Positions 1-64,000 of a stretch of 64,000 bases of DNA are shown piece after piece. The notes beneath the pieces were generated by a model that saw only the letters and a program-made list of their open reading frames with translations, had not been told where the DNA came from and searched no databases. This DNA comes from Paenacidovorax monticola (GTDB lineage: Bacteria > Pseudomonadota > Gammaproteobacteria > Burkholderiales > Burkholderiaceae_C). The translations under genes and the position numbers were made by a program. The stretch lies in assembly GCF_014489595.1 (NCBI RefSeq), contig NZ_CP060790.1, positions 744,001 to 808,000 on the forward strand. Reading direction: 5' to 3'. Every line of letters begins with the position of its first letter. Position 1 is the first letter of the stretch.

Positions 1-699
1 TATGCAATACAGAGCCCTGACCCCATCCCGCCAACCTATCTTTTTTCCTTGTTCGTAAGTTCTTCCAAAATAGGATATGCCTACCTCATAGATGCGGCAT
101 TTCAATTTCGAAACTTTTGCAACAATCTCCGGTTCGAATCCAAATCTGTTCTCTTCGATGCTAATCGATTGAATGATCTCTCGGCGAAAGACCTTGTGGC
201 AGGATTCAATATCCGTCAAGTTCAGATTTGTGAACATGTTGGAAAGCAGCGTGAGAAATCCGTTCGCAACCCTGTGCCAGAAATAGAGGACGCGATGACA
301 GCCCCCACCGACGAAACGAGAGCTGAAGACGACATCAGCCTGGTTTGAAACAATGGGGGCGATCAAGGAGGTGTATTCGCGTGGATCATATTCAAGATCG
401 GCATCTTGGATGATCACCACATCGCCCGTGGCCTCCTTGATTCCGGATCTCAATGCAGCACCCTTGCCCTGATTTTTTTCATGAAGGATGATCTTGTCTA
501 TTTTTTTAGACAGGTCATTGACAATGATTTCTCTGGTTCCATCCGTGGAAGAGTCGTCAACAACAATGATTTCTTTGTTCGGGAAGGGGGTGGCAAAAAC
601 GGCATCGATGATGCTGCAAATGGTATTCACTTCATTGAAACAAGGAATAATAATCGACAGCTTCACTGCAGGAATATTTCCCGGTATTTTTGGATTCAT
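1..699 (-). CDS. Family 2 glycosyltransferase, C-terminus cut by window edge
   Basis: Reading the minus strand from the ATG at 697-699 gives 233 open codons up to base 1, so the end lies outside the window. The protein begins [20 protein letters not shown] and has the GT2 features: the strand-loop SIIIPCFNE, the [10 protein letters not shown] nucleotide-binding loop, the QDADLEYDP metal-binding region (D-x-D type) and a KGAALRSGI segment. This is the pattern of dolichyl-phosphate-mannose synthase-like (DPM1/GtrB) enzymes, which load a sugar from a nucleotide donor onto a polyprenyl phosphate. It starts 34 bases after the UbiA-like gene, probably in one operon. The DNA is clearly richer in A and T than the rest of the window, which suggests acquisition by transfer. 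The exact donor and acceptor cannot be told. Confidence 0.9.
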
Positions 700-733
700 T
701 GGAATATCTATCACCAAAGCACCGCTACGGGAC

Positions 734-1626
734 TCAAGCCCACAATACCGATGCGACCATGGCCGCCCCGATGCCCGCATAAAGCCAGCGGTAGCGCATC
801 TGCAATCGGCGCACACTCTCGCCCGTAAGGGCCTCGCGCCAAGTCTGCAGTGTCCAGTACAAATGCAGTGGATACAGCCCCACAACCAGGCTCAACGCTT
901 CTGGCACGCTGCCAGTCAGCGCCAGCACCAGCAGCAGGGCATTCGCCAGCGTGAACAACAGGAAACTGGTGGCAAAAATCCTCCGTTTCCCGAACATCAC
1001 GGCATTGGTCCGGATACCGTTGCGAAGATCGGCCTCATGATCGCGCACTTCCTGCACCAGATGGCCGGCACTGAATACGACGGCAAAGAACAGCCCGATC
1101 TCCATGCCCTTGGCATCAACCTCCTGAAAAATGGAATAGCCCAGCAAGAAATGCAGTACGCCGCCCAGCAGGTGCAGGAACGAGTTGGCAAGCGGCACAC
1201 CCTTCCAATGCGCAGGAGGTGCGGAATACAGCGCGCTTGCGGCGGCGATCATGAGTGCCACCAGGAGCGTCATTCGGCCCAATTGGCTGAAGATGGCCAG
1301 GCTCGCGGCCAGCAGCAACAGCAACAGCCACCCGATTTCGCTGCGGCGTACCCCGCGATGGAGAAACACGCCCGCAGTGCGCGCTGGATCACGGAGATCC
1401 TGGTGGACTCCTGCCCAATCATTGAGCAGGAAGACGTGGGCCACCAGCAGCACATTGCCTATCACCAGCAGCAACAGTGCCATGGCGCTATGGCCTACGG
1501 AATAACAATAACTCGCGGCAAAGATGGCCCCCAGCAAGGGGGGCCCTGAAGAACCAGGACCTCGTCAAACCGGATGCACGACAGCAGTCGCAGGGCCCAT
1601 GACCCGGGTACGGAAGAAGCCGTCAT
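734..1626 (-). CDS. UbiA-family prenyltransferase (one-base frameshift)
   Basis: An integral membrane protein of about 297 residues once one C is restored in the run at 1538-1543. The first part ([20 protein letters not shown]...) then joins the [12 protein letters not shown] frame. Both UbiA signatures are present: the first Asp-rich motif [12 protein letters not shown] and the second [16 protein letters not shown], separated by several hydrophobic helices. Family members transfer a prenyl chain from a diphosphate to an aromatic ring, a sugar phosphate or another acceptor in the membrane. The start overlaps the stop of the upstream GT-C gene (ATGA at 1623-1626), so translation is probably coupled. 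The substrate is unknown. Its neighbours argue for a lipid-carrier or glycolipid rather than ubiquinone. Confidence 0.82.
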
Positions 1627-4600
1627 GGTGCTTTTCGGCCCCGCAGGGCCACCGTGGCCACATCGCTGCCCTGGCCCTTGTCCGCTAGCAGGCCTGTGCG
1701 CTGGCTTTCCAAGTACAGCCGCAGCCAGATCGCGTAGCCGACGTCTTCTGCCCAGTAGAGCCTGCGCACGGTGGCGGAGAAATCGTTGTGATAGAGCAAG
1801 GGCGGGTTGGATTTCACCTGCAGGAAATCGTCTTTGGAGAGTTCCTGCAGGACTTCGAGCACCTGGGCCCTGCGCGGCAGGCCTTCTGCCTCGTTCCCGC
1901 CGGCCAGTTGCCACAGCATGCGGCCGGCATCCAGCCAGATCTTCTGCCCGGGTATCGTCGTCTGGGTGCGGGATGGCGGCAGCTTCAACTCGCAACCCGC
2001 CGCTTTCATGTCGGCTTGGCGCATCACGGGCACCAGGGGGCCTTGTCATAGTAGACCCAGATGCGGTCCTGGCCGGCAGCTTTTTGCAGTACATGGCACA
2101 GCGCCCGGGCGGCCGGGGGATCGGCCTGCGCCAGCCACAGGTACACATGCATCTGGATGGCGATGTCCGGAGGATTTGGGTCGGCGCCCGGATCAATGCA
2201 GCGGAACTGGCGCCGCTCCGCCAGCCAGGTCTTGTAGAGCCCTTCGGCTGTGCGGTATTGGCGCAGCGTCGCGAGCGCTTGCGCGCGCAAGGCCGTGTCC
2301 GCCCCGGGCGCTAGCCTCCAGGCGAGGGAGGTATCGTCCGCGTCCGGTGTGATGGGGCACAACCCGTAGATCGCCATCGCAGACCCGTCGGGCCGGCCGT
2401 GGTAGCGCACCAGCCCGCCCGCCTCGATCTGGTGCCGAAGGTGGGTCCGAGCCCGCTCCAGGCTGCCCGCCAGCCCCGGCGCGACGGATGGGGTGCCGAG
2501 TATGTCGACCATCATTGAGGTGACATAGGTGTTCATTTCAAAGGTGGAGTTCTCGAACCGCTCCTTGCTGGTGTAGGAGGTGCGCCAATACCCCTCGACT
2601 TGCTGCTGTCGCGTGATCAGTCCCACGGCCTTGCGCGCACTGGCAGCAAGATCCTCAGCGCCCACTGGGCGCGCGACCTTCGCGGTGGTGCTCGGCTGGC
2701 CGCCGGGCCCGGCTTCGATGTGAATGTCGTGCAGGCCGACCACCAGGTTTCTGGTGTCTCCATTGGGCAGCGGCTTGATCGTGGCCGTGTCCATGGCAAA
2801 GAAGTGGATGACGTTGCGCCCTGCGTGAAGGCGGGTGCGCACCACGATGGAGGACTTGCCTGTGAAGCTATATTCCCCCTGGCCCACCGGCACGCCGTCG
2901 TGCTGGACCATCACCGTCCGGCCGGGAACGGACAGGCCATGACCGGGGGACACCTCAAAGCGCATGTTCACATCGCGCTCCTGCCGGGACCACAGGCCAA
3001 ACACGATGCCCTCGGGGGCGCCCTGTCCCATCCACAGGAACCCCTTTTCATCGGCCCCCAGGTTCTCGACCGGCCAGGAGGTGTTGAGCAACACAGGGTC
3101 AATTCCGACCTGTCCCCTGAGCGCGCCATTCACCTCGATCAGCGGCGCTGCCGCCGGGAAGGTGGCGACTTCGAAAGGTTTTTCGTTCATGGCCGCCACA
3201 CCTTCCACCTCGAACAATCGCATGTGGGGCGTTTGCAGAGGAATCGCCTTGAGCCCTGCCTGGGTCCCGAGCCACTTCACCATTTCGCGGGTTTCAAGCT
3301 CAGGAAACCACTGCAAGCGAACCTTTTGATCGTGCTGTATCAGCACATGAGAGATATTCTGCGAGGCAATCTGCCGACTCATCTTCAAGGGATCAAAAGG
3401 GCCAGTGCCCCAAGGGATCACTGCATTGGCATACTGTGTGACCGGTGCAAAAAGAGGGTAGTCACGCACATCCTGCCCGCCAACCAGCAAAACCCGGGAC
3501 CCCGCCGGTATCACCGACCCCACGATCTCGCCAAAAGGTTCGTTGACCACTTTGGCCTCCAACGGCTGGGCCATGGCCTTTTCGGCATTGGTGGCCAACA
3601 CCCTCAGCGGGTGGTAGGCAGCATACGCGATGGCCATGGCACCCAGCACCTGGGCCCATCGCCGGACAAATATATGCCGGAAAAACAAGGCCATGCCCAC
3701 CGGCAGCAGCAATGTGTACGGACCGATCAGGAACCGCCCAGGCACCTCCGACTGGGTCATCCAGCGTGCGCCAAAAAGCACGGCCACCAGCAGAGGGATG
3801 GCCAGCAGCGTCTGCGCGGAGATGGCCGTCAGCTGTACCCGAGGCCAGGTTGCTGCCACATTGCGGACCAGAAGCACCGCCGCCGCCAACAAGGTCGGGA
3901 TCCACAACAACCCCCACAACGAGAATCTCGTGGAGTTTTCCGGCAAGGCGTAAGTGAACCTGCCGGGCCAGGGGCCCTGGCCCTCTCCGGCCAAGGGAGT
4001 TGCTGCCCCGAAGGTGGCAATGAGCTGGTTCGCAGCATTGCTGAAATGAGCCCGGGTTTCCGCAGAGACTGGCAGGCTGGGCAATTCCAGCATCAGGAAG
4101 GGGAAACGCACCGCATGGGTATACAACACTTGGCGCGTGGCATCGGAAGCCACGGTGTCACGAACCGCCTTGGGTCCCAGAGGGTGGTGGTAATGCACCG
4201 AATTGAACACCACCGGCACCAGCAACGAACTCAAGACAAGCGCACACCCCAGGCCGGCAAAAAGGGCCTTGACCCGCACAGACAGTGCCTGCTGTCCAGG
4301 CGAGCACAGAACGATCAGCAACAAGCTGGGAAGCAGAGTGAGCGGGAACGACCTGACATTGATGCTCAGTACCGAGAACACTCCCAAGAAGAAGTAATGG
4401 CTTTTTCGTCCTTCAAGGCCGGAGCACAGGGAGACCGCCCAATAGGACAGGCCCAGCAAGGTGACGATGGACCAGATCTCCGGCTTCAGCCCCACGGTGC
4501 TGGAGGCAACCAGGGGCGTGGAAAGCAGAATCAAGACACCCGCCAGAGAGGCCGTCTGATTCAGCTTCAAGGTCCGCAAAAGAAAATACTGCCCTACAGC

Positions 4601-5191
4601 AGCCAGCGGATAAGCGAGCCAGAAGATAAAACGGCCTACTGTCTCGATTTTTGTTATCAAAACCGGCCATAAAAACAACAATTCACTCCCAAAAGGAATC
4701 ATTGTCTGCCGGATATTGTGCGTTTCAAAGGGGAATATGCTATGGTTTTGAATCCAGTAAATGACCCGTGAGGCGTGGTACATCCTTTCATCAAAACCAG
4801 CCAAGGGCATTGCCATCTGCGTCCACAAGGAAGTCGAGATGGCAAGGCAGATAAGCACCAGTGCCAGCCACCCCCAGGCTGAAAGGCCTGATGCATAAGC
4901 GGCCAAGCCACGGCGCCATCGATCCAAGGTCGTGGCCAGCAGGCGAATTTCAGAGCGGCCTGTGCCTCCTGTGAGCCGCAGGGTCAGCCCGCAAATGATC
5001 AGCTGTACCAATATCCACATCGCTGGAGCCAACTGCTGAACCAGCGACAGCAGGCATGCTATTCCACCAATCTGGAGCATTACGCTGGCTATAAAGATCC
5101 AGAATGCATCAGAGGTTGAGTCGGTAAAATAAAATGTCCAGCGATAGGAAGGCCATAAAATCAGCAGCGCAGAGATAATAAAAAGCGTCAT
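1623..5191 (-). CDS. GT-C membrane glycosyltransferase with terpene-cyclase-like C-terminal domain (one-base frameshift)
   Basis: About 1189 residues when one base is restored in the G run at 2036-2040. Without it the frame stops at 2024, after residue 1055. The N-terminal ~500 residues have many hydrophobic helices and the GT-C loop GFDERMYHASRVIYWIQNHS (about residue 125), with the conserved acidic pair of lipid-phosphate-sugar-dependent glycosyltransferases. A soluble middle part follows. From about residue 849 there is an alpha-toroid-like domain (KAVGLITRQQ...EGYWR) carrying PDADDTSLAW near residue 949. This DxDD motif resembles the one in squalene-hopene cyclase and class II terpene cyclases. 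GT-C membership is solid, but cyclase activity is only an inference. It is first in the operon with the UbiA and GT2 genes. The start is the ATG at 5189-5191, with only a weak ribosome site. Confidence 0.75.
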
Positions 5192-5231
5192 CTGAGAAAA
5201 ATGGCCTGCCCAATTTGTAAGAAATTGCTAA

Positions 5232-5261
5232 ATTTTATCGTGCGGCCGTGCATTCGTCCAA
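5232..5261 (-). promoter_or_regulatory. Possible sigma70 promoter of the glycosyltransferase operon
   Basis: On the minus strand TTGGAC (5261-5256) and TAAAAT (5237-5232) are 18 bases apart, giving a start near 5225 and a leader of about 35 bases before the ATG at 5191. The fit is good for one box and moderate for the other. No experimental support is visible. Confidence 0.4.
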
Positions 5262-5692
5262 CAGTTTGGGCTCTGCAAGAGGGCTCTGGCACACCGTTCG
5301 GCATGGCCTTGCGTCCACGCATCGATGTGTTCATCTTCCCCGTACTCGGCTGAAATTTCTCGCTGGGTTGCTATGCTTTTCATAGCTTCCGGCGATGGAT
5401 GAAAAAGCGCTGTGCGCTCTTTCTGTTCAAGATCCAGCTCCTTCTGTGCCACACCTTCCTGCCTGGCCGTCCGGCTGCGCAGGCAGTACGTGCACCCATT
5501 GCTCGCGAAGTATTCGTGCATCGGGAACCACTGCACGCGGTCTCTGGGGGGCAAAACACTGCTTTATGGTCGGTGCACCGGATGTCAACCGCGGCTGCAG
5601 GCGCTGGCGCGGACCGCCGCTGCGTCATGCGCGGGCACGGCAGGCCGTGGGCCACCGCGCGAAGAGAGGAGATGCGCTTCGCCGTTGAGCGG
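5262..5692. other. Intergenic stretch without a supported gene
   Basis: Open frames exist here on both strands (for example 5228-5554 on the minus strand), but none has a recognisable motif, ribosome site or codon pattern like its neighbours. A short hairpin GCTATG-cttttt-like loop-CATAGC sits at 5370-5386 and belongs to the dispersed intergenic hairpins of this genome. I see nothing else convincing. Confidence 0.5.
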
Positions 5693-6844
5693 CTACCGGG
5701 CCTGGAGGATGTCCCTCAGCGCGTCGATGCAGCCGCGCAGGCTCTCCCAGGCCGTGTCGTGCCCCGGCGATAGGCGCAGCACCGCGCTCAGTCCGCGTGC
5801 CTGCATGTCCCAGGGGGTGAATGCGGCGGGGCTGAGTGCCGCTTCCACACCACGTGCCTGTAAGCCCTGGTGCAGGGCTGCGGCGGTGTGGCTGGCACAT
5901 TCGAGGGTCACGATGCCGGAGGCCGCATGGGAGCCTGTCCGGTGGGCGCGAACGCCGGGCAATTCGTCTAGCGCATCGCGCAGCCACTCGGCGCGCTGCG
6001 CGATCTCACGCCGGATATGCCCTATGCCGAGCGCAGCCCAGGCAGCGACCGCCGCACCTAGGCCCAGCCGCAGTGCCACCGAGGCTTCCGACTGCTCCAG
6101 CCGCCGCGCATCGTTGCGGTAGGCCCAGGTGATCCCCGCCTGCCAGGGGCGCGAGAAATGGTCCGCGCCCAGTGGGTGCAGGCGGGGAAGGAACTCCGGG
6201 TGGACATGGACGAAGCCCGTTCCGCGCGGCCCCCGCAGCCATTTGCGGCCCGGGGCGGTGAGAGCGGCGCACTGCAGGCGCTGCACATCCACGGGCCACT
6301 GGCCGACCGCCTGGGCTGCATCCACGAGCAAGGGCACGCCGTACCGCGCGCAGAGCGCACCCACGGCCTCGGCCGGCTGCACCAGCGGGCTGTTGGCCGG
6401 CATCCAGGTCAGCGCCACCAGGCTGGCGGGCGCGCGCAGCAGCATTTCGAGCGCGCCGAGGTCCACGGCGCCTGCGGGGTCGCAGGGGATCTCCTCCACC
6501 CGCACACCGTACTGAGCGGACAGTTGCATCAGCGCGCCTAGGTTGCCACCCCATTCGCTGCGCGGCACCAGGATGCGGCCGCCCCCGCTCCAGTCCATGG
6601 CGCCGACCACGCGGCTCCAGCCATCGCTGTTGCCATGGGTCAGGGCGATGTCCTCGGGCGCCGCGTGGATGGCCGTGGCAATGCCCTGGTACACGGCTGC
6701 GATGCCGGCCTGGGCTTCGCGGGCCGCGCCGTAGGCGCCGAGCTCTTGCTCGCGCCGCATGTGGAACTGCATGGCTTGCAATGCAGCGTTGGGGAGTGGG
6801 CCGCAGGCCGCGTGATTGAGGTAGTGCATCGCGAGAGAGGGCAT
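5693..6844 (-). CDS. Class V aminotransferase (PLP-dependent)
   Basis: 383 residues from the ATG at 6842-6844 (MPSLAMHYLNHAACGPLPN). The frame is open further upstream to 6883, but that start has no better ribosome site. The family features are NHAACGPLPNAALQA at the start, ALTHGNSDGWSRV for the phosphate loop, PLLVDAAQAVGQWP with the Asp that pairs with the pyridine nitrogen, and PGRKWLRGPRGTGF with the Schiff-base Lys. It resembles cysteine desulfurase/isopenicillin N epimerase-like proteins such as EgtE of ergothioneine synthesis, but no other ergothioneine gene lies beside it, so the reaction stays open. It reads in the same direction as the SDR gene upstream. Confidence 0.82.
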   Translation of the reverse strand: MPSLAMHYLNHAACGPLPNAALQAMQFHMRREQELGAYGAAREAQAGIAAVYQGIATAIHAAPEDIALTHGNSDGWSRVVGAMDWSGGGRILVPRSEWGGNLGALMQLSAQYGVRVEEIPCDPAGAVDLGALEMLLRAPASLVALTWMPANSPLVQPAEAVGALCARYGVPLLVDAAQAVGQWPVDVQRLQCAALTAPGRKWLRGPRGTGFVHVHPEFLPRLHPLGADHFSRPWQAGITWAYRNDARRLEQSEASVALRLGLGAAVAAWAALGIGHIRREIAQRAEWLRDALDELPGVRAHRTGSHAASGIVTLECASHTAAALHQGLQARGVEAALSPAAFTPWDMQARGLSAVLRLSPGHDTAWESLRGCIDALRDILQAR

Positions 6845-6922
6845 GCTGGAGCCACCGAGCGTAGCCGATGGGACTCCAGCCATTGATGCCGTTCCGGCAA
6901 GGCAGCCATGCGTACGCTGATT

Positions 6923-7681
6923 TCAGTGGAATTCGCTTTGGCGGGTTGCCGCAAGCGCCACAGCGTCCGGGCCCGCCGCGAAGCGCAGGCGCTCTGAACG
7001 ATCGTTGGCGGCCTGCCACACCACCTCGGCCACGTCGGTTTCCGTCGTCACGGCGGCCGGGCGGGCAAACGCTTCGAAGATAGGTTGCGCAAAGGGCGCA
7101 TAGGCTTCTGGAATCAGGCCCTGCATGCGGGCTCCGCCGTTTTCGGTGAAGCGGGTGGTGGGGCCGTAGCCTGGCTCCACCAGCTTGACGCGGATACCGA
7201 AGGCCGCCAGCTCGAATGCCACGGACCCGGTGAGGCCTTCAATGGCGGTCTTGCTGGCCGTGTACACGCCGGCCAGCGGCATGGCGGCGAGTGCCACGCT
7301 GGAGGTCACGTTCACGATCATGCCGGCCTGGCGTTCCCGGAACTGGGGGATCACGGCCTGCATCATCGCCATGACGCCGAACGTGTTGGTGTCGAACACC
7401 TCCCGGGCGGTGGTCATGGGCGTGGCTTCGAACGCCCCGACGACACCGATGCCCGCATTGTTGACCAGCACGTCGATGGGGCCCGCGGCCTGGATGGCTG
7501 CGGCGATGCTCTCGGGTCGGGTCACGTCCAGCGCGATGACCCGCATCCTGGGCGATGGGGGCAGCAGATCCGGGCGCGGTGTGCGCATCGTCGCGATGAC
7601 GCTCCAGCCCTGCGCATGGAAATGGCACGCGGTTTCCAGTCCGTAGCCGGACGAGCAGCCGGTGATCAGTACAGTCTTCAT
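6923..7681 (-). CDS. Short-chain dehydrogenase/reductase
   Basis: 252 residues starting at the ATG of MKTVLITGCSSGYG (7679-7681), which has GGAG at a good distance. The longer open frame to 7774 lacks one. It shows the classical SDR layout: TGCSSGYG nucleotide-binding glycine motif, NNAGIG, a catalytic Ser in VNVTSSVA and YTASK with the catalytic Tyr and Lys. It is a NAD(P)-dependent oxidoreductase of unknown substrate. The AraC-type regulator at 7790 is divergent from it with about 110 bases between, a common arrangement for a regulator and the SDR it controls. Confidence 0.88.
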   Translation of the reverse strand: MKTVLITGCSSGYGLETACHFHAQGWSVIATMRTPRPDLLPPSPRMRVIALDVTRPESIAAAIQAAGPIDVLVNNAGIGVVGAFEATPMTTAREVFDTNTFGVMAMMQAVIPQFRERQAGMIVNVTSSVALAAMPLAGVYTASKTAIEGLTGSVAFELAAFGIRVKLVEPGYGPTTRFTENGGARMQGLIPEAYAPFAQPIFEAFARPAAVTTETDVAEVVWQAANDRSERLRFAAGPDAVALAATRQSEFH

Positions 7682-7789
7682 GGGTTCACTCCAGAGAGGT
7701 TGGTTGATGTGGGGTGAACGATATGGCACGATGGCAGGATGATCTACGCTTGAATGTCCTGAAATTTTTAGCAATCGTCCAAACCAGCC

Positions 7790-8685
7790 ATGAGCGATCC
7801 CCTCACCGAAGTGGTCCAGCTCCTGCAGCCGCGTGCCGTTCTGGCCAACGGCATCAGCGGCAAGGGGGCTGGGCCGTGCGCTACTCCGAGTACGGCCATC
7901 CGGGCTTTTGCATCATGCTGGAGGGCCGTTGCCTGCTCGCCGTCGATGGACACGAGCCGATCACCCTGCGCGAGGGCGACTTCGTGCTGCTGCCGACCAC
8001 GCCAGCGTTCACGCTCTCCAGCTTCGTGCCCGCACCGCCCGTCTTCATCGACCCCAAGACCGTTCCGGGCGGGCAAGGCGAGCGGCGCCACGGCGACCCC
8101 GTGGGCGCACCAGACATGCGGTCACTGGGCGGCGCATTCATGTTCGACCGCGCGGGCCCGGGCCTGCTCGTGTCCATGCTGCCGCGCGTGGTCCATGTGC
8201 AGGGCTCGGCACGATTGGCGCAACTGGTGCAGATGGTCGGCGATGAGTACGAGGCGCAGAGGCCGGGTAGCGAATACATGCTCTCGCGCCTGGCCGGCAT
8301 GCTGCTCATCGAAGCGATGCGCGAGGCAGCGGCCGGCAGCGCGCCTCCGGGCCTCTTGCGCGGCCTGGGTGACGAGCGGCTCGCATTGGCCCTGCAGCGC
8401 ATGCATGCCCAGGTGGACCGCGCGTGGACCGTCGCGGAACTGGCAGGCGCGGCAGCCCTGTCCCGCTCGGCGTTCTATGAGCGCTTCACACGTGCCGTAG
8501 GGGTTGCGCCAATGGATTACCTGCTGCGCTGGCGCATGGAGCTTGCCAAGCAACTCCTTCGCCATGAGGGCCTTCCCGTTTCCGTGGTGGCCGAGCGCGT
8601 TGGATACGGATCAGCCAGCACCTTCAGCGTGGCTTTCAGCCGGCATGTTGGAGAGTCGCCAAGCCGGTACGCCCGCTCGGACTAG
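7790..8685 (+). CDS. AraC-family transcriptional regulator (one-base frameshift)
   Basis: About 298 residues. The N-terminus MSDPLTEVVQLLQPRAVL lies in one frame and continues, after one G is restored in the run at 7864-7868, as WAVRYSEYGHPGFCIMLEGR. The N-terminal half is a cupin-type ligand-binding domain of the AraC_binding (cupin_6) kind. The last ~100 residues hold two helix-turn-helix motifs (WTVAELAGAAALSRSAFYERF and PVSVVAERVGYGSASTFSVAF). It is divergent from the SDR gene and probably regulates it. The longer frame from 7714 is an artefact of the missing base. Confidence 0.85.
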
Positions 8686-8879
8686 GGTCTCGTGGCGGGC
8701 CCGCGCATGGACAGCGCGTCGGCAATGACGCGGCCGGAAAGGTCGTTCAGTGCCCGGGCCAGGGCCTTTTCGCCATGGCGAGCAAGCAGCTCGCAGACAA
8801 AGTTGGCGCGGTGCGCCTCCACGGCGGCCCGCAGCCCGCGTTGCAGGGTATCGCGCGGGCGGCTGGACAGACGCGGCAT
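8682..8879 (-). CDS. Small hypothetical protein
   Basis: 65 residues from the ATG at 8877-8879 (MPRLSSRPRDTLQRGLRAAV), chosen because AGGAG precedes it at the right spacing. The frame itself is open to 8924. The protein is basic at the start and probably helical (ALARALNDLSGRVIADALSM). I do not recognise a family. Its end overlaps the stop of the AraC gene by four bases on the other strand. Confidence 0.5.
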   Translation of the reverse strand: MPRLSSRPRDTLQRGLRAAVEAHRANFVCELLARHGEKALARALNDLSGRVIADALSMRGPATRP

Positions 8880-9176
8880 GGATTTCTCCTCGGTATGGCG
8901 CAGCCGCCGAGGAGCCTCGCGCATTCAGGCGAGCGGGAGCCTCCGAGGCTGCTGTGGGTGGATGGCAAGGGGCGTGCCGACGCGCGGTGTGCTGGCAAGC
9001 CCTGGCACGGCCGCAGCTTGCGCAGGGCGGCCGATGGGTGTGGGCTGGGAGCAGCGAAGCCGGTGCATCGTGAAAAAAGGAGCCCGCCCGGGGCGAGAGG
9101 TGCGCATCCGAGGGGCCGCGGCCTGCGGTGGCCTGCAGTCCGGGAGGGCGTCAGGAGACCAGGCGGGCAGCGGCCT
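8880..9176. other. Intergenic stretch, nothing recognised
   Basis: About 300 bases between the small protein and the end of the permease gene. The T run read on the minus strand near 9070 is not preceded by a stable stem, so I do not call a terminator. No gene or repeat is convincing. Confidence 0.4.
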
Positions 9177-10246
9177 TCACGGCTGGGCATCCAGGTCTTC
9201 GGGGGAGCGCTCGGAGGTGAACAGGTCCCACGCGGCCACGAACAGGGCGGCGATCGCGGGGCCGATGACGAAGCCTGTCAGTCCGAACAGCGCCATGCCG
9301 CCGAGGGTCGAGATCAGCACCAGGTAGTCGGGCAGCTTCGTATCCTTGCCGACCAGCAGGGGGCGCAGGATGTTGTCCACCAGTCCGATCACGCAGATGC
9401 CGTAGGCCGTGAGGACGACCCCTTGCCAGATGGCGCCCGTGGCCAGGAAGTAGAGGGCCACGGGAATCCAGATGAGGCCGGCGCCCACGGCGGGCAGCAG
9501 GGACAGGAAGGCCATGAGCACCCCCACAGTACCGGGCCCTGGATGCCCAGGATCCAGAAGATCAGTCCGCCCAGTGCGCCTTGGGAGGCTGCGACCACGA
9601 TGTTGCCCTTCACCGTGGCGCGGATCACCGTGGTGAACTTGCTTGCTAGGTCGCGCTTGTGGCGCTCGTCCAGCGGCACGGCGCGCCGGATGCGTCGGCC
9701 CAGGGCGGCGCCGTCGCGCAGCAGGAAGAACAGCAGGTACAGCATGATGCCGAAGCTGATGACGAACTCCAGCGTGTTCTGGCCGATGTTCAGGGCCTTG
9801 GTGGCAAGGAACTGGCTGGCCTGCACGGCGGCGGCGGAGAGCTTTTCCTGCAGCTCGGCCACCGAGGTCAGGTGCAGCTGGGTCAGCAGCTTGGTGGCCC
9901 AGTCGGGCAGGGCCGAGACGATCTGCTGGAAATAACTGCCAAAGCTCAACTGGCCTGATCGCATGTGCTCGTAGATCTGGGCCGCCTCCTTGAGCAGCGA
10001 GACGCTGAGCAGCGCCATCGGCAGGATGGCCACGAGCAGGCACAGGCCCAGCGTGCTCAGGGCGGCGAGGTTGGGGCGCCCCGGCATGCGCGCCAGGAGC
10101 CGGCGGTGCAGCGGCATGAACAGGATGGCCAGCACGATGGCCCAGAACACCGCCCCCTGGAACGGCCAGAGGATGGCCAGGAAGGCCAGTGTGACGGCCA
10201 CCAGCAGGGACAGGAAGGTGCGGTTCTGAAGCTTGGAGGATGTCAT
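9177..10246 (-). CDS. AI-2E family (PerM-like) membrane transporter (one-base frameshift)
   Basis: About 356 residues from the ATG at 10244-10246 (MTSSKLQNRTFLSLLVAVTL). One base missing in the C run at 9521-9525 splits it. Restoring it joins GIQGPVLWG to VLMAFLSLLPAVGAGLIWIP. The layout fits the family: two to three N-terminal helices, a soluble middle (about 100-200), then helices with PAVGAGLIWIP and VIGLVDNILRPLLVGK, the best conserved block of PerM/YdiK/TqsA-like proteins. These are membrane permeases, and a few export autoinducer-2 or work in cation exchange. The substrate here cannot be read from sequence. Confidence 0.85.
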
Positions 10247-10452
10247 GGGCCGGTTGCGGGTTGCGAGAACCCGACTGTAAGCGAGTCCCGCCACGGCCTT
10301 CGTGGTCCGCCGGGCCGTTCGATGGCACAATATCGACCGCAACCCCAGGCCCTTCCCCAGCCACAGTCGCATCCGCCAATCGGTTCAGCCGTGTCGCGGA
10401 AGGTTTACCAACCAGCTAATGCTTCCCCCAGGGAAGCGGAGGTCCGCGAAAT

Positions 10453-13332
10453 ATGAGCGAGACGACATCTGTCTATCAAGCCTACCAAGGCAACACCTAC
10501 CTCTTCGGCGGCAATGCGCCCTACGTCGAGGAGATGTATGAGAATTACCTAGCCAACCCCGGCAGCGTGCCAGATACCTGGCGCGAATACTTTGACGCAC
10601 TTCAACATGTGCCCGCGGCCGACGGCAGCGACGCGCGCGACGTGCCCCATCTGCCCGTCATCAACGCCTTTGCAGAGCGCGCCAAGCAGGGCGGCACCAA
10701 GGTAGTGGTCGCGGCCGGCGCCGACTCCGAACTGGGCCGCAAGCGCACCGCCGTCCAGCAACTGATCGCCGCCTACCGCAACGTGGGCCAGCGCTGGGCC
10801 GATCTGGACCCGCTCAAGCGCACCGAGCGTCCCGCCATTCCCGAACTGGAGCCTTCGTTCTACGGCTTCAGCGATGCCGACCAGGAAACGGTGTTCAACA
10901 CGAGCAACACCTTCTTCGGCAAGGAGTCCATGACCCTGCGCGAGCTGCTGAATGCGCTGCGCGAAACCTACTGCGGCACGATTGGCGCCGAGTACATGTA
11001 CGCCACCGACCAGAACCAGAAGCGCTGGTGGCAGCAAAAGCTCGAAAGCATCCGCAGCAAGCCCAGCTTCAACGCCGACAAGAAGCGGCGCATCCTGGAC
11101 CGCCTGACGGCCGCCGAAGGCCTGGAACGCTTCCTGCACACCAAGTACGTGGGCCAGAAGCGCTTCTCGCTCGAAGGGGGCGAGAGCTTCATCGCCGCCA
11201 TGGACGAGCTGATCCAGTCGGCCGGCGCCACGGGCGTGCAGGAGATCGTGATCGGCATGGCCCACCGCGGCCGCCTGAACGTGCTGGTCAACACCCTGGG
11301 CAAGATGCCCAAGGACCTGTTCGCGGAGTTCGACCACACCGCCCCCGAGGAACTGCCCGCCGGTGACGTGAAGTACCACCAGGGCTTCAGCTCCGACGTG
11401 TCCACCGCAGGCGGCCCCGTGCACCTGTCGCTGGCATTCAACCCCTCGCACCTGGAAATCGTGAACCCCGTGGTGGAGGGCTCGGTGCGCTCGCGCATGG
11501 ACCGCCGCAACGACCCCCATGGCAAGCAGGTACTGCCCGTGCTGGTGCACGGCGACGCCGCCTTCGCCGGCCAGGGCGTGAACCAGGAAACCCTGGCGCT
11601 GGCCCAGACCCGCGGCTACTCCACGGGCGGCACGGTGCACATCATCATCAACAACCAGATCGGCTTCACCACCTCCGATCCGCGCGACACGCGTTCCACG
11701 CTGTACTGCACCGACATCGTGAAGATGGTCGAGTCGCCCGTGCTGCACGTGAACGGTGACGATCCCGAGTCCGTGGTGCTGGCCATGCAGCTGGCGCTGG
11801 AGTTCCGCATGGAGTTCCAGAAGGACGTGGTGGTGGACATCATCTGCTTCCGCAAGCTGGGCCACAACGAGCAGGACACGCCCGCGCTGACCCAGCCGCT
11901 GATGTACAAGAAGATCGGCCAGCACCCCGGCACGCGCAAGCTCTATGCCGACAAGCTGGCGGCACAGGGCTTGGGCGAGTCGCTGGGCGATGACATGGTC
12001 AAGGCCTACCGCGCCGCCATGGACGCCGGCAAGCACACGGTCGATCCGGTGCTGACGAACTTCAAGAGCAAGTACGCCGTGGACTGGAGCCCCTTCCTGA
12101 ACCAGAAGTGGACGGACGCCGGCGACACGGCCATCCCGCTGACGGAGTGGAAGCGCATCGCCGAGAAGATCACCACGATCCCCGAGAGCGTGACCCCTCA
12201 CATGCTCGTGAAGAAGGTCTACGACGACCGCGCGGCCATGGGCCGTGGCGAGATCAACGTGGACTGGGGCATGGGCGAGCACATGGCCTTCGCCTCGCTG
12301 GTGGCCAGCGGCTACCCCGTGCGCCTGTCGGGCGAGGACTGCGGCCGCGGCACCTTCACGCACCGCCATGCCGTGATCCACGACCAGAAGCGCGAGAAGT
12401 GGGACACCGGCACCTACGTGCCCCTGCAGAACGTGGCCGAGAACCAGGCGCCGTTCGTCGTGATCGACTCCATCCTGTCCGAAGAGGCGGTGCTGGGCTA
12501 TGAGTACGGCTACGCCTCGAACGACCCCAACACGCTCGTGATCTGGGAAGCGCAGTTCGGCGACTTCGCCAACGGCGCGCAGGTCGTGATCGACCAGTTC
12601 ATCGCCTCGGGCGAGGTGAAGTGGGGCCGCGTCAATGGCATCACGCTGATGCTGCCGCACGGCTACGAAGGCCAGGGCCCCGAGCACAGCTCGGCACGCC
12701 TCGAGCGCTTCATGCAGCTGGCCGCCGACACCAACATGCAGATCGTGCAGCCGACCACGGCCAGCCAGATTTTCCACGTGCTGCGCCGCCAGATGGTGCG
12801 CAACCTGCGCAAGCCGCTGGTCATCATGACGCCCAAGTCGCTGCTGCGCAACAAGGATGCGACCTCGCCGCTGTCCGAGTTCACCAAGGGTGGCTTCCAG
12901 ACCGTGATCCCGGAGCTGGACGAGGCCATCGTGAAGAAGGCCGACAAGGTCAAGCGCGTGATCGCCTGCTCGGGCAAGGTCTACTACGACCTGGTGAAGA
13001 AGCGCGCCGAGAAGGAAATCACCGACGTGGCCATCATCCGCGTCGAGCAGCTCTACCCCTTCCCGCACAAGGCCTTCGCCGCCGAACTCAAGAAGTACGC
13101 GCATGCCACCGACATCGTGTGGTGCCAGGACGAGCCGCAGAATCAGGGCGCCTGGTTCTTCATCCAGCACAACATCCACGAGAACATGCTCGACGGCCAG
13201 AAGCTCGGCTACGCCGGCCGTGCCGCATCGGCATCGCCTGCCGTGGGCTATGCGCACCTGCACCAGGAGCAGCAGAAGGCCCTGGTCGAGGCCGCATTCG
13301 CCAAGCTCAAGGGTTTTGTCCTGACCAAGTAA
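10453..13332 (+). CDS. sucA: 2-oxoglutarate dehydrogenase E1 component
   Basis: 959 residues, full family length and unbroken. It decarboxylates 2-oxoglutarate with thiamine diphosphate and passes the succinyl group to the lipoyl arm of SucB in the TCA cycle. Visible are the N-terminal E1-type segment (YLFGGNAPYVEEMYENYLAN, about 17-36) that binds E2, HRGRLNVLVN near 271, GDAAFAGQG near 367, GHNEQDTPALTQP near 470 and the transketolase-like C-terminal part with PHGYEGQGPEHSSARLERF near 735. GGAGG precedes the ATG. It starts the sucA-sucB-lpd operon, as in other Burkholderiales. Confidence 0.97.
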   Translation: MSETTSVYQAYQGNTYLFGGNAPYVEEMYENYLANPGSVPDTWREYFDALQHVPAADGSDARDVPHLPVINAFAERAKQGGTKVVVAAGADSELGRKRTAVQQLIAAYRNVGQRWADLDPLKRTERPAIPELEPSFYGFSDADQETVFNTSNTFFGKESMTLRELLNALRETYCGTIGAEYMYATDQNQKRWWQQKLESIRSKPSFNADKKRRILDRLTAAEGLERFLHTKYVGQKRFSLEGGESFIAAMDELIQSAGATGVQEIVIGMAHRGRLNVLVNTLGKMPKDLFAEFDHTAPEELPAGDVKYHQGFSSDVSTAGGPVHLSLAFNPSHLEIVNPVVEGSVRSRMDRRNDPHGKQVLPVLVHGDAAFAGQGVNQETLALAQTRGYSTGGTVHIIINNQIGFTTSDPRDTRSTLYCTDIVKMVESPVLHVNGDDPESVVLAMQLALEFRMEFQKDVVVDIICFRKLGHNEQDTPALTQPLMYKKIGQHPGTRKLYADKLAAQGLGESLGDDMVKAYRAAMDAGKHTVDPVLTNFKSKYAVDWSPFLNQKWTDAGDTAIPLTEWKRIAEKITTIPESVTPHMLVKKVYDDRAAMGRGEINVDWGMGEHMAFASLVASGYPVRLSGEDCGRGTFTHRHAVIHDQKREKWDTGTYVPLQNVAENQAPFVVIDSILSEEAVLGYEYGYASNDPNTLVIWEAQFGDFANGAQVVIDQFIASGEVKWGRVNGITLMLPHGYEGQGPEHSSARLERFMQLAADTNMQIVQPTTASQIFHVLRRQMVRNLRKPLVIMTPKSLLRNKDATSPLSEFTKGGFQTVIPELDEAIVKKADKVKRVIACSGKVYYDLVKKRAEKEITDVAIIRVEQLYPFPHKAFAAELKKYAHATDIVWCQDEPQNQGAWFFIQHNIHENMLDGQKLGYAGRAASASPAVGYAHLHQEQQKALVEAAFAKLKGFVLTK

Positions 13333-13384
13333 GGCCGCAAATCCCCGCTCTCAGAACAAAACACCCGATTGAAAGAATTCCAAA

Positions 13385-14647
13385 ATGGCTATCGTAGAAG
13401 TCAAGGTTCCCCAACTGTCCGAGTCCGTGGCCGAGGCCACCATGCTGCAATGGAAGAAAAAGGCCGGCGAGGCCGTCGCAGCCGATGAAATCCTGATCGA
13501 GATCGAGACCGACAAGGTCGTGCTGGAAGTGCCTGCGCCTTCCGCCGGCGTGCTGGCCGAAATCGTGGTGGGTGACGGCGGCACGGTCGCGTCTGACCAG
13601 CTGATCGCCAAGATCGACACGGAAGGCAAGGCCGGCGCCGCCGCGCCCGCTGCGGCGGCTCCCGCACCGGCTGCCGCCGCGCCCGCCGCCGTGGCTGCGG
13701 CCCCCGCTGCCGCCGGCGGCAGCAAGGGTGACGTGGCCATGCCTGCCGCCGCCAAGCTGCTGGCCGACAACAACCTGTCGGTGGGCGACGTGGCCGGTTC
13801 GGGCAAGGACGGCCGTGTGACCAAGGGCGACGTGCTGGCCGCCGTGGCCGGTGGTGTCAAGTCCACCGCTGCCGTGATTCCCACGGGCGTGCCGACCAAG
13901 GCGCTGCCCCAGGTGGCGGCCCCCTCGGCCAAGCAGGACCTGGGCGACCGCCCCGAGCAGCGCGTGCCCATGAGCCGCCTGCGCGCCCGCGTGGCCGAGC
14001 GCCTGCTGCAGTCGCAGTCCACCAATGCCATCCTGACCACGTTCAACGAAGTGAACATGGCCCCCGTGATGGACCTGCGCAAGAAGTTCCAGGACGCCTT
14101 CACCAAGGAGCACGGCGTCAAGCTGGGCTTCATGTCCTTCTTCGTGAAGGCCGCCGTGCATGCGCTCAAGAAGTACCCCGTGCTGAACGCCTCGGTGGAC
14201 GGCAACGACATCGTCTACCACGGCTATTTCGACATCGGTATCGCCGTGGGCTCGCCCCGTGGCCTGGTGGTGCCCATCCTGCGCAATGCCGACCAGATGA
14301 GCTTCGCCGACATCGAGAAGAAGATCGCCGAGTTCGGCAAGAAGGCGGCCGAGGGCAAGCTGGGCATCGAGGAGATGACCGGCGGCACGTTCTCCATCTC
14401 CAACGGCGGCACCTTCGGCTCGATGATGTCCACCCCCATCATCAACCCGCCCCAGTCGGCCATCCTGGGCGTGCACGCCACCAAGGACCGTGCCGTGGTC
14501 GAGAACGGCCAAGTGGTCGTGCGTCCGATGAACTACCTGGCCATGTCCTATGACCACCGCATCATCGACGGCCGCGAAGCCGTGCTGGGCCTGGTCGCCA
14601 TGAAGGATGCGCTGGAAGATCCGTCGCGCCTGCTGTTCGACCTGTAA
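13385..14647 (+). CDS. sucB: Dihydrolipoyllysine-residue succinyltransferase (E2 of 2-oxoglutarate dehydrogenase)
   Basis: 420 residues. Order of domains: lipoyl domain with the lipoylated Lys44 in [12 protein letters not shown], an Ala/Pro-rich flexible linker (about 82-112), the peripheral subunit-binding domain (119-151, AKLLADNNL...[11 protein letters not shown]) and the catalytic acyltransferase domain ending in [10 protein letters not shown] with His391 and Asp395. It forms the core of the complex and transfers succinyl to CoA. It follows sucA by 52 bases. A hairpin with a T run stands just behind it. Confidence 0.97.
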
Positions 14648-14669
14648 GCCTTACAGGGTTCGATCCACG

Positions 14670-14707
14670 AAAACCCACCCTCGGCCCGGCCCTGTGGTGG
14701 GTTTTTT
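14670..14707 (+). terminator. Intrinsic terminator between sucB and lpd
   Basis: AAAACCCACC (14670-14679) pairs with GGTGGGTTTT (14696-14705), and T residues run on to 14707. The 10-base stem with a U tract is a good Rho-independent terminator. Because lpd lies only 30 bases downstream in the same direction, it would give partial read-through or mark a separate lpd transcript. Confidence 0.75.
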
Positions 14708-14737
14708 CCAGCACCCCCTACCAAGAGATTTCTGAAC

Positions 14738-16156
14738 ATGAGCAAACAATTCGACGTCATCGTGATCGGCGCAGGCCCCGGCGGCTACATCGCCGCCATC
14801 CGTGCGGCCCAGCTGGGCTTCAACGTGGCCTGTATCGACGACTGGAAGAATGACAAGGGCGGCCCCGCGCCCGGCGGCACCTGCACGAACGTGGGCTGCA
14901 TTCCCTCCAAGGCCCTGCTGCAGTCGTCCGAGCATTTCGAGCATGCCAACCTGCACTTCGCCGACCACGGCATCACCGCCACGGGCGTGAAGATGGACGT
15001 GGCCAAGATGATCGCCCGCAAGGACGCCGTCGTGAAGCAGAACAACGACGGCATCCTGTACCTGTTCAAGAAGAACAAGGTCACCTTCTTCCATGGCCGC
15101 GGCTCCTTCGTGAAAGCTGCCGAAGGCGGCTACGAGATCAAAGCCGGTGAAGAAACCCTGGTGGGCAAGCAGATCATCGTGGCCACGGGCTCTAACGCGC
15201 GTGCGCTGCCCGGAGTGCCCTTCGACGAGGAGAACATCCTCTCCAACGACGGCGCGCTGCGCGTCGGTGCCGTGCCCAAGAAGCTGGGCCTGATCGGCTC
15301 GGGCGTGATCGGCCTGGAGATGGGCTCGGTCTGGCGCCGCCTGGGCGCCGAGGTGACGGTGCTCGAAGGCCTGCCCACGTTCCTGGGCGCGGTCGATGAG
15401 CAGATCGCCAAGGAAGCCAAGAAGGCCTTCGACAAGCAGGGCCTGAAGATCGAACTGGGCGTGAAGGTCGGCGAGATCAAGAACGGCAAGAAGGGCGTGT
15501 CCGTGGCCTACACCAACGCCAAGGGCGAGGCCCAGACGCTGGAAGTGGACAAGCTCATCGTCTCGATCGGCCGCGTGCCCAACACCATCGGCCTGAACGC
15601 CGAGGCCGTGGGCCTGCAACTGGACGAGCGCGGTGCCATCGTGGTCGATGGCGACTGCAAGACCAGCCTGCCCGGCGTGTGGGCCGTGGGCGACGTGGTG
15701 CGTGGCCCCATGCTCGCGCACAAGGCCGAGGAAGAGGGCGTGGCCGTGGCCGAGCGCATCGCGGGCCAGCATGGCCATGTCAACTTCAACACCATCCCCT
15801 GGGTCATCTACACCAGCCCCGAGATCGCCTGGGTGGGCCGCACCGAGCAGCAGCTCAAGGCCGACGGCGTGAAGTACAAGGCCGGCACGTTCCCGTTCCT
15901 CGCCAACGGCCGCGCACGCGCGCTGGGCGATACCACGGGCATGGTCAAGTTCCTAGCCGACGCCGCCACGGACGAGATCCTGGGCGTGCACATCGTGGGT
16001 CCGATGGCCTCCGAGCTGATCTCCGAGGCCGTCGTGGCCATGGAGTTCAAGGCCAGCGCCGAGGACATCGCGCGCATCTGCCATGCCCACCCCTCGTTGT
16101 CCGAAGCCACCAAGGAAGCGGCCCTGGCCGTGGACAAGCGCACGCTGAATTTCTGA
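14738..16156 (+). CDS. lpd: Dihydrolipoyl dehydrogenase (E3)
   Basis: 472 residues. This FAD flavoenzyme reoxidises the dihydrolipoyl group of E2 with NAD+. Seen are the FAD motif [12 protein letters not shown] (9-20), the redox disulfide Cys49/Cys54 in [13 protein letters not shown], the NAD-binding [15 protein letters not shown], the second FAD motif [20 protein letters not shown] and the C-terminal His451-Glu456 pair in HPSLSE that works at the neighbouring subunit's active site. It belongs with sucAB, separated from them by a terminator-like hairpin. Confidence 0.97.
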
Positions 16157-16174
16157 TTCTTTTGCGTCAAATCG

Positions 16175-16222
16175 GCTGCTGGCGCTTGAGCATCAAGCGC
16201 CAGCAGCTATTGAACCAATAGC
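16175..16222. repeat. Intergenic palindromic repeat (two hairpins)
   Basis: A perfect 15-base stem, GCTGCTGGCGCTTGA (16175-16189) with TCAAGCGCCAGCAGC (16193-16207), is followed by a second one, GCTATTG (16206-16212) with CAATAGC (16216-16222). Related shorter copies occur at 5370, 48254, 54183 and 55581. It is the best copy in the window of a dispersed element typical of Comamonadaceae intergenic DNA. Confidence 0.75.
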
Positions 16223-16235
16223 ATCAGAAATCCGC

Positions 16236-17337
16236 ATGACCGTATCCGTCCGACAGGCCTACCAGGCCGAGCTGGCCCTCAAGGGCTTCCAGAGCGATCC
16301 CGCGCAGCTGCGCGCCGTCGAGGCGCTGCAGCGCTGCGCCGACGAGTGGGCCGCCTACAAGGCGCGGCGCTCCAATGCGCTCAAGAAGCTCATCCACCGG
16401 CCCGAGATCCCCAAGGGCGTGTACATGTACGGCGGCGTGGGGCGCGGCAAGAGCTTCCTCATGGACTGCTTCTTCAACGCCGTGCCGCTGCGGCGCAAGG
16501 TGCGCCTGCATTTCCACGAGTTCATGCGCGAGGTGCACCGCGAGCTGGCGGGCCTGCAGGGCACCGTGAACCCGCTGGACGTGCTGGGCGCGCGCATCGC
16601 CAAGCGCTACAAGCTCATCTGCTTCGACGAGTTCCACGTGGCGGACATCACCGACGCGATGATCCTGCACCGCCTGCTCACGGCGCTGTTCGACAACGGC
16701 GTGGGCTTCGTCACCACCTCCAATTTCGAGCCCGACGGCCTCTATCCCGGCGGCCTGCATCGCGACCGAATCCTGCCCGCGATCGCGCTGCTCAACGAGC
16801 GCATGGAAGTCGTGAACGTGGACAACGGCACCGACTACCGGCGCCGCACCCTGGAGCATGTGCGGCTCTACCACACGCCGCTGGGCCCCGAGGCCGATGC
16901 CGAGATGGCCAAGGCCTTCGACCAGCTGGCGGAGGTGCGCGACGAGGACCCGGTGCTGCGCATCGAGGCGCGCGAGATCCGCGCGCGCCGCCGTGCGGGC
17001 GGCGTGGTGTGGTTCGATTTCCGCGAGCTGTGCGGCGGCCCCCGCTCGCAGAACGATTACCTGGAGATCGCCAGCCAGTTCCACACGGTGCTGCTGTCCG
17101 ACGTGCCCTACATGCCCGTGAACATGGCATCGCCCGCGCGGCGCTTTACCTGGCTGGTGGATGTGCTCTACGATCGGCGCGTGAAACTCATCGTCTCCGC
17201 TGCCGTCCCCCGGAGCAGCTCTATACCGAAGGCCCCTGGCGCACGAGTTCCCGCGCACGGTCTCGCGCCTCAACGAAATGCAGTCCAAGGAATTCCTCGC
17301 GCTGGAGCGGCGCGTGGTGGACACGGGACTGACCTGA
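16236..17337 (+). CDS. zapE: Cell division protein ZapE / AFG1-type ATPase (two frameshifts)
   Basis: About 367 residues. Walker A is GGVGRGKS (66-73) and Walker B is LICFDEFHVAD, the signature of the AFG1/ZapE ATPases that interact with FtsZ at the division site. Two single-base losses, in the C runs at 17207-17211 and 17233-17236, throw the end out of frame. Restoring both gives PPEQLYTEGPLAHEFPRTVS and a stop at 17335-17337, three bases before the next ATG. Unrepaired, the frame falsely fuses zapE to the following gene. It lies behind lpd, as in related genomes. Confidence 0.88.
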
Positions 17338-17339
17338 CC

Positions 17340-18014
17340 ATGCTGCAGACACACCGCTTCGCCGCCATGCTGGCCCTGGCCCTGGCCCTGGGCTTTGCCG
17401 GGCAGCCCTGCGCCTGGGCCCTCACGGATGCCGGCGCGCCGACGGAGGCCGAGATCGCGGCCCATGCGCAGCGGGAGGAAACCCGCGCACGCATCCAGCG
17501 CGAGCGCGATGCCCTGGACCAGCAGCGCCGCAAGGACGAAGCCGCCTGCTACCAGCGCTTCGCGGTGGAGGACTGCCTCTCCGGCGTGCGCGCCAAGGCA
17601 CACGAGGTGCAGACGCGGCTGCGCCGCGAAGAGCTGCAGATCAACGACGCCGAGCGCCGGGACAAGACGGCCCAGCGGCTGCGCTCCATCGAGCAGAAGC
17701 AGCAGGACGCGAAGGACGCCGCGGCGGGCGCCGTGCCCCGCACGCCCACGCCGCGCGTGTCAGCCTCCTCGCGCGCGCAGCACGAGAGCGATGCGCGCGA
17801 GCGCGCGGCGCGCCAGCAGACGCACGAGCGCACCCGCCAGGCCGAGAATGCATCGCGCGCAGCGGCGCAACCCGGCCGCGAGGCCGAGGCCCGCGAACGC
17901 TTCGATGAAAAGCAGAAGGCCGCCGAGGAGCGCCGCGCCAAGCACCGCCAGGCCAAATCCGATGCCGCCGCCTCCGGGCGCAAGCCGGCAGGGGGATTGC
18001 CCACCCCGCCCTGA
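17340..18014 (+). CDS. Secreted Arg/Glu/Ala-rich coiled-coil protein
   Basis: 224 residues. An N-terminal signal peptide (MLQTHRFAAMLALALALGFA, cleavage probably after CAWA) is followed by a long, highly charged, probably helical stretch (RIQRERDALDQQRRKDEAAC, then repeated RERAARQQTHERT-type segments) with two Cys in the YQRFAVEDCLSG area. The C-terminus is Lys/Ala/Pro-rich. I know of no function. Similar proteins sit behind zapE in related bacteria. The start directly follows the zapE stop. Confidence 0.65.
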   Translation: MLQTHRFAAMLALALALGFAGQPCAWALTDAGAPTEAEIAAHAQREETRARIQRERDALDQQRRKDEAACYQRFAVEDCLSGVRAKAHEVQTRLRREELQINDAERRDKTAQRLRSIEQKQQDAKDAAAGAVPRTPTPRVSASSRAQHESDARERAARQQTHERTRQAENASRAAAQPGREAEARERFDEKQKAAEERRAKHRQAKSDAAASGRKPAGGLPTPP

Positions 18015-18068
18015 ACGGGGCCATGGCGCGCGGGCTGTGGCCGCTGCCGCGTGCAGGGCGCGGTGGTG

Positions 18069-18860
18069 TCAGGCCGACACAAGCCGCATGGGCTTCTTTT
18101 CCTCCACCAGGGCCTCGATCTTCACGATGGCCAGCGAAAGGTTGTCGCCGCCGCCCCGCGAGCGCGCGCGGGCCTTGTCGATGAGGAACTCCGTGGCCTC
18201 GCGCGGTGACAGCGCCTCGATGACCGAGGCCAGCTCATTGGGCGAGAAGTAGTGCCACACGCCATCGCTGCAGGCCATGATGACGTCTCCCGGCTGCAAC
18301 TGGTTGATCAGGTGCGGTGTGACGGGAGGGTCGCTTTCGGCCCCCAGGCAGCCCACGAGGATGTTGGAATGCGGATGGGTGTTGGCCTCGGCTTCCGTGA
18401 TCTCGCCCCGGTCGACCAGCGCCTGCACATAGGAGTGGTCCATGGTGCGGCAGACCAGCCGGCCGCCCTGGAAGTGGTAGATGCGGGAGTCGCCCGCATG
18501 GATCCAGTGGCAGTCGCCGCGCGGATTGATGAGAAAGGCCGCGATGGTGCTGTGGGGCTCCTGCTCGGACGAGATCGCCGTGAGGCGGATCACGATATGG
18601 GCCTCTTCCACCAGGTTGCGCAGCATGGCGGCCGCGTCGTCCGAGTCGGGTGAATAGCGCTCGAACAGCTGACGTGCGGTCATCATGACCTGGTCCGATG
18701 CCTTGCGGCCCCCGCTGCGTCCGCCCATGCCGTCGGCCACCACGCCCAGCACGCAGCCATTGAAGCGCGGGTGCGACAGCAGGGCCACCTGGTCCTGCTG
18801 GTACTCACGGTCGCCCTTGTGGATGCCGGTCGACGCGATAAGGCGGAATGGTTTGCTCAT
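18069..18860 (-). CDS. PP2C-family Ser/Thr protein phosphatase
   Basis: 263 residues from the ATG at 18858-18860. All metal-binding PP2C motifs are present: REYQQDQ near the start, VVADGMGGRSGG with Asp43, HAGDSRIYHF, ACSDGVW and GGGDNLSLAIV. It removes phosphate from Ser/Thr in the cytoplasm using two Mn/Mg ions. Bacterial relatives (Stp/PppA type) often act with a Hanks kinase, in type VI secretion or in cell-envelope control. No kinase or secretion gene lies nearby, so the partner is unknown. The neighbouring dinG-like gene is divergent. Confidence 0.9.
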   Translation of the reverse strand: MSKPFRLIASTGIHKGDREYQQDQVALLSHPRFNGCVLGVVADGMGGRSGGRKASDQVMMTARQLFERYSPDSDDAAAMLRNLVEEAHIVIRLTAISSEQEPHSTIAAFLINPRGDCHWIHAGDSRIYHFQGGRLVCRTMDHSYVQALVDRGEITEAEANTHPHSNILVGCLGAESDPPVTPHLINQLQPGDVIMACSDGVWHYFSPNELASVIEALSPREATEFLIDKARARSRGGGDNLSLAIVKIEALVEEKKPMRLVSA

Positions 18861-19053
18861 GCTGTGGATTGTGGAGCACCCGCGCGCCGCGCGGGTGCGG
18901 CGGTGCGGGCAGGCGCTTATTATCGGGCGCCATGTGGCATTTTCGCCAAGCTCCGTTGCCGTCTCCGGGCGGCTCCCCCCGCGCCCGCTCCCAACCCGCT
19001 CGCACAGACACGGCCGGGCAGGGCCATGCCATGGCATGGCCGGAAGGCGGGGC

Positions 19054-21081
19054 ATGACGCCCCTGGCGGCCGCGGTCGAGGCGGCCTTCGCACCGCAGGG
19101 CCCCCTGGCCCGGGCCGATGAACATTTCCGCCCGCGCTCGGGCCAGACCGCCATGGCGCTCGCCGTGGCGCGCACCATCGGCCAGGGAGGCGTGCTGGTG
19201 GCCGAGGCGGGCACCGGGGTGGGCAAGACCTTCTCCTACCTGGTGCCGGCCCTGCTCAGCGGAGAACGGCTGCTGGTGTCCACGGCCACCAAGGCCCTGC
19301 AGGACCAGCTGCATGCGCGCGATCTGCCGCGTCTGCTGGGCGCGCTGGGCCTGCCGCTGCGCTCGGCGCTGCTCAAGGGCCGGGCCAGCTACCTGTGCCT
19401 GCACCGCTTGGAGCATGCCCGCCAGGGCGGTGCGGCCCATGATCCCCAGGTGCTGCGCGCGCTCGCCCTGGTGGAGACCTGGGCGCGCGGCACCCGCAGC
19501 GGTGACCTGGCCGAACTGCCGGGCCTGGACGAGCGCTCGCCGGTGATCCCGCTGGTGACTTCCACGCGCGAGAACTGCCTGGGCACACCGTGCCCCCACT
19601 GGAACGCGTGCCATGTGAACCAGGCACGCAAGGAAGCCATGGCCGCCGATGTGGTGGTGGTCAATCACCACCTTTTCTTTGCCGACCTGGCCGTGCGGGA
19701 GTCCGGCATGGCCGAGCTGCTCCCCACCGTGCGCGTGGTGGTGTTCGACGAGGCGCACCAGCTCAACGAGACGGGCGTGCAGTTCCTGGGCTTGCAGACC
19801 GGCACGGGCGCGCTGATCGCCTACGCCCGCGACGTGCTGCGCACGGGCCTGGAGGCGGCCCGTGGCTTTGCCGACTGGCTGATCCTGTCCGGCAACCTGG
19901 AGCGCGCTACGCGCGACCTGCGCCTGACGGCGGGACGGCATGCACCGGGCAGCCGCCTGCCATGGCCGGGGCGGGAGCCCCAGGGGGTGTCCGCCGTAGC
20001 CTGGCAGCCGGCGCTGGATGCCGTCGCGCATGCCTGCCATGCCCTGGTGTCGGCATTGGACGGCGTGCAGGAGATGGCGCCCGACCTGGCGCGCCTGCGC
20101 GTGCGCGGGGCGGAGCTGATGGAGCGCATGGCGGGCTTCACCCGCCCCTGCGGCCCAGACGCCGTGCGCTGGCTGGATATAGGGACCCAGCTGCGCTTCG
20201 TGGAGTCACCCCTGGACATTGCGCAGACGGTGCGCTCGCGCCTGCTCGGGGTGGGGGAGGGTACGACCGGCGAGGCGGTGGCGCCACGCAGGGCCTGGAT
20301 CTTCACGTCCGCCACGCTGGGCGACGATGCCGGGCTGCGCTGGTTCACCGAGCCGTGTGGCCTGGAGGACGCCGAGATCCTGCGCGTGGACAGTCCCTTC
20401 GACTATGCGCGCCAGTCCGCGCTCTACGTGCCGCGCGGCATGCCCCATCCCGCCGATCCGGCCCACAGCCTCCAGGTGGCGGCCTTGGCGGGCGAGGCCG
20501 CCGGACGCCTGGGCGGGCGCACCCTGGTGCTCACCACCACGCTGAAGGCGCTGCATGCCATCGGGGCGGCGCTGCAGCAGCGCCTGCAGGGCGCCGGCAT
20601 CGAGGTGCTCGTGCAGGGGCAGTGGCCCAAGCACAGGCTGCTGGAGCGGTTCCGCCAGGGCAGTGCGGCTGGCCGGGCCGGCTGCGTACTGGTGGCCTCT
20701 GCCAGCTTCTGGGAAGGGGTGGATGTGCCCGGCGACGCGTTGCAGCTGGTGGTGATCGACAAACTGCCGTTCCCGCCGCCCGGGGATCCGCTGGTGGATG
20801 CGCGCTCCCAGCGCCTGGAGGCGGCGGGGCGCAGCGCGTTCCGCGACTACGCGCTGCCCGAGGCGACCGTGGCGCTCAAGCAGGGGGCGGGGCGGCTGAT
20901 CCGCCATGAATCCGACCGGGGCATCCTGGTCGTGTGCGATCCGCGCCTGCTCGGCATGGGCTATGGCAAGCGCCTGCTGGCGGCATTGCCGCCCATGCGG
21001 CGGCTGGCGGATGGGGGGGCGTTCGACGCGGCGCTGGAGGCGCTTACCAGAACTTCCACCACGGATTGCTCCGCGCCTTGA
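19054..21081 (+). CDS. DinG/YoaA-type ATP-dependent DNA helicase
   Basis: 675 residues from the ATG at 19054 (MTPLAAAVEAAFAPQGPLAR). Another in-frame ATG lies slightly upstream. Motifs of XPD-like superfamily 2 helicases: Walker A EAGTGVGKT (51-59), four Cys for a 4Fe-4S cluster (Cys115, 175, 180, 186), the FDEAH box (231-235) and the C-terminal SASFWEGVDVPGDALQ and QGAGRLIRHESDRG. It unwinds DNA or R-loops in repair. Its last 38 bases overlap the end of bamD on the other strand. Confidence 0.92.
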   Translation: MTPLAAAVEAAFAPQGPLARADEHFRPRSGQTAMALAVARTIGQGGVLVAEAGTGVGKTFSYLVPALLSGERLLVSTATKALQDQLHARDLPRLLGALGLPLRSALLKGRASYLCLHRLEHARQGGAAHDPQVLRALALVETWARGTRSGDLAELPGLDERSPVIPLVTSTRENCLGTPCPHWNACHVNQARKEAMAADVVVVNHHLFFADLAVRESGMAELLPTVRVVVFDEAHQLNETGVQFLGLQTGTGALIAYARDVLRTGLEAARGFADWLILSGNLERATRDLRLTAGRHAPGSRLPWPGREPQGVSAVAWQPALDAVAHACHALVSALDGVQEMAPDLARLRVRGAELMERMAGFTRPCGPDAVRWLDIGTQLRFVESPLDIAQTVRSRLLGVGEGTTGEAVAPRRAWIFTSATLGDDAGLRWFTEPCGLEDAEILRVDSPFDYARQSALYVPRGMPHPADPAHSLQVAALAGEAAGRLGGRTLVLTTTLKALHAIGAALQQRLQGAGIEVLVQGQWPKHRLLERFRQGSAAGRAGCVLVASASFWEGVDVPGDALQLVVIDKLPFPPPGDPLVDARSQRLEAAGRSAFRDYALPEATVALKQGAGRLIRHESDRGILVVCDPRLLGMGYGKRLLAALPPMRRLADGGAFDAALEALTRTSTTDCSAP

Positions 21082-21841
21082 AGCCGCCCTTGGCGTAGGC
21101 GCTCTGAGGGTAGGAGGCGTCCATCACGCGCATGGCGTCATCGCGCAGCTGGGTCATGCCCAGGGCGTCGTAGGAGCGGACCAGGATGTACAGCGCTTCC
21201 TCCAGCGCGGGTACGCCTTCGTAGTCGGCAATGGCCTGCTGGGCCCGGCCGATGGCCGCCACGTAGGCGCCGCGCTCGTAGTAGTAGCGGGCCACATGCA
21301 CCTCGTACTGTGCCAGCGAGTTGACGATGTAGGTCATGCGCTGGCGCGCGTCCTGCGCGTAGCGCGAGTCGGGAAAGCGGGTGGTGAGCTCGCGGAACGA
21401 CTCGAAGGAGTCCTTGGCGGCCTTCTGGTCGCGCTCCGACAGGTCCTGGCGCGACAGCCAGGAGAACATGCCCAGGTTGTCGTTGAAATTCACCAGGCCC
21501 TTGAGGTACAGGGCGTAGTCCGCCGCGGGGCTTGCCGGGTGCAGCTTGAGGAAGCGGTCCAGCGTGGCGACGGCCTGGGCCTTTTCGCCGCCCTTGTACT
21601 GGGCATAGGCCTTGTCGAGCTGGGCCTGCTGGGCCAGCGGGGTGCCGGCCGCACGGCCTTCGAGCTTCTCGAACAGGGGCACGGCCTTGTCGTAGCCGCC
21701 GCTGTTGAGTTCGTCGCGCGCTTCGGAATAGATGCGGTCGGTGGACCAGCCAGCGGTCTTGTCCTCGGGGGTGCTGGAGCAGCCCGCCAGCAGGCCGGCG
21801 GCCAGCAAGGCCGAAAGGAGGGGCAAGGGAGCACGCAGCAT
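21044..21841 (-). CDS. bamD: Outer membrane assembly lipoprotein BamD
   Basis: 265 residues from the ATG at 21839-21841. Lipoprotein signal peptide with lipobox LLAGC and lipid-anchored Cys21. The mature part has TPR-type helical repeats (YDKAVPLFEKLEGR, AVATLDRFLKLHPASPAADYALYLKG, PDSRYAQDARQRMTYIVN). BamD is the essential lipoprotein of the BAM complex that inserts beta-barrel proteins, sitting at the periplasmic face of the outer membrane. The length fits the family. Confidence 0.94.
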   Translation of the reverse strand: MLRAPLPLLSALLAAGLLAGCSSTPEDKTAGWSTDRIYSEARDELNSGGYDKAVPLFEKLEGRAAGTPLAQQAQLDKAYAQYKGGEKAQAVATLDRFLKLHPASPAADYALYLKGLVNFNDNLGMFSWLSRQDLSERDQKAAKDSFESFRELTTRFPDSRYAQDARQRMTYIVNSLAQYEVHVARYYYERGAYVAAIGRAQQAIADYEGVPALEEALYILVRSYDALGMTQLRDDAMRVMDASYPQSAYAKGGFKARSNPWWKFW

Positions 21842-21995
21842 GGCAAACAGCTTTCTGGCGATGGTGTTTCGGGGTGCGGATGGCCGGGACCGCGGTTCGG
21901 GCCAAAGGGGCATTGTACTGGCCTGCCATGGCGCTTCGATGGGGGATTGGCGCGCGTCGCGGCAAGGGGCGGGACGGGTTCCTACAATGGCGGAC

Positions 21996-24900
21996 ATGTT
22001 TGTTCACCTGCGCCTGCACACCGAATTTTCCGTCGTCGACGGCACCACCCGCATCGACGAACTGGCCAAGGCCGCCGCGGCCGACCGCCAGCCCGCGATG
22101 GCGATCACCGATCTCAATAACCTGTTCGGCGCGATCAAGTTCTACAAGGAAAACCGCGGCAAGGGCGTCAAGCCCGTGCTCGGCGCCGAGATCTTCCTGG
22201 AGGACCCCGCGGGGGGGGCCCCTCGCGCCTGTTGCTGCTGGTGCAGGGCAAGCAGGGCTACCTCAATATCTCTGAACTGCTGGCACGTGCGTGGACTCGC
22301 AACGTGGTCAAGAACCTGGCCGTGTGCACCTGGGCCTGGCTGGAGGAGCTGAATGAGGGACTCATCGCCCTGGCGGGTGCCCAGGCCGGCCCTGTGGGGC
22401 AGGCGCTGGTGCGCGGCGATGAATCGGGCGCGGCCGCGATGGCCCTGCGCCTGGCGGGGATCTTTCCGCACCGTTTTTACATCGAGATACAGCGCGCCGG
22501 CCGCTCCGACGACGAATCCCATGTGACCGCCGCCGTGCAGCTTGCGGCGCGGCTGAATCTGCCGGTGGTGGCGACCCATCCCGTGCAGTTCGCCACCGAG
22601 GACGACTACGAGGCCCATGAGGCGCGCGTGTGCATCGCCGAGGGCGAGATCCTGGCCAATCCCCGGCGGGTGCGGCGCTTCACGCGCGAGCAGTACTTCA
22701 AGTCCGCCGCGCAGATGCAGGCACTGTTCGCCGACGTGCCCTCGGCCATCGAAAACACGGTGGAGATCGCCAAGCGCTGCAACCTCACCCTGGTGCTGGG
22801 CAAGCCGCGTCTGCCGGACTTTCCCACGCCCAACGGCATGCCCATCGAGGAGTACTTCCGCTACGCCTCGCACGAGGGACTCAAGGAGCGGCTGGCCCAC
22901 CTGTTTCCGAACGAGGCACAGCGCGAGGCGCAGCGCCCGCGCTACGAAGAGCGGCTGGAGTTCGAGCTGGGCACCATCCTCAAGATGGGCTTTCCGGGCT
23001 ACTTCCTCATCGTGGGCGACTTCATCCAGTGGGCCAAGAACAATGGCTGCCCCGTGGGCCCGGGCCGGGGCTCGGGCGCCGGCTCGCTCGTGGCCTACGC
23101 GCTCAAGATCACCGACCTCGATCCGCTGCAGTACAACCTGCTGTTCGAGCGCTTCCTGAACCCGGAGCGGGTGTCCATGCCCGACTTCGACATCGATTTC
23201 TGCCAGTCCAACCGCGACCGCGTGATTGACTACGTGAAGGAGAAGTACGGCAAGGACGCCGTGAGCCAGATCGCCACGTTCGGCACCATGGCGGCCAAGG
23301 CCGCCATCCGCGACGTGGGCCGCGTCATGGACATGAGCTACACCTTCTGCGACGGCATCTCCAAGCTGGTGCCGGGCAAGCCGGGCATGTCTTACACGCT
23401 GGCCTACCCGCCCGAGCAGAAGAAAGAGGGCGACAAGAACAACTACGCCCTCGAGCTCGAGCCCATGCTCTACGAGCGCGTGCGCAAGGAGGAGGACGTC
23501 AAGACCATCATCGAGATGGCGCAGAAGCTCGAAGGCATGACCCGCAACATCGGCATGCACGCCGGGGGCGTGCTGATCGCGCCGGGCAAGCTCACCGACT
23601 TCTGCCCGCTGTACCAGCAGCCCGGCAGCGAGTCGGCCGTGAGCCAGTACGACAAGGACGATGTGGAGGCCATCGGCCTCGTGAAGTTCGACTTTCTGGG
23701 CCTGGCCACGCTCACGATCCTGGAGATCGCGCGCGAGTTCATCATGAAGCGCCACAAGGGGCAGGAGAACTTCGCGTTCGAGAACATCCCCTCGACGACG
23801 GGCCGACCTACCGGCTGTTCTCCGAGGGCAAGACCGAGGCCGTGTTCCAGTTTGAAAGCCGCGGCATGCAGGGCATGCTCAAGGAGGCCAAGCCGAGCCG
23901 GCTGGAGGACCTGATCGCCCTGAACGCGCTCTACCGCCCGGGCCCGATGGACCTGATCCCCAGCTTCGTGAACCGCAAGCACGGCAAGGAGGTGGTGGAG
24001 TATCCCCACCCCTGGTCGAGCCCGTGCTGGCCGAGACCTACGGGATCATGGTCTACCAGGAGCAGGTGATGCAGACCGCCCAGGTGCTGGGCGGCTACAG
24101 CCTGGGCGGCGCCGACATGCTGCGCCGGGCCATGGGCAAGAAGAAGGCCGAGGAGATGGCCGAGCACCGTGCCATCTTCCGAAAGGGCGCGGCCGAGAAG
24201 GGCATCGACCAGGACAAGGCCGATGAAGTGTTCGACCTGATGGAGAAGTTCGCGGGCTACGGCTTCAACAAGTCGCACGCCGCCGCCTACTCGCTGCTGG
24301 CCTACCACACGGGCTGGCTCAAGGTGCACTACACGGCCGAGTTCTTCTGCGCGAACATGACCGTGGAAATGGACGACACCGACAAGCTCAAGGTGCTGTT
24401 CGAGGACGCGCAGAAGATGGGCCTGTCGTTCGAGCCGCCGGACGTGAACCGGGGCGTCTACCGCTTCGAGCCCGTGACCGACAAGGTGATCCGCTACGGC
24501 CTGGGGGCCGTCAAGGGCACGGGCCAGCAGGCGATCGAGGCGATCGTGGCCGCGCGGGAAGGCCGGGGCGCGGGGCCGCAGGGCGGCACCGTGGGCCGTT
24601 CACGAGCCTGTTCGACTTCTGCGTGCGCGTGGACCGTACGCGGCTGAACAAGCGCACGCTGGAGGCGCTCATCAAGGCCGGGGCGTTCGACGCGATGAAC
24701 ATGAACCGCGCGTCGCTCGTCGCGTCGATCGACCGGGCTTTCGACTTTGCCAATGCCACGCTGGCCAACGCCAACCAGGGCGGCCTGTTCGACATGATGG
24801 GCGAGGATGCGCACGGATCCAGCACCCAGGAGCCCGATCTGGTCGAGGCGCTGCCCTGGGGCGTGAAGGAGCGGCTCATGCAGGAGAAGACCGCCGTGGG

Positions 24901-25524
24901 CTTCTACCTGTCGGGCCACCTGTTCGACGAGGTTGCCCAGGAGGTGCGCCGCTTCGTGCGTACCCAGATCGACGACCTGAAGGACAGCCGCGAGCCGCAG
25001 CTGCTCGCCGGCATCATCAGCGATTTTCGGGTGATCAACGGACAGCGCGGCAAACTGGCGCTGTTCAAGCTGGACGACAAGTCGCGCGTGATCGAGGCAT
25101 CCGCCGACGAGGCGATGATCAACGCCTACCGCGACCAGCTCAAGGAGGATGAGTTCATCGTGGTGAGCGGCCGCCTGCAGCTCGACCATTTCAGCGGCGG
25201 GTTGCGCGTCAAGGTGCAGCAGGTGTGGGACCTGGCCTCGGCGCGCTGCAAGTTCGGCCGTTACCTGCAGGTGAGCGTGGGCGACAGGGTGCCCGATGTC
25301 ATGCGGCTGCTGCGGGAGTTCCCCCCGTGCGCGAGTCCACGCAGGAGGGCGATCTGCTGCACGGCCTGCGAGTGCGCCTGGGCCTGCGCTGCGAGTCGGA
25401 GCAGGGCGCAGCCACGACGGAACTGCAGCTCGGGGATTCAAGCCGGTTCTTTCCCTCCGACGCCGCCCTGGCCGCCTGGGTGGCCCAGGTGGGCACCGGC
25501 GTGGCGGCCGTGGTATATGACTGA
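21996..25524 (+). CDS. dnaE: DNA polymerase III alpha subunit (five frameshifts)
   Basis: The replicative polymerase, about 1177 residues if five one-base losses are repaired: runs at 22211-22222, 23788-23791, 24009-24012, 24593-24597 and 25321-25326. Each repair joins family sequence (for example FENIP to LDDGPTYRLFSEGKTEAV). Seen in order: PHP domain (MFVHLRLHTEFSVVDG...), polymerase core with GPGRGSGAGSLVAYAL and the catalytic PDFDIDFC, thumb/fingers with GYGFNKSHAAAYSLLAYHTG, then the OB domain (LLAGIISDFRVINGQRGKLA) and the C-terminal part that binds clamp and tau. An ATG nine bases upstream (21987) is an alternative start. An essential gene cannot really carry five frameshifts. Confidence 0.92.
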
Positions 25525-25580
25525 GGGGGCGGGGTTCCGGGCCCCTCCGGACGGTCTGCCGGAGGCTCGGCGGGGCATCG

Positions 25581-25610
25581 CTTGAAAAACGGCGATGCGT
25601 CGCCACATTT
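25581..25610 (+). promoter_or_regulatory. Possible heat-shock (sigma32) promoter of clpS-clpA
   Basis: CTTGAAA (25581-25587) followed after 15 bases by CCACATTT (25603-25610) closely resembles the sigma32 consensus CTTGAAA-N13-15-CCCCATNT. It lies about 40 bases before clpS. Heat-shock control of clp genes is well known, which supports the call. Confidence 0.5.
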
Positions 25611-25651
25611 CCTTGCGAAAGTGGCCTTCGTGGCTCGCTAGAATGAAATTC

Positions 25652-26011
25652 ATGGCAACTAAACCACCTTCCAATCCCCCGGCGCCTCCCGTTCGTGGGC
25701 CGGCCGTGGACGACGGCGGTTCGGTCGTGCTCGAGCGGCGTACGCAGCGGACCCAGCCGCCCCAGATGTACCAGGTGGTCATGCTCAACGATGACTACAC
25801 CCCCATGGAGTTCGTCATCGTGGTGCTGCAGGAGTTTTTCGGCAAGGACCGGGAGACGGCCACCCAGATCATGCTCAAGATCCACCTCGACGGAAAAGGC
25901 GTGTGCGGCGTGTATTCGCGCGATGTGGCGGCGACCAAGGTCGAGCAGGTGCTCGATGCGGCCCACAAGGCGGGCCATCCACTGCAGGCGGTGAGTGAGC
26001 CTGTTGAATAA
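25652..26011 (+). CDS. clpS: ATP-dependent Clp protease adaptor ClpS
   Basis: 119 residues from the ATG at 25652. An in-frame ATG nine bases upstream is possible. After a Pro-rich flexible N-terminus comes the ClpS core: [20 protein letters not shown], with the Asn-Asp pair that holds N-degron residues, [20 protein letters not shown], and the helix ending in the [15 protein letters not shown] region. ClpS delivers proteins with destabilising N-terminal residues to ClpA. It stands 59 bases before clpA, the usual pair. Confidence 0.96.
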
Positions 26012-26070
26012 AAGGCCTTTGGTCCCGATCTAAAGTTATCCCCAACACGCAAGCACAAAGGAGTTCTCAA

Positions 26071-28419
<2,349 letters not shown>

Positions 28420-28446
28420 TCGTCACCCCGTGGCCATCCGCCCGAA

Positions 28447-28475
28447 GCCCGCGGCCTGCGCCGCGGGCTTTTTTT
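28447..28475 (+). terminator. Intrinsic terminator after clpA
   Basis: GCCCGCGGC (28447-28455) pairs with GCCGCGGGC (28460-28468), a perfect nine-base stem with a four-base loop, followed by seven T. It ends the clpS-clpA transcript 27 bases behind the stop codon. Confidence 0.9.
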
Positions 28476-28505
28476 CGGCCAGGGGGACTCACCGAGGAAA
28501 TTGCA

Positions 28506-29089
28506 ATGGATCACCACATCGCGCCGGTCGCGCTGGAAAAGGCGTACCGCCTCATCAACCATGGCCCACCGTGCTGGTGTCGGCCCGCCACGGCGGCGTG
28601 GACAACGTCATGGCCGCGGCCTGGGCCTGCGCGCTGGACTACGCGCCCCCGAAGGTGACGGTGGTGCTCGACAAGGCGGCCCGCACCCGCGCGCTGGTCG
28701 AGGGCAGCGGCCTCTTCGTGCTGCAGGTGCCCACGGCGGCGCAACTGAAGCTCACCCATGCAGTGGGCACCCGCAGCCTGCACAGCGAGCCGGACAAGCT
28801 GGCGCGTTCGGGCGTGGAGCTGTTCGGCATGCCAGGCTGGGATCTGCCCTTCGTCGCGGGGTGTTCCGCATGGCTGGCCTGCCGGCTCGTTCCCGAGCCC
28901 CACAACCAGCAGGCCTATGACCTGTTCATTGGCGAGATCGTCGGGGCCTGGGCCGATACGCGCGTCTTCAAGGACGGCCACTGGCACTTCGAGAGCGCCG
29001 GCCCGGACTGGCGCAGCCTGCACTACATCGCGGGCGGGCATTTCTATGCCATCGGCAGCCCACTGTTGGCAGGAGACGGCTCCGCTTAG
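28506..29089 (+). CDS. Flavin reductase-like FMN-binding protein (one-base frameshift)
   Basis: About 194 residues. The true start is the ATG at 28506 (MDHHIAPVALEKAYRLINHG) with GAGGA in front. One C missing in the run at 28565-28567 separates this from PTVLVSARHGGVDNVMAAAW. The family pattern of the flavin reductase (DIM6/NTAB) split-barrel is visible: the HGPTVLVSA strand, NVMAAAWACALDYAPP and VVLDKAARTRALVEGSGLFV. Such proteins bind FMN and either reduce flavin with NAD(P)H or act on small substrates. Substrate unknown. Confidence 0.8.
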
Positions 29090-29110
29090 GGCCTCATCCC
29101 GCGGCCGCGC

Positions 29111-30412
29111 TCAGGGAGCGGTGAGCCGGCGCAACAGTTCGAGCGTCGGATACCCGTCCGCCACGGCCCCGATGCTCTGCTGGAACTGGCGCAGCCCGGC
29201 GCGCGTGGCCGGGCCCATCACGCCGTCCGGCGCCCCCACGGAAAAGCCCCGCTGGTTCAAGGCCGCCTGCAGGTCGCGCAACTGCGTGCGCGAAAGCGGC
29301 TCCAGATCCCGGGGCCAGGCTGCGGAAACGCCGCTGCCGCCGTCGATCTGGCGCGCGAGCAGCCCCACGGCCAGCGCGTAGTTGACCGAGTTGTTGTAGC
29401 GCAGCAGGGCGCGGAAGTTGGTGCCGACGAGGAAGGCCGGCCCGCGCGCGCCGGCCGGGGTGATGACGGATGCCGGGCCCAGGTCCGGCAGAGGCTGGCC
29501 ATCGACGGCGCGCACGCCCTCGGCAGCCCATTGCGCTGCGGTCTGCCGCACGCCGGGCTCGGCCCGCGCGTGGTCCCAGGCGGGAGGCAGCAGCACCTCG
29601 ACGCCCCAGGGCTGCTGTGCCTGCCAGCCCATGCGGGCCAGGAAATGGGCCGTGGAGGCGGCCACGTCGGCGATGCTGCCCCAGATGTCGCGGCGGCCGT
29701 CGCCATCGGCATCGACCGCATAGGCCAGGAACACCGAGGGAAGGAACTGCGTGTGGCCCATGGCGCCCGCCCAGGAGCCTTCCATGCGCTCGGCGGGGAT
29801 GTCGCCTTGGTCCAGGATGCGCAGCGCGGCCAGCAGCTCGCGGCGCGCCCAGTCGCGCCGCCGCCCTTCGTAGCCCAGGGTGGCCAGCGCGTCCACCGTG
29901 CGGAAGCTGCCGAAGTTGCTGCCGTAGTTGCTCTCCATGCCCCAGACCGCGGTGATGACCGCCGCGGGCACACCGTAGCGCGTGGCGGCGGCATCCAGCG
30001 GGGCCTGGTACTCCGCCCGCTTGGCCTGGCCCTGGGCGATGCGCTGCGGCGAGACCGCGCTGTCCAGGTAGGCCCAGGGCGTGCGCGTGAACTCGGGCTG
30101 CGAGCGGTCCAGTTCGATCACGCGCGGCAGCAACTGCGCGCGGCCCAGCGCAGCCTGCACCGTGGCGGGCCGGATCCCGGCTGCCAGGGCCTCGCGCGAG
30201 GCCTCGGCCACCCAGGCGGCGAAGCCGGCCTGTTCGGCATCGCTGGTGACGGCGGGCGGCACCTCCGGGGCTGCAGGTGCCGTAGGCGCGGCGGTGGCTG
30301 CTGCGGGGGAGGCCGGTGGCGGCGCGCTGGCGCACCCTCCCAGGGCGAGCGCCACGGCCAGGCAGGACAGCGCGCGCGGGGTGGAAAGACGTGAGGCAAG
30401 AAGGTGGTCCAT
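29111..30412 (-). CDS. Lytic murein transglycosylase, MltB family
   Basis: 433 residues from the ATG at 30410-30412. A signal peptide with lipobox LGGC (Cys27) predicts an outer-membrane lipoprotein. After a Pro/Ala linker comes the SLT-like catalytic domain with VWGMESNYGSNFGSFRT holding the catalytic Glu (near 160), GSWAGAMGHTQFLPSVF and DADGDGRRDIWGS. The last ~60 residues are a PG_binding_1 domain (LRDLQAALNQRGFSVGAPDG). It cleaves peptidoglycan to 1,6-anhydro-muropeptides. A longer frame to 31756 is only read-through into antisense of the next gene. Confidence 0.92.
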   Translation of the reverse strand: MDHLLASRLSTPRALSCLAVALALGGCASAPPPASPAAATAAPTAPAAPEVPPAVTSDAEQAGFAAWVAEASREALAAGIRPATVQAALGRAQLLPRVIELDRSQPEFTRTPWAYLDSAVSPQRIAQGQAKRAEYQAPLDAAATRYGVPAAVITAVWGMESNYGSNFGSFRTVDALATLGYEGRRRDWARRELLAALRILDQGDIPAERMEGSWAGAMGHTQFLPSVFLAYAVDADGDGRRDIWGSIADVAASTAHFLARMGWQAQQPWGVEVLLPPAWDHARAEPGVRQTAAQWAAEGVRAVDGQPLPDLGPASVITPAGARGPAFLVGTNFRALLRYNNSVNYALAVGLLARQIDGGSGVSAAWPRDLEPLSRTQLRDLQAALNQRGFSVGAPDGVMGPATRAGLRQFQQSIGAVADGYPTLELLRRLTAP

Positions 30413-30475
30413 GCGCCCATTGTCCCGCGCCCCGGCATACTTGAGGTCTTTGTGTTTTTCGGCAGCCGCGATTCC

Positions 30476-31924
30476 ATGCACACCTTCTTCTGGCACGACT
30501 ACGAAACCTTCGGTGCCAACACGCGCCGGGACCGGCCCGCGCAGTTCGCCGGCATACGCACCGATGCCGAACTCAACGAGATCGGCGAGCCGCTGATGAT
30601 CTACTGCCAGCCGGCGCCCGATTACCTGCCCGATCCCGAGTCGTGCCTCATCACGGGCATCACGCCCCAGCTCTGCCTGGAGAAGGGCGTGCCCGAGCAC
30701 GAGTTCGCCGCGCGCATCGAGGCCGAACTGGCCCGGCCCGGCACCATTGGCGTGGGCTACAACACGATCCGCTTCGACGACGAGATCACGCGCTTCATGT
30801 TCTGGCGCAACCTGATGGACCCGTATGCCCGCGAATGGCAGAACCAGTGCGGCCGCTGGGATCTGCTGGACGTGGTGCGCATGACCTATGCGCTGCGCCC
30901 GGACGGCATCGTCTGGCCCAAAAAGGACGACGGCAGTCCCAGCTTCAAGCTGGAGCACCTGTCCAAGGCCAACGGGCTGGCGCACGAGGCCGCGCACGAC
31001 GCGCTGTCGGACGTGCGCGCGACCATCGCGCTGGCGCGGCTCATCCGCGAGCGCAACCCCAAGCTGTTCGACTTCGCACTGGGTTTGCACAAGAAGGACC
31101 GCGTGGTCACCGAACTGCGCCTGCCCGCCACGGCCATCACGGCGCGGCCGTTCCTGCATGTCTCGGGCATGTTCCCGGTCGAGCGGGGCTGTCTGGCCGT
31201 CATGTGGCCGCTTGCGAGCCACCCTACGAACAAGAACGAACTGCTGGCCTGGGACCTGGCCAGCGACCCGCGCGAGCTGGCGACCCTGGGAGCCGAGGAG
31301 ATCCGCGCGCGCCTGTTCACGCGCACGGCCGACCTGCCCGAGGGCGTGACGCGCCTGCCCGTGAAGTCGGTGCACCTGAACAAGTCGCCCATGGTGGTGG
31401 GCAATGTGAACACGCTCACGCCCGCGCTGGCGCAGCGCTGGGGCATCGACCTGGCGCAGGCCGCCCAGCATGCCGAGTGGGCCCGGGGACTGCCCGACAT
31501 GAGCGCGATCTGGCCCGCCGTCTTCGCCCGGCCCGCCGAGCCCGCGCCCGACGTGGAACAGGACCTGTACGGCGGCTTCGTGGGCAACGAGGACCGCCGC
31601 CGCCTCAACCACCTGCGCGCCATGGGGGGCGAGCAGCTGGCCCAGGCGCGCACGGGCTTCGACGACCCCCGGCTGGAGGAGCTGCTGTTCCGCTACCGCG
31701 CGCGCAACTACCCCGGCACGCTGGGCGAGGCCGAGCAGGAACGCTGGCTGGTGCACCGGACGGCCTGCCTGCTCGAAGGCCAGGGCGGGGCCCTCACGGT
31801 GCAGGCGCTGTTCGACCGCATCGACGCGCTATCGGAACAGGCCGACGAGCGCGAGGACGAGCGCGCGCAGGAGATCCTGGGGGCGCTGTACGACTACGCC
31901 GAGGCCATCGTCCCCGAGGCGTGA
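30476..31924 (+). CDS. sbcB: Exodeoxyribonuclease I
   Basis: 482 residues from the ATG at 30476 (MHTFFWHDYETFGANTRRDR). The DEDD exonuclease motifs are visible: ExoI HDYETFG (Asp8, Glu10), ExoII VGYNTIRFDDEITRFMFWRN and ExoIII HEAAHDALSDVRATIALARL. These are followed by the ExoI-specific SH3-like and C-terminal helical parts (KLFDFALGLHKKDRV..., LEELLFRYRARNYPGTL). It degrades single-stranded DNA 3' to 5' in repair and recombination. It is divergent from the transglycosylase, with 63 bases between the starts. Confidence 0.95.
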   Translation: MHTFFWHDYETFGANTRRDRPAQFAGIRTDAELNEIGEPLMIYCQPAPDYLPDPESCLITGITPQLCLEKGVPEHEFAARIEAELARPGTIGVGYNTIRFDDEITRFMFWRNLMDPYAREWQNQCGRWDLLDVVRMTYALRPDGIVWPKKDDGSPSFKLEHLSKANGLAHEAAHDALSDVRATIALARLIRERNPKLFDFALGLHKKDRVVTELRLPATAITARPFLHVSGMFPVERGCLAVMWPLASHPTNKNELLAWDLASDPRELATLGAEEIRARLFTRTADLPEGVTRLPVKSVHLNKSPMVVGNVNTLTPALAQRWGIDLAQAAQHAEWARGLPDMSAIWPAVFARPAEPAPDVEQDLYGGFVGNEDRRRLNHLRAMGGEQLAQARTGFDDPRLEELLFRYRARNYPGTLGEAEQERWLVHRTACLLEGQGGALTVQALFDRIDALSEQADEREDERAQEILGALYDYAEAIVPEA

Positions 31925-31934
31925 GGCACAGCCC

Positions 31935-32627
31935 TCAGGGCACGAAGCGGTAGCCGATGCCCGCCTCGGTGACCAGGTGGGCCGGCATGGAGGGATTGGC
32001 CTCGATCTTCTTGCGCAGATTGGCCATGTGCACGCGCACGTAGTGCGTATCCTCGGCATGGCCGGGGCCCCAGACCACCTTGAGCAGTTGCTGGTGCGTG
32101 ATCACGCGGTCGGGTTGCGCGATCAGGTGCGTGAGCAGCTTGTACTCGATGGGTGTGAGGTGCAGCGCCACGCCGTCGCGCTCCACGGCACGGCGCACGA
32201 GGTCCACCGCAATGGCGCCGAAGCGCACCACGGGGTCGCCCCCCGGCGTCTGCTGCTGGCTGCGCCGCAGCTGCGCGCGCACGCGCGCCATCAACTCGCC
32301 CGCGCCAAAGGGCTTCACGAGGTAGTCGTCGGCGCCGGCATCGAGCGCGGCGATCTTGTCGGCCTCGCCGCTGCGCGCCGACAGCACGATCACCGGCATG
32401 GCCGACCAGGTACGCAGGTCGCGGATGAGCTGGACGCCGTCGCCATCGGGCAGGCCCAGGTCCAGCACCACCAGGTCCGGGCGGCGCGTGCCGGCCTCGA
32501 TGAGGCCGCGCTGGAGCCCGCCGGCCTCGTGGACCACGTGGCCCTCGGCTTCGAGCGTGAGCCGCACGAAGCGGCGGATCTCCGCCTCGTCCTCGACGAT
32601 CAGGATGCGGGGGGTGGGGTCACTCAT
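31935..32627 (-). CDS. kdpE: Response regulator KdpE
   Basis: 230 residues from the ATG at 32625-32627. Receiver domain with the acidic pocket VEDE (11-14), phospho-acceptor Asp56 in LVVLDLGLPDGDG and LVKPFGAGEL. The C-terminal OmpR/PhoB winged helix ends LRKKIEANPSMPAHLVTEAG. Partner of the KdpD sensor just upstream. It activates the kdp genes when potassium is scarce. Last gene of the kdp locus, 47 bases behind kdpD. Confidence 0.95.
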   Translation of the reverse strand: MSDPTPRILIVEDEAEIRRFVRLTLEAEGHVVHEAGGLQRGLIEAGTRRPDLVVLDLGLPDGDGVQLIRDLRTWSAMPVIVLSARSGEADKIAALDAGADDYLVKPFGAGELMARVRAQLRRSQQQTPGGDPVVRFGAIAVDLVRRAVERDGVALHLTPIEYKLLTHLIAQPDRVITHQQLLKVVWGPGHAEDTHYVRVHMANLRKKIEANPSMPAHLVTEAGIGYRFVP

Positions 32628-32674
32628 GGGGCATGGATCTTGGCACAGGATGGAGCGGGGGACGGCCGCCGGAT

Positions 32675-35386
32675 TCAGGCCGCTGGCGGCGGCGCCTCGT
32701 CGGCGCCGTCGTCCTCGGGCGGATTGCCGCGCGGCAGGGCGATGGTGAAGGTGGCGCCCGACACGCGCCCGCCGTCCTGGCGGTTGTGCCCCCGGATGGT
32801 GCCGCCATGGGCCTGCACGATGGCGCGGCAGATCGCCAGGCCCAGCCCCACGCCGGGGGTGGCGCTCTCGCGCGCGCCACGCTCGAACTTCTCGAATACC
32901 AGTTCCTCGCGTCCCTTGGGCAGGCCCGGGCCATGGTCGCTCACGGTGAGGAACACCTGCTCGCTGCCCGCGCGCGCCGCGATCTCGATGCCGCCATCCG
33001 GCGGCGTGTACTTGGCGGCGTTTTCGAGCAGGTTGACGAGCACGCGCTCGAACAGCACGGTGTCCAGGTGCAGCAGCGGCAAGCCATCGTCCAGGTGCAC
33101 GCCGATCGGGCGGCCCGCCAGCGTGGGCGCGCAGGCCGCCAGCGCGCTGCCCACCACCTCCTCCAGGGGCTGCCAGGCGCGGTTGAGCTGCACGGCGCCG
33201 GCTTCCAGGCGCGCCATGTCGAGCAGGTTGTTGACCAGCGCGCTCATGCGCAGGGCCGACTGCCGGATGGCGTCGGCCACCTCGCGGTGCGGACCGCTCA
33301 GCGGCGGTGGCGTGAGGCCCAGCGTGTCGGCCAGGCCCACGAGTGCTGCCAGCGGGGTGCGCAGGTCGTGCGAGATGGCGGACAGCAGCGAGTTGCGCAG
33401 GCGCTCGGACTCGATCTGCACCGTGCTCTTCTGCGCCACGTCGATGTAGTGGATGCGCTCGAGCGAAATGGCCAGCAGCGAGGCACAGGTGTCGAGCAGC
33501 CGGCGCTGCTCCGGGCCCAGCAGGCGCATGGGGCCGGGCGCGATCGCCAGCACGCCGCGCAGGCGCATGGGGGCCTTGAGCGGCAGCACCAGGCAGGGGC
33601 TGGAGGGCAGGGTGTCGGTGCCGGGGCCCGCCGCCTCTCCGCGCTCGAAGGCCCATTGCGCCACCGCGAGGTCCAGCGGCGCCGTGCCGCCCGGCAGGGC
33701 CTGCAGCCGGTTGTGCTCGTCGGCGGCGAGCAGCGTGGACTGGGCGCCGAACTCGGCGGCCAGGAAGCGGGCGCCGATCTCGGCCACCTGCTCGGGCAGC
33801 AGCGCGGCGGAGAGGTCGCGCGACATCTCGTAGAGGCTGCGCACGCGGTGCTCGCGCAGCGTGGCGGCCTCGGCCTGCACCTTGAGCCCGGCCGTGAGCT
33901 GGCCGATCACCAGGGCCACGAGCAGCATGACGCCGAAGGTGACGACGTACTGCACATCGCTCACCGCGAACGAGAAGCGCGGCGGCACGAAGAAGTAGTC
34001 GAACAGTCCCACCCCCAGGAAGGCCGCGAACACGGCGGGCGCGCGCCCATAGCGCAGTCCCACGCCCACCACGGCCAGCAGGAACAGCATCACGATGTTG
34101 CTGAGTTCCAGCACGTCCTTGAGCAGGGTGGCCAGCAGCACGGTGAAAGCGCAGGCCGCCGCCGCGGCCGCGAAGCCTTTCCACGGCCAGTCCGCGACCG
34201 GTGCGGGCGCGTGGCGCGGCACGCCGGATGGGCGGCCCGAGGCGCGCAGCGCCACCTGGAGCACGTCGAGGTCGTCGGCCTCCCGCGCGATGCGCTCGGC
34301 CAGCGGGCGCTGCCAGGACCAGCGCGGCGCGTGGCGGCCCACGGCTAGGCGAGCGAGGTTGTGCTCGCGCGCATAGCGCACGAGGGCCGGTGCGGCGTCG
34401 GGGGCCGACAGCGTGGCCGTCGTGGCGCCCAGCTCCTGTGCCAGTTGCAGCACGCGCAGCGGTTGTTCGCGCGCGGCCGGGGGCCGGCGCAGCGTGGCGG
34501 GGGTCTCCACGTGCACGGCATGCCAGGGCACCTCGATCTGGTTCGCCAGGCGTGCGCAGCTGCGCACCACCTGCTCGCCATGCTCGCCCGGGCCCACGCA
34601 GGCCAGCAGGGCTTCGCGGTTGGGCCATACGGGTTGCACGGCGCTGCGGCGGCGGTAGGCCTGCATCTCCTCGTCCACGCGGTCGGCCGTGCGGCGCAGC
34701 GCCAGCTCGCGCAGCGCCAGCAGGTTGCCCTTGCGGAAGAAATGGGCCGCTGCCCGCTCGGCCTGCTGGGGCAAATAGACCTTGCCTGCCTTGAGGCGCT
34801 GCAGCAGCTCGTCGGGCGGCAGGTCCACGACCACGACCTCGTCGGCCTCGTCGAACACGCGGTCGGGCACGGTTTCCCACACGCGGATGCCCGTGATGCC
34901 GCTCACGATGTCGTTGAGGCTCTCGAGGTGCTGCACGTTCATCGTGGTCCACACATCGATGCCGGCCGCGAGCAGTTCCTCGGCGTCCTGCCAGCGCTTG
35001 GGGTGGCGCGAGCCGGGCACGTTGCTGTGGGCGAACTCGTCGAGCAGCACGAGCGCGCCCGGATGTTCCGCACCGAAGCGCAGGGCGGCATCGAGGTCGA
35101 ACTCGGCCAGATCGCGGTCGCGGTAGCGCACGCGCGCCAGCGGCAGGCGCGGCAGGTCGCGCGCCATGGCCTCGGTTTCGGAGCGGCCGTGGGTCTCGAC
35201 CACGCCGATGGAGAGCGGGGCGCCTTGGGCGTGTGCGGCGCGCGCGGCCGCGAGCATGGCGTAGGTCTTGCCCACGCCGGCCGAGGCGCCGAAGAAGATC
35301 TTCAGCCGGCCGCGCCGGGCCTGGGCTTCCTCGTGCTGGACGCGCTGCAGCAGGGCGTCCGGATCGGGGCGTGGGTCGTTGTGCAT
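32675..35386 (-). CDS. kdpD: Potassium-sensing histidine kinase KdpD
   Basis: 903 residues from the ATG at 35384-35386 (MHNDPRPDPDALLQRVQHEE). The frame continues six codons upstream only with a TTG. Layout: KdpD sensor domain with Walker-type GASAGVGKTYAML, a USP-like domain, four closely spaced membrane helices (LFLLAVVGVGLRYGRAPAVF region), a GAF domain, the HisKA helix with SAISHDLRTPLAALVGL (His near 672) and the HATPase ending with GVGLGLAICRAIVQAHGG. Full length and unbroken. Confidence 0.96.
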   Translation of the reverse strand: MHNDPRPDPDALLQRVQHEEAQARRGRLKIFFGASAGVGKTYAMLAAARAAHAQGAPLSIGVVETHGRSETEAMARDLPRLPLARVRYRDRDLAEFDLDAALRFGAEHPGALVLLDEFAHSNVPGSRHPKRWQDAEELLAAGIDVWTTMNVQHLESLNDIVSGITGIRVWETVPDRVFDEADEVVVVDLPPDELLQRLKAGKVYLPQQAERAAAHFFRKGNLLALRELALRRTADRVDEEMQAYRRRSAVQPVWPNREALLACVGPGEHGEQVVRSCARLANQIEVPWHAVHVETPATLRRPPAAREQPLRVLQLAQELGATTATLSAPDAAPALVRYAREHNLARLAVGRHAPRWSWQRPLAERIAREADDLDVLQVALRASGRPSGVPRHAPAPVADWPWKGFAAAAAACAFTVLLATLLKDVLELSNIVMLFLLAVVGVGLRYGRAPAVFAAFLGVGLFDYFFVPPRFSFAVSDVQYVVTFGVMLLVALVIGQLTAGLKVQAEAATLREHRVRSLYEMSRDLSAALLPEQVAEIGARFLAAEFGAQSTLLAADEHNRLQALPGGTAPLDLAVAQWAFERGEAAGPGTDTLPSSPCLVLPLKAPMRLRGVLAIAPGPMRLLGPEQRRLLDTCASLLAISLERIHYIDVAQKSTVQIESERLRNSLLSAISHDLRTPLAALVGLADTLGLTPPPLSGPHREVADAIRQSALRMSALVNNLLDMARLEAGAVQLNRAWQPLEEVVGSALAACAPTLAGRPIGVHLDDGLPLLHLDTVLFERVLVNLLENAAKYTPPDGGIEIAARAGSEQVFLTVSDHGPGLPKGREELVFEKFERGARESATPGVGLGLAICRAIVQAHGGTIRGHNRQDGGRVSGATFTIALPRGNPPEDDGADEAPPPAA

Positions 35387-35426
35387 GGATGAAAGGTTCA
35401 AGGCCGCAGCATAGCGGCCGCCGGGC

Positions 35427-35561
35427 TCATTCGCGGCGGCTGTGGCGGCCCGGACCGCCGCGTCGCGCGCGCCGCTCGGGGGCGCCTGCGAGCCACCAGG
35501 CCAGGGCCAGCGGCAGGGCGATGGCGCCGACCGCGAGCAGCGGAGCCCACAGATCGGTCAT
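35427..35561 (-). CDS. Small membrane protein between kdpC and kdpD
   Basis: 44 residues. The ATG (35559-35561) overlaps the kdpC stop (ATGA), so translational coupling is likely. The sequence [20 protein letters not shown] starts one hydrophobic helix, followed by a strongly basic tail ([16 protein letters not shown]). It is too short to classify. Position and coupling are the reasons to believe it is real, perhaps a Kdp accessory peptide. Confidence 0.55.
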
Positions 35562-36183
35562 GGCCTGGCGGGCGGGGCCAGCGCGTCGAGCGCCAGGTTG
35601 AGCCGCAGCACGTGGACGCGCGGCTCGCCCAGGAAGCCGAGTACAGGGCCTTCGGCCTGCCGGTCCACGAGCGCGCGCACCACGGCCTCGGGCAGGCCCC
35701 GCGCACGGGCCACGCGGGCCGCCTGGTAGTCGGCCGCGGCGCGGCTGATGTGGGGGTCCAGGCCGCTGGCCGAGGCCGTGACCAGGTCCACGGGCACCGG
35801 GGCCTGGTTGCCGGGATCGGCCGCGCGCAGTGCCTGCACGCGCTCGCGCACGGCATCGGCCAGCGCGGGGTTCGACGGGCCGAGGTTCGAGCCCCCTGAC
35901 GAACCCGCGTTGTAGGCCATGGGGCTGGTGGCCGAGGGGCGGCCCCAGAAGTACTGGGGGCTGGTGAACGACTGGCCGATGAGTTCCGAACCGACGGCTT
36001 GGCCGTTGTGCTCGATCAGGCTGCCGTTGGCCTGTGCGGGAAAGACGGCCTGCGCCACGCCGGTCACGGCAAGGGGGTAGAGCAGGCCCGTCACGGCGGA
36101 CAGGATGACGAACAGGGTCAGCGCGGGGCGCAGCAGGCCAGGCCCTGGGGCCGGCTGGTCTTCGCGGGGCGGAGGATGGGCAT
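35558..36183 (-). CDS. kdpC: Potassium-transporting ATPase subunit KdpC (one-base frameshift)
   Basis: About 208 residues. The ATG at 36181-36183 follows AAGGAG and gives [13 protein letters not shown]. One base missing in the 36143-36150 runs separates it from [20 protein letters not shown], the single membrane helix of KdpC. The periplasmic part shows [40 protein letters not shown] and [20 protein letters not shown], all strongly conserved. KdpC supports the KdpA-KdpB complex. The shorter frame starting at 36094 lacks the helix start. Confidence 0.92.
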
Positions 36184-36205
36184 GGTGGGGTAACTCCTTG
36201 CAATG

Positions 36206-38287
36206 TCAGGCCAGGCCGAGGGCGGCCACGGCCAGGTCGATGGCCTTGATGCCGATGAACGGGACGATCACGCCGCCGAGCCCGTAGAGGGCGAGATTGC
36301 GGCGCAGCAGCGACGCGGCACCCACGGCGCGGTAGCGCACGCCCTTGAGCGCCAGCGGGATCAGGAACACGATCACCAGCGCGTTGAACACCACGGCCGA
36401 GAGGATGGCCGAGCTGGGGCTGGCCAGCTGCATCACGTTGAGCGCCGCGAGCTGCGGGTAGGTGCCCACGAACGCGGCCGGCACGATGGCGAAGTACTTG
36501 GCCACGTCGTTGGCGATGCTGAAGGTGGTGAGCGAGCCGCGCGTCATGAGCATCTGCTTGCCGGTCTCGACGATCTCGATGAGCTTGGTGGGGTTGCTGT
36601 CGAGGTCCACCATGTTGCCGGCTTCCTTGGCGGCCTGCGTGCCCGTGTTCATGGCCACGGCCACGTCGGCCTGGGCCAGCGCGGGCGCGTCGTTGGTGCC
36701 GTCGCCCGTCATGGCGACGAGGCGGCCCGCGGCCTGGTGTTCGCGGATGAGCCGCAGCTTGGCCTCGGGCGTGGCCTCGGCCAGGAAGTCGTCCACGCCG
36801 GCCTCGGCCGCGATGGCGGCGGCCGTGAGCCGGTTGTCGCCGGTCACCATCACGGTCTGGATGCCCATGCGCCGCAGTTCGGCGAAGCGCTCCTTGATGC
36901 CGCCCTTGACGATGTCCTTGAGCTCCACCACGCCGAGCACGCGCGTTCCGTCGGCCACGACGAGGGGCGTGCTGCCGCGCCGCGCCACGTCGTCCACCGT
37001 GGCCTGCAGCGCGCCCGGGAACTGGCCGCCCAGCGCCTGTACATGCTGGCGGATGGCCTCGGCCGCGCCCTTGCGCAACTGGCGCGGGGCGGGGCTGCCC
37101 GCGCCCGGCAGGTCCACGCCGCTCATGCGCGTCTGGGCCGTGAAATGGACGAAGTGGGCGCCCAGGCTTGCCACGTCGCGCTCGCGCAGGTTGAACTTCT
37201 GCTTGGCGAGGACCACGATGCTGCGGCCTTCGGGCGTCTCGTCGGCCAGCGAGGCCAACTGCGCGGCGTCGGCCAGTTCGCTCTCCTTCACGCCGGGCGC
37301 GGGCAGGAAGGCGCTGGCCTGGCGGTTGCCCAATGTGATGGTGCCGGTCTTGTCGAGCAGGAGCACGTCCACGTCGCCCGCGGCCTCGACGGCGCGGCCC
37401 GAGGTGGCGATCACGTTGGCCTGCATCATGCGGCTCATGCCGGCCACGCCGATGGCGCTGAGCAGGCCGGCGATGGTGGTGGGAATCAGGCACACGAGCA
37501 GGGCCACGAGCACCACCAGGCCCACGGGCTGGCCCGTGCCGCTGGCGTGCACGCTGAAGGCCGAGAAGGGCAGCAGCGTCGCCACGACGACGAGGAACAC
37601 GATGGTGAGCGCCACGAGCAGGATGGTCAGCGCGATCTCATTGGGCGTCTTCTGGCGCTTGGCGTTCTCCACCATGGCGATCATGCGGTCCACGAAGGTC
37701 TCGCCGGGGTTCACGGCAACGCGCACCACGATCCAGTCCGAGAGCACGCGTGTGCCGCCCGTGACGGCCGAGAAGTCGCCGCCGGACTCGCGGATCACCG
37801 GGGCCGATTCGCCCGTGATGGCGCTTTCGTCCACGGAGGCCACGCCGTCGATCACCTCGCCGTCGGCGGGAATGGTCTCGCCGGCCTCGACGAGGACGAC
37901 ATCGCCCTTGCGCAGGTTCTCGGCCTCGCGCGGCAGCCACTGCATGGCGGTGCGCGGCACGGCATGGTCGTAGGAGCCTTGCAGGTGCTTGGCCCAGGTC
38001 TGCTTCTTCAGGCCGCGCAGCGAGGCGGCCTGGGCCTTGCTGCGGCCCTCGGCCAGGGCCTCGGCGAAGTTGGCGAACAGCACCGTGAACCACAGCCACA
38101 GCGCCACCAGGGCGGTGAACCGCGTGGGCTGGGCCAGTGCCAGCGCCGTGGTGAAGGCGCTGCCCACGTAGACGACGAACATCACGGGGTTGCGCCACTG
38201 CACGCGTGGGTCGAGTTTCTGGAATGCGTCGAACAGGGCCGGGCGGACCAGGGCCGGGTCGAACAGGGTCAGGGTTTTGCGGGTCAT
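36206..38287 (-). CDS. kdpB: Potassium-transporting P-type ATPase subunit KdpB
   Basis: 693 residues from the ATG at 38285-38287. P-type ATPase features: TGES at 158-161 (dephosphorylation loop), the phosphorylated Asp312 in [12 protein letters not shown], the KGAAEAIR nucleotide-binding lysine region, [21 protein letters not shown] and [20 protein letters not shown]. It hydrolyses ATP to drive potassium uptake through KdpA at the inner membrane. Unbroken, ten bases behind kdpA. Confidence 0.97.
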
Positions 38288-38297
38288 GGCGGATTCC

Positions 38298-40090
38298 TCA
38301 GTACGCCCCAAGTTGCAGGTGCTCGACGACGGGCCCCAGGGCCAGCGCGGGCACATAGTTCAGCAGGCCGACCAGCAGCACGCAGCCGATCAGCAGCACG
38401 ACGAACAGCGGCCCGTGCGTGGGCAGCGTGCCGCCCGTGGCGGCCAGGCGCTTCTTGGCGGCCAGTGCTCCCGCGATGGCCAGCACGGGCACGATCACGC
38501 CGAAGCGGCCGAACCACATGGCCAGCGCCAGCAGCAAGTTGTAGAAGGGCGTGTTGGCCGACAGGCCCGCGAAGGCACTGCCGTTGTTGTTGGCGGCCGA
38601 GGTCAGTGCGTACAGCACTTCCGAGAAGCCGTGGGGCCCCGGGTTCAGGATGCCCGCGCGGCCCGGCTCGGCCAGCACGGCCACCGAGGTGCCCACGAGC
38701 ACGAGCAGCGGCGTGACGAGGATGGCGATCGCCACGAGCTTCATCTCGTGCGACTCGATCTTCTTGCCCAGATACTCGGGCGTGCGGCCGATCATGAGGC
38801 CCGCGATGAACACCGCGAGGATGGCGAACAGCAGCATGCCGTACAGGCCCGCGCCCACGCCGCCGAACACCACCTCGCCCAGTTGCATGAGCACCAGGGC
38901 ACCATGCCGCCCAGCGGCGTGAAGCTGTCGTGCATGGCATTCACGGCACCGCAGCTCGCGGCCGTGGTGATGGTGGCGAACAGGGCCGAGGCGTTGATGC
39001 CGAAGCGCACCTCCTTGCCCTCCATGTTGCCGCCGGCCTGCACGGCGCTCGCGGCCTGGTCCACGCCCAGCGTGGCCAGCACGGGGTTGCCCTGCTGCTC
39101 GAATGCCGTGGTGGCGACCGCGAAGCCCACGAACAGCACCGCCATGGCCGCCAGCACCGCCCAGCCCTGGCGCATGTCGCCCGCCATGCGGCCGAAGACG
39201 AAGCACAGCGCGGCGGGGATGAGGAAGATGGCGAGCATCTCGGCGAAGTTGCTCGCTGCCGTGGGGTTCTCGAACGGGTGGGCCGAGTTCGCGTTGAAGA
39301 AGCCGCCGCCGTTCGTGCCCAGCATCTTGATGGCGAGCTGCGAGGCCACCGGACCCATGGCCAGGGTCTGCGTGGAAGAGGACTTGGCCTCCAGCATGGG
39401 CCGGCCCTGGGCGTCCTGCTGCGGTTGGCCGTCGGCGCCCAGCCGGGGCTCCTGCCAGTGCACGGTCTCGAGCGTCTGCACGTCCTGGTACGGCGAAAGG
39501 TTCTGCACCACGCCCTGGCCCGCGAAGAAGAGCGCGAACACCAGCGACAGCGGCAGCAGCACCCAGAGCGTGGCACGCGTGAGGTCCACCCACACGTTGC
39601 CGATGGCCTGGGCCGAGTGGCGCGCAAAGCCGCGCACCAGCGCCACCACGACCACGAGGCCCGTCGCGGCCGAGAGGAAGTTCTGCACCGTGAGGCCCAG
39701 CATCTGGGTCAGGTAGCTCATCGTCGTCTCGCCGCCGTAGCTCTGCCAGTTGGTGTTGGCCACGAAGCTCACGGCCGTGTTGAGCGCGAGGTCTGGCGCC
39801 ACGGCGCCGAAGCCCTGCGGGTTCAGCGGCAGCGCGCCCTGCAGGCGCTGCAGGCCGTACACGGCCAGCAGGCCCAGCACGTTGAACAGCAGCAGGCCCA
39901 GCGCGTAGGGCAGCCAGCCCATGTCTTCTTCCTCGCGCACGCCGGCCAGGCGCAGCAGGGGCGCCTCGGCACGGCGGCCCCAGGCGAAGCGGCCGTCCAT
40001 CACGGTGCCGATCCAGCGCGCGAGCGGCCAGGCCAGCGCGAGCAGCACGGCCAGGTAGGCCGCGAGCAGCATCCAGGCGTCGGCGCTCAT
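38298..40090 (-). CDS. kdpA: Potassium-transporting ATPase subunit KdpA (one-base frameshift)
   Basis: About 597 residues. The ATG (40088-40090) overlaps the kdpF stop (ATGA). One base missing in the run at 38897-38899 separates FTPLGGMVP from [20 protein letters not shown]. The four potassium-selectivity repeats of the KtrB/TrkH-like fold can be followed (for example [38 protein letters not shown] and [12 protein letters not shown]). It is the ion-binding channel-like subunit of KdpFABC in the inner membrane. Confidence 0.94.
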
Positions 40091-40179
40091 GAAAAGTCCT
40101 CCGGCCGCAGCAGCACGGCAACGAGGTAGACGAGCAGGCCGCCCGCGAGCGCGGCGGCGGCGATGGTCCAGCCGCTCAT
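40087..40179 (-). CDS. kdpF: KdpF subunit of the potassium-transporting ATPase
   Basis: 30 residues, [20 protein letters not shown] continuing to RPEDFS: one membrane helix and the typical LLRPEDF end of KdpF. GGAGG precedes the ATG (40177-40179). The stop overlaps the kdpA start. It stabilises the KdpABC complex. Confidence 0.9.
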
Positions 40180-40277
40180 GGCCGGCCTCCGTGGCCCTGC
40201 AGCCGCGCGCAGCCCCGGGCAAAACCCAGGACTGCGAGCCCCAGCAGGGCAATGCATGCGATGTAGACAATGTCCAT
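40176..40277 (-). CDS. Small membrane protein upstream of kdpF
   Basis: 33 residues from the ATG at 40275-40277, [20 protein letters not shown] and then a short Arg/Gly-rich tail with one Cys pair partner region. AAAGGGAG stands at the proper distance, and its stop overlaps the kdpF start (ATGA), so the reading is well supported despite the size. It is a one-helix peptide opening the kdp operon. Comparable short peptides occur before kdpF in other bacteria. Function unknown. Confidence 0.6.
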
Positions 40278-40303
40278 GTCTTTCTCCCTTTGACATGGCT
40301 TCG

Positions 40304-40370
40304 ATGCTAGGAACGAGGCCGTCAAGAGGGGGGAAAGATTCGCGGCGGCGGCATCAAGAACGCATCAAGA
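40304..40370 (-). promoter_or_regulatory. kdp promoter region with tandem KdpE-type repeat
   Basis: The nine-base sequence GCATCAAGA occurs twice, at 40351-40359 and 40362-40370 (read on the plus strand), with an 11-base period. Two same-direction sites one helical turn apart are what OmpR-class regulators such as KdpE bind. A possible -10 box TAGCAT lies at 40309-40304, placing the repeat about 55-75 bases before the start and the first kdp ATG about 20 bases after it. No good -35 box is visible, which fits activator-dependent transcription. Confidence 0.5.
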
Positions 40371-40516
40371 CGGCACCGCGCAATCTCTGCTTGGTGCCCT
40401 GGGCATCCGCCTGTAGCATCCGCGCCCGAATCCGCCATGCCCTTGGTTCGCGGGGGCTTCGCGGCCTTCGTTCCCCTTTGTTCTCTGTTTCCCATCCCCA
40501 TCCCTGAGCCTGTTCG

Positions 40517-41821
40517 ATGAAGCCATTTCGCCTTGCCCCGCTGCCAGCCCTGGTCCTGGCCCTTGCCCTGCCCGCTGCCGCGGGTGCCGCAGACATCCTT
40601 CTCACGCCGCCCCCGGGCGGTGGAATGGTCGTGACCGATCCCACGGGCGTGCAGGTGCGGCTGCGGGTGGACGGCTCAGGGGCCGTCGCCATGCCGGGGC
40701 TGGCGGGTGCGTCGGCACCCTACGAGGCCTTGTGCATGGGCACTGGAGGGGCCTTGGGAACCTGCCCGGCGAGCGCCGTGGCCGGGCCCACGGGGCCTGC
40801 GGGCCCGGCTGGCCCCACTGGCCCTGCCGGGCCCACCGGTCCCGTGGGGCCTGCCGGTGCGGCGGGAGCCCAGGGGGCGGCAGGCCCCGCAGGCAGCGCC
40901 GGTCCTGCGGGGCCGATAGGGCCTCAGGGACCGCAAGGCCCCCAGGGGCCGGCAGGGAGTGCCGCCCTGTTCGGCGACGGCTCCGCGGGGGCGCTGACCA
41001 TCGGCTCGGCGAGCGACTGGTCCGCCTCTCCACCCGCGAACCCGCAGTTCACGTCCATCACCATCAATGGCAGCCTGACCGTGCCCAGCGGAACCGTGCT
41101 GCGCGCCACGGGCAACATCGTCGTCGCAGGCAGCCTCACGGTGCTCCCTGCCGCGCGCGACAACGGGGCGGAGCGCCCCATCCGGGCCTGGCCTTCGCCG
41201 CGCCGGCAGCTCCGGCGGGCGGAGCGGGGCTGCCCAAGGGCACGGCGGCTGCGCTGCGGCGCGTGCAGGCCGTGGCGGGCGGCGCTGGGCGTGGCACCGC
41301 TGGTGCCTTGGGGGATCGGGAGGTGGCTCGGTGGCGCTGCTGGCCGGCGGCTCCATCACCATCGGCGGCTCGGGCTCCATCCAGGCCCACGGTGGCAACG
41401 GCACAGCGGCCAGCAGCGGAGCGCAGGACGTGCCCGGTGCTGGCGGCGGTGCCGGGGGCATGTGTTGCTGGCGGCACAGGGCGGGCTGTCGATTGCCGGC
41501 ATGGTGCGGGCCAACGGTGGCGCGGGCTCCACGGGCTGGAATGGCAACGCGGGCAACGGCCTGGGCGTGGGGGCGGAGGCGGCGGCGGGGCGGCATCATC
41601 CATTTGATCGCGCCGAGCGCATCCGTCGTCACCGGTAGCCTGCAAGTCAATGGCGGAGCGGCCGGCATCGACGCGGGCGTGGCGGACCAGTCGGGCGGCG
41701 GTGGCGGTGCCAGTGGGGGGATGGCGGCAATGGAGGCGGCGCGCTGGCGCCGCAGCCGGGTTCTGCCGGGCATGTCATCCAGACCTCCGTGCCAGGCCCG
41801 GAGTCCCTGCTGGCCTACTGA
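40517..41821 (+). CDS. Secreted collagen-like protein (six frameshifts)
   Basis: About 436 residues when six single-base losses in G runs are repaired (41165-41168, 41310-41314, 41454-41458, 41569-41573, 41587-41590, 41715-41720). A signal peptide ([20 protein letters not shown]) precedes a short domain ending near the LCMGTGG segment. A run of Gly-x-y triplets ([17 protein letters not shown]...) of about 70 residues follows. The rest is Gly-rich with beta-like repeats ([40 protein letters not shown]) and ends PESLLAY. Collagen-like triple helices in bacteria make trimeric surface or fibre proteins. Secretion route and role are unknown. Confidence 0.72.
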
Positions 41822-41903
41822 GCCCGCTGGTCCCATGTGCTCCTGAAAAAAGAGCTGAAGGCGCTGATGACATCTGCGCTGGTGTTCTTTTTGCGTTGCG
41901 TGC

Positions 41904-41931
41904 TTGCGCGGTATCCGCGCGGGTGTATAAC
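41904..41931 (+). promoter_or_regulatory. Possible promoter of the YebC paralogue
   Basis: TTGCGC (41904-41909) and TATAAC (41926-41931) are 16 bases apart, about 95 bases before the ATG at 42025. Both boxes match sigma70 moderately. Confidence 0.35.
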
Positions 41932-42024
41932 CGGTGCCCCGGCGCGCGAAGGGCGCGCTCGCGGCAACCAATGACACCGGCGCGGTCCGCGCTGCAACAC
42001 AAGACAAGGCAAGGAACTCGCACC

Positions 42025-42804
42025 ATGGGCGCGCAGTGGAAGGCAAAGGGCAAGGCGCAGGTCGCCGATGCCAAGGGCAAGCTGTTTGGCAAGCTGGTCA
42101 AGGAAATCATCGTGGCCGCGCGCGGCGGCGCCGATCCGGCGGGCAACTCGCGCCTGCGCCTGGCGGTGGAGCAGGCCCGCAAGGCCTCGATGCCCAAGGA
42201 CACGCTGGAGCGCGCCATCAAGAAGGGATCGGGCGTGGGCGCGGATGCCGTGCACTACGACCGTGTCATGTACGAAGGCTTTGCGCCCCACCAGGTGCCG
42301 GTGATGGTGGAATGCCTGACCGACAACGTGAACCGCACCGCGCCCGAAATGCGCGTGCTGTTCCGCAAGGGCCACCTGGGCACCTCGGGTTCGGTGGCCT
42401 GGGACTTCAACCATGTGGGCCTGATCGAGGCCGAGCCGTCCCAAGCGGGTGCCGACCCCGAGCTGGCCGCGATCGAGGCCGGCGCGCAGGATTTCGGCCC
42501 GGGCGAGGAGGAGGGCGCGACGCTGTTCATCACCGAGCCCACGGACCTCGACCTCGTGAGCCGCGCGCTGCCCGCGCAGGGCTTCACCGTGCTTTCGGCG
42601 CACCTGGGCTACACGCCCAAGAACCCGGTCGACCCCGCCAGCCTGAGCGCCGAGGCGCTGGAGGAGGTGGAGGCGTTCCTGGCCGCCATTGACGCGCACG
42701 ACGATGTGCAGCATGTCTTCGTCGGGCTGAAGGCTAGGGGCAGAGTCCCTAGTCTGCGTTGCGGAAGTCCCGCTGCCCGGCCTTCCAGTACCCCTTGGCG
42801 CTGA
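42025..42804 (+). CDS. YebC/PmpR-family protein, YeeN-like paralogue
   Basis: 259 residues from the ATG at 42025 ([20 protein letters not shown]). It shows YebC motifs: [60 protein letters not shown] and [18 protein letters not shown]. The family binds DNA or ribosomes (TACO1-like help at proline stretches). The start differs from canonical YebC ([10 protein letters not shown]...) and recalls E. coli YeeN. The canonical copy lies at 51202. The end after HVFVGL (near 42726) looks unnatural. One missing base around 42727-42732 would end the protein at the TAG at 42734-42736, so the last ~22 residues may be false. Confidence 0.85.
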
Positions 42805-43491
42805 CCTGCAGGCGCTCTGCACCCCAGTGTGTCTGCAGGTGGTCGCGCAGGGCGTGCACGGCGCCTGATTCGCCCGCGAGCCAGGCGTAGCCCGGCCCCG
42901 GCGGCAGCGGGCGGAACATCAGCGCGTGCTGCAGCGCCAGGCCTGGCTGGGCCGTGTCGGCCGTGATCCAGTGTGTGCGGAGCGGGGCGGCCGATTCCAT
43001 GGGCTGGGCCTCCTCGGGCGAGGCCACCTCCACATAAGCCTTGGCGGCCATGCCCTGGGGCAGGCTGCGCGCGATCGACTGGATGGCGGGCAGGGCCGTG
43101 GCGTCGCCGGCCAGCAGCACCCATTGCGTGGCCGCAGGGCAGGCGAAGCCGCCCTGGCGCGGCCCGGCGATCTGCACCACGTCGCCCACACGAGCGCCCT
43201 CGGCCCAGGTGGACACGGGGCCCGCCGGGCCCTGGTCGCCATGCAGCACGAAATCCAGCTCCAGCGTGCCGGCGGCCCGGTCCATGCGGCGGATGGTGTA
43301 GGCGCGTCCCTCGCCCCGGGGCTCGAAGACCTTCACCCAGGCGGCTGCGCCGTCCACGCCGGGAGTGCCAAGAAAGGCCCGCACCTCGGGGCCGCCCACC
43401 GTGAGGCGGCGCATGCGGGGCGTGGTGTTCTCTGCGGCCAGCACGGTGGCCCGGGCGCGCACGGTGGGGGTTTGGGCCGGCGCTCATCCAT
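42749..43491 (-). CDS. Siderophore-interacting protein, ferric reductase-like FAD protein (one-base frameshift)
   Basis: About 247 residues. The ATG at 43489-43491 follows AGGAGG and gives MDERRPKPP. One base missing in the G run at 43466-43470 separates it from [20 protein letters not shown]. The SIP family pattern is visible: FAD-binding [20 protein letters not shown] (R-x-Y-T), [20 protein letters not shown], and the C-terminal NAD(P)H-type half with [20 protein letters not shown]. Such proteins release iron from ferric siderophores in the cytoplasm. It is divergent from a TetR regulator, with operator-like palindromes between them. Confidence 0.88.
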
Positions 43492-43607
43492 GCCGGAGCC
43501 CTCCTGCGACGGGGTGGCTGAAAGCGCTGGTGGGTGCTGTGTGGGGGCCCGCAGGCCGGATCGGGAAACAGTGAAGGGTTGTCATGCGATGGATACGCCA
43601 AAAATGC

Positions 43608-43647
43608 GAGTTATTGCTCAGAATTTGTAGAATATGAGCAATTGCTC
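43608..43647. promoter_or_regulatory. Twin palindromic operator, probably for the TetR regulator
   Basis: GAGCAATTGCTC (43636-43647) is a perfect 12-base palindrome. A second, imperfect copy GAGTTATTGCTC lies at 43608-43619, centre to centre 28 bases away. A TAGAAT-like box lies between them (43628-43633). The pair sits between the divergent siderophore-interacting protein and TetR genes, just where an autoregulating TetR repressor would bind. Confidence 0.6.
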
Positions 43648-43676
43648 GTGTTGAAAACTCGCATTCCCTGTACCCC

Positions 43677-44311
43677 ATGCCCGCACGCCTACAGCCCCGC
43701 AAGACGCCGCGCCAGGCCCGATCCCAGCAGATGGTCGAGGCCATTCTGGAGGCCGCGGCTCGCGTTCTGGCCGAGCGCGGCTACGCGGGCACCAACACCA
43801 ATCTGGTGGCCGAACGGGCCGGTGTCAGCGTGGGGTCGCTCTACCAGTACTTTCCGAACAAGGACGCGCTGATCACCGCGCTGCACGAGCGGCATGCGCT
43901 GCAGATGCACGGCGTGATCGCGCGCGTGCTGGGTGCCGAGCCGCCACCCGAGGGCTGCGCGGACAGGTCGGCGCCCTGGTGCGCGCGCTGGTGGCGGCAC
44001 ACCAGCTGGAGCCCGAGCTGCACCGCGTGCTGGAGCGGGATCTGCCCTTCTTCGATCCGCCGCGCGAGCACAGCGTGGCCGATGACCGCATCTTCCGTTG
44101 CGTGCGCCAGCTGCTGGAAGCCTACCGGGACGAGATCGCCCCCGCCGACCGCGACGTGGCCACCTGGGCCGTGCTGCAGACGCTTGAATCGCTGGTGCAC
44201 GCCTGCGTGGTGGATGCGCCGCCCGTGCTTTCCGTGCCGGCGATGGAGGCCGCCATCGTGGACATGCTCATGGGCTACCTGCAACCGGGCTCCCACGCGG
44301 CGGCATCGTGA
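43677..44311 (+). CDS. TetR-family transcriptional repressor (one-base frameshift)
   Basis: About 211 residues. The N-terminal helix-turn-helix is typical ([20 protein letters not shown], then [20 protein letters not shown]). One base missing in the run at 43952-43954 separates it from the ligand-binding C-terminal part ([20 protein letters not shown] ... [15 protein letters not shown]). The position next to the divergent siderophore-interacting protein and the palindromes suggests that it controls that gene and itself. The ligand is unknown. Confidence 0.87.
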
Positions 44312-44365
44312 GCGGCCGGGGGAGGCCTATCATCCAGTCCCCAATCCTCTGTGGAGATGTCTCCC

Positions 44366-44766
44366 ATGCCGATCGCGCGCGGTACCTTCGAAGTCCAGTT
44401 GCAGCCCCAGCAAGAGCCCGATGCCAACGACGGCACGGCCCTGGGCCGCATGTCCATCGACAAACGCATCCAGGGCGACCTGGAAGCCACGACCCGGGAC
44501 AGATGCTCTCCGCCGTCACGGCCACCAAGGGCTCGGCCGGCTATGTGGCGATCGAGCGCGTGAGCGGCACGCTGCAGGGCCGCCGCGGCACCTTCGTGCT
44601 CCAGCACAGCTGCTCGATGGACCGGGGCGCCCAGACGCTGTCGATCACCGTGGTGCCCGACTCGGGCACGGGAGAGCTGGCGGGGCTGGCGGGTACCTTT
44701 CGCCTGCGCATCGAGGGTGGGCAGCATTTCTACGAGCTCGAATACAGCCTGCCGGGCGCGGCTTGA
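44366..44766 (+). CDS. DUF3224 family protein (one-base frameshift)
   Basis: About 133 residues from the ATG at 44366 ([20 protein letters not shown]), with GGAG at a good distance. One base missing in the run at 44496-44498 separates LEATTRG from [20 protein letters not shown]. The conserved DUF3224 pieces are present: [40 protein letters not shown] and [20 protein letters not shown]. It is a small beta-barrel (allene-oxide-cyclase-like) fold. Function unknown. Confidence 0.85.
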
Positions 44767-44854
44767 AGCCGGGGCCTGCGTGTCGGGTTTCTTCAAGACC
44801 GAGGGGCCTGGGCGGGCCTAAGCTGTGCCCATCACCATTTCCCGGGAGACCCTC

Positions 44855-45237
44855 ATGAAATTCGGCTACACCATCCTCTACGTGCAAGACGTGCCCCGCA
44901 CCGTGGCCTTCTACGAAGCCGCCTTTGGCCTGGCACCGCGCTTTGTGCACGAGAGCGGCGACTTCGGCGAGATGGAGACCGGCGCCACGGCACTGGCGTT
45001 CTCGTCGCTGGCGCTCATCACCCAACTGGGCAAGAACCCCCGGCCCGCCGTCGCCGGCGCGCCGTGCTGCGAAATCGCCTTCACCACGCCCGACGTGGCC
45101 GCCGCCGTCGAGCGTGCCGTGCAGGCGGGCGCCGCGCTGGTGCAGGCGCCCGAGCCCATGCCCTGGGGCCAGACCGTGGCCTACGTGAATGACTGCAACG
45201 GCTTTCTCGTGGAACTGTGCACACCCATGGGGGCTGA
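44855..45237 (+). CDS. VOC-superfamily (glyoxalase-like) protein (frameshift at the last codons)
   Basis: About 127 residues from the ATG at 44855 (MKFGYTILYVQDVPRTVAFY). The double beta-alpha-beta-beta-beta pattern of the vicinal-oxygen-chelate fold is clear (VAFYEAAFGLAPRFVHESGD and FTTPDVAAAVERAVQAGAAL ... NGFLVELCTP). One base missing in the G run at 45229-45233 removes the natural stop at 45235-45237. Unrepaired, the frame runs on to 45343 into antisense of the next gene. It could be a glyoxalase, dioxygenase or resistance protein. No substrate can be named. Confidence 0.8.
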
Positions 45238-45245
45238 GCACGCAC

Positions 45246-45893
45246 CTAGCTGTAGCCGCTGGCCTGCACGGTGGCGAGCAGGCCGGAGGCCGCGCGCAGG
45301 CGCGCGGGCGCAAGCCCGAGCCAGTGGCGGCATTCGCGGCTGAAGTGGGCCTGGTCTGCATAGCCCGCATCGGCCGCGATGGCGGCCAGCGGCTGCGGTG
45401 ATGCCAGGGCCCTGGCCGCGCGCCGCACGCGGGCCAGTGCGCGCCAGTAGCGCGGCGGCTGGCCCGTGCCCGTCTGCAGGAGCCGCTCCAGGCTGCGCTC
45501 CGATACCCCCAGGGCGTGCGCCGCCGCCCGCACCGACGCGGCCTGCGCCAGCGCCGCCAGGGACTCTTCGAGCCGTGCGTCGCGCCGCGCGCAATCGCCC
45601 AGAATCGCCAGCACCTGGCGCTCCAGCCGCTGCGGGTCGCCCTGTAGCGGCAGGCCCTGCACGGCACGCAGCAGGGCCTGTGCGTCGAACGCGGTGCCGG
45701 GCTGCAGGCGGTAGCCAAGCCAGTCCTCTCCAGCGAGCCCCTCCACGCCGTAGGCCCGCTGCGCGAGCGGCGACACCATCCAGCGCGCGGCGCCGTACGC
45801 ATCGACATGCAGGATGAGATCGCGGCAGCCGTCGGGCAGCACGGTGGTCCGGCTTGCCTGCTCGCTGTGATGGCGCCAGCGCTCCAGCACCAC
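45246..45893 (-). CDS. AraC-family transcriptional regulator
   Basis: 215 residues from a GTG at 45891-45893. The frame is open further upstream (ending ...AAAFRPPPALPG) but has no clear start codon, so the N-terminus is uncertain. The first half has TTVLPDGCRDLILHVDAYGA, seen in regulators with a DUF6597-like sensor domain. The C-terminal ~100 residues hold the AraC helix-turn-helix pair (SVRAAAHALGVSERSLERLL and PLAAIAADAGYADQAHFSRE). Target unknown. It reads in the same direction as the acetyltransferase upstream. Confidence 0.8.
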   Translation of the reverse strand: MVLERWRHHSEQASRTTVLPDGCRDLILHVDAYGAARWMVSPLAQRAYGVEGLAGEDWLGYRLQPGTAFDAQALLRAVQGLPLQGDPQRLERQVLAILGDCARRDARLEESLAALAQAASVRAAAHALGVSERSLERLLQTGTGQPPRYWRALARVRRAARALASPQPLAAIAADAGYADQAHFSRECRHWLGLAPARLRAASGLLATVQASGYS

Positions 45894-45939
45894 GCCAGGC
45901 AGCGCAGGCGGCGGGCGGAAGGCGGCAGCAGGAGCATGG

Positions 45940-47170
<1,231 letters not shown>

Positions 47171-47201
47171 AGAAGGGCTGGATTCGATGGTTGGAAGGGG
47201 G

Positions 47202-48176
47202 TCAGTCGGCCAGGAAGCGCGCGTAGCGCGTGAGGTCCACGTTGCCGCCGCTGATGATGATGCCCACGCGCGCGCCGCGCAGGTTCACGTTGCCGTGGCG
47301 GGCGCCCGCGAAGGCGAGGGCGCCTGTGGGCTCCACGACGATCTTCATGCGCTCGGCGAAGAAGCGCAGGGCGCGCACGAGTTCCTCGTCGCTCACGGTG
47401 AGCACATCGGTCACGTCGCGCTGGATGATCGGGAAGGTGTACTGGCCGGGCGCCTGGGTCTGGGCCCCATCGGCAATGGTGTGGGGCGTGGGGATCTGCA
47501 CGATGTGGCCCGCGTGCAGCGACTGCTGCACGTCGTTGCCCGTCTCGGGCTCCACGCCGTACACGCGGCATTGCGGCGCGAGGGCCTTGGCCGACAGCAG
47601 GCTGCCCGAGAGCAGTCCGCCGCCGCCCAGGCAGACGAAGAGGTAGTCGAGCTCGGGCACCTCTTCGAGCAGCTCCTTCGCCGCGGTGCCCTGGCCCGCG
47701 ATCACGTCGGGGTGGTCGAACGGAGGCACCAGGGTCATGCCGCGCTCGGTTGCCAGGCGGCGGCTGATGGCCTCGCGGTCCTCGGTGAAGCGGTTGTAGG
47801 TGACGACCTGGGCGCCGTATTCGCGCGTGGCGGCCATCTTGGAGGCGGGCGCGTCCTCGGGCATGAGGATCACGGCGGGCATGTCCAGCAGCCGTGCCGA
47901 CAGCGCGATGGCCTGGGCGTGGTTGCCCGAGGAGAACGCGAGCACGCCGCGTTCGCGCTGCTCGCCCGAAAAGCGCGACAGCGCGTTGTAGGCGCCGCGG
48001 AACTTGAAGGCGCCCATGCGCTGCAGGTTCTCGCATTTGAAGAACAGCTGGGCGCCCAGCATCTCGTCGGCGGTATTGGAGCGCAGCACGGGCGTGCGGT
48101 GCGCCACGCCCTGCAGGCGGCGGGCGGCGTCGGCGACGTTCTCGTAGGTGGGCAGGGACAGGGCGGGCGAGGTCAT
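47202..48176 (-). CDS. Threonine/serine dehydratase (PLP-dependent)
   Basis: 324 residues from the ATG at 48174-48176 ([20 protein letters not shown]). Fold-type II PLP enzyme: Schiff-base Lys58 in [21 protein letters not shown], the phosphate-binding [11 protein letters not shown] and the IISGGNVD end. It lacks the C-terminal ACT domain of biosynthetic IlvA, so it is closer to catabolic TdcB, threo-3-hydroxyaspartate ammonia-lyase or serine racemase. It deaminates a hydroxy amino acid to the keto acid. The exact substrate is open. Confidence 0.87.
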
Positions 48177-48253
48177 GGCGGCATCCTTGGCTGGCAGGTG
48201 CGCAGGGGCCCCAATGATAGCGCTCCCAGGGGCGCCTTGCCGCCCTGTGCGGC

Positions 48254-48280
48254 GCCAGCGCTTGCGGGGCAAGCGCTGGC
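48254..48280. repeat. Intergenic palindromic repeat
   Basis: GCCAGCGCTTGC (48254-48265) pairs perfectly with GCAAGCGCTGGC (48269-48280) over a three-base loop, followed by AGCTATCGAA. It is the same family as the copy at 16175. Confidence 0.7.
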
Positions 48281-48307
48281 AGCTATCGAATTTGATGCGC
48301 CGCAGCG

Positions 48308-49174
48308 TCAGCCGCAGTCGCTGAAGCGCATGAGCGGCGCCAGCGCCGGGTACTCGCCCGCGCGCTTTTGCTTCATGGCGGCGACGGACTCGCCCACGTG
48401 CCGGTTGCTCCAGATGGCGCCCTGCAGCCAGCCCATCTGGCGCAGGCTGTCTTCCACCGAGTGGTCGCGTGCGTAGTGCACGGCCTGCTTGGTGCCCCAG
48501 ATGGCCACGGGCGGCTTGGCCGCGATCTCGCGGGCGCAGGCGAGCGCTGCGGCCAGCATGGCCTCCTGCGTGCCGAACACTTCGTTGACCAGGCCCACGG
48601 CCTGGGCCCGCTCGGCGCCCAGGCGCCGGCCCGTGTAGGCCAGTTCCTTGACCAAGCCCATGGGGATGAGCTTGGGCAGGCGCTGCAGGGTGCCCACGTC
48701 GGCCACCATGCCGATGTTGATTTCCTGGATGCAGAAGAACGCGTCCTGCGTGGCGTAGCGGATGCAGGCCGCCGTGACCATGTCCACCGCGCCGCCGATG
48801 CAGCCGCCCTGGATGGCCGCGATCACGGGGATGCGCAGGTTTTCGAGCCGCGTGAAGGTAGCCTGCATGTCGGTCAGCAGGTCGAAGATGGCCGCGCGTC
48901 CCTCGGGGCTCTGGTCGTCCATGGCGATGGCGCCGCCGAAGGTTTCGAGCGCCATGCCGGCCGAGAAATGCTTGCCCGTGCTGCTGATGACCAGGGCGCG
49001 CGCCTGGCCGCCCTGGTGCAGGTGGGCCAGCGCCTGGTCCAGCTCGCGCCAGAACAGCGGGTGCATGGTGTTCATGGCCTCGGGGCGCGAGAGCACGAGG
49101 TGGGCGACATGGTCGGTGACCGTGAGCGTGAAGCAGCTCAGGACCGGGGCGGGAGTGGGCTGGGGGTGCGTCAT
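48308..49174 (-). CDS. Enoyl-CoA hydratase/isomerase, dienoyl-CoA isomerase-like
   Basis: 288 residues from the ATG at 49172-49174. The frame is open to 49237. Crotonase fold with the oxyanion-hole pieces KHFSAGMALETFGG and IQGGCIGGAVDMVTAACIRY. The segment FFCIQEINIGMVADVGTLQR carries acidic residues at the places used by delta3,5-delta2,4-dienoyl-CoA isomerase (ECH1), which points to this rather than a simple hydratase. That role would be in beta-oxidation of fatty acids with double bonds at odd positions. No other beta-oxidation gene is adjacent. Confidence 0.85.
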   Translation of the reverse strand: MTHPQPTPAPVLSCFTLTVTDHVAHLVLSRPEAMNTMHPLFWRELDQALAHLHQGGQARALVISSTGKHFSAGMALETFGGAIAMDDQSPEGRAAIFDLLTDMQATFTRLENLRIPVIAAIQGGCIGGAVDMVTAACIRYATQDAFFCIQEINIGMVADVGTLQRLPKLIPMGLVKELAYTGRRLGAERAQAVGLVNEVFGTQEAMLAAALACAREIAAKPPVAIWGTKQAVHYARDHSVEDSLRQMGWLQGAIWSNRHVGESVAAMKQKRAGEYPALAPLMRFSDCG

Positions 49175-49306
49175 GGGCGCACTGTAGGGCAGGGCGGCGG
49201 TGCCGCGCGTCCCCTGAGTGACTGAGGGCGTTTTCATGCCAATGCGCTTGTCGGGTATGCGCGAGCAGCTATGAAAAATGTAGTGAATGCATTGGCGCAG
49301 GCCGGC

Positions 49307-49594
49307 TCAGTCGCCACCTCCGCCGCCGCAGCCATCGCCTCCACCCCCATCGCCGTCGCCACCGGAGTCCGCATCGGCGCCGCCGAAGTCGCCGGCATCG
49401 CCGCTGTAGCCGCCGTCCGAGAAGCTGGTGCCGCAATGGACGGTGCCGCCGTCGGCGGTCTTGGGCTCCATGCCCGAGCAATCGGGCACGTAGTGGAAGC
49501 CGTTGGCGATGCCCAGCTTGGCGTCGAGCGCGAATAGCAGCGGCAGCCGCGTGGGCGCGCGCGGGTCGATGGCTTCGTCCTTGCTCGGTGTCAG
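49307..49594 (-). CDS. Small protein with Gly/Asp/Cys-rich C-terminus
   Basis: Up to 95 residues. The frame before VPDCSGMEPKTADGG reads LTPSKDEAIDPRAPTRLPLL, which looks like real protein sequence, so the gene probably starts near 49594 although no ATG is visible there. The first formal start is a GTG at 49489. The end is very rich in Gly and Asp (GGDGDGGGGDGCGGGGGD) with single Cys residues. It follows the DUF853 ATPase gene by about eight bases in the same direction. No function known. Confidence 0.45.
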   Translation of the reverse strand: MTPSKDEAIDPRAPTRLPLLFALDAKLGIANGFHYVPDCSGMEPKTADGGTVHCGTSFSDGGYSGDAGDFGGADADSGGDGDGGGGDGCGGGGGD

Positions 49595-49601
49595 CGGCCT
49601 T

Positions 49602-51125
49602 TCAGCGGCGTTTGCTGCCGCCCCCGAAGAGGCTGCCCATCACGCCGCGCAGGATCTCGCGGCCCAGCGTGGTGCCCACGGTGCGCGCGGTGGACTTGGC
49701 CATGGTCTGCACCAGGCCGTCGTGCTTGGCGCCGCGCGGGCCCGTGGTGCCGAACAGCACGTCGCTCAGGCCGCCCAGCAGGCCGCCCTCGTCGGCTGCA
49801 CCGCTAGCGCCCTTGCCGCCGCCCTGCGGGGCGTCCGGCGTGGCGGCCGTCGTGCGGCCCTGCAGCTTCTCGTAGGCCGATTCGCGGTCCACGGCCTTTT
49901 CGTACACGCCGGCGACGAGCGAGTTGGCCTGCAGCGCCTGGCGCTGCGCGGGCGTGATGGGGCCGATCTGGCTGCCCGGCGGCAGCACGAAGACGCGCTC
50001 GGTCACGCCGGGGCGGCCCTTGGCGTCGAGGAAGCTGATGAGCGCCTCGCCCACGGCCAGTTCGGTGATCGCGGTCTCGATGTCGAGGCCCGGGTTCTGG
50101 CGCATGGTGGTGGCCGTGGCCTTCACGGCCTTCTGGTCGCGCGGCGTGAAGGCGCGCAGCGCGTGCTGCACGCGGTTGCCGAGCTGGGCGAGCACGCTGT
50201 CGGGAATGTCGAGCGGGTTCTGCGTGACGAAGTACACGCCCACGCCCTTGGAGCGCACCAGGCGCACCACGAGCTCGATGCGCTCGATGAGCACCTTGGG
50301 AGCCTCGTTGAACAGCAGGTGGGCCTCGTCGAAGAAGAACACCAGCTTGGGCTGCTCGGGGTCGCCGATCTCGGGCAACTGCTCGAACAGGTCCGACAGC
50401 ATCCACAGCAGGAAGGTGGCGTACAGGCGCGGCGAGTTCATGAGCTTGTCGGCGGCCAGGATGTTGACCACGCCGCGCCCGGCGGCGTCGGTCTGCATGA
50501 AGTCCTGGATGTTGAGCATGGGCTCGCCGAAGAACCGGTCGCCGCCCTGCTGCTCGATCGTGAGCAGGCCGCGCTGGATCGCCCCCACGCTGGCCGCGCT
50601 GATGTTGCCATAGCCCGTGGTGAACTCCTTGGCGTTGTCGCCCACGTACTGGAGCATGGCGCGCAGGTCCTTCAGGTCCAGCAAAAGCAAACCATTGTCA
50701 TCGGCGATCTTGAAGACCAGGTTGAGCACGCCCAGCTGCGTCTCGTTGAGGTTCAGCATGCGACCCAGCAGCAGCGGGCCCATGTCGGAGACGGTGGCGC
50801 GCACGGGGTGGCCCTGTTCGCCGAACACGTCCCACAGCGTGGTGGGGCAGGCCACGGGCTCGGGCAGGGACAGGCCCCGGTCCTTGAGCGTGGCGGCGAG
50901 CTTCTCGCCGATGGCGCCCTTCTGGCTGATGCCGGTGAGGTCCCCCTTCACGTCGGCCATGAACACGGGCACGCCGATGCGCGAGAAGCTCTCGGCCAGC
51001 GTCTGCAGCGTGACGGTCTTGCCCGTGCCCGTGGCGCCCGTGATGAGTCCGTGGCGGTTGGCCAGTCCGGGCAGGAGCTGGCATTCGATGGAGGCGTGCT
51101 TGGCAATCAGGAGCGGGTCGGCCAT
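49602..51125 (-). CDS. DUF853 family ATP-binding protein (HerA/YjgR-like)
   Basis: 507 residues from the ATG at 51123-51125. HerA-FtsK type ATPase: Walker A GATGTGKT (30-37), [16 protein letters not shown], Walker [18 protein letters not shown], and the conserved [20 protein letters not shown] with a possible arginine finger in [13 protein letters not shown]. The C-terminus is a low-complexity Gly/Thr tail. E. coli YjgR is the named relative. The role is not established, possibly nucleic-acid translocation. Confidence 0.9.
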
Positions 51126-51201
51126 TTCGGGTTTCCTCGGGGGCGGTGGCTGGCAAAAGTAAAATCGTGGCCAGTAGATTAAATCAACAGAAGGACACTC
51201 T

Positions 51202-51921
51202 GTGGCAGGACACAGCAAATGGGCCAATATCCAGCACCGCAAGGGGCGCCAGGATGAGAAGCGCGGCAAGATCTGGACCCGGATCATCCGCGAGATCACC
51301 GTGGCCGCCCGGGCGGGTGGGGGCGATGTCTCGGCCAATCCGCGCCTGCGCCTGGCCATCGACAAGGCCAAGGCCGCCAACATGCCGGCCGACCGCATCA
51401 AGTACAACATCGACAAGGCCACGGGCAACGCCGAGGGCCTGACCTACGAGGAAATCCGCTACGAGGGCTACGGCATCGGCGGCGCGGCCATCATCGTGGA
51501 CACGATGACCGACAACCGCGTGCGCACGGTGGCCGAGGTGCGCCACGCGTTCAGCAAGCACGGCGGCAACATGGGCACGGAAGGCTCGGTGGCCTTCCAG
51601 TTCAAGCACTGCGGCCAGCTGATCTTCGCGCCCGGCACGAGCGAGGACAAGGTCATGGAAGTGGCGCTGGACGCCGGCGCCGAGGACGTGGTGACCGACG
51701 ACGACGGTGCCATCGAGGTGCTCACGGCCCCGGCCGACTTCGAGGCCGTGAAGAACGCCCTGGAGGCCGCAGGCCTGGTGCCCGAGGTGGCCGGGGTGAC
51801 CATGCGCGCCGAAAACACCATCGAACTCACGGGCGACGACGCCGCCCGCATGCAGAAGCTCCTGGACGTGATCGAGGACCTGGACGACGTGCAAGAGGTC
51901 TACCACAACGCCGCGCTGTAA
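51202..51921 (+). CDS. yebC: YebC/PmpR-family regulatory protein
   Basis: 239 residues starting with GTG (51202) behind AAGGA. Canonical Yeb[61 protein letters not shown] and [20 protein letters not shown]. The family is known as a transcription factor-like DNA binder and, in the TACO1 branch, as a translation factor that helps ribosomes through proline stretches. It is followed by purD after six bases. Confidence 0.95.
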
Positions 51922-51927
51922 GAACCC

Positions 51928-53207
51928 ATGAAAGTACTCGTCATTGGCGGCGGTGGCCGCGAACATGCCCTGGCCTGGAAGCTGGCCCAGTCGCCCAAGG
52001 CCACCAAGGTCTACGTGGCACCCGGCAACGGCGGCACGGCCCTGGGCCATGCCTATGAGAACGTGCCCATCAGCGACGTGCAGAAGCTGCGCGCCTGGGC
52101 GCTGGAGCAGAAGATCGGCCTGACGGTGGTCGGCCCCGAGGCGCCCCTGGCCGCCGGCGTGGTGGATGAATTCCGCGCCCACGGCCTGCGCGTGTTCGGC
52201 CCCACGAAGGCCGCCGCCCAGCTCGAAAGCTCCAAGGCCTTTTCCAAGGCCTTCATGCGCCGCCACGGCATCCCCACGGCGGACTACGACACCTTCACCG
52301 ACCCGGCCGCGGCCCACGCCTTCGTGGACCGCCTGGGCGCGCCCATCGTCATCAAGGCCGACGGCCTGGCCGCGGGCAAGGGCGTGGTGGTGGCCATGAC
52401 GCTGCAGGAAGCGCACGATGCCGTGGACTACATGCTGGTGGACAACAAGTACGGCGTGGCGCACAACGAAGGCGGCGCGCGCGTCGTCATCGAGGAATTC
52501 CTCGCGGGCGAGGAGGCCAGCTTCATCGTGCTGTGCGACGGCAAGAACGTCACGGCCCTGGCCACCAGCCAGGACCACAAGCGCCTGAAGGACGGCGACG
52601 AAGGCCCAACACGGGCGGCATGGGCGCGTATTCGCCCGCGCCCGTGGTCACGGCCGACGTGCACGCGCGCGCCATGCGCGAGATCATCCTGCCCACCATC
52701 CGCGGCATGGAGAAGGATGGCATTCCGTACACGGGCTTCCTGTACGCGGGCCTCATGATCGACGCCAAGGGCCACCCCAAGACGCTGGAGTTCAACTGCC
52801 GCATGGGCGACCCTGAGACCCAGCCGATCATGATGCGCCTCAAGAGCGACCTCGTGGAGGTGCTCGGCGCGGCCGTGGATGCGAAGCTCGACCAGATCGA
52901 GCTGCAGTGGGACCGCCGCACGGCGCTGGGCGTGGTGATGGCTGCGCACGGCTACCCCGAGGACCCGCGCAAGGGCGATGCGATCACCGGCCTGCCGGCG
53001 GATGCCGACGACGCCATGGTGTTTCACGCCGGCACGCAGCTCACCGACGGCGTGCTGCGTACCAGCGGCGGCCGCGTGCTGTGCGTGACGGCCCTGGCCG
53101 ACAGCGTCAAGCAGGCGCAGCAGCGCGTGTACGACGTGGCGCGCGGCATCCACTTCGACGGCGCCCAGTACCGCCACGACATCGGCTACCGCGCGGTGAA
53201 GAACTGA
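51928..53207 (+). CDS. purD: Phosphoribosylamine-glycine ligase (one-base frameshift)
   Basis: About 426 residues. It makes glycinamide ribonucleotide in purine synthesis. ATP-grasp features: MKVLVIGGGGREHALAWKLA, VGPEAPLAAGVVDEF, IVIKADGLAAGKGVVVA and, after repair of one base in the run at 52605-52607, GPNTGGMGAYSPAPV and TLEFNCRMGDPETQPIMMRL. The stop overlaps the hemF start by one base (TGATG). Confidence 0.95.
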
Positions 53208-54161
53208 TGGCGGCGGTACTCAACCCCGCCGGCACGGTGGACCGCGTGCGCGGCTACCTCATGGACCTGCAGGCGCGCATCACCGGCGCGCTTGAAGGCG
53301 TGGAGGGCCGGGCGGCGCGCGCTTTGCCATCGATGCATGGCGCAAGGGCCCCGAGGAGGCCCTGCAGGGCGACGGCATCACCAAGATCCTCGAAGGTGGG
53401 CGCGTGTTCGAGCGCGCGGGCTGCGGCTTCTCGCACGTGCGCGGTGCGCAGCTGCCGCCTTCGGCCACGCAGCACCGGCCCGAGTTGGCCGGCGCGCCGT
53501 TCGAGGCCATGGGCGTGTCGCTGGTGTTCCACCCGCTCAACCCCTACGTGCCCACGGTGCACATGAACGTGCGCATGATTGCGGCCGGCCCAGGTGCTGC
53601 AGGGCAGCCTGGCCAGGCGCCCGTGTGCTGGTTCGGCGGCGGCATGGACCTCACGCCGTTCTATGGCTTCGAGGAAGACGCCGTGCACTTCCACCGCGCC
53701 TGCCACGATGCGCTCAACCCGTTCGGCGAGGGCTGTACCTGCGCTTCAAGCGCTGGTGCGACGAGTATTTCTACCTCAAGCACCGCAACGAGCAGCGCGG
53801 CGTGGGCGGCATCTTCTTCGACGACTTCTCGGAGCTGGGCTTCGAGCGCAGCCTCGCGATGACCCAGGCCGTGGGCGACGCCTTCCTGGGCGCCTACCTG
53901 CCCATCGTGGAGCGCCGCGCGGGCATGCGCTACGGCGAACGCGAGCGCGGCTTCCAGCTGTACCGGCGCGGGCGCTATGTGGAGTTCAACCTCGTGTGGG
54001 ACCGGGGCACGCACTTCGGCCTGCAGTCGGGCGGGCGCACCGAGTCCATCCTGCTGTCCATGCCGCCGCTGGCGGGCTGGGCCTACCAGCGCGAGGAGGC
54101 TCCGGGATCGCCCGAAGCGGCACTCCTGCAGCGCTTTCTCGTGCGCCGCAACTGGCTCTGA
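53207..54161 (+). CDS. hemF: Aerobic coproporphyrinogen III oxidase (two frameshifts)
   Basis: About 318 residues. Two bases are missing, in the runs at 53305-53307 and 53730-53732. Repair gives [20 protein letters not shown] and [20 protein letters not shown]. HemF signatures: [57 protein letters not shown] and [20 protein letters not shown]. It converts coproporphyrinogen III to protoporphyrinogen IX with oxygen in heme synthesis, cytoplasmic. Confidence 0.94.
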
Positions 54162-54182
54162 ACCTGCCTCGGAGCACAGTCA

Positions 54183-54217
54183 CTATAATTTCCATAGCTG
54201 CTGGCGCAAAGCCAGCA
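54183..54217. repeat. Intergenic palindromic repeat
   Basis: CTAT (54183-54186) with ATAG (54194-54197) and TGCTGGC (54199-54205) with GCCAGCA (54211-54217) form two adjacent hairpins. Same element family as at 16175, in the short gap between hemF and rsfS. Confidence 0.6.
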
Positions 54218-54343
54218 AGCGCACAAGGCCAAAAATCCTGAAGAACCCCGGTGGCGCTCCCGCGCAACGCGCGGGGTGCGGCCCCCTTGGGGCATGGCCG
54301 GATGCGCGCTATATTGACCTCACCACTACCACTCCATCGTCTG

Positions 54344-55066
54344 ATGACCACCTCCACCAAATCGGAATCCGCAGCCAAGAAGGACGTCACCAAGCTCCAG
54401 CGCGCCATCGTCGATGGCCTGGAGGACGTCAAGGCGCAAGACATCCAGGTCTTCAACACCGAGCATCTCTCGCCGCTGTTCGAGCGGGTGATTGTGGCCA
54501 CCGGCAGCTCCAACCGCCAGACCAAGGCCCTGGCCGCCAGCGTGCGCGATGCCGTGCGCGATGCGGGCTTTGCCAAGCCGCGCTCCGAAGGCGAGGAGAA
54601 CGGTGAATGGATCATCGTGGACTGCGGCCAGGCCGTGGCTCACATCATGCAACCCGCGATCCGCCAGTACTACCGCCTGGAGGAGATCTGGGGCGATACA
54701 CCCGTGCGCATGAAGCTGGGCGCCGCCAAGCCGCGCAAGATCACGGCGTCGGAAGACGACGAGGCGCCCGTGGCCAAGAAGGCGCCGGCCCGCAAGGCCG
54801 CTGCCAAGTCTGCGGCCGCCAAGCCCGCAGCCAAGAAGGCCTCCGCCAAGAGCGCTGCCAAGCCTGCACCGAAGGCTGCAGGCAAGACCGCCGCCAAGCC
54901 CGCGGCGAAGAAGCCTGCCGCCAAGACCCCCGTGAAGACCGTGGTGGTGAAGCCCGCCGCGAAGAAGCCGGCAGCCAAGTCCGCACCCAAGACCGCTTCG
55001 AAGGCAGCGCCCAAGCCTGCGGCGAAGAAGCCGGCCGCCAAGAAGGCGCCAGCCCGCAAGGCCTGA
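54344..55066 (+). CDS. rsfS: Ribosomal silencing factor RsfS with histone-H1-like C-terminal tail
   Basis: 240 residues from the ATG at 54344 (MTTSTKSESAAKKDVTKLQR). Residues ~15-125 are a normal RsfS/Iojap domain (DGLEDVKAQDIQVFNTEHLS, RVIVATGSSNRQTKALAASV, EWIIVDCGQAVAHIMQPAIR, YYRLEEIWGD), which binds ribosomal protein L14 and keeps subunits apart in starvation. From ~145 to the end stretches a Lys/Ala/Pro repeat (AAKKPAAK-like units), as in histone H1-like or AlgP proteins. The usual family length is about 105-120 residues, so the tail doubles it. Confidence 0.92.
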   Translation: MTTSTKSESAAKKDVTKLQRAIVDGLEDVKAQDIQVFNTEHLSPLFERVIVATGSSNRQTKALAASVRDAVRDAGFAKPRSEGEENGEWIIVDCGQAVAHIMQPAIRQYYRLEEIWGDTPVRMKLGAAKPRKITASEDDEAPVAKKAPARKAAAKSAAAKPAAKKASAKSAAKPAPKAAGKTAAKPAAKKPAAKTPVKTVVVKPAAKKPAAKSAPKTASKAAPKPAAKKPAAKKAPARKA

Positions 55067-55088
55067 TGCCGCTGCGGGCCGCTGAGCG

Positions 55089-55556
55089 ATGAAGCTGCTG
55101 ATCGTGGCCGTGGGCCAGCGTGTGCCCGACTGGGCACAGACGGCCTATGACGACTACGCCAAGCGCTTTCCGCCCGAACTCAAGGTCGAGCTCAAGGCCG
55201 TCAAGACCGAGCCGCGCGGCTCCAAGACGCTGGAGACTCTCTATGCGGCCGAGCGCGAGCGCATCGAGGCGGCCATCCCGCGCGGCACGCGCGTGGTGGC
55301 GCTGGACGAGCGCGGAACCTCCCTCACCACCAAGGCCCTGGCCGAGCGGCTCAAGGGCTGGCAGCTTGGCGGCGACGACGTGGCCCTGGTCATCGGCGGC
55401 CCAGACGGGCTGGACCCGGGCTTCCGCCAGGCCGCGCACGAGCGCATCCGCCTCTCGGACCTGACCCTGCCGCACGCGATGGTGCGCGTGCTGCTCATCG
55501 AGCAGCTCTACCGCGCCTGGTCCGTCAACGCCGGCCATCCCTATCACCGCGAGTGA
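55089..55556 (+). CDS. rlmH: 23S rRNA pseudouridine-1915 N3-methyltransferase
   Basis: 155 residues, the full SPOUT-fold length. [20 protein letters not shown] starts it. [33 protein letters not shown] and [20 protein letters not shown] form the trefoil knot that binds AdoMet, with the conserved YHRE end. It methylates pseudouridine 1915 in helix 69 of 23S rRNA. It stands behind rsfS, the normal neighbour. Confidence 0.96.
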
Positions 55557-55580
55557 CTCCTGTTTTGATAGCTGCTTGCG

Positions 55581-55599
55581 CTGGCCCGATAGGCGCCAG
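55581..55599. repeat. Degenerate intergenic hairpin
   Basis: CTGGC (55581-55585) and GCCAG (55595-55599), preceded by TTTTGATAGCTGCTTGCG, form a weak copy of the dispersed hairpin between rlmH and maf. Confidence 0.4.
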
Positions 55600-55610
55600 A
55601 GGCTGATTCG

Positions 55611-56237
55611 ATGCAAACAATCCCCGACTTCATCTACCTCGCCTCGCAAAGCCCGCGCCGCCGCCAACTGCTCGACCAACTCGGCGTGCGCCATGAACTG
55701 CTACTGCCCAATGCCGACGGTGACGAGGCCGAGGACGCCGAGGCCATCGAGGCAGTGCTGAGCGGCGAGGCGCCCACCGACTACGTGGAGCGCGTGACGG
55801 GCCTCAAGCTTGACGCTGCCGTGGCGCGCCATGCGCGGCGTGGCCTGCCGCTGGCGCCCATCCTGTGCTCCGACACCACGGTGGCACTGGGCCGTACCAT
55901 CTACGGCAAGCCCGAAGACGCCGAGGACGCCGCGCGCATGCTGGCCGAGCTGTCGGGACATGAGCACCGCGTGCTCACGGCCGTGGCGCTGCAGGTGGGG
56001 GCCAAGCGCCTCACGGCGCTGTCGGTCTCGCGCGTGCGCTTCGCGGAGCTGACGCCCGCGCAGATCGGCGCCTACGTGGCCAGCGGCGAACCCATGGGCA
56101 AGGCGGGTGCCTACGGCATCCAGGGGCCTGTGGCGCAGTACGTGGAGAACCTGAACGGCAGCTACACCGGCATCATGGGCCTGCCGCTCTACGAGACGGC
56201 CCAGCTGCTGCGCGCGGCGGGCGTGCTGCGCGACTGA
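55611..56237 (+). CDS. maf: Maf-family nucleotide pyrophosphatase
   Basis: 208 residues from the ATG at 55611 (MQTIPDFIYLASQSPRRRQL). Family features: YLASQSPRRRQLLDQLGV, the catalytic acidic site in CSDTTVALGRTIYGKPED, and GEPMGKAGAYGIQGPVAQYV. Maf proteins hydrolyse non-canonical or modified NTPs (dTTP/UTP or m7GTP) to keep them out of nucleic acids. The exact branch is not decided here. Confidence 0.93.
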   Translation: MQTIPDFIYLASQSPRRRQLLDQLGVRHELLLPNADGDEAEDAEAIEAVLSGEAPTDYVERVTGLKLDAAVARHARRGLPLAPILCSDTTVALGRTIYGKPEDAEDAARMLAELSGHEHRVLTAVALQVGAKRLTALSVSRVRFAELTPAQIGAYVASGEPMGKAGAYGIQGPVAQYVENLNGSYTGIMGLPLYETAQLLRAAGVLRD

Positions 56238-56441
56238 ACCCGGCGGGCGCGGGGCCTCGGTGCAAAAGGGGCTCGCGGGCCCGGCGGCATCGGGGATGTG
56301 GATGTCGCGCCGGTCGGTGCGGATGAGGCCGGCCACCTCCCGCTCGGCATGTCCGGGGCGCAGTCCGTAGCAGGCTGAGCCGGGCGCGCTTGCCCACGAA
56401 GGGGGCGATTTCAGGCATCATGGGCGCCGCCTCAATCGCCA

Positions 56442-57935
<1,494 letters not shown>

Positions 57936-58053
57936 GGTTTCAGGGCTCCCCAAGTAGTCCCAAACGCCACGCGTAAGTGGTTGTCGTAGCAGGGAATTTC
58001 ATCAGGAGAGCATCGCCGCGTGTCTTGAAGTCCCATCCGTGTGCTGCAGGATT

Positions 58054-58074
58054 GGGTAGCTACCTGGGTAGCTA
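58054..58074 (+). promoter_or_regulatory. Short direct repeats before the integrase gene
   Basis: GGGTAGCTA occurs at 58054-58062 and again at 58066-58074, a 12-base period, directly before the integrase ribosome site (AAGGAG) and ATG. It could be a binding site for the integrase or its regulator. No function is proven. Confidence 0.4.
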
Positions 58075-58093
58075 GCTCAACAAGGAGAAACAC

Positions 58094-59335
58094 ATGGCGA
58101 TCAAGAACGGTTTGCTCTCAGACCTGCAACTGAGGCATTGGACGAAGGAGGCGCAGCCTCTGGCAAAGAGCAATGGCGGCGGCCTGACTTTTACCGTCTC
58201 GGCCAATGGATACGCGACTTGGATCCTTCGATACCGCCACGGAGGGCGCCGCTACGAACTCACGCTGGGGCGCTATCCCGACATCGGTCTGTCGGAGGCG
58301 CGGGCGACGGCCGCGATCAAGCGTGCCGACGTGCTCAAAGGGGTCAACCCTGTGGCGGAAAAGGTCAAGGCAAAGGCCGCGGCCGTCAAGGACATGACCG
58401 TCCGCACCTTGATCCAAGACTACAAGCAGAAGAAGCTCGTGACGCTCGCCAAGAGCACGCAGGTCTGCTACACGCGGCATCTCAAGCGGGTCGAGCACAG
58501 GCTGGGTTCGCTTGGGGTGCGCGCGGTCGAGCCGGGGGACGTCGTTTCCTTGATCGAGGACGCCGCGCTGACGTGGGGGGAGTCAAACCTCCTGCTCGTC
58601 ACGACCAAATGCCTGTTTACGCATGCTTGTGGCAAGCGGCTGATCAACGTGAACCCCTGCGTTGGGATCATGCTTTCGGCCCTGTTGGGGCCGAGGCCGC
58701 CGATCCGCAAGCGCTTGATGCTTACCCGTGAGGAACTGCATCTGCTGTTGAACGCTGAGATGCGCCGTCCCAATGCGCTGGCCATTCGGGTCTTGTTGGG
58801 CACCGGCGTGCGAGGGGCCGAACTGTACATGGCCAAGTGGCAGGACGTGCACCTTGACGACGCCCGTTGGCACATTCCGGCGAGCAAGACCGGTGCCGCC
58901 ATGGACATCCCACTGGCGCCGATCGTCGTGCGGTGGTTCAAAGAACTGCGTGCCTATGCTCATCGATCTGCCTATGTCTTGCCCGCGAGGATACGCAGCC
59001 GTGCTCAGCGAAACGGGGGAGACATGCACGTCGGCGAGGACACCATCCGGGAATCGATCGACTACTGGATCAACCAGTACCACCCGCCAACTCGCCGCTT
59101 CACGCCCCACGACTTGCGCAGCACGATGAAGTCCCACATGCGCGCGCTGGGTGTACCAAGGGATATTTCCGAGATGTGCTTGAACCACAAGCTGGCGGGC
59201 GTCGAAGGCATCTACGATCAGCACAACTACTTTGCGGAACGTCGGCAGGCATTGCTGACCTGGGCGACCTTCCTGGAGGCGTGTGAAGCTGGAGCCAAGA
59301 GCGCCCCGAGCGAGGAGCCTGAGGTGGTCTCGTAG
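58094..59335 (+). CDS. Tyrosine-type integrase of a genomic island (P4-like, DUF4102 start)
   Basis: 413 residues. The N-terminal arm-binding domain has NGGGLTFTVSANGYATWILR and YELTLGRYPDIGLSEARATA (DUF4102), followed by a SAM-like core-binding part (about 100-190) and the catalytic domain with Arg240 (GTGVRGAEL), Lys265 (PASKTG), His339 and Arg342 (TPHDLRSTMKS), His365 and Tyr374 (NHKLAGVEGIYDQHNY). All catalytic residues are present, so it should be active. It is the first gene behind rng and reads into the island. Codon use is less G+C-rich than the core genes. Confidence 0.93.
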   Translation: MAIKNGLLSDLQLRHWTKEAQPLAKSNGGGLTFTVSANGYATWILRYRHGGRRYELTLGRYPDIGLSEARATAAIKRADVLKGVNPVAEKVKAKAAAVKDMTVRTLIQDYKQKKLVTLAKSTQVCYTRHLKRVEHRLGSLGVRAVEPGDVVSLIEDAALTWGESNLLLVTTKCLFTHACGKRLINVNPCVGIMLSALLGPRPPIRKRLMLTREELHLLLNAEMRRPNALAIRVLLGTGVRGAELYMAKWQDVHLDDARWHIPASKTGAAMDIPLAPIVVRWFKELRAYAHRSAYVLPARIRSRAQRNGGDMHVGEDTIRESIDYWINQYHPPTRRFTPHDLRSTMKSHMRALGVPRDISEMCLNHKLAGVEGIYDQHNYFAERRQALLTWATFLEACEAGAKSAPSEEPEVVS

Positions 59336-59385
59336 GCGAGGGGCGTCACGGCTGCCAGTGGTGATCGCGCTGAGAAAATCTCCGG

Positions 59386-59835
59386 ATGTCTCAACTCCCT
59401 TCTCTCAATTCCATCGATGCCACTGACAATTCCATCGATGCCACTGACATCGTGGCCCCTGACGGATCTTTGACCGGCTTCTTGCGCATGCCGCAAGTCC
59501 TGGCCTTGGTGCCGGTCTCCAGATCGACGCTGTGGCGCCATGTCGCGTCCGGGGCCTTCCCCGCGCCGGTCAAACTGTTTTTTGGCGTGACCGCTTGGCG
59601 GGTCGATGATGTTCGCCACTGGATCGAGGCCCAGGGTGGTGCGAGCTCGGCGTCGCAGAGCGGCGGGTCGTACAAGCGTGTGCGTGCGACGCCGCGCACA
59701 CAGGCTGCCAGTGATACGGGAAATGCTGATGAGCACCGACGCAATCACGCGCGTAGACCTGCACGTGCGCGTGTGGCCCACTCTGCGCAGCCGCCTGGCG
59801 TCTCTGCCCGACCTGTCCGGCAACGGCCTTCGTAA
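59386..59835 (+). CDS. AlpA-family DNA-binding protein / possible excisionase
   Basis: 149 residues from the ATG at 59386. The central part is a typical AlpA/MerR-like helix-turn-helix: FLRMPQVLALVPVSRSTLWR followed by VASGAFPAPVKLFFGVTAWR and the VDDVRHWIEAQ recognition wing. Such proteins regulate the integrase or act as excisionase on P4-like islands, and the gene sits right behind the integrase. The N-terminus contains a duplicated SIDATD (a 21-base tandem repeat). The last ~60 residues are Arg-rich and look less like a folded protein. Confidence 0.82.
   Translation: MSQLPSLNSIDATDNSIDATDIVAPDGSLTGFLRMPQVLALVPVSRSTLWRHVASGAFPAPVKLFFGVTAWRVDDVRHWIEAQGGASSASQSGGSYKRVRATPRTQAASDTGNADEHRRNHARRPARARVAHSAQPPGVSARPVRQRPS
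59407..59448 (+). repeat. 21-base tandem duplication in the alpA-like gene
   Basis: AATTCCATCGATGCCACTGA plus C is present twice without spacing (59407-59427 and 59428-59448), encoding NSIDATD twice. The two copies look identical, which suggests a recent slip duplication. Confidence 0.85.
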
Positions 59836-59893
59836 ACTCCATCGGGGCCGCAATATCTCGGTCCCAGATTGCGACCACGAGGGGACTCATTGA
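59723..59893 (+). CDS. Possible small protein overlapping alpA
   Basis: 56 residues in another frame from the ATG at 59723 or 59729 (MLMSTDAITRVDLHVRVWPT), ending in NISVPDCDHEGTH. Its amino-acid mix is more natural than the Arg-rich tail that alpA has over the same bases. It overlaps alpA by about 110 bases and ends just before the first hip operator. Unrecognised. Confidence 0.35.
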   Translation: MLMSTDAITRVDLHVRVWPTLRSRLASLPDLSGNGLRKLHRGRNISVPDCDHEGTH

Positions 59894-59898
59894 CGTTG

Positions 59899-60011
59899 TT
59901 TCGGAATAGCGAAATAATGGACATTCATCCATGGATTCTCTAATAGTTCCGTGATTTCGGAATAATCTCGACAAATCCCTGATTGTCAACTATAGTTTCG
60001 CCATTACGGAA
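59899..60011 (+). promoter_or_regulatory. hipB promoter with three operator copies
   Basis: Three inverted repeats follow one rule, TTYCG-N6-CGRAA: 59899-59914 (TTTCG/CGAAA), 59947-59962 (TTCCG/CGGAA) and 59996-60011 (TTTCG/CGGAA), with centres 48-49 bases apart. A sigma70 promoter lies among them: TCGACA (59968-59973), 17 bases, TATAGT (59991-59996). The third operator covers the start point and the second lies just upstream of -35. This fits autorepression by the HipB-like protein. Confidence 0.7.
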
Positions 60012-60023
60012 TTATGGTTGAGC

Positions 60024-60317
60024 ATGGCACGGCGTCTTCCCTCTACACATCCCGCCAGCGATCCCCGGGTTGAAAGCCTCGAAGGGCTGGGTGCGGCCGT
60101 ACGCAACGCGCGGGCGCAGGCCCGCATGCGCATCGACGATGCAGCCGCGTTCTGCGGCGTCTCGGCCGATGTGCTGTCGCGCTTGGAAAACGGGAAGTCG
60201 ATCACCACCGATCGCCTGTTCAAGGTCCTGGACGGACTTGGGCTGGAGGTGTTGGTCGTTTCCAGGGAACAGGCCCTGAAGCTCAAGGACCTGGCGCAGC
60301 AGCAGGGGGCCGAATGA
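60024..60317 (+). CDS. HipB-like antitoxin/regulator
   Basis: 97 residues from the ATG at 60024 (MARRLPSTHPASDPRVESLE). A Cro/CI helix-turn-helix fills the middle (VRNARAQARMRIDDAAAFCG then VSADVLSRLENGKSITTDRL), and the segment FKVLDGLGLEVLVVSREQ is typical of HipB. It binds the operators upstream and the HipA kinase. The stop overlaps the hipA start (ATGA), so the pair is co-translated. Confidence 0.88.
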   Translation: MARRLPSTHPASDPRVESLEGLGAAVRNARAQARMRIDDAAAFCGVSADVLSRLENGKSITTDRLFKVLDGLGLEVLVVSREQALKLKDLAQQQGAE

Positions 60318-61675
60318 GCAGTGCGTTCCCTGCCCAGGGCCTGGATCTCGCGCTGGACGTGTTCTTCGGCACGGACCCGGTCGGGCGGCTCGCGTTCGAT
60401 CCAGCGCAGGATCAATTCAGCTTCGCGTACAGCGCAGCTTGGCGCCAGCGTGCACACCGATTCCAGCTGTCGCCACATATTCCTCTCGACGGCGAAGTGC
60501 CTGCGGTGGCTGTGCGGCGCTTCATCGACAACCTGTTGCCCGAAGGGCGGGCGCTGGACGTGGTTTCCAGTTTCACCCACGTTCAGAAAAGCAACCTCTT
60601 CGGCCTGATCCGGGTGCTGGGCCGCGAGACGGCGGGCGCCCTGAGTTTGTTGCCCGCAGGGCAGCAGCCCCAGGCGCAAGAGGCGCAGCGGCGGCCCGTG
60701 GCGCTTGCCGAGTTGCAGCAGCGCATCGATGACCGCAACAGGATTCCGTTCGCGATATGGGACGACAAGGTGCGCATGTCGGTGGCGGGATACCAGGACA
60801 AGCTGCTGGTGCTGCGCGAAGGCGATGCCCTGTTCCTGGCGGATGGCTCGCTCTCTTCGACGCACATTCTCAAGCCCGAGCCTTTGAGCGACAAGCTGCC
60901 CTGCATGGTGGCCAACGAGCATTTCTGCATGCGGCTGGTCAACCGGCTAGGACAGCGGCGCTTGAAGGAGAACTGGGCGGCCGAGGCGGAGATCCTGCGC
61001 GTGCCCGCGCCGGTCCTGTGCGTCGAGCGCTTCGACCGGGTGCGTGACGGCGGGGATGTGCGGAGAGTGCACGTCATCGACGGCTGCCAGGCGCTGAACC
61101 TTCCTGTGTCGCACAAGTACGAGCGCCCGCTGGGCAACGCAGAGGACGTTCGGCATATCCGCGACGGGGCCAGCTTCGAGGCCTTGACCACGCTGCGGCC
61201 GCATCTATCGAATGCAGCCATCGGCATCCGGCAAATGGCTCTGTGGGCAATCGCCACGCTGCTGCTGGGCAACAGCGATGCGCATGGCAAGAACATCTCC
61301 TTTTTCGGACGGGGCGATGCCTTGGCGGTAGCACCGTTCTACGACCTGGTGAGCGTGGCCGTGTACGACGCCCGCCACATCGATCAGGAACTGGCGATGG
61401 CGTTCGGCGATGAGTTCGCGTTGCCGGCCGTGAAGTCATTCGCACTGGCCGACTTCTGCGAGCGACTGGGATTCCCCCGGCGCACGTTTGCGCGGGAACT
61501 GAAACAGCTCTGCGAGTGGGCGCGTGAGGAGGCGAGGGCGCAGGCCCTGGACCCCGTGTACGTGGAGGCGGAGCGGCCCTTTGTTCGCACCCTGGCGGAC
61601 TACGTTGTGGCCAGGGCGGATTTTTTGTTGGGACAGGTGGCGGAGATTCCCAGGTTCAGCGGTGATCTCTTCTGA
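60314..61675 (+). CDS. HipA-family serine/threonine kinase toxin
   Basis: 453 residues, the full length of the HipA family. Visible are the N-terminal beta domain, FIDNLLPEGRALDV (71-84), the glycine-loop motif SVAGYQDK (156-163) whose Ser156 corresponds to the autophosphorylated Ser150 of E. coli HipA, HILKPE with Lys187, the catalytic loop GNSDAHGKNIS (319-329) and APFYDLVS (340-347) for metal binding. E. coli HipA phosphorylates glutamyl-tRNA synthetase and causes persistence. The target here is not known. All key residues are intact. Confidence 0.92.
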   Translation: MSSAFPAQGLDLALDVFFGTDPVGRLAFDPAQDQFSFAYSAAWRQRAHRFQLSPHIPLDGEVPAVAVRRFIDNLLPEGRALDVVSSFTHVQKSNLFGLIRVLGRETAGALSLLPAGQQPQAQEAQRRPVALAELQQRIDDRNRIPFAIWDDKVRMSVAGYQDKLLVLREGDALFLADGSLSSTHILKPEPLSDKLPCMVANEHFCMRLVNRLGQRRLKENWAAEAEILRVPAPVLCVERFDRVRDGGDVRRVHVIDGCQALNLPVSHKYERPLGNAEDVRHIRDGASFEALTTLRPHLSNAAIGIRQMALWAIATLLLGNSDAHGKNISFFGRGDALAVAPFYDLVSVAVYDARHIDQELAMAFGDEFALPAVKSFALADFCERLGFPRRTFARELKQLCEWAREEARAQALDPVYVEAERPFVRTLADYVVARADFLLGQVAEIPRFSGDLF

Positions 61676-62040
61676 AGGCTGAGCCGGAGTATTCCTTGTG
61701 GCCGTGCGATCAACTGCTGAGCTCTTTGTCTCGACCCAAGATGGCGTTTTTTGTACCAGTGATCAGTCTGACGCTATCCACCGATGCGCGGTGACCGCCC
61801 TTGCCACTTTCATGGCCGGCCTGAACCAGTTTCACAAGCTGCATGAGGCGGGCCGACACGATCTGATTCACTCGGCGCACCTGACGCCCGAAGGGGCAGG
61901 AAGGAGAAGGCGAAGAGACAGCGGCAACGCGCACTGAACGTGACTGGGCTTGCCAACTGGCTTCCAAGATTTCAGGACGCGCGCTTAAAAAAAGCGCTCA
62001 CATTCGGGTGGCCGCAGCCTTGGTGGGACTAACTGCCACG
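61676..62040. other. Island stretch without a clear gene
   Basis: Short frames exist on both strands (61698-61937 plus and 61710-61967 minus). The minus frame (...VRRVNQIVSARLMQLVKLVQ...) looks somewhat like protein and could be the remains of a mobile-element gene, but I cannot assign it and it has no ribosome site. The sequence is A/T-richer than the core genome. No repeat or terminator is clear. Confidence 0.4.
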
Positions 62041-62751
62041 CTAAACCCAGATCTTGACCAACTCGGCGATCTTGGTGGCGACCTCGGCCATCGTGTCTTC
62101 CTTTGTGTCCAAACCGGTCCGAGAGGCGAGCAAAGGGCTCACGTTCCTTAGTTCGTCGTAGGTCGTCTCGTGCACGATGGGCACGAGACGATTGCCGGCG
62201 AGCAAAGCCGAGAGTTCCTTATCGGCAACTCCCTGGTTAGGAAGCCCCTTGATGAAGCTTGGCGTGACCAGCACGAGCCCGATACGCGAATTCGCCAATC
62301 CCCGGTCAATGGTCCGCATCATCGGCACCCCAAGGCCAAGGTCCAGTTCGCTGAACCACGTCTTCACGCCAGCTGCCTTGAGCGCATCGTCGAGTTCCTT
62401 GGCCGCACCCTGCCGATCAAGCCATGCATGGCACAGGAAACAGTCGCGCAGATCTGGCTGCTGAACTGCCACTCTTTCAACGACCTCGCGGACTGGCGTG
62501 AGGGATTGGACTTGGGCCAGTGTGTACGAGACGGTGGATCCTGCCCGCGACCAACGTGGTCGAACACTGGCGCTCGATCGGTTTCCACTGTAGGTGCTGC
62601 TCGACGTGGACGACGAATACGTCGGATGAGAGGGGTTGCTATATCCGCTGCCATAGCTGTATCCCCGGCCGTAGCGGTACCGACATGCCGGACAGGCCGC
62701 CGCCGCCGCTGACGAGCTGTGCCCACGAACTGGTGCTGTGCACTGAGCCAT
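62041..62751 (-). CDS. TIR-domain protein with Cys motif and Ser/Tyr/Gly-rich linker
   Basis: 236 residues from the ATG at 62749-62751. The N-terminus CTAPVRGH...CPAC (Cys4, Cys20, Cys23) looks like a small metal-binding or recognition motif. A low-complexity linker follows (YGSGYSNPSHPTYSSSTSSS). Residues ~101-236 form a TIR domain: RDCFLCHAWLDRQGAAKELD, VKTWFSELDLGLGVPMMRTI, GLVLVTPSFIKG, and VADKELSALL with Glu179 at the position of the catalytic Glu of TIR NADases. Bacterial TIR proteins often cleave NAD+ in phage defence. It is divergent from the DUF3223 gene, 116 bases apart. Confidence 0.87.
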   Translation of the reverse strand: MAQCTAPVRGHSSSAAAAACPACRYRYGRGYSYGSGYSNPSHPTYSSSTSSSTYSGNRSSASVRPRWSRAGSTVSYTLAQVQSLTPVREVVERVAVQQPDLRDCFLCHAWLDRQGAAKELDDALKAAGVKTWFSELDLGLGVPMMRTIDRGLANSRIGLVLVTPSFIKGLPNQGVADKELSALLAGNRLVPIVHETTYDELRNVSPLLASRTGLDTKEDTMAEVATKIAELVKIWV

Positions 62752-62867
62752 TGGTTGGGTTCCCTGCTGTTGTGACAGCCCGAATCGTAAGCACAATAAT
62801 CTCTGCCGTCTTTAGGCAAGCATGTGAATAGGCGATACTGTAAACAATCAGCCTTCGCGGAGTAGCT

Positions 62868-63212
62868 ATGGGTCAACCCAAGACCATCACCCTTCCCAAC
62901 GGGCGCACCTGGCCTAAAAAGAGCGATGCCGTAGATCACTTCAAGGCGATGCTTGCTCGATATCGGGATGGTTCGCGGGTTTCTGACGCGACAGATCACA
63001 GTGACTTGGCGTCTCTGCTGGAGGTGTATGACTCGGTCCTGGATGCGGGTCAGCCGAGCAAAGCTGGGTCAGGAGTGTCGCACTTCGAGCGACGCAGGGA
63101 TCAGGATCACCCAGGCCATACCTCATGCTTTTTCGTCGTGCGCACCGACGGAACCAGCATCGACTTCAGCACTCGGCGGGCGCTCGATGTCGCCAGCGAG
63201 AAGGCGTCCTGA
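62868..63212 (+). CDS. DUF3223 (DeCL-domain) family protein
   Basis: 114 residues from the ATG at 62868 (MGQPKTITLPNGRTWPKKSD). The DUF3223 pattern is clear: WPKKSDAVDHFKAMLARYRD, SDATDHSDLASLLEVYDSVL, VSHFERRRD and SCFFVVRTDGTSIDFSTRRA. The same domain, known in plants as DeCL (defective chloroplasts and leaves), occurs in chloroplast rRNA-processing proteins and in the tail of plant RNA polymerase IV/V. Bacterial members stand alone and have no settled function. It lies between the divergent TIR gene and the convergent SMC-like gene. Confidence 0.85.
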   Translation: MGQPKTITLPNGRTWPKKSDAVDHFKAMLARYRDGSRVSDATDHSDLASLLEVYDSVLDAGQPSKAGSGVSHFERRRDQDHPGHTSCFFVVRTDGTSIDFSTRRALDVASEKAS

Positions 63213-63257
63213 CAGCAAGAGCCCACGCGGCTAAGTCGCTTTGACGGATCGTTCCGC

Positions 63258-64000
63258 TCATGCGACCAAGGGTTGGATGACCTTGCCTTCCCAGTGGATC
63301 AGTTGGAACTCCAGCCCAGTGGTCGCTTCCTTGAACACAGACTCGTTCTCATCGAACGATGCGGCAACGATGGCCTGAAGGCCGCGCTGCGCGATCAGCA
63401 GCTGAAGCAGCGCGCGCTGACTGGCTGAGCGCATCGAATGCTGGCCAGGCTCATCCATCAGCAGAAGCCCGGGGTGATGACCTTCGAACCCGCGGGTCGC
63501 AGACGTTTGGTACAGGGCCAGCAGGTAGCTCCAGATGAGGCGGACGAAGTCGCTCGCACTCGAGTCCGCAGTGAGGCTGGTCTGCACCTTCGGGCGAAGA
63601 ATCTCGCGCAACTCTAGCTCCGAGAGGATGGGTGTCAGCGTGTCCAGGCTGATACGGATGTCGGCAATCTCCGCGCTCTCATATCCGAACGAACTGGCGT
63701 TGCCTCTGAAGTTCTTCTCGAAGAGCGAAATTCTCGACACGTCGGTATCGCTGTAGGACTCTTTAGGAAGCGCTCGCCTGCCGGCTTGGTTCGCGGCCAG
63801 ACGGTCGGCAATCTCTCCGAAGGTAACCATGAGAGCCGCCGCCTGCTCGTTGAATGCTTGCAAGTTCGACAGCTCAAGTTCGATCTGAATCTGTCGACGA
63901 ACGATTGCGCGAGATTCCGCCACGCCGGTGCTCACGTCACCGCGCAGCGAGTTGCGGTAATCATGAGTTGCCGCCAAACGGGCAGCTACGTCGGCGACGG
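63258..64000 (-). CDS. SMC/ABC-like ATPase, C-terminal part, start outside window
   Basis: The frame is open from the right edge to the stop at 63258 (about 247 residues). A helical stretch (IVRRQIQIELELSNLQAFNE) is followed by TADSSASDFVRLIWSYLLAL, which stands where SMC proteins have their signature motif, and by HHPGLLLMDEPGQHSM, a Walker B plus D-loop. Then comes LLQLLIAQRGLQAIVAASFD. This order matches the C-terminal half of RecF/SMC-like AAA ATPases of the kind common in defence islands. The formal TTG start at 63977 is not trusted. The Walker A half should lie beyond 64000. Confidence 0.75.
   Translation of the reverse strand, partial: VADVAARLAATHDYRNSLRGDVSTGVAESRAIVRRQIQIELELSNLQAFNEQAAALMVTFGEIADRLAANQAGRRALPKESYSDTDVSRISLFEKNFRGNASSFGYESAEIADIRISLDTLTPILSELELREILRPKVQTSLTADSSASDFVRLIWSYLLALYQTSATRGFEGHHPGLLLMDEPGQHSMRSASQRALLQLLIAQRGLQAIVAASFDENESVFKEATTGLEFQLIHWEGKVIQPLVA

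Follow-up and report, generated by a model that had tools for sequence, protein, structure and literature searches.

A GT-C membrane protein with a predicted class II terpene cyclase-type toroid, encoded beside a UbiA-family prenyltransferase gene

Introduction

The described proteins closest to the toroid analysed here are AsDMS (bifunctional drimenol synthase) and MstE (merosterolic acid synthase), both of which lack a gamma domain, as does our toroid. AsDMS joins a HAD phosphatase to a terpene cyclase beta domain, acts on FPP through the motif DxDTT and, in the description consulted, is given no UbiA partner, whereas the fused partner here is a GT-C module, the motif is DxDD and the toroid family is UbiA-linked. 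MstE stands alone, unfused to a GT-C, and nothing in the material considered here speaks of its export. Squalene-hopene cyclase (SHC) has in common with the toroid the DxDD motif, a match of QW-type repeats and a DPxxxDV block with D447 and H451; as far as the source consulted goes, it is built of two domains, beta and gamma, in contrast to the single toroid here. On the membrane side, ArnT, AftD, EmbB, OST and PMT share the GT-C fold with the N-terminal part of the fused protein, and we know of no toroid of this kind in ArnT or other GT-C enzymes. PRK12875, chlorophyll synthase, DGGGP synthase and EboC belong, like the neighbouring gene, to the UbiA superfamily (PF01040), toroid linkage and a first motif NDWxGxxxD being features of the family described here. 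A cluster that includes EboC is required for the delivery of a small molecule into the periplasm (PMC6282210); PMC9128629 and PMC11795633 served as further comparison. The earlier note on this DNA knew of no described enzyme with such a build, and the titles and abstract starts listed by searches of open-access literature describe neither a GT-C/terpene cyclase fusion nor a UbiA-toroid-GT-C gene set.

Results

The stretch of DNA analysed (the window, 64,000 nucleotides of Paenacidovorax monticola) carries the fused gene as two minus-strand ORFs (Table 1). An intact homologue (P0001), 1194 residues long in an unbroken frame, aligns by tblastn with both of them, residues 1-1060 to window positions 5191-2027 (98.0% identity) and residues 1055-1194, in the other frame, to positions 2045-1626 (98.6%); the frame break is therefore real, and the proposal that a one-base repair restores a single GT-C/toroid frame holds. 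It arose by mutation or, failing that, through a fault in the assembly, and unbroken copies occur. In this genome the UbiA gene is frame-broken as well, which is visible as two frames against the UbiA of Acidovorax radicis. The beta-sandwich between the membrane part and the toroid gave a weak match to the CBM35 chain 2w3j (E 2.3e-3). The 3' end of the GT2 gene lies 24 bases beyond the window, its full frame corresponding to 13977-14699 of locus L001.

Table 1. Features of the locus in window coordinates (residue numbers are those of P0001).
Feature	Position	Strand	Basis or remark
GT2 gene, polyprenyl-phosphate-sugar-synthase-like	1..699	-	PF00535, E 1.5e-34
UbiA-family prenyltransferase gene	734..1599	-	frame-broken near 1528-1549
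Toroid, C-terminal third, other frame (ORF of 136 aa)	1623..2033	-	profile match, E 2.9e-44
Long ORF (1055 aa): GT-C, alpha/beta segment, beta-sandwich, first two-thirds of toroid	2024..5191	-	P0001, 98% over 1-1060
Toroid, N-terminal two-thirds, long frame	2024..2662	-	models of P0125 and P0001
Frame break between toroid pieces	2027..2045	-	two overlapping tblastn segments of P0001
DxDD motif (D955, D957, D958)	2333..2344	-	inside PDADDTSLA, 2321-2347
Beta-sandwich (685-830)	2702..3139	-	secondary structure; weakly resembles carbohydrate-binding modules
Alpha/beta segment past GT-C (546-665)	3197..3556	-	within ArnT alignment range
GT-C membrane domain (1-542)	3566..5191	-	

The C-terminal helical domain had been likened to squalene-hopene and class II terpene cyclases on account of PDADDTSLA, a form of DxDD that is read in the window as claimed. 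Predicted models, built on P0125 and P0001 and not on the window's own broken protein, give an (alpha/alpha) barrel closest to class II terpene cyclases and not another fold: AsDMS scored ~8 and MstE ~4 Z units above the best glycosidase toroid. Since Rv3377c and human OSC do not outscore the best glycosidase toroids (16.3, 15.6), the large lead is limited to AsDMS and MstE. The toroid is single, spans ~325 residues and has no gamma domain, and so departs from the classical beta-gamma form; its DxDD appears to lie at a distance comparable to that in known cyclases, as judged from structural match ranges. The Asp residues, whose conservation in homologues the earlier note had named as a check, were kept at D955, D957 and D958 in 218/218, 218/218 and 216/218 aligned toroids, most of them at least 50% identical to the window; the proteins behind this count had been retrieved with short words taken from all along the query. 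Counts by locus were similar (64/64, 64/64 and 63/64) and are biased, because of the two peptide patterns by which loci were retrieved one contains DxDD (the other is GLVRYHG); residues in these two stretches were thus judged on the 218 toroids instead. DxDD and many polar and aromatic residues are also kept across loci of seven phyla. The assignment of the toroid as a class II terpene-cyclase-type domain is very probably right.

Sequence comparison connects the toroid with SHC by way of a cousin family. Compared directly, the toroid profile and SHC were not significantly similar (10.6%, 2.0% and 40%) and other repeats were aligned, and a forced global profile run gave no useful alignment; a GH88 profile used as control stayed at 0.1% or less (four sequences). 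The cousins bridge the gap and bring DxDD into register, whereas the direct alignment is repeat-shifted; 3 of the 59 aligned cousins lack DxDDT. When ungapped windows of toroid and SHC were compared, the highest scores went to pairs of QW repeats that were out of register, and the pairing of DxDD with DxDD came fifth among the top pairs and was the best one that its own window gave (z 3.9). The block around SHC D447 was the best match as a 16-mer and as a 24-mer (z 3.1); as an 18-mer, the SHC windows at the block came only second and fourth. At the place of D447 the toroids keep an Asp; D447 and H451 (numbering counted in this analysis) have a catalytic role in SHC. Among 78 toroid members, Pfam matched no terpene cyclase model and nothing consistent, and NCBIfam gave only one TIGR01507 match (E 0.036) and one TIGR01787 match (E 0.19), while a PDB sequence search with the toroid alignment returned two chance-level matches only (E 0.36 and 0.82). 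The idea of a hopanoid enzyme is not supported, PF13243 being unmatched in the organism's own genome and present in 2 of 20 relatives. 'Pectate lyase', the UniRef name of a short relative (P0161, a member of A1), is absent among the 15 families listed in the scan of toroids.

As an alternative to prenyl cyclisation, the toroid could be a descendant of a class II cyclase that has given up carbocation chemistry and instead acts on glycans or binds the acceptor, its Asp residues acting as acid and base on a sugar and UbiA making a lipid anchor. The fixed polar residues E890, N892, E928, R934, Q1088, D1142 and R1149 outnumber the need of a pure hydrocarbon pocket, which counts against the cyclase reading. 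Against a role on glycans stand the lead of AsDMS and MstE over the glycosidase toroids, the full DxDD together with the Asp at the D447 place, and the near-zero GH88 control, and we regard such a role as rather unlikely.

The identity of the N-terminal part as a GT-C glycosyltransferase, likewise proposed before, was supported by model comparison, in which the fused form found in the window (type A) matched structures including ArnT, AftD, EmbB, OST and PMT, and by D134, an Asp kept in 65/65 type A rows after the fifth predicted helix. In GT-C structures the first large periplasmic loop carries a catalytic acidic residue, and the stretch holding D134 may be that loop. Curated sequence models assigned no family to the window ORF or to P0001, only one type A row among the listed homologues (P0012) carries a precomputed PF13231, and the type A alignment matched none of the solved chains up to E 1. 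A second membrane module (type B, in proteins of ~920 aa) likewise matched no solved chain up to E 10, and profile similarity between types A and B is absent.

The homologue search returned 192 proteins above threshold, and among the 120 of these that were listed, 60 fuse a type A GT-C with a toroid, in 42 the toroid is fused with a different membrane module, and 18 contain the GT-C part but gave no match to the toroid. The fusion is not a matter of chance, because it is repeated among these homologues. The toroid family is spread over seven phyla. Its toroids are fused with two or more membrane modules that are unrelated to each other (types A and B; 63 of the 69 called toroid ORFs) or form a protein by themselves that begins in a signal-like way, and the toroid is probably exported. 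Naturally short toroids with such a start are P0125 and P0172. Sources label proteins of the family hypothetical or glycosyltransferase, or give them no name.

In 71 of 77 loci the toroid gene has a UbiA prenyltransferase gene downstream of it, in the same orientation; exceptions include one locus with none matched (L015), one with the gene on the opposite strand (L021) and one with it upstream of the toroid gene (L078). The window copy matches PF01040 over 734-1537 (E 8.8e-20; score 71.5 bits, cut-off 34.2). Canonical UbiA enzymes have two Asp-rich motifs, with Asp in the first; here the first motif reads NDWxGxxxD, a Gly replacing the usual central Asp, and the second is present (E197..D204 region). 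All of 24 UbiA members matched PRK12875, 19 matched chlorophyll synthase and 8 EboC, and two decaprenyl-phosphate phosphoribosyltransferase models were weakly matched by 4 and 3 members, the scores lying far below the curated NCBIfam cut-offs where these are given. Among solved structures, a prenyltransferase and DGGGP synthase come closest. The linked gene strengthens the idea of a polyprenyl substrate, raised in the earlier note; the UbiA partner, the breadth of the family and the probable export of the toroid are absent from that note.

These linkages bear on two further alternatives. The toroid could act on the prenyl tail of the GT-C donor (a polyprenyl-phosphate sugar) or on the spent carrier, and not on a UbiA product, in which case ring closure would mark or retire the polyprenyl carrier. 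The frequent union of toroid and membrane module in one chain, the polyprenyl-phosphate donors of GT-C enzymes (the ArnT structure matched by type A is undecaprenyl phosphate-bound) and a GT2 donor-synthase-like gene adjacent in 25 of 69 loci speak for this; it is nevertheless unlikely, because UbiA linkage is tighter than GT2 linkage, and UbiA is also kept in a locus (L027) where neither a type A nor a type B module was found. Alternatively, UbiA might resemble decaprenylphosphoryl-phosphoribose synthase and supply a pentose donor to the GT-C, leaving the toroid as an accessory acceptor domain. Corynebacteria use UbiA together with GT-C arabinosyltransferases in a single pathway (compare mycobacterial arabinan synthesis), and AftD and EmbB are among the fold matches; the few weak phosphoribosyltransferase hits beside those to PRK12875 and chlorophyll synthase, and the nearest solved chains, make it very unlikely, and the DPPR pathway is not supported by the UbiA model matches. 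A toroid that has degenerated into a structural module without catalysis would suit a gene that is frame-broken in this genome and is most improbable given the retention of DxDD and the other polar and aromatic residues in nearly all 218 relatives and in loci of seven phyla.

Discussion

Taken together, fold, motif, conservation, GT-C fold and gene linkage, that is, prediction and comparison, lead us to favour, with a probability of roughly 0.45, a pathway in which a UbiA enzyme, an exported cyclase toroid and a GT-C enzyme make a glycosylated cyclic (mero)terpenoid. We infer the export of the toroid, its prenyl substrate and activity, the order of steps, the product and the location. In the pathway that we propose, UbiA would prenylate an acceptor on the inner side of the membrane, and the prenylated product would then cross it. 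There the fused protein would operate as a two-enzyme machine on the outer side of the inner membrane: the exported toroid, as a class II terpene cyclase beta domain, would use the middle Asp of DxDD to protonate the terminal double bond and so start ring closure of the prenyl chain, and the GT-C domain would glycosylate the cyclised product with sugar from a polyprenyl-phosphate sugar, plausibly supplied by the adjacent GT2. The end product would be an envelope (mero)terpenoid, both cyclic and glycosylated. Against this reading weigh the non-significant direct comparison with SHC, the near-lack of curated cyclase matches, a fold lead that is large for AsDMS and MstE alone, the many fixed polar residues, the missing gamma domain, the Gly in the first UbiA motif, the loci that depart from the UbiA arrangement and the adjacency of GT2 in no more than 25 of 69 loci. 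The chances that the toroid cyclises a prenyl chain at all are about even. Somewhat more tentatively, the whole may represent an undescribed and widespread envelope pathway, with terpene cyclisation outside the cytoplasm, that runs from a UbiA product through an exported DxDD cyclase to glycosylation by a GT-C enzyme.

If this proposal is true, the toroid would be, to our knowledge, the first class II terpene cyclase that works in the periplasm and the first that is fused to a glycosyltransferase. Bacteria of several phyla would then produce glycosylated cyclic terpenoids of a kind so far unrecorded, and the chemistry of class II cyclases would have a site on the outer side of the inner membrane. 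The gene set, UbiA and a DxDD toroid that in most cases comes with a membrane module of glycosyltransferase type, is compact and open to testing. The terpene cyclase fusions known so far are few, the one with a HAD phosphatase among them, and would gain a further partner. For proteins that are now named hypothetical, glycosyltransferase or nothing, it supplies a working hypothesis.

Fold and class of the toroid domain

A model of the C-terminal toroid domain of the reported gene product, built on 78 short relatives (alignment A1, headed by P0125), had a pLDDT of 92.5 and a pTM of 0.91; a few of these relatives may be pieces of fused proteins on short contigs. With this model, Foldseek returned 24 chains at E ≤ 0.001, drawn from a handful of proteins: 23 are named class II terpene cyclases (the bifunctional drimenol synthase AsDMS and drimenol synthase, the squalene-hopene cyclase (SHC)-like 8pak and 8paj, the merosterolic acid synthase MstE, SsDMS and SHC), and the remaining one, 6ij1, is described simply as an Actinoplanes protein. 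TM-scores were moderate (0.33–0.57 by query). In the VIA ranking AsDMS came first (24.9), followed by MstE (20.3), SHC-like (19.8), SHC (18.6), SsDMS (18.1) and CPS (17.2); the best glycosidase-type toroid scored 16.3, as high as Rv3377c, and human OSC came lower (15.6). The toroid part of the full-length model yielded the same top structural matches. The cyclase-like, DxDD-bearing domain that the earlier note had proposed is thus borne out at the level of predicted fold, which is closest to class II terpene cyclases, AsDMS foremost.

Direct profile comparison of the toroid with SHC was weak (10.6%, 2.0% and 40% probability, with the repeats out of register). A family of ~300-aa DxDD toroids, entered through a weak genome match (L084; 63 proteins found, 59 aligned), scored 98.5% against the toroid (E 2.6e-15) and 81.3% against SHC (E 1.2e-5), E-values that hold for single comparisons, with DxDD aligned on DxDD in both cases; control profiles for GH88 (four sequences) and UbiA gave 0.1% or less. 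As the direct link is weak and this cousin family bridges the gap, the assignment to class II rests on predicted structure and motif, with the bridge helping, and not on direct sequence homology. The cousin family, whose source names include Stappia, Rhodobacter lacus and Burkholderia alba, had no Pfam match above cut-off. The cousin gene at locus L123 has three minus-strand ORFs next to it, 329, 796 and 1197 aa long.

Conserved residues

Residue numbers are those of P0001, an intact homologue. Among 240 proteins fetched, 222 had a toroid match, and removal of four partial ones left 218 for alignment. In agreement with the expectation that homologues keep the Asp residues of DxDD, D955 and D957 were present in 218/218 and D958 in 216/218, as were D1014 (218/218) and Q1018 (217/218), although this conservation partly reflects closeness, the relatives being mostly ≥ 50% identical. 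In 64 toroids from genome loci the counts were 64, 64 and 63, which proves little because one of the two retrieval patterns contains DxDD; the 218-row count and the predicted fold are unaffected by this bias. Outside the two pattern stretches, E890 and N892 were fixed in 63/63 genome-locus toroids, and W963, D1014, W1050, Y1052, Y1053, Q1088, W1091, D1142, R1149, Y1151, W1152 and W1161 in 64/64. The cousin family, retrieved without the patterns, had DxDDT in 56/59.

D1014 and Q1018 lie in a block DPxxxDVxxQ, 57 and 61 residues past D957. Counted in the alignment, Alicyclobacillus SHC has a block DPPxxDVxxH with D447 and H451, 71 and 75 residues past D376; both D447 and H451 have a catalytic role in SHC.

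Probable location of the toroid

The donors of GT-C enzymes are lipid-linked and are used at the outer face of the membrane, and the toroid comes after the membrane domain's final helix. By eye, 15 of 18 hand-picked short toroid proteins begin with a hydrophobic, signal-peptide-like stretch, and four cysteines are kept in 218/218 close relatives, as against 54 to 59 of 63–64 diverse ones. These sequence features point to a probably periplasmic toroid.

A conserved UbiA partner

When 84,980 species genomes were scanned with a pair of strict peptide patterns, 75 loci were retrieved, a lower bound. The phylum labels of the family are Acidobacteriota, Pseudomonadota, Verrucomicrobiota, Planctomycetota, Chloroflexota, Thermodesulfobacteriota and Actinomycetota, with Thermodesulfobacteriota and Actinomycetota each represented by a single metagenome bin. 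An A1 profile search of 398 genomes of the phylum gave four matches at E ≤ 0.01: the window's own genome, a strong match and two weak ones, of which one is the cousin.

In 71 of 77 loci (L002–L078) the toroid is followed on its own strand by a UbiA gene no more than 3 kb away; these are not 71 independent events, because many loci are related; the queries included UbiA genes of the loci, and the window's UbiA alone gives the same 71. In three of the others (L073, L076, L077) the sequence ends 0–1.7 kb past the toroid match; UbiA is on the opposite strand in L021 and upstream in L078, and L015 had no UbiA match at the locus. In 25/69 loci there is a GT2 gene no more than 1.5 kb past UbiA, and of the 68 loci in which a toroid ORF was called, 40 have members of a loosely defined cluster of glycosyltransferase-like ORFs within five ORFs. 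Other recurring neighbours, counted by cluster representatives, were GDP-mannose dehydratase (11 loci), methyltransferase (10) and sulfotransferase (4).

Among best matches, 24/24 UbiA members matched a generic prenyltransferase model and 19/24 a chlorophyll-synthase-like one; the nearest solved chains were a prenyltransferase and DGGGP synthase. The first Asp-rich motif of the family (alignment A3) reads NDWxGxxxD, with Gly at the central position, where UbiA proteins usually have Asp.

Coordinates of the genes discussed
Feature	Coordinates	Strand	Remark
Reported gene	5191 to 1623	minus	first of three consecutive genes; read in two frames
UbiA-family prenyltransferase gene	about 1599 to 734	minus	second of three consecutive genes
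GT2 glycosyltransferase gene	699 to just beyond window edge	minus	third of three consecutive genes
UbiA of L078	226-1134		upstream of toroid
Toroid match of L078	3207-4172		within a 1021-aa ORF
Stand-alone toroid, L027	5580-8023		beside UbiA
Cousin toroid, L123	7712-8587		= L084:1216-2091

Exchange of the membrane module

In tblastn searches of 77 loci, type B sequence turned up in 66, type A sequence (the GT-C of the window) in 7 and neither in 4. Of 69 called toroid ORFs, 56 carry a type B fusion and 7 a type A fusion; the other 6 have neither, and among them are fragments as well as the C-terminal piece from the window itself. Types A and B share no profile similarity; the GT-C fold was examined in type A. 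By eye, the membrane part of L078 is of a third kind that resembles neither. The L027 toroid has a lipobox-like start, as in lipoproteins; no type A or B GT-C was found in its locus, and its downstream ORFs resemble, by eye, genes for polysaccharide export and glycosyltransferases.

A tree of 90 toroids from chosen rows placed type A as a single clade (98/89) among type B. The stand-alone label, which includes fragment L074 and fusion L078, required 5 changes in it, of which well-supported branches force 3. Toroid and UbiA thus form the constant pair, and the membrane module has been exchanged.

Type A GT-C proteins without a toroid match, some perhaps fragments, made up 18 of the best 120 of 192 proteins. 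Three pairs of GT-C-only and toroid-only proteins on equal-length contigs (P0062/P0126, P0064/P0131, P0071/P0181) are probably each the same gene split in two. The short toroid P0161 (Dokdonella soli) bears the UniRef name 'Pectate lyase', for which this analysis found no support.

The locus in the window

That the reading frame needs repair is confirmed by P0001 (1194 residues, 98% identical to the window), which spans both frames with the switch at 2027–2045. The window's UbiA gene is likewise frame-broken, at 1528–1549 (query: Acidovorax radicis UbiA), so that this genome, a single contig of 4.68 Mb, has breaks in two adjoining members of the set. Intact copies of the reported gene are present in relatives; its break here is decay or assembly error. 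Of the first five kb, four have a GC content of 0.49–0.62 and one of 0.66; of the eleven kb that follow, ten have 0.63–0.71 and one 0.60; the gene set (1–5000) thus dips below most of the flanking DNA, which would fit a horizontally acquired segment.

A possible pathway and its significance

UbiA would put a prenyl chain on an acceptor; because UbiA resembles prenyltransferases, such a prenylated acceptor would be a natural candidate substrate for the DxDD toroid. Structure titles provide a precedent, the class II cyclase MstE having been solved with a prenylated benzoate. The middle Asp of DxDD would act as acid on the chain, cyclising it, and the GT-C domain would add a sugar to the product. 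The middle Asp is established as the acid in diterpene cyclases (PMC11795633), and D333N abolished AsDMS activity (PMC9128629). The fixed polar residues of the toroid suit a substrate with a polar head; they would suit a glycan too, and a glycan as the substrate instead carries real weight.

The earlier observation was right, and its interpretation was right along the main line; the finding goes further than the note had it. What emerges is a set of two to three conserved genes centred on a class II cyclase-type domain that is probably exported. Each domain class is known, and no description of their combination, its probable place of action or its partner was found in the literature searched.
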